From positions 1-14,323 of the forward strand of contig CAJWIA010000013.1 of NCBI GenBank assembly GCA_913040765.1: a stretch of 14,323 nucleotides of DNA, read 5' to 3'. Made by a program: the position numbers and the translations under genes. Origin of the DNA: an uncultured Anaerolineales bacterium. GTDB taxonomy: Bacteria > Chloroflexota > Anaerolineae > Anaerolineales > UBA11657. The notes beneath the pieces are model-generated. The model did not search any database. It saw only the letters and a list, made by a program, of their open reading frames with translations, and was not told the origin of the DNA. How positions within the stretch are numbered: position 1 is the first letter of the stretch; every line of letters begins with the position of its first letter. Shown piece after piece: positions 1 through 14,323 of the stretch.

Positions 1-1803
1 ACACCGATCATTATGAATGGTCTTAAACGACTGGAATATCGCGGTTACGATTCAGCGGGGATGGCGACTATAGATGCCGGAACAATCAATATACGTCGCG
101 ATGCAGGTAAACTTGCACGTTTGCAATCCCTGGTATCTCAACAACCTCTGAGTGGCAATATTGGCATAGGACACACTCGCTGGGCTACGCATGGCGAACC
201 CAATGAACGTAATGCTCATCCGCATATGGGAGCTACAGGCAAAGTAGTTTTGGTGCACAACGGTATAGTTGAGAACTATATGGAATTGCGAAAGCAACTG
301 ATTGCAGATGACATAAAACTACAATCGGATACCGATAGTGAAGTAATCGTACATCTGGTTGAGAGATATCTTAGTGAAGACAATAGTTTAGAAGAGTCAG
401 TACATCAGACTATTGGTCGCCTGCAAGGAGCCAATGCAATAGTATTGATCTCAACCATAGAGCCTGACAAAATCATAGCCGCCCGTGTAGGTAACGCAGG
501 TGGTATAGCAATAGGAGAAGGCAACAATGAAATGTTTATTGCCTCAGATATGCCTGCAATCCTTGAGCATACTCGTCGTATTGCATTTCTAGAACCAGGT
601 TGGTTGGCCACAGTAGACGCAACAGGATTTGTTACACGTAACATGGTGGGAGACCCAACCAGTAGTGAAATCCATAATATCCCTTGGGACCCAGTCGCAG
701 CAGAAAAGGGAAACTATCGGCACTTCATGCAGAAAGAAATCCATGAGCAAGTCCGAGCTATTACAGACACTATAGGAGGTCGTATTGATTTCAGATCTGG
801 CAAAATAACCTTACCTGATCTAACATTAACAAAATCTCAAGCAAAAAATATTGATCGTATTGTAATTACTGCATGCGGCACTGCCGCACACGCCGGCATG
901 GTAGGCAAAACTCTAATAGAGGAACTAGCTCGCATTCCTGTTGAAGTAAGTATTGCCTCCGAGTTTCGATACTCCAACCCTATAGTCGACGAACATACGA
1001 TAGTGCTAGCCATTAGTCAGAGTGGTGAAACAGCTGACACTCTTGGAGCAATGAATGAGGCCCATGAGAGAGGAGCTACACTGTGGAGCATTGTCAACGT
1101 GATAGGATCGCAAGCTATGCGTATGGCTTCTGGATGTATTCCAATGCAAGCTGGTCCAGAAATTGGCGTAGCATCTACAAAAGCATTTACGACTCCTTTA
1201 GTAGATCTATACCTTTTAGCAATACTACTAGGTCATCTACGAGGCGAATTAAATGATGAAAAGATGCGTCAGCTAGCAGGTTATCTAGCACTTTTACCTC
1301 AACAGGTAGGCAACTTACTAAGTCGTGATGCTCAAATCAAGAAAGTGGCTCTAACACTTAGAGACATGGAACACTGTTTATACTTAGGACGCGGTATACA
1401 AATGCCTATTGCGTACGAAGGAGCACTGAAACTAAAGGAAATTTCTTATGTACATGCGGAAGGATATCCAGCGGGAGAAATGAAACATGGTCCTATTGCT
1501 CTAATCGACAAGAACATGCCTGTGGTAGCTATTGCAACACGGGACCAATGGTATGAAAAAATGATAAGCCAGCTGCAACAAGCACGTTCGCGTGGTGGGC
1601 CTATAGTGATAGTGGCCACAGACGGAGACGAGACTATTACAGAAATTTCAGATAAGGTTCTTTGGGTACCAAAAAGCTATTGGATGCTAAGTCCAGTTCT
1701 AACGACTATCTCACTACAATTATTAGCGTATCATATAGCAGTGTTGCGAGGATGCGATGTTGACCAGCCACGTAATCTGGCGAAAAGTGTAACTGTAGAG
1801 TAA
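1..1803 (+). CDS. glmS: Glutamine--fructose-6-phosphate aminotransferase (isomerizing), 5' end cut off
   Basis: This cytosolic enzyme makes glucosamine-6-phosphate from fructose-6-phosphate and glutamine, the entry step to UDP-GlcNAc and peptidoglycan. The reading frame is open from base 1. The ATG at 13 is not the real start: the text before GLKRLEYRGYDSAG corresponds to about residue 13 of the family, so roughly a dozen codons with the nucleophilic Cys (MCGI...) lie outside the window. In the 600 visible residues the glutaminase domain shows HTRWATHGE (58-66), NGIVEN (87-92) and SDTDSE (about 109-114). Two SIS isomerase domains follow, with CGTAAHA (292-298), SQSGETADT (339-347) and EIGVASTKAFTT (387-398). 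The C terminus DQPRNLAKSVTVE is the typical ending. Length is normal. It converges on folD with only 19 bases between stop codons, and no terminator hairpin is visible there. Family identity is very secure. Confidence 0.97.
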   Translation, partial: TPIIMNGLKRLEYRGYDSAGMATIDAGTINIRRDAGKLARLQSLVSQQPLSGNIGIGHTRWATHGEPNERNAHPHMGATGKVVLVHNGIVENYMELRKQLIADDIKLQSDTDSEVIVHLVERYLSEDNSLEESVHQTIGRLQGANAIVLISTIEPDKIIAARVGNAGGIAIGEGNNEMFIASDMPAILEHTRRIAFLEPGWLATVDATGFVTRNMVGDPTSSEIHNIPWDPVAAEKGNYRHFMQKEIHEQVRAITDTIGGRIDFRSGKITLPDLTLTKSQAKNIDRIVITACGTAAHAGMVGKTLIEELARIPVEVSIASEFRYSNPIVDEHTIVLAISQSGETADTLGAMNEAHERGATLWSIVNVIGSQAMRMASGCIPMQAGPEIGVASTKAFTTPLVDLYLLAILLGHLRGELNDEKMRQLAGYLALLPQQVGNLLSRDAQIKKVALTLRDMEHCLYLGRGIQMPIAYEGALKLKEISYVHAEGYPAGEMKHGPIALIDKNMPVVAIATRDQWYEKMISQLQQARSRGGPIVIVATDGDETITEISDKVLWVPKSYWMLSPVLTTISLQLLAYHIAVLRGCDVDQPRNLAKSVTVE

Positions 1804-1822
1804 CAATTATTTAGAAACTGTC

Positions 1823-2878
1823 TCATTTATCCGCTAATGCTTGGGCGCTGCGCAGTGTGTTGCTCAACAATTGAGCTATTGTCATCGGACCAACTCCACC
1901 CGGAACTGGTGTTATATGACCAGCAACTTCTTTGACCTCATCAAAATGTACATCACCCACAAGTTTGTTTTTCCTAAATAGTTTAACAAGACCTTCAACT
2001 GCTATATCCTCCGGCAAATGATCGCGAGAGTAAACATCTCCACTACTTTCATCTAAGTAGCCCATTCTCTTACGACCCCCCTTCTCAGACAAATCTTGAT
2101 GATGAGCAGTGAAAACATCTCCACTAGACACACAGCGGAACTCTCTATCACCGGTATGCGAAATCCATTTGTTGTTAATACCAACATCAATCACAAACGC
2201 TCCTGGTTTAACCCAGTCTCCCTTAACCATTTCTGGTCGCCCAACAGCAGCAATCAGAATGTCAGCTTGTCTACACACTTCAGGCAAATTGATAGTACGA
2301 GAGTGACATACTGTGAGAGTGGCATTACGTTTCAGCAACAACATTGATGCAGGAAGGCCTACTATATTCGAGCGACCTAAAACAACAGCATTAGCACCAG
2401 AAAATTCTGCTCCAGACTCTTGCAGTAAACGTATGCATCCATCGGGAGTACAAGGCACAAACAATGGTTCACGACCCTTCATCCCCAATTTTCCGATATT
2501 AACAGGGTGGAACCCATCTACATCCTTTTCAATGCTAATTGATGAAAGTACTGCTTCTTCGTTTATGCCATCAGGCAATGGTAATTGTACCAATATTCCA
2601 TGCACACGAGAATCTGCATTCAAGTCGCGCACAAGACCGACAATTTCATTTTGTGTAGCATCAGATGGTAGTACATGTCCAAATGACTCAATACCTACTT
2701 CTACACAAGCCTTTTGTTTAGCACGTACATATGTTTGAGACGCTACGTCGTCGCCCACTAGTACAACAGCTAACCCAGGAGTTATTCCTGAATCTTTCAA
2801 TAATCTTCTTACACCGACAGCCACTTCAGAACGTACCTTTGCTGCTATGGCAATCCCATCAATCAAACTAGCTGTCAT
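1823..2878 (-). CDS. folD: Bifunctional methylenetetrahydrofolate dehydrogenase / methenyltetrahydrofolate cyclohydrolase with an internal insert
   Basis: FolD interconverts 5,10-methylene-THF, methenyl-THF and 10-formyl-THF with NADP(H), supplying one-carbon units. The 351-residue product has the family hallmarks: YVRAK with catalytic Lys54, VQLPLP (97-102), KDVDGFHP (118-125), the nucleotide-binding GRSNIVG (168-174), VIDVGIN (229-235) and the C-terminal [12 protein letters not shown] (322-333). Typical FolD is about 280-300 residues. The excess lies between [10 protein letters not shown] and KLVGDV, about residues 239-303, where other members have a short turn. The insert holds two SSGDV[FY] units 27 residues apart. 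All catalytic residues are present, so activity is likely kept. The ATG at 2878 has an AAGGA-like Shine-Dalgarno 8 bases upstream. It lies 77 bases downstream of the MacB-like permease gene and could be cotranscribed with it. Confidence 0.95.
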
Positions 2879-2955
2879 TTCAGTAATCCTTACTCATCCG
2901 TGTTCAGTATAAGACAAATGTTTGGCATTACTAACGAGGCAGCAACACTACTGAA

Positions 2956-4179
2956 CTACTCGTACCGTAATGCCTCTATAGGACTGAGTCTAGCAGCACG
3001 ACTCGCAGGGTATATGCCAAAAAATATACCCACAAATGCCGCAAAAAAGAAGGCCATCACAATTGTATTTGTTTCTACGCTGGCCTGTACCAAATCTGCT
3101 GCACTTACTCCATAGGCGATACCCCAACCTACAGCTATCCCAGTGATTCCGCCTATCAAACTGAGCACCACAGTTTCAATCAAAAACTGCAACATTATTG
3201 TCCTACGTCTCGCACCTACGGCCTTACGCAAGCCTATCTCCCGTGTACGTTCGGTTACAGAGACTAGCATGATGTTCATGATACCAATACCACCAACCAA
3301 TAACGAAATGCCAGCGATTGCCCCAAGAAACATAGTCAGAGTAGCCGTAATTTCATCAAATGCCTCCAAGAAAGCATTCTGGCTGAATACCGTAAAATCT
3401 AACTCATCACTCAATTTCAAACCATGTTGCTGTCGCATAATACGTTCTATTTGCACCATCACCCATTCGACATCTTCTGCTGTAGCTGCTGACATAGAAA
3501 CAGAACTAACTATTCGTACACCATTACTGAAAGCACGATTGCCAAATAAACGAGTATATCCAGTTTCCATAGGAATCAATGCCACATCATCTTCACTACC
3601 AAAGCCTCCCCCTCCCTTACTCTCGAGCACACCGACCACCTCAAAAAATATGCTATCAATTCGTATTGTCCTTCCCATTGGATTCAAACCTGAGAACAGT
3701 TCTGTGGCAGTCTCTGATCCTAAGACTACTACTCTAGCCCTACCTGCATTATCACCATATGCCAAAAAGCGTCCCTGTGACAATTCCATTGAACGTACTA
3801 GTTGATATTCTGGCATAGTACCTATAACTTCTACATCCACAGTGTTGCCACCATAGGTAAGTTGCAGCATCTTACTAAAGGTAGGTGCCATCACGCTGAC
3901 TTTCTCCAGACTCTTAGATAATTTGTTGTAATCATCATAAGTGAGTTTCGCCTGAATCCGTTGTCCACCCCGTTCAAATATGCCAGGAAACAATTGTATA
4001 TTGTTAGATCCAATACCTTCAATTTGTTCTGTAATGGATGCAGTAGCTCCATTGCCAATTGCCATTAGAGCAACCACAGCAGCAACACCGATTATTATCC
4101 CTAACATTGTAAGAACAGATCGAAGTTTATTGACTGCTAGTGCGCGCAACGCTACGCGAACATTTGCGAAGACATTCAT
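2956..4179 (-). CDS. MacB-type ABC transporter permease (MacB_PCD / FtsX domains)
   Basis: This inner-membrane permease belongs to the MacB/LolC/FtsX (type VII) ABC superfamily, which couples ATP hydrolysis to movements of an extracytoplasmic domain rather than to classical transmembrane passage. The 407 residues show one N-terminal membrane segment (about 20-42, LTMLGIIIGVAAVVALMAIG). A periplasmic MacB core domain (about 45-275) with a glycine-rich loop (189-194) follows, then three membrane segments (about 280-304, 331-355, 372-392). The cytoplasmic coupling motif RTREIGLRKAVGAR (311-324) and the ending SRAARLSPIEALRYE are diagnostic. The ATG overlaps the stop of the upstream ATPase gene by 4 bases (ATGA), indicating translational coupling. 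The ATPase is a separate protein here, unlike the fused E. coli MacB. The substrate cannot be told from sequence; antibiotic, peptide or lipid export are all possible. Confidence 0.93.
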   Translation of the reverse strand: MNVFANVRVALRALAVNKLRSVLTMLGIIIGVAAVVALMAIGNGATASITEQIEGIGSNNIQLFPGIFERGGQRIQAKLTYDDYNKLSKSLEKVSVMAPTFSKMLQLTYGGNTVDVEVIGTMPEYQLVRSMELSQGRFLAYGDNAGRARVVVLGSETATELFSGLNPMGRTIRIDSIFFEVVGVLESKGGGGFGSEDDVALIPMETGYTRLFGNRAFSNGVRIVSSVSMSAATAEDVEWVMVQIERIMRQQHGLKLSDELDFTVFSQNAFLEAFDEITATLTMFLGAIAGISLLVGGIGIMNIMLVSVTERTREIGLRKAVGARRRTIMLQFLIETVVLSLIGGITGIAVGWGIAYGVSAADLVQASVETNTIVMAFFFAAFVGIFFGIYPASRAARLSPIEALRYE

Positions 4180-4892
4180 TTGTTTTCATCTCCTGATATA
4201 CATCCATCATGGAGCATAACACTTCTCGGCATAAGAGCAGCTACTTTAGAATCGTGTGTTACTACACACAAAGTAATACCTTGTTCCTGGTGTAATTTCT
4301 GAAATAAATCCATGAGTTCGGCACCTGTTTTTGAATCGAGCGCACCAGTCGGTTCATCTGCCAGGAGAATCGCGGGCCTATTCACCAAAGCACGTGCAAT
4401 AGCAACGCGTTGCTGTTGTCCTCCTGAAAGCTCACCAGGATTATGATGAGCTCTATCGCTCAATCCAACTAAATCTAATGCTTCTTTAGCCTGGGTCTGT
4501 TTTTTATGCCCACCAATACCAGCATAGGTCAGGGGGAGCATAACATTCTCAAGTGCACTAGTTCTAGCTAATAAATTGAACTGTTGAAACACAAAACCAA
4601 TCTTATTGCCCCGAATTGCTGCCAATTGAGTATCACTCATGGACTCTACATAGGATCCATCCAGCCAATAACGGCCACTGGTCGGTTTGTCCAAACAGCC
4701 AAGTATAGCCATTAATGTACTCTTTCCTGATCCAGAAGCACCCATTATAGAAAGCATCTCTCCAGTATTTATAGAAAGATTAATACCATCTAGAGCACGT
4801 ACAGTAGTTTCGCCCATTTGATAATGCTTGCTAATATCCTCAATGCGAATTACTACTCCATCATCTACTAGCACATCTTTGTCAATGTCCAA
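4176..4892 (-). CDS. MacB/LolD-type ABC transporter ATP-binding protein (TTG start)
   Basis: This is the nucleotide-binding subunit partnering the MacB-like permease. The 238 residues contain Walker [10 protein letters not shown] (51-59), Q-loop Gln103, signature LSGGQQQR (155-162), Walker B ILLADEP (175-181), the D-loop ALDS and H-loop His213. The phrase [18 protein letters not shown] after the Q-loop is typical of the LolD/MacB/FtsE subfamily. The best-placed start is a TTG at 4892, four bases after the stop of the membrane fusion gene; a GGAGG inside that gene's last codons lies about 13 bases upstream. A GTG six codons later (4874) is a possible alternative; no ATG occurs before the conserved domain. 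Its 4-base overlap with the permease gene and close spacing to the fusion-protein gene mark one operon. Function class is secure; substrate unknown. Confidence 0.94.
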
Positions 4893-4895
4893 ATT

Positions 4896-7118
4896 CTAAC
4901 GTCCACCTCCAAATGGGCTGCCACTATTAGTTGGCGTTGGAGTGAAAATTACTACGAGTTGACCGGGTAGTAAATCACCATTTACAACTACTTGATCGCC
5001 TTGGATAACCCCACTTTCTATAGTTACACGTGTTTGTTCTTTAGAGGATGTATTAAACACCATCAAATATTCGCCTTCGTCATCATATTGCACTGCATCA
5101 ATGGGTACCGCTAAGGCTTCTTTTTGGACTTCAGTCACAATTTCCACATATGAGGTCATACCCAACATAATGCCATCTGCCTGCTCACTAAGAGTGACCG
5201 TGACAGGATAGCGCACTAACCCTTGAATAGTTTCACCGAAAGGCGCAATATGAGTCACCAATGCAGGCACTTCAACATATGACAAAGCATCAAACGTGAC
5301 ACTAGCTGTCTGACCTATTTTGACTCCTCTGACCTCAGTCTCATCAACTGATACTTCAACTAACAACTTGTTCGTATTTGCTAACCTGACAGCCGGAGTG
5401 GATTGATCTGTCGAATCTCCAGATAAATAGTTTAGTTCGACAACTTTACCATCGAAAGGAGCCTCTAACCATAGGGAACTCAAAGTAGCTTGCGCAGCTG
5501 TAACTTTAGCTTCAGCTACTGCAACATCATCTTCATCTGGTCCTACAACCAATTCCTGTAGTTGCTCTTCTGCATCTGTAAGTTTAGATTTTGCTAATTC
5601 AATATCGGTCAATCGAGGACTAAGCAATAGTTCCAAATCATCTTCAGCATCTACTAGATTGCCCTGAGCTACTGCCAAGTCTTCGACTTGTGGGTCAAGT
5701 AGACTCGCCAAATCCTCTTCTGATTCGGCCAATTCACCAGCAGCATCTTGCACATCTGCCTCCATTAGGGCTTGATCAATTGGGTCAACTCCAGACAAGG
5801 CATCATCCAAATCTTCTTGTGCATCGACCACTTTCTTAGCAGCCACGTCCAAAGCAGTTGTATTACTCATGCGAGTACGCTCGACTTGCAATTCTGCTTC
5901 TCGTACTCTTTCTTTAGCAGCAGATACATCCTCGTTAGCTTCCAACAGTGTCCGTGTTACCCCATCTACAGAAACTGCTCGGGTAGAGTCGCAAATTCTA
6001 AACAATTGATGCTCTACTATATTCCCATAAGTGTCCTTCAGCACATTGCCTGTCTCCTCGAACACTTGGTAAACTGGACCGACCAAATACGTATAACCAC
6101 TGTATGCTAGCTCTTCAGTTACCGTAAGCTGCATATAGTCTCTATCATCTTCTTCTTCAACTTTATGTACGACACAACCATCTATTGCCTTTTGTACGCT
6201 GACCTGTCTTTCTTTCATATCGTCTAATGTATCAAGTGCATTCTGAAGAGCACTAGTAGCTGTACCAATATCTGTAAGTTCGATATCTTGCTCTGCACGA
6301 GCTAAATCAAATTTAGCATCCCGCAAAGCATCTTGAAGAGCCTCAATGTCAGGATTTAGCAAATCATCCAAAGCCTCCTGTTGATCTCTAAGTGCATCTT
6401 TCTTCGAAGCAATCTCCTGCTCAGCGGCTGCAATCTGTGCAGCACTAGGACTCTTAAGTTCATTTAACGCGTCCCTGGTATCCGCCACTGCCTGGTTAGC
6501 CTGTGCCACACTTGATTCGGTCGGATTCTCAATATTGTCCAATTCTTCAATTGCGTCTGCAACCGATTTTTGTGCATTACTAATTTGTAAATCAGTTGGA
6601 TTTAGTAATGCATCTAAATCTTTGCGCGCTGAGATCAAGTCAGCCTGTGCCATGATCACATTTTGCGGGGCACTTAGTGGATCAAGTTCCAATAAAACAT
6701 CGCCCTTACTAACATCGTCACCCACTTCCACCATGACTTTTGCAACAATACCGCTAGTTTCCCAATATATCTCGCCTGATTGTGAAGCTATAAGTGTGCC
6801 CGAAGCATCAATGATACGCTCTGCATCCAACAGAACTACTTCACCAGTTTCTACCAATTCCTCTTCGCTTGGACCACCTTGGAACAGGCGCTGCACAAAA
6901 CCAAACGGGCCTCGTCCACTCCCCACTCTACCTCGCCCGCCCGAACCCCTATTAAACTCCCCAGAAGATTCAGAAAATTGCTGATTTGATGCCTGCCGCA
7001 TAGGTAGAACTATACGAGCCAGACCATATACAACAATACCCATAATGATCAGTATTCCGAGCACTACTACCCAGCGAGGTACTACACGATTATTGCTTCT
7101 ATCATTGCCAGAATTCAT
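4896..7118 (-). CDS. MacA/HlyD-like membrane fusion (periplasmic adaptor) protein with an exceptionally long coiled coil
   Basis: This is the adaptor of the MacAB-type system. The 740 residues begin with a basic stretch and one membrane anchor (about 14-39), then a Gly/Arg-rich low-complexity linker (56-74). The first half of a lipoyl-like domain follows (about 105-150; GEIYWETSGIVAKVMVEVGD). Two long antiparallel helical arms come next (about 151-310 and 393-548), then the second half of the lipoyl domain (LEAPFDGKVVELNYLSGD, 551-568), beta-barrel and membrane-proximal domains, and a Gly-rich tail. The arms are built of roughly 25-residue helical units punctuated by NP, SP or DP (positions about 173, 198, 223, 255, 475, 500). 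Residues about 311-392 at the hairpin tip form a non-helical insert with two cysteines (315, 376). Usual MacA is about 370-400 residues, so this is nearly double. The ATG at 7118 has only a weak, distant AAGG upstream. Confidence 0.9.
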   Translation of the reverse strand: MNSGNDRSNNRVVPRWVVVLGILIIMGIVVYGLARIVLPMRQASNQQFSESSGEFNRGSGGRGRVGSGRGPFGFVQRLFQGGPSEEELVETGEVVLLDAERIIDASGTLIASQSGEIYWETSGIVAKVMVEVGDDVSKGDVLLELDPLSAPQNVIMAQADLISARKDLDALLNPTDLQISNAQKSVADAIEELDNIENPTESSVAQANQAVADTRDALNELKSPSAAQIAAAEQEIASKKDALRDQQEALDDLLNPDIEALQDALRDAKFDLARAEQDIELTDIGTATSALQNALDTLDDMKERQVSVQKAIDGCVVHKVEEEDDRDYMQLTVTEELAYSGYTYLVGPVYQVFEETGNVLKDTYGNIVEHQLFRICDSTRAVSVDGVTRTLLEANEDVSAAKERVREAELQVERTRMSNTTALDVAAKKVVDAQEDLDDALSGVDPIDQALMEADVQDAAGELAESEEDLASLLDPQVEDLAVAQGNLVDAEDDLELLLSPRLTDIELAKSKLTDAEEQLQELVVGPDEDDVAVAEAKVTAAQATLSSLWLEAPFDGKVVELNYLSGDSTDQSTPAVRLANTNKLLVEVSVDETEVRGVKIGQTASVTFDALSYVEVPALVTHIAPFGETIQGLVRYPVTVTLSEQADGIMLGMTSYVEIVTEVQKEALAVPIDAVQYDDEGEYLMVFNTSSKEQTRVTIESGVIQGDQVVVNGDLLPGQLVVIFTPTPTNSGSPFGGGR

Positions 7119-7323
7119 TTAATCTATTACCGCCTTTGGTTTACAATAATTACATCACCAATGCTCTTATAAATATTGCAAATAATTATCGAGTTCACCT
7201 GGAACTCACTATATGTTATTACTAGAATATGTTATCGGATTACTATTAGAGATATATAAATCTTTCAGCCAACTTTTCATCAGTGCTCCCAGAAAAGTAC
7301 CACTTTCGATGTAACACGAATTA
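7119..7323. promoter_or_regulatory. Intergenic region between the two transporter operons
   Basis: This A+T-rich gap should hold the 3' end of the ABC-2 permease transcript and the promoter of the membrane fusion operon, both on the minus strand. A 9-base direct repeat ATATGTTAT occurs at 7211-7219 and 7227-7235 (plus strand), repeating every 16 bases. A 7-base inverted repeat ACTTTTC/GAAAAGT lies at 7272-7278 and 7292-7298, with a 13-base loop and no T-run on the minus strand, so it is not a convincing terminator. No clear -35/-10 pair could be assigned and no small gene was seen. Confidence 0.35.
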
Positions 7324-8157
7324 CTATTCTTGCCTACCAAACAGCCATACGGCCGGTATCAAAAATAGAACAGAAAAAGAGGCCATCATCATCACATTAT
7401 AAGTCACTGGATTTAAAGATACTGTATGCATTAAATCCGGAGGCACTAGTGCTTGTAAGGATACCTGTCTTAATGGGTCTACACCATAAGTGACGGGGTC
7501 CAACTTTGAAAGTAAGTACATCCAAACCGGTACACCACGAAGTGGGAAAAATGCACCAGAAAGAAAAAACATGGGTAATAGCACAAAATTCATCATCATA
7601 TGAAAGCCTTCCATAGATTTTTGCCTTGCTGCTATAAGAATACCTAAAGATGTCATCATAACTGCAAGCATCACCATGAGACCAATTAGACTAACTATTT
7701 GGGAGATTGACAAATTAACTCCCAGTACTGGAGCCAATAATAAAACAATCAATCCTTGGAACAATGACACTGTACTACCACCCGCTACCTTGCCCAGAGC
7801 GACCGCTACCCTAGACACAGGAGCCACCATAACCTCTTTTAAAAACCCAAATTCGCGATCCCATACAATTGACACTGCTGAAAACACTGAAGTAAACAAC
7901 ACTGTCATGGTCAAGACTCCAGGAAACATGAATTGCTTGAAATCGATATTACCGCCTCCCATCTCGCGCATAGCAGGTGACAAACCGCTACCAAACACAA
8001 AAAGATATACTATTGGCATTCCAAGAGACGAAAACATACGCACACGGTCTCGTTTGAAACGAACAATATCACGGTACCAGATCGTATAGGCACCTCTAAC
8101 ATTTCGTTTTAGCATTTCCATAATATTATCACTTGGTTTATCTAACGCCCTCGCCAC
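7324..8157 (-). CDS. ABC-2 type transporter permease (DrrB-like)
   Basis: This is the membrane subunit of an ABC exporter of the ABC-2 family, which includes the daunorubicin-resistance permease DrrB and O-antigen/lipid exporters. The 277 residues show an amphipathic N-terminal helix and six predicted membrane segments (about 43-59, 76-99, 126-147, 154-176, 187-206, 253-273). The family motif DREFGFLKEVMVAPVSR (100-116) is the coupling loop. LSGAFFPLRGVPVWM (199-213) and DPVTYGVDPLRQ (220-231) are typical of the second half. The assigned start is a GTG at 8157 that overlaps the upstream ATPase gene by 16 bases; ATG codons at 8121 or 8115 are alternatives that would shorten the protein by 12-14 residues. 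No terminator is evident after the stop. Substrate unknown. Confidence 0.93.
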   Translation of the reverse strand: MARALDKPSDNIMEMLKRNVRGAYTIWYRDIVRFKRDRVRMFSSLGMPIVYLFVFGSGLSPAMREMGGGNIDFKQFMFPGVLTMTVLFTSVFSAVSIVWDREFGFLKEVMVAPVSRVAVALGKVAGGSTVSLFQGLIVLLLAPVLGVNLSISQIVSLIGLMVMLAVMMTSLGILIAARQKSMEGFHMMMNFVLLPMFFLSGAFFPLRGVPVWMYLLSKLDPVTYGVDPLRQVSLQALVPPDLMHTVSLNPVTYNVMMMASFSVLFLIPAVWLFGRQE

Positions 8158-9137
8158 CGTCGCATCCCACTGCGAACTTTATCCTTATCCACAGCATTTT
8201 GGTCGCGCATAGCATGACCAGTAAGTTTAATGAATACGTCCTCGAGAGTAGGACACCGCAAGTATACACTTTTCACAGATATATTTCCTTGTGTCTGATC
8301 AGTAAGAACTGACATCATTTCGGGAATAAATCGATCCCCGCGCTCTGTTTCTATTATAAGTTGATTGTCAGGTCCTTTTCTAGTATCAACACCATGTGAA
8401 TTTTGCAATCTGAGGGACGCTTGCTCATTGTCATCGGTAATCGCCATAATAATATCACCACCAACCATCGCCTTGAGTGCTTCCGGAGTATCAAGACCAA
8501 CAATTTTGCCATCATCTATAATGGCGATGTGATCACAATGTTCCGCTTCTTCCATATAGTGAGTTGTCATGAACATAGTGACACCCTGGCGCTCACGCAA
8601 TGTTATCAGATAATCCCAAATGTGTCGGCGTGTCTGTGGATCCAGGCCCAGTGTAGGCTCATCCAAAAACAATATATTTGGATTATGTAACAAGCCACGA
8701 ACTATTTCCAGACGACGCTTCATACCACCAGAATAATTCAGGACTACTTCCTCAGCACGATCAGTTAGTTCAACCATATCCAGTAACTTAGCAGCCTTGT
8801 CTGAGAAATCGTCTGCGGACAAGCCGTACAACATGCCATGAAACAAAAGATTCTCGCGTCCGGTTAGTTTGTCATCCAAGCTTGCATCCTGAAAAATCAT
8901 CCCTATCGACTGTCGTACCAGTGCCTGCTGCTTACCAACATCATATCCATTTACTAATGCAGTACCAGATGTTGGTCGTAGAAGAGTAGTTAGCATATTT
9001 ATTGTGGTGGTCTTACCAGCACCGTTAGGCCCTAGAAAACCAAATATTTCCCCTGATTCTACTTTAAAGCTAATATCGTCTACAGCAACATTTTTGCCAA
9101 AGTGACGTACAAGTTGTTCTACTTTTATAGAATACAT
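8142..9137 (-). CDS. ABC transporter ATP-binding protein (DrrA-like, daunorubicin-resistance family)
   Basis: This is the ATPase subunit of the ABC-2 exporter. The 331 residues carry Walker A GPNGAGKTT (36-44), Q-loop Gln83, signature YSGGMKRR (135-142), Walker B ILFLDEP (155-161), GLDPQTRR and H-loop His193. The DrrA-specific region MIFQDASLDDKLTGRENL (80-97) is present, as is a C-terminal regulatory extension with PTLEDVFIKLTG (297-307). The ATG at 9137 is chosen because the conserved domain begins at once (YSIKVEQLVRHFGKN) and because it sits 11 bases after the stop of the upstream gene. A longer frame open to 9218 would overlap that gene heavily and adds only non-conserved residues. Its stop lies inside the permease gene, so the pair is translationally coupled. 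Confidence 0.94.
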   Translation of the reverse strand: MYSIKVEQLVRHFGKNVAVDDISFKVESGEIFGFLGPNGAGKTTTINMLTTLLRPTSGTALVNGYDVGKQQALVRQSIGMIFQDASLDDKLTGRENLLFHGMLYGLSADDFSDKAAKLLDMVELTDRAEEVVLNYSGGMKRRLEIVRGLLHNPNILFLDEPTLGLDPQTRRHIWDYLITLRERQGVTMFMTTHYMEEAEHCDHIAIIDDGKIVGLDTPEALKAMVGGDIIMAITDDNEQASLRLQNSHGVDTRKGPDNQLIIETERGDRFIPEMMSVLTDQTQGNISVKSVYLRCPTLEDVFIKLTGHAMRDQNAVDKDKVRSGMRRWRGR

Positions 9138-9148
9138 TTGATATAGCT

Positions 9149-9577
9149 CTAGGTAACAGATTTTAGTAGTACTACTGGAATTTGTCGCTCTGTCCGTTCT
9201 TTGTATCGCTTCAACCAAGGAAATTGTAATCCAAGTCGCTTGCTCTCACTTCCTTGTGTGAGAATAGCGAACACATCGATAGTCCTGTCACCAACTTCCA
9301 TGCTGGCTCCCGGATCACTTACAAGATTCAAAAACCAAGCAGGATGCCAGTCTCTACCACCATTTGAGGCAACTACAGCATAATTGTCTCCATCCTTCAC
9401 CGCTCCTAAAGGTATAGTATGCAGCCGACCAGTTTTCCTGCCAGTAGTAGTTAGAAGAAGTACAGGTCTTCCCTGCACTGACCCCAAAAGACGTCCTTTA
9501 GAGTAACGATACACAAATATGTGAATCCTCATAAGTATTCGAATAATTGGCCTACTCAACAGCACTCTAGTCAACAT
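9149..9577 (-). CDS. Nitroreductase-family deazaflavin (F420)-dependent oxidoreductase, Ddn-like
   Basis: The 142-residue product matches the Ddn/DUF385 family of small split-beta-barrel proteins that bind coenzyme F420. Visible family marks are the central TTGRKTGRLHTIPLGAV block (44-60), in which basic residues contact F420 phosphates, then SNGGRDWHPAWFLNL (71-85) and a C-terminal IPVVLLKSV. Members reduce quinones, nitroaromatics or other activated alkenes; the substrate here is unknown. The start ATG at 9577 has no obvious Shine-Dalgarno and may be leaderless; Met16 is a later alternative. The gene is the first of an apparent operon with the DrrAB-like exporter, with an 11-base gap to the ATPase. 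If the enzyme truly uses F420, the host must make F420, which helps to narrow the taxon. Confidence 0.87.
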   Translation of the reverse strand: MLTRVLLSRPIIRILMRIHIFVYRYSKGRLLGSVQGRPVLLLTTTGRKTGRLHTIPLGAVKDGDNYAVVASNGGRDWHPAWFLNLVSDPGASMEVGDRTIDVFAILTQGSESKRLGLQFPWLKRYKERTERQIPVVLLKSVT

Positions 9578-9752
9578 GAAGAAATAACCAAGGGATGATA
9601 ACTAGCAATAATAGAATAACACTAAGTCTTTATCGTACCTAGTAATTCAAGCAATACTCTAAAAAATTCCTTTTTCAAAGTTCACCAAGTATACTTCATA
9701 ATGTGCTACCCAATATGTATCCGCACTTTGATGAGTGACAGCATAAAGATAT
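9578..9752. other. Divergent non-coding spacer upstream of the nitroreductase operon
   Basis: This A+T-rich stretch separates the minus-strand nitroreductase operon from the lysine leader. It should contain the minus-strand promoter for 9577, but no -35/-10 pair could be assigned with confidence. No plausible small gene, tRNA or long repeat is visible. Confidence 0.4.
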
Positions 9753-9781
9753 TTGCACAAATATACATCATATGATAAACT
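9753..9781 (+). promoter_or_regulatory. Predicted sigma70-type promoter of the lys leader
   Basis: TTGCAC at 9753-9758 and TAAACT at 9776-9781 are separated by 17 bases, and the -10 carries an extended TGA immediately before it (9773-9775). Transcription from about 9788 would include the leader peptide's Shine-Dalgarno and start. A perfect 10-base palindrome ATCATATGAT (9767-9776) overlaps the spacer and -10. A perfect TATAAT also occurs at 9799-9804 but has no matching -35 and overlaps the leader ATG, so it is the less likely -10. Prediction only. Confidence 0.45.
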
Positions 9782-9802
9782 GTTGCCGATTTAAGGACTA
9801 TA

Positions 9803-9871
9803 ATGAATACTAGTGTAATTGCGGTGTACAAGGCAAAGAAGAGCAAGCCTACCCTAGACGGGGTTGGTTAA
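9803..9871 (+). CDS. Lysine-rich leader peptide of the lys operon attenuator
   Basis: A 22-codon frame starts at ATG 9803 and ends with TAA 9869-9871. A good Shine-Dalgarno AAGGA (9793-9797) sits five bases upstream. The middle reads YKAKKSKP: Lys codons 10, 12, 13 and 15 are all AAG and lie at 9830-9847, while there is no Arg codon. Its second half (codon 15 onward) overlaps the left and right arms of a hairpin that competes with an antiterminator, so ribosome position would decide RNA folding. The peptide itself probably has no function after synthesis. Leader peptides rich in the end-product amino acid are the hallmark of trp, his, thr and leu attenuators, and peptide-mediated attenuation has, as I recall, been described for the lysine cluster of Thermus thermophilus. 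Translation here is inferred, not shown. Confidence 0.75.
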   Translation: MNTSVIAVYKAKKSKPTLDGVG

Positions 9872-9958
9872 TTTGCGCTTCGGCACAGCGATGCGGTAAT
9901 AGCATCCATACACCAGTGTCATTTGCAGATAACAACCCCGTTACTACGGGGTTTTTTT
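9846..9958 (+). promoter_or_regulatory. Transcription attenuator with mutually exclusive hairpins upstream of lysW
   Basis: Three alternative structures can be drawn. Protector hairpin: AGCC and ACCC (9846-9849, 9851-9854) pair with GGGT and GGTT (9861-9864, 9866-9869). Antiterminator: 9859-9876 pairs with 9925-9940, anchored by CGGGGTTG (9859-9866) against CAACCCCG (9933-9940) and extended to ATTTGC (9871-9876) against GCAGAT (9925-9930), with single bulges at 9867 and 9870. Terminator: 9934-9940 with 9947-9953. The last two share 9934-9940 and exclude each other. A ribosome stalled on the Lys codons blocks the protector and favours the antiterminator; one reaching the TAA covers 9859-9869 and favours termination. 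Inside the antiterminator loop, GATGC/GCATC (9890-9894/9902-9906) forms a small hairpin. No T-box GGTGG or L-box core was recognised. Confidence 0.72.
9934..9958 (+). terminator. Rho-independent terminator (regulated) before lysW
   Basis: A 7-base-pair stem AACCCCG (9934-9940) / CGGGGTT (9947-9953) with a six-base loop TTACTA is followed by a run of seven T (9952-9958). It is oriented toward lysW and lies 54 bases before its ATG, with no complete gene upstream on this strand except the leader peptide. That position is expected for an attenuator and not for an end-of-operon terminator. Confidence 0.88.
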
Positions 9959-9980
9959 GATTCTGTTGAATAAGGTTGGT

Positions 9981-9994
9981 ATAAAATATTTTAT
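9981..9994. repeat. 14-base A/T palindrome before lysW
   Basis: The sequence ATAAAATATTTTAT is perfectly self-complementary and lies between the terminator and the lysW Shine-Dalgarno (AAGGAG, 9995-10000). It could be an operator or a weak RNA hairpin next to the ribosome site, but such short A/T palindromes also arise by chance in A+T-rich spacers. Confidence 0.3.
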
Positions 9995-10011
9995 AAGGAG
10001 AATATTATCTT

Positions 10012-10197
10012 ATGAGTGTTGACAGTGTAACTACAACGAGTGAGTGTCCAGAATGTGCAGGTGAACTCACACTTGAACAAGTTGCACTAGGAGAGATTTT
10101 AGTATGTGATGATTGTGGTGCCGAATTAGAGGTGCGATCACTGGAACCATTGTCCATTAGTCTTGCCCCACAAGAAGCAGAAGATTGGGGAGAGTAA
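10012..10197 (+). CDS. lysW: LysW amino-group carrier protein
   Basis: LysW is the small acidic carrier protein whose C-terminal Glu side chain is joined to the alpha-amino group of alpha-aminoadipate, protecting it and presenting the intermediate to LysZ, LysY and LysJ. The 61 residues contain a zinc-ribbon pair CPEC (12-15) and CDDC (32-35), an acidic surface, and the invariant ending EDWGE (57-61) that is the attachment site and defines the family. Length is normal for LysW with a slightly longer N terminus. The ATG at 10012 follows AAGGAG by 11 bases. It is the first structural gene after the lysine attenuator, and lysX follows after 27 bases. In organisms that also make arginine this way the carrier serves glutamate too. 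Confidence 0.96.
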   Translation: MSVDSVTTTSECPECAGELTLEQVALGEILVCDDCGAELEVRSLEPLSISLAPQEAEDWGE

Positions 10198-10224
10198 AGT
10201 CATTTTTGCTGTTTTGAGGATATT

Positions 10225-11073
10225 ATGCATATTGGAGTAGTATATTCTAGGTTACGCGTAGAAGAAAAGTGGCTATTTAAGGCTCTGGAAAGTCGAGAAG
10301 TATCCTTTGAAAGGCTATTGGATAGCCAAGTAATTTTACAGCTTGATAATGATAATAACGAATGGTCACGATTTGATGCAATTATTGTAAGAAGCCTGAG
10401 TACTAGTCGCGGATTGTCAATTGCACGAGTACTTAATTCTTTTGGAATACCCACTATAAATTCCTATTCGGTTTCAGAAGTATGTAGTGACAAAGTGGCT
10501 ACTTCGCTTGCTCTAAAAAATGCTGGTATACCTCAACCTAAATCATTGCTCGCTTTTACAGTCAAAGGTGCTATCGAAGCTGGAGAAAGACTTGGATACC
10601 CTTATGTACTAAAACCGGTAGTGGGATCATGGGGCCGACTAGTAAGTCGTATCAACGACCGAGACGCAGCTGAAGCAATATTTGAACACCGGGATGTTCT
10701 AGGTAAGTATCAACATCATATATATTATTTGCAGCAACTTATCCAAAAACCAGGACGTGATATCCGAGCATTCGTCATAGGTAATGAAACCCCTGTAGCG
10801 ATTTACCGCGAATCTGAACATTGGATAACTAATACTGCATTAGGTGCTACTGCCACAACCTGTGAGGTAACAAATGAACTGCATGATCTTTGTCAGAGAG
10901 CAGCTACTGCAGTAGGAGGTGGTGTACTAGCTGTGGATCTTTTAGAAGATCCAGACCGCGGTCTTTTGATAAACGAAATAAATCACACCATGGAGTTTCA
11001 CTCCACTGTACCAATTACTGGTGTGGACATTCCTGGTATGATCATCGAACATGTGCGACAGGTGTCGAAATGA
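10225..11073 (+). CDS. lysX: LysW--alpha-aminoadipate ligase (ATP-grasp, RimK-like)
   Basis: LysX uses ATP to form an isopeptide bond between the gamma-carboxyl of LysW's terminal Glu and the alpha-amino group of alpha-aminoadipate. The 282 residues are the normal length and have the ATP-grasp layout: Lys90 and Lys130 for nucleotide binding, the loop PVVGSWGR (131-138), the substrate-region motif HWITNTALGATA (199-210), Asp238, and the metal-binding EINHTMEF (251-258). The ATG at 10225 has GAGGA four bases upstream. It overlaps lysY by ATGA. ArgX, the glutamate-specific paralogue, looks much the same, so amino-acid preference (aminoadipate, glutamate or both) cannot be fixed by eye; the lysine leader and the adjacent homocitrate synthase gene favour aminoadipate. 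Confidence 0.94.
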   Translation: MHIGVVYSRLRVEEKWLFKALESREVSFERLLDSQVILQLDNDNNEWSRFDAIIVRSLSTSRGLSIARVLNSFGIPTINSYSVSEVCSDKVATSLALKNAGIPQPKSLLAFTVKGAIEAGERLGYPYVLKPVVGSWGRLVSRINDRDAAEAIFEHRDVLGKYQHHIYYLQQLIQKPGRDIRAFVIGNETPVAIYRESEHWITNTALGATATTCEVTNELHDLCQRAATAVGGGVLAVDLLEDPDRGLLINEINHTMEFHSTVPITGVDIPGMIIEHVRQVSK

Positions 11074-12107
11074 GTTTACGTATATCTATTGTTGGCGGTT
11101 CAGGATACACAGCTGGTGAAATGCTCCGACTGATAATCAATCACCCTGAGCTAGAAATCGGACAAGTTGTATCACGAAGTAATGCCGGGCAGCCAATGTG
11201 GCGATTACACCCGCATCTTCGAGGACATAATCTACCATCGTTTGTAGATATTGATTCTTTGAATGAGACGGATATTCTTATCCTTGCGCAACCTCATGGA
11301 ATTGCGCAGAAAAAGATAGCTTATTACTCCGAGATTTCACCTAAAATCATTGATCTGTCTTCTGACTTTAGGCTAAATACACTAACAAACTATGCAAAAT
11401 GGTATGGTGATGAACATTTAGCACCAGATTGGTTACCACGATTTGTGTATGGACTGCCAGAAATTTATAGAAAAGAGATAGGTGATTCTCAATATGTAAG
11501 TGGTGTGGGATGTAATGCTACTGCAAGTATTTTGGCACTCCTTCCTCTCATAAAACATGATCTCCTTATTACAGACAGACCCATCATAGCCGAAATCAAA
11601 ACCGGGTCTAGTGAAGGTGGTTCTAAAGCAAACCCAGGTAGCCACCATCCAGTTCGCAGTGGATCAGTTCGAAGCTATGCTTCAGTAGGGCACCGACACA
11701 CTGCTGAGATACAGCAAGTATTAGGTGTTGAGGATCTACACATCAGTCTAACTGCAATAGAAATGGTACGTGGAGCATTAGCTACAGTGCATGCGTTTGT
11801 AAATCCAAGTACTAGCTTAAAAGATTTGTGGAAAGCTTACAGATCAACATACAAACATGAACCATTTGTACGCATAGTTAGAGATAACCATGGAAATTAT
11901 CGCCGTCCTGAACCAAAAATTATTTCTGGTAGCAACTTTGCTGATGTGGGTTTCGACCTAGACCCTCAAACGGGCAGAGTAGTGTCAATATGTGCCATTG
12001 ATAATCTAATGAAAGGTTCAGTCGGCACGGCAATGCAGTGTGTCAACATTATGTGTGGTTTTGAAGAAACAACCGGGTTGGAATTTACGGGTCTACACCC
12101 GATCTAG
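11070..12107 (+). CDS. lysY: LysW-gamma-L-alpha-aminoadipyl-6-phosphate reductase (ArgC-like)
   Basis: LysY reduces the carrier-bound acyl phosphate to the semialdehyde with NADPH; it is homologous to ArgC. The 345 residues show a Rossmann motif GGSGYTAGE (9-17), catalytic Cys148 in SGVGCNATA, the His-containing VGHRHTAE (206-213), and the family ending DNLMKGSVGTAMQ (311-323). SSEGGSKANPGSHHPVRSGS (180-199) is the typical LysY/ArgC loop. The ATG at 11070 is chosen because the Rossmann fold begins immediately and it forms a 4-base overlap with the lysX stop; an open frame reaching back to 10890 is antisense-like to lysX coding sense and not conserved. A GATCTAGGAG at its 3' end places the next gene's ribosome site over its stop. 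It may double as ArgC if the host lacks one. Confidence 0.94.
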   Translation: MSLRISIVGGSGYTAGEMLRLIINHPELEIGQVVSRSNAGQPMWRLHPHLRGHNLPSFVDIDSLNETDILILAQPHGIAQKKIAYYSEISPKIIDLSSDFRLNTLTNYAKWYGDEHLAPDWLPRFVYGLPEIYRKEIGDSQYVSGVGCNATASILALLPLIKHDLLITDRPIIAEIKTGSSEGGSKANPGSHHPVRSGSVRSYASVGHRHTAEIQQVLGVEDLHISLTAIEMVRGALATVHAFVNPSTSLKDLWKAYRSTYKHEPFVRIVRDNHGNYRRPEPKIISGSNFADVGFDLDPQTGRVVSICAIDNLMKGSVGTAMQCVNIMCGFEETTGLEFTGLHPI

Positions 12108-12117
12108 GAGTGACATC

Positions 12118-12924
12118 ATGCTTGTTGTCAAAATCGGTGGGGCTAGCGGAGTTAATATTAAATCTATCGTAGCTGACATCGCAACTCAGACAGCATCTGG
12201 TGAGAAATTAATTGTAGTACACGGCGGATCTGAACTAGCTACTGAACTTGGTGAACAACTTGGATACCCACCACGATTTGTAACATCAGCAAGTGGCCAC
12301 ACCAGTCGGTACACAGACAAGCGTACTCTAGAAATCTTTCTTATGGCAACCGGTTTATTAAATCGAAGATTAGTAGGACAACTGCAGAATCTAGGGGTTA
12401 ACGCGTTTGGACTTAGTGGATTAGATGGTAGGCTATTGTTAGCAGAACGTAAATCCACTATACGTATCGTGGACAACGGCAAACGCAAGATTCTGCGAGA
12501 CGATTACACCGGCCGTATTGAAACTGTCAACATAAAGGCTATTAGGGCACTACAAGACGCAGGACATATACCTGTTGTAGCACCAGTCGCAATTTCAGAG
12601 TCTGGAGAAGCACTAAACGTTGATGGGGACCGTGCAGCCGCCCGTTTAGCAGGCACGGTAGAAGCTGATACACTTGTCATACTGAGCAATGTATCAGGTT
12701 TATTGAGTGACTTAGAAGACCCTAATAGCTATATACCACGCATATCAGCAAATGATATGGATGATGCGATTAATAATATCGCTCGTGGACGTATGAAAAG
12801 AAAATTAATCGCTGCACGTGAAGCCTTAGATGATGGAGTAAAGCAAGTGATTATTGCTAACGGTAAAATAGATCAACCGATTACAAAAGCTTTGAAAGGC
12901 GAAGGTACGTTGATCAATGACTGA
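12118..12924 (+). CDS. lysZ: LysW-aminoadipate kinase (ArgB-like amino-acid kinase)
   Basis: LysZ phosphorylates the distal carboxyl of LysW-bound alpha-aminoadipate. The 268 residues belong to the acetylglutamate-kinase branch of the amino-acid kinase family: KIGG (5-8), VVHGGS (33-38), GHTSRYTDKRTLE (60-72), the nucleotide-site NVDGDRAAA (167-175), LVILSNVSGLL (186-196) and the C-terminal RMKRKLIAAREAL. The start ATG at 12118 has an AGGAG (12106-12110) spaced 7 bases away that overlaps the lysY stop; the frame is open further upstream to 12040, inside lysY, but that part is not conserved. It overlaps lysJ by 8 bases. The LysW-specific loop GHTSRYTD favours the carrier-dependent enzyme over a free acetylglutamate kinase. 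Confidence 0.93.
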   Translation: MLVVKIGGASGVNIKSIVADIATQTASGEKLIVVHGGSELATELGEQLGYPPRFVTSASGHTSRYTDKRTLEIFLMATGLLNRRLVGQLQNLGVNAFGLSGLDGRLLLAERKSTIRIVDNGKRKILRDDYTGRIETVNIKAIRALQDAGHIPVVAPVAISESGEALNVDGDRAAARLAGTVEADTLVILSNVSGLLSDLEDPNSYIPRISANDMDDAINNIARGRMKRKLIAAREALDDGVKQVIIANGKIDQPITKALKGEGTLIND

Positions 12925-14092
12925 TTCACAGTTTATAGAAAACAAACATACAAGTGGTGTGTACTACAAACGCGATATAACTATTGTGCGTGGTAAAGGA
13001 GCACTGGTTTGGGATCAACACGGTCAAGAATATATCGACTGTGTAGCAGGTCAAGGTGTAGCTAATTTAGGCCACTGTCACCCAATCGTCGTGGATGCAA
13101 TACAAAAACAGGCAAAAAACCTAGTTACGTGCCCGGAAATATTTTATAACGATCAGCGAGCAGAATTACTTGAGGAATTATCTAAATTAGGACCAGGCAC
13201 AATGAAACGATCTTTCCTGTGCAATTCTGGCACTGAAGCTATAGAAGCTGCTATAAAGTTTGCTCGTATCAGCACAAAACGAACGGAAATTATAAGCGCA
13301 CTGAGGAGTTTTCACGGACGTACTATGGGTGCACTTACATTGACCGGACAGAAAAAATATAGGACACCATTCGCACCGCTTTTGCCAGGCATTAAACAGA
13401 TTCCATACAACAATAGCGAGGCACTAAGAAATACTGTGACCCAAGATACTGCCGCAGTGATCCTGGAAATAATACAAGGAGAAGGTGGAGTTAGGCCTGC
13501 TAATATTGAATTCCTGCAAGATGCGCAAGCTCTTTGCAACGAAAAAGGCGCCCTATTCATAGTCGATGAAGTGCAAACAGGGCTTGGGCGTACAGGAAAA
13601 ATGCTTGCCTGTAATCATTACAACATAGAGCCAGACATACTTTGTCTGGCAAAATCTCTTGGAGGAGGTATACCAATGGGTGCTACCTTGTTAGGATCTC
13701 GAGTGCAAAACCTACACGCAGGAACACATGGATCCACATTCGGGGGAAATCCTCTGGCATGCGCAGCATCACTAGCTGTATTGGAAGTGTTGGAACGTGA
13801 AAATCTGCCTAAACGAGCTGCAGAACATGGTACACGCATCATGAAATTAGTTGGGCAATCTAATTTATCTAATGTGAGAGAGATACGTGGTTTAGGATTA
13901 ATGATTGGTATAGAACTAAAACATAAAGTTACTCCTGTATTGAAAGAACTACAACAGAGAGGTATCCTGGCACTACCAGCTGGAAATACTGTCTTACGAT
14001 TGCTACCTCCATTGATTATTGAACAACATCATGTGGATCGGGTCATTGATACAGTAATAGAAGTACTGTCAAATATCACTAAATCTAACTAA
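12917..14092 (+). CDS. lysJ: LysW-gamma-L-lysine aminotransferase (PLP class III, ArgD-like)
   Basis: LysJ transfers an amino group from glutamate to the carrier-bound semialdehyde, giving LysW-lysine. The 391 residues are normal for class-III aminotransferases: CNSGTEA (102-108), SFHGRT (131-136), EIIQGEGG (184-191), IVDEVQTGLGRTG (215-227) with the PLP-ring Asp217, the Schiff-base Lys246 in LAKSLGGG (244-251), and HGSTFGGNPLACAA (271-284). The ATG at 12917 overlaps the end of lysZ by 8 bases. The next gene begins 27 bases after its stop. ArgD would look similar; context decides the name. A dual role in lysine and ornithine synthesis is possible. Confidence 0.93.
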   Translation: MTDSQFIENKHTSGVYYKRDITIVRGKGALVWDQHGQEYIDCVAGQGVANLGHCHPIVVDAIQKQAKNLVTCPEIFYNDQRAELLEELSKLGPGTMKRSFLCNSGTEAIEAAIKFARISTKRTEIISALRSFHGRTMGALTLTGQKKYRTPFAPLLPGIKQIPYNNSEALRNTVTQDTAAVILEIIQGEGGVRPANIEFLQDAQALCNEKGALFIVDEVQTGLGRTGKMLACNHYNIEPDILCLAKSLGGGIPMGATLLGSRVQNLHAGTHGSTFGGNPLACAASLAVLEVLERENLPKRAAEHGTRIMKLVGQSNLSNVREIRGLGLMIGIELKHKVTPVLKELQQRGILALPAGNTVLRLLPPLIIEQHHVDRVIDTVIEVLSNITKSN

Positions 14093-14118
14093 ATGAAAAG
14101 CTTTAAAGGAATAAATCA

Positions 14119-14323
14119 ATGTCGCTAAACGATTTTGCCATTATAGAAAGCACACTAAGAGAGGGTGAACAATTTGTCGGTGCAGACTTCAGCACCGATG
14201 ATAAAGTAGAAATAGCCTACGCTCTAGCAAATTTCGGAGTTGAATATATTGAGCTTACATCTCCGTGCGCATCCCCAACATCACTCACGGATTGTAAACT
14301 CCTATCAAAACTAGACATTACCG
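14119..14323 (+). CDS. hcs: Homocitrate synthase, 3' part beyond the window
   Basis: This enzyme condenses 2-oxoglutarate with acetyl-CoA, the first committed step of the alpha-aminoadipate lysine route. Only the first 68 residues are visible. They include STLREGEQF, the N-terminal motif of the homocitrate/isopropylmalate synthase family with the Arg-Glu pair used in catalysis and metal binding, followed by [26 protein letters not shown]. This resembles the Thermus-type homocitrate synthase more closely than LeuA, which usually reads DTLRDGEQ at the motif. The start ATG 14119 has AAAGGA (14105-14110) eight bases upstream. Position right after lysJ supports the assignment. The rest, including the regulatory region, is outside the window. 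Confidence 0.9.

Follow-up and report, generated by a model that had tools for sequence, protein, structure and literature searches.

A putative leader-peptide attenuator ahead of the LysW-type lysine operon of an uncultured Anaerolineales bacterium

Several amino acid operons are known to be controlled by ribosome-mediated attenuators, among them those with trp, his and leu leaders. Lysine genes are controlled by the L-box (RF00168), a ligand-binding aptamer that works without a leader peptide, and the T-box (RF00230) senses tRNA charging by direct binding of the tRNA. To our knowledge, lysine specificity is uncommon among leader-peptide attenuators, and Lys-rich leaders are rare because lysine genes are mostly L-box-regulated. 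Leader-peptide attenuation of the LysW-pathway lysine cluster of Thermus thermophilus was reportedly described by Tsubouchi et al. in 2005. For ribosome-mediated attenuators in general, a paper on the His leaders of Firmicutes provides a comparison (PMC9413887). In a paper on lysine biosynthesis in Deinococcus-Thermus (PMC3356886), the terms attenuat, leader, regulat and transcription do not occur. Among the papers listed for lysine and arginine leaders, judged by title and the beginning of the abstract, none described such a system; the one paper listed for leaders in Chloroflexi concerned histidine.

Here we analyse a stretch of 14,323 nucleotides (the window) from a draft genome of 1.6 Mb that is 77% complete (G000:C13). 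Among the matches listed, the closest named relative is Anaerolineales bacterium UBA3499, whose LysX is 96% identical to that of the window. We conclude that the element upstream of lysW very probably acts on the lysine (alpha-aminoadipate, LysW) operon as a ribosome-mediated transcription attenuator, a prediction built on the leader, its RNA and their relatives. The mechanism is of a known kind and the leader itself is unannotated.

The leader frame and the operon behind it

The operon can be read directly from the plus strand in the order lysWXYZJ and continues into a homocitrate synthase gene. It comprises lysW for the amino-group carrier protein (10012–10197; TIGR01206, 76.2 bits, cut-off 53.2), the ligase gene lysX (10225–11073; TIGR02144, 336.1 bits, cut-off 275.6), a lysY/argC-like reductase gene (11070–12107; TIGR01850, 349.1 bits, cut-off 233.6), lysZ for the [LysW]-aminoadipate kinase (12118–12924; NF010659, 357.4 bits, cut-off 223) and a lysJ-like aminotransferase gene (12917–14092), for which the best model, NF042418, reaches 476.7 bits and stays under its cut-off of 700, with TIGR00707 above its own cut-off. 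Only the 5' part of the homocitrate synthase gene lysS (14140–14319) precedes the contig end that truncates it. The gene is entire in the related locus L032 (TIGR02146, 454 bits, cut-off 413.6), where genes for the large and small subunits of a homoaconitase-family enzyme come next; the models that score above cut-off for these are family-level and do not tell homoaconitase from isopropylmalate dehydratase. On the other side, a gap of 434 nt separates lysW (10012) from its divergent neighbour, a minus-strand gene for a nitroreductase family deazaflavin-dependent oxidoreductase (9149–9577), and holds the leader frame and the terminator on the plus strand. ABC transporter genes lie beside this neighbour on the minus strand (7324–9218); the model for the ATP-binding subunit (TIGR01188, drrA subfamily) scores above its cut-off and that for the permease (TIGR01247, drrB subfamily) below it.

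The leader frame has 22 codons (9803–9871, plus strand) and encodes MNTSVIAVYKAKKSKPTLDGVG, with its ATG at 9803 and the stop codon TAA at 9869–9871. A Shine-Dalgarno sequence AAGGA (9793–9797) lies 5 nt 5' of the ATG, and 140 nt separate the end of the leader from the start of lysW. Its Lys codons, all AAG, are located at 9830, 9836, 9839 and 9845 (codons 10, 12, 13 and 15), which places four Lys within six codons in a frame with no Arg codon. An earlier, sequence-only reading of this DNA had described just such a frame with a well-placed AAGGA and an Arg-free run of four AAG codons among six, and both descriptions hold. Further upstream, a promoter-like stretch seen in L001 (9753–9781, plus strand) consists of TTGCAC, a 17-nt spacer and TAAACT, with a TG one base upstream of TAAACT as in an extended -10 element. 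It is kept with small changes in L004 to L008, is a weak match to the sigma-70 consensus and is absent from the output of the promoter scan; if used, it would put the transcript start a few bases 5' of the leader.

A Lys-rich frame could also lie beside an ordinary terminator by accident. In favour of this, 24 of 3000 dinucleotide-shuffled versions of the gap contained a frame with four Lys in six codons, whatever the codon; with AAG as the only Lys codon the count was 1 in 3000, and with the further demand that Arg be absent it was 0 in 3000. Against an accident stand the retention of the frame in all four readable members of the genus, its recurrence ahead of lysW/lysX in other families and a perfect 9-bp competition of the leader end with the arm of the terminator. 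We consider an accidental frame barely credible.

Competing RNA structures and the proposed switch

The ribosome-mediated attenuator that we favour requires an RNA with alternative pairings. The 3' end of the leader (9857–9866, extended to 9877) is complementary to 9924–9942, a stretch that takes in the greater part of the terminator's 5' arm. Four segments on the plus strand can be distinguished. Segment 1 (GCCUACCCU, 9847–9855) pairs with segment 2 in the ribosome-free full-length fold. Duplex prediction and folding define segment 2 (GACGGGGUUG GUUA AUUUGCG, 9857–9877) as the 5' arm of an antiterminator, and the leader stop codon falls within it. Segment 3 (UGCAGAU AA CAACCCCGUU, 9924–9942) pairs either with segment 2 or, from 9934 on, with segment 4. 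Segments 3 and 4 make up the intrinsic terminator (AACCCCGU-UACU-ACGGGGUU followed by a T run, 9934–9958) with 8 pairs, 5 of them G-C, which is plain in the DNA; the helices competing with it are predicted folds. A stop codon inside an RNA structure and a terminator downstream had both been part of the sequence-only reading and are borne out, and the structure it noticed is, according to our folding, half of a fuller switch in which the leader end pairs with the terminator 5' arm.

The predicted duplex of segments 2 and 3 has an energy of -24.6 kcal/mol compared with a shuffled mean of -12.5, and 0 of 200 shuffles were as good. Across the order, 22 of 33 leaders had a duplex matched by at most 10 of 200 shuffles where about 2 such leaders would be expected, with terminators set by hand for three of the 33. 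The duplex was not better than 10 of 200 shuffles in the remaining 11 leaders, including L007 and L010 of the same family. Over nine relatives, 87.4% of the cells of the 15-pair helix were paired, compared with 35–54% in slid versions. Pairs changed on both sides numbered 3 versus 1.9 in shuffles (reached by 136 of 500), and the covariation score was reached by 87 of 500 shuffles; neither value stands out from the shuffles, a weak control because the sequences of the genus resemble one another. In several relatives the leader stop codon lies beyond segment 2. Comparisons of L017 with L137 and of L007 and L008 with L001 show an apparent one-base difference just 5' of segment 2 that shifts the stop codon from inside to beyond it, and in L022 the partner of the antiterminator apparently extends beyond the 5' arm of the terminator into its loop.

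The effect of a ribosome was modelled by assuming that it covers 12 nt from the A-site on and folding the RNA that remains free. With the A-site at 9836, 9839 or 9845 (the second to fourth Lys codons), the antiterminator is predicted in the full-length RNA; with the ribosome on the first Lys codon (9830), the terminator is preferred. In RNA that ends before segment 4, the antiterminator comes out as the best fold whichever of the four Lys codons the ribosome occupies. A ribosome at the stop codon is predicted to let the terminator form. Ribosome-free, the full-length RNA folds into a hairpin of segments 1 and 2 plus the terminator, and RNA ending before segment 4 forms the antiterminator instead.

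The switch that we propose would operate while RNA polymerase transcribes the leader with a ribosome following behind. A shortage of charged Lys-tRNA would make the ribosome pause on the AAG codons and mask segment 1, leaving segment 2 free; its pairing with segment 3 would prevent the terminator, and lysWXYZJ-lysS and the following genes would be transcribed. With plenty of lysine, the ribosome would reach the stop codon at 9869 and mask segment 2, and segments 3 and 4 would form the terminator. If the leader is not translated, segments 1 and 2 would pair and the terminator would form too. We infer translation of the leader, stalling on it, termination and the response to lysine from the sequence. 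The element fits the attenuator class because it combines a leader frame and ribosome binding site, a cluster of Lys codons, a terminator, a mutually exclusive antiterminator predicted for three of the four Lys codons, and conserved control codons; in their sequence, leader and RNA look as such a switch would be expected to look.

Alternatively, the conserved RNA could itself be a lysine-binding riboswitch to which the reading frame is incidental. The linker between segments 2 and 3 is nearly identical in L001, L003, L004 and L005, and the fold has a z-score of -2.96. By eye, however, the linker is already quite different in L006 of the same genus, no Rfam family matched the window at its gathering score, the Lys residues are kept through synonymous change, and the K/R content of the leaders tends to track the pathway. 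A riboswitch therefore appears very unlikely to us. In detail, the Rfam scan of the window gave 0 matches to the L-box (RF00168) and no match to the T-box (RF00230), and the best scores of Leu_leader (18.4 bits, cut-off 50) and Trp_leader (18.3 bits, cut-off 41) were both below gathering. Scans of the window and of eight lysW/lysX loci at gathering scores gave no riboswitch at the leader; a ninth sequence scanned with these loci was that of the L-box locus described below.

The kind of RNA switch in charge of lysine genes appears to vary by lineage in these bacteria, since an L-box precedes dapA and dapB in one genome and, in Dictyobacter aurantiacus, lysW has a T-box-like leader in front of it. 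The former (L112, 1501–1679) belongs to G047, a genome with no lysX match; in a scan that used stricter filters and scored no more than 35 candidates in each genome, an L-box was found in at least 1 of 61 genomes of the order. The latter (L152, 1001–1253; RF00230, 66.1 bits, cut-off 93, E 3e-14) lies 5' of lysW in the place that the leader peptide occupies in many Anaerolineales.

Conservation of the leader and its codon mix across the order

An alignment of relatives had been suggested by the sequence-only reading as a check of its lysine leader. We compared four leaders of the same genus (L001, L004, L005 and L006), leaving out L003, which is masked over most of the frame. The Lys run, the Pro, the start and the stop are visibly kept. 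The amino acid varies at 8 of 8 sites in codons 2–9, whereas it changes at 0 of 5 sites formed by the four Lys and the Pro, where synonymous changes occur instead (AAG/AAA at two Lys, CCT/CCC at the Pro). Within the Lys stretch, variation is limited to the two residues between the Lys. The Shine-Dalgarno sequence is AAGGA or GAGGA in three of the four and a weaker GAGAA in the other. This pattern, with Lys and Pro kept partly through synonymous change while codons 2–9 vary, suggests that the leader peptide is under selection. With conservation as predicted and the RNA element extended to a fuller switch, the interpretation as a lysine leader peptide gains support. Its generality has to be qualified: leaders with Lys only are found in the genus of the window and at most lysine-dedicated copies, whereas those of other relatives are of Lys plus Arg or Arg-rich. 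Leader motifs within the same family include AKKSKKEK (L007) and KAKKVKKNK (L008). In L012 and L013 of family f10, lysW is present and neither a terminator nor a leader was called; L009, whose contig begins just 5' of lysW, was excluded from this judgement.

The same conservation bears on a variant in which the RNA switch is unchanged and a nascent arrest peptide responds, inside the ribosome tunnel, to free lysine or some other ligand. The motif KxKKxKP, whose last Lys is followed by a Pro, is retained by the four readable members of the genus, and motifs like KKxKKxxK recur in some other families, as an arrest peptide might require. Residues before and between the Lys vary, however, the spacing of the Lys differs across clades, and Arg codons stand beside Lys or in its place where the search turned up no arginine route of its own, which is what codon counting predicts. 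We regard arrest by the peptide as unlikely and interpret the Lys codons as control codons of the ribosome-mediated attenuator.

This interpretation raises the question of which amino acid the operon makes. For archaea and Thermus, PMC10433800 describes LysW enzymes that produce lysine, arginine or both, and it gives a specificity motif of Asn-Thr in SaLysX and Gly-Phe in SaArgX. As a discriminator of lysine and arginine copies, the corresponding stretch of LysX failed in our set: WxTNTA, which we took for the specificity motif, was caught by pattern in 50 of 62 loci and was the same in all 50, across lysine-type, arginine-type and mixed copies. The enzyme motif therefore gives no backing to the split between lysine and arginine copies. 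In the genus of the window, argJ adjoins argH and argG in a separate argG-argJ-argH run; it scores above cut-off in G001 to G004 and as a fragment below cut-off in G000. Arginine thus seems to have its own route in this genus. lysA was not found in any of the six genomes G000 to G005. Together with lysS at the contig end and the homoaconitase-family genes behind it in L032, this favours lysine as the product of the operon. In the same family lysA was found above cut-off in G006 and as fragments in G007, and it scored above cut-off in 23 of 61 genomes of the order, so that elsewhere lysine may also be made by a route other than that of LysW. An argJ match was obtained in 10 of the 61 genomes and in 18 of 251 genomes of a larger sample. 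A lysX copy behind argH presumably makes arginine, judging from its place.

We expressed the codon mix as the Lys share, i.e. Lys among Lys plus Arg in the densest eight codons of a leader, and counted a genome as own-route if it has argJ or a further lysX copy located behind argH. The first set, 33 leaders chosen by eye and grouped afterwards, was exploratory; in it, the Lys share was 0.89 with an own arginine route (n=16) and 0.42 in the others (n=17; Mann-Whitney p 4e-6); p-values here ignore shared ancestry, except in collapsed and per-genus counts. With near relatives collapsed, the shares were 0.86 (n=11) and 0.42 (n=12; p 3e-4). For a second set, 85 other lysX loci were scanned by script and grouped by the rule of the first set, with K and R counts copied by hand. 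A leader was called in 28 of these loci and none in 57, of which 41 lie directly behind argH. Here the Lys share was 0.76 (n=13) versus 0.33 (n=15; p 8e-4), in a set that is not fully independent of the first because g24, g26, g31, g36 and other genera may occur in both. Without G134b, the own-route value was 0.82 (n=12; p 2e-4), and per genus it was 0.81 (8) versus 0.33 (10; p 0.003), one genus being on both sides. Both sets pooled gave 0.83 (n=29) versus 0.38 (n=32; p 3e-8).

Single genomes illustrate the trend. In G214, where one lysX copy (L197) lies behind argH, the second copy (L187) has a leader with the motif AKKSKKSQK, and KKMVKKQK precedes the second lysX copy of G282 (L267). Arg-containing leaders with PRYRRP (G218) and LRSRRP (G158) come from genomes without an argJ match. 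For the mixed group, no argH match was found in the stretches around the second lysX copies of G032, G066, G068 and G083 (L124, L142, L144, L158, L040); in G025 and G038, argH is present upstream and the leader sits between it and lysW. In the first set, L041 (0.80) and L042 (0.75) run against the trend, and L046 and L054 (both 0.67) do so to a lesser degree. Exceptions in the second set are G220, G184, G142 and G134b; the top leader candidate of G134b has no Lys though Lys-type was predicted, and G184 and G142, which are 77% and 81% complete, may lack an arginine copy. In G124 and G242, second-set genomes with argJ and lysX, no leader was called. Two genomes, G067 (L041) and G220 (L256), have Lys-rich leaders although the searches revealed no argJ and no second strong match to lysX; they are either incomplete or exceptions to the rule.

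Overall, leaders tend to be Lys-rich where arginine has its own route and mixed or Arg-rich where none was found. We consider it reasonably likely that the attenuator is widespread in the order and has been retuned with metabolism, with Lys codons where the LysW enzymes serve lysine alone and Lys plus Arg codons where these enzymes appear to produce both, so that one switch would read two amino acids and the leader could reveal the product of an ambiguous pathway.

Relation to known systems

Lysine genes are usually viewed as riboswitch territory, and a little-studied order appears to use a classical leader-peptide switch for the LysW pathway. What goes beyond one more example is that the codon mix tends to change with the use of the pathway across the order, in two sets of counts and with exceptions. 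If this codon rule holds, the sequence of the leader by itself would hint at the product of a LysW/LysX set, be it lysine, arginine or both.

The L-box shares with the Anaerolineales leader the control of lysine genes but is an aptamer without a leader peptide. The T-box likewise senses tRNA charging but binds the tRNA directly; neither was found at the window. With the trp, his and leu attenuators the element shares a small leader gene that holds codons for the regulated amino acid, an antiterminator that competes with a T-tailed terminator and a biosynthetic operon downstream. It differs from them in that the amino acid is lysine and the host belongs to the Chloroflexota, and the Leu_leader and Trp_leader models score far below their cut-offs. 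The lys leader of Thermus thermophilus would resemble the present one in that leader-peptide attenuation is reported to act on a lysine cluster of the LysW pathway.
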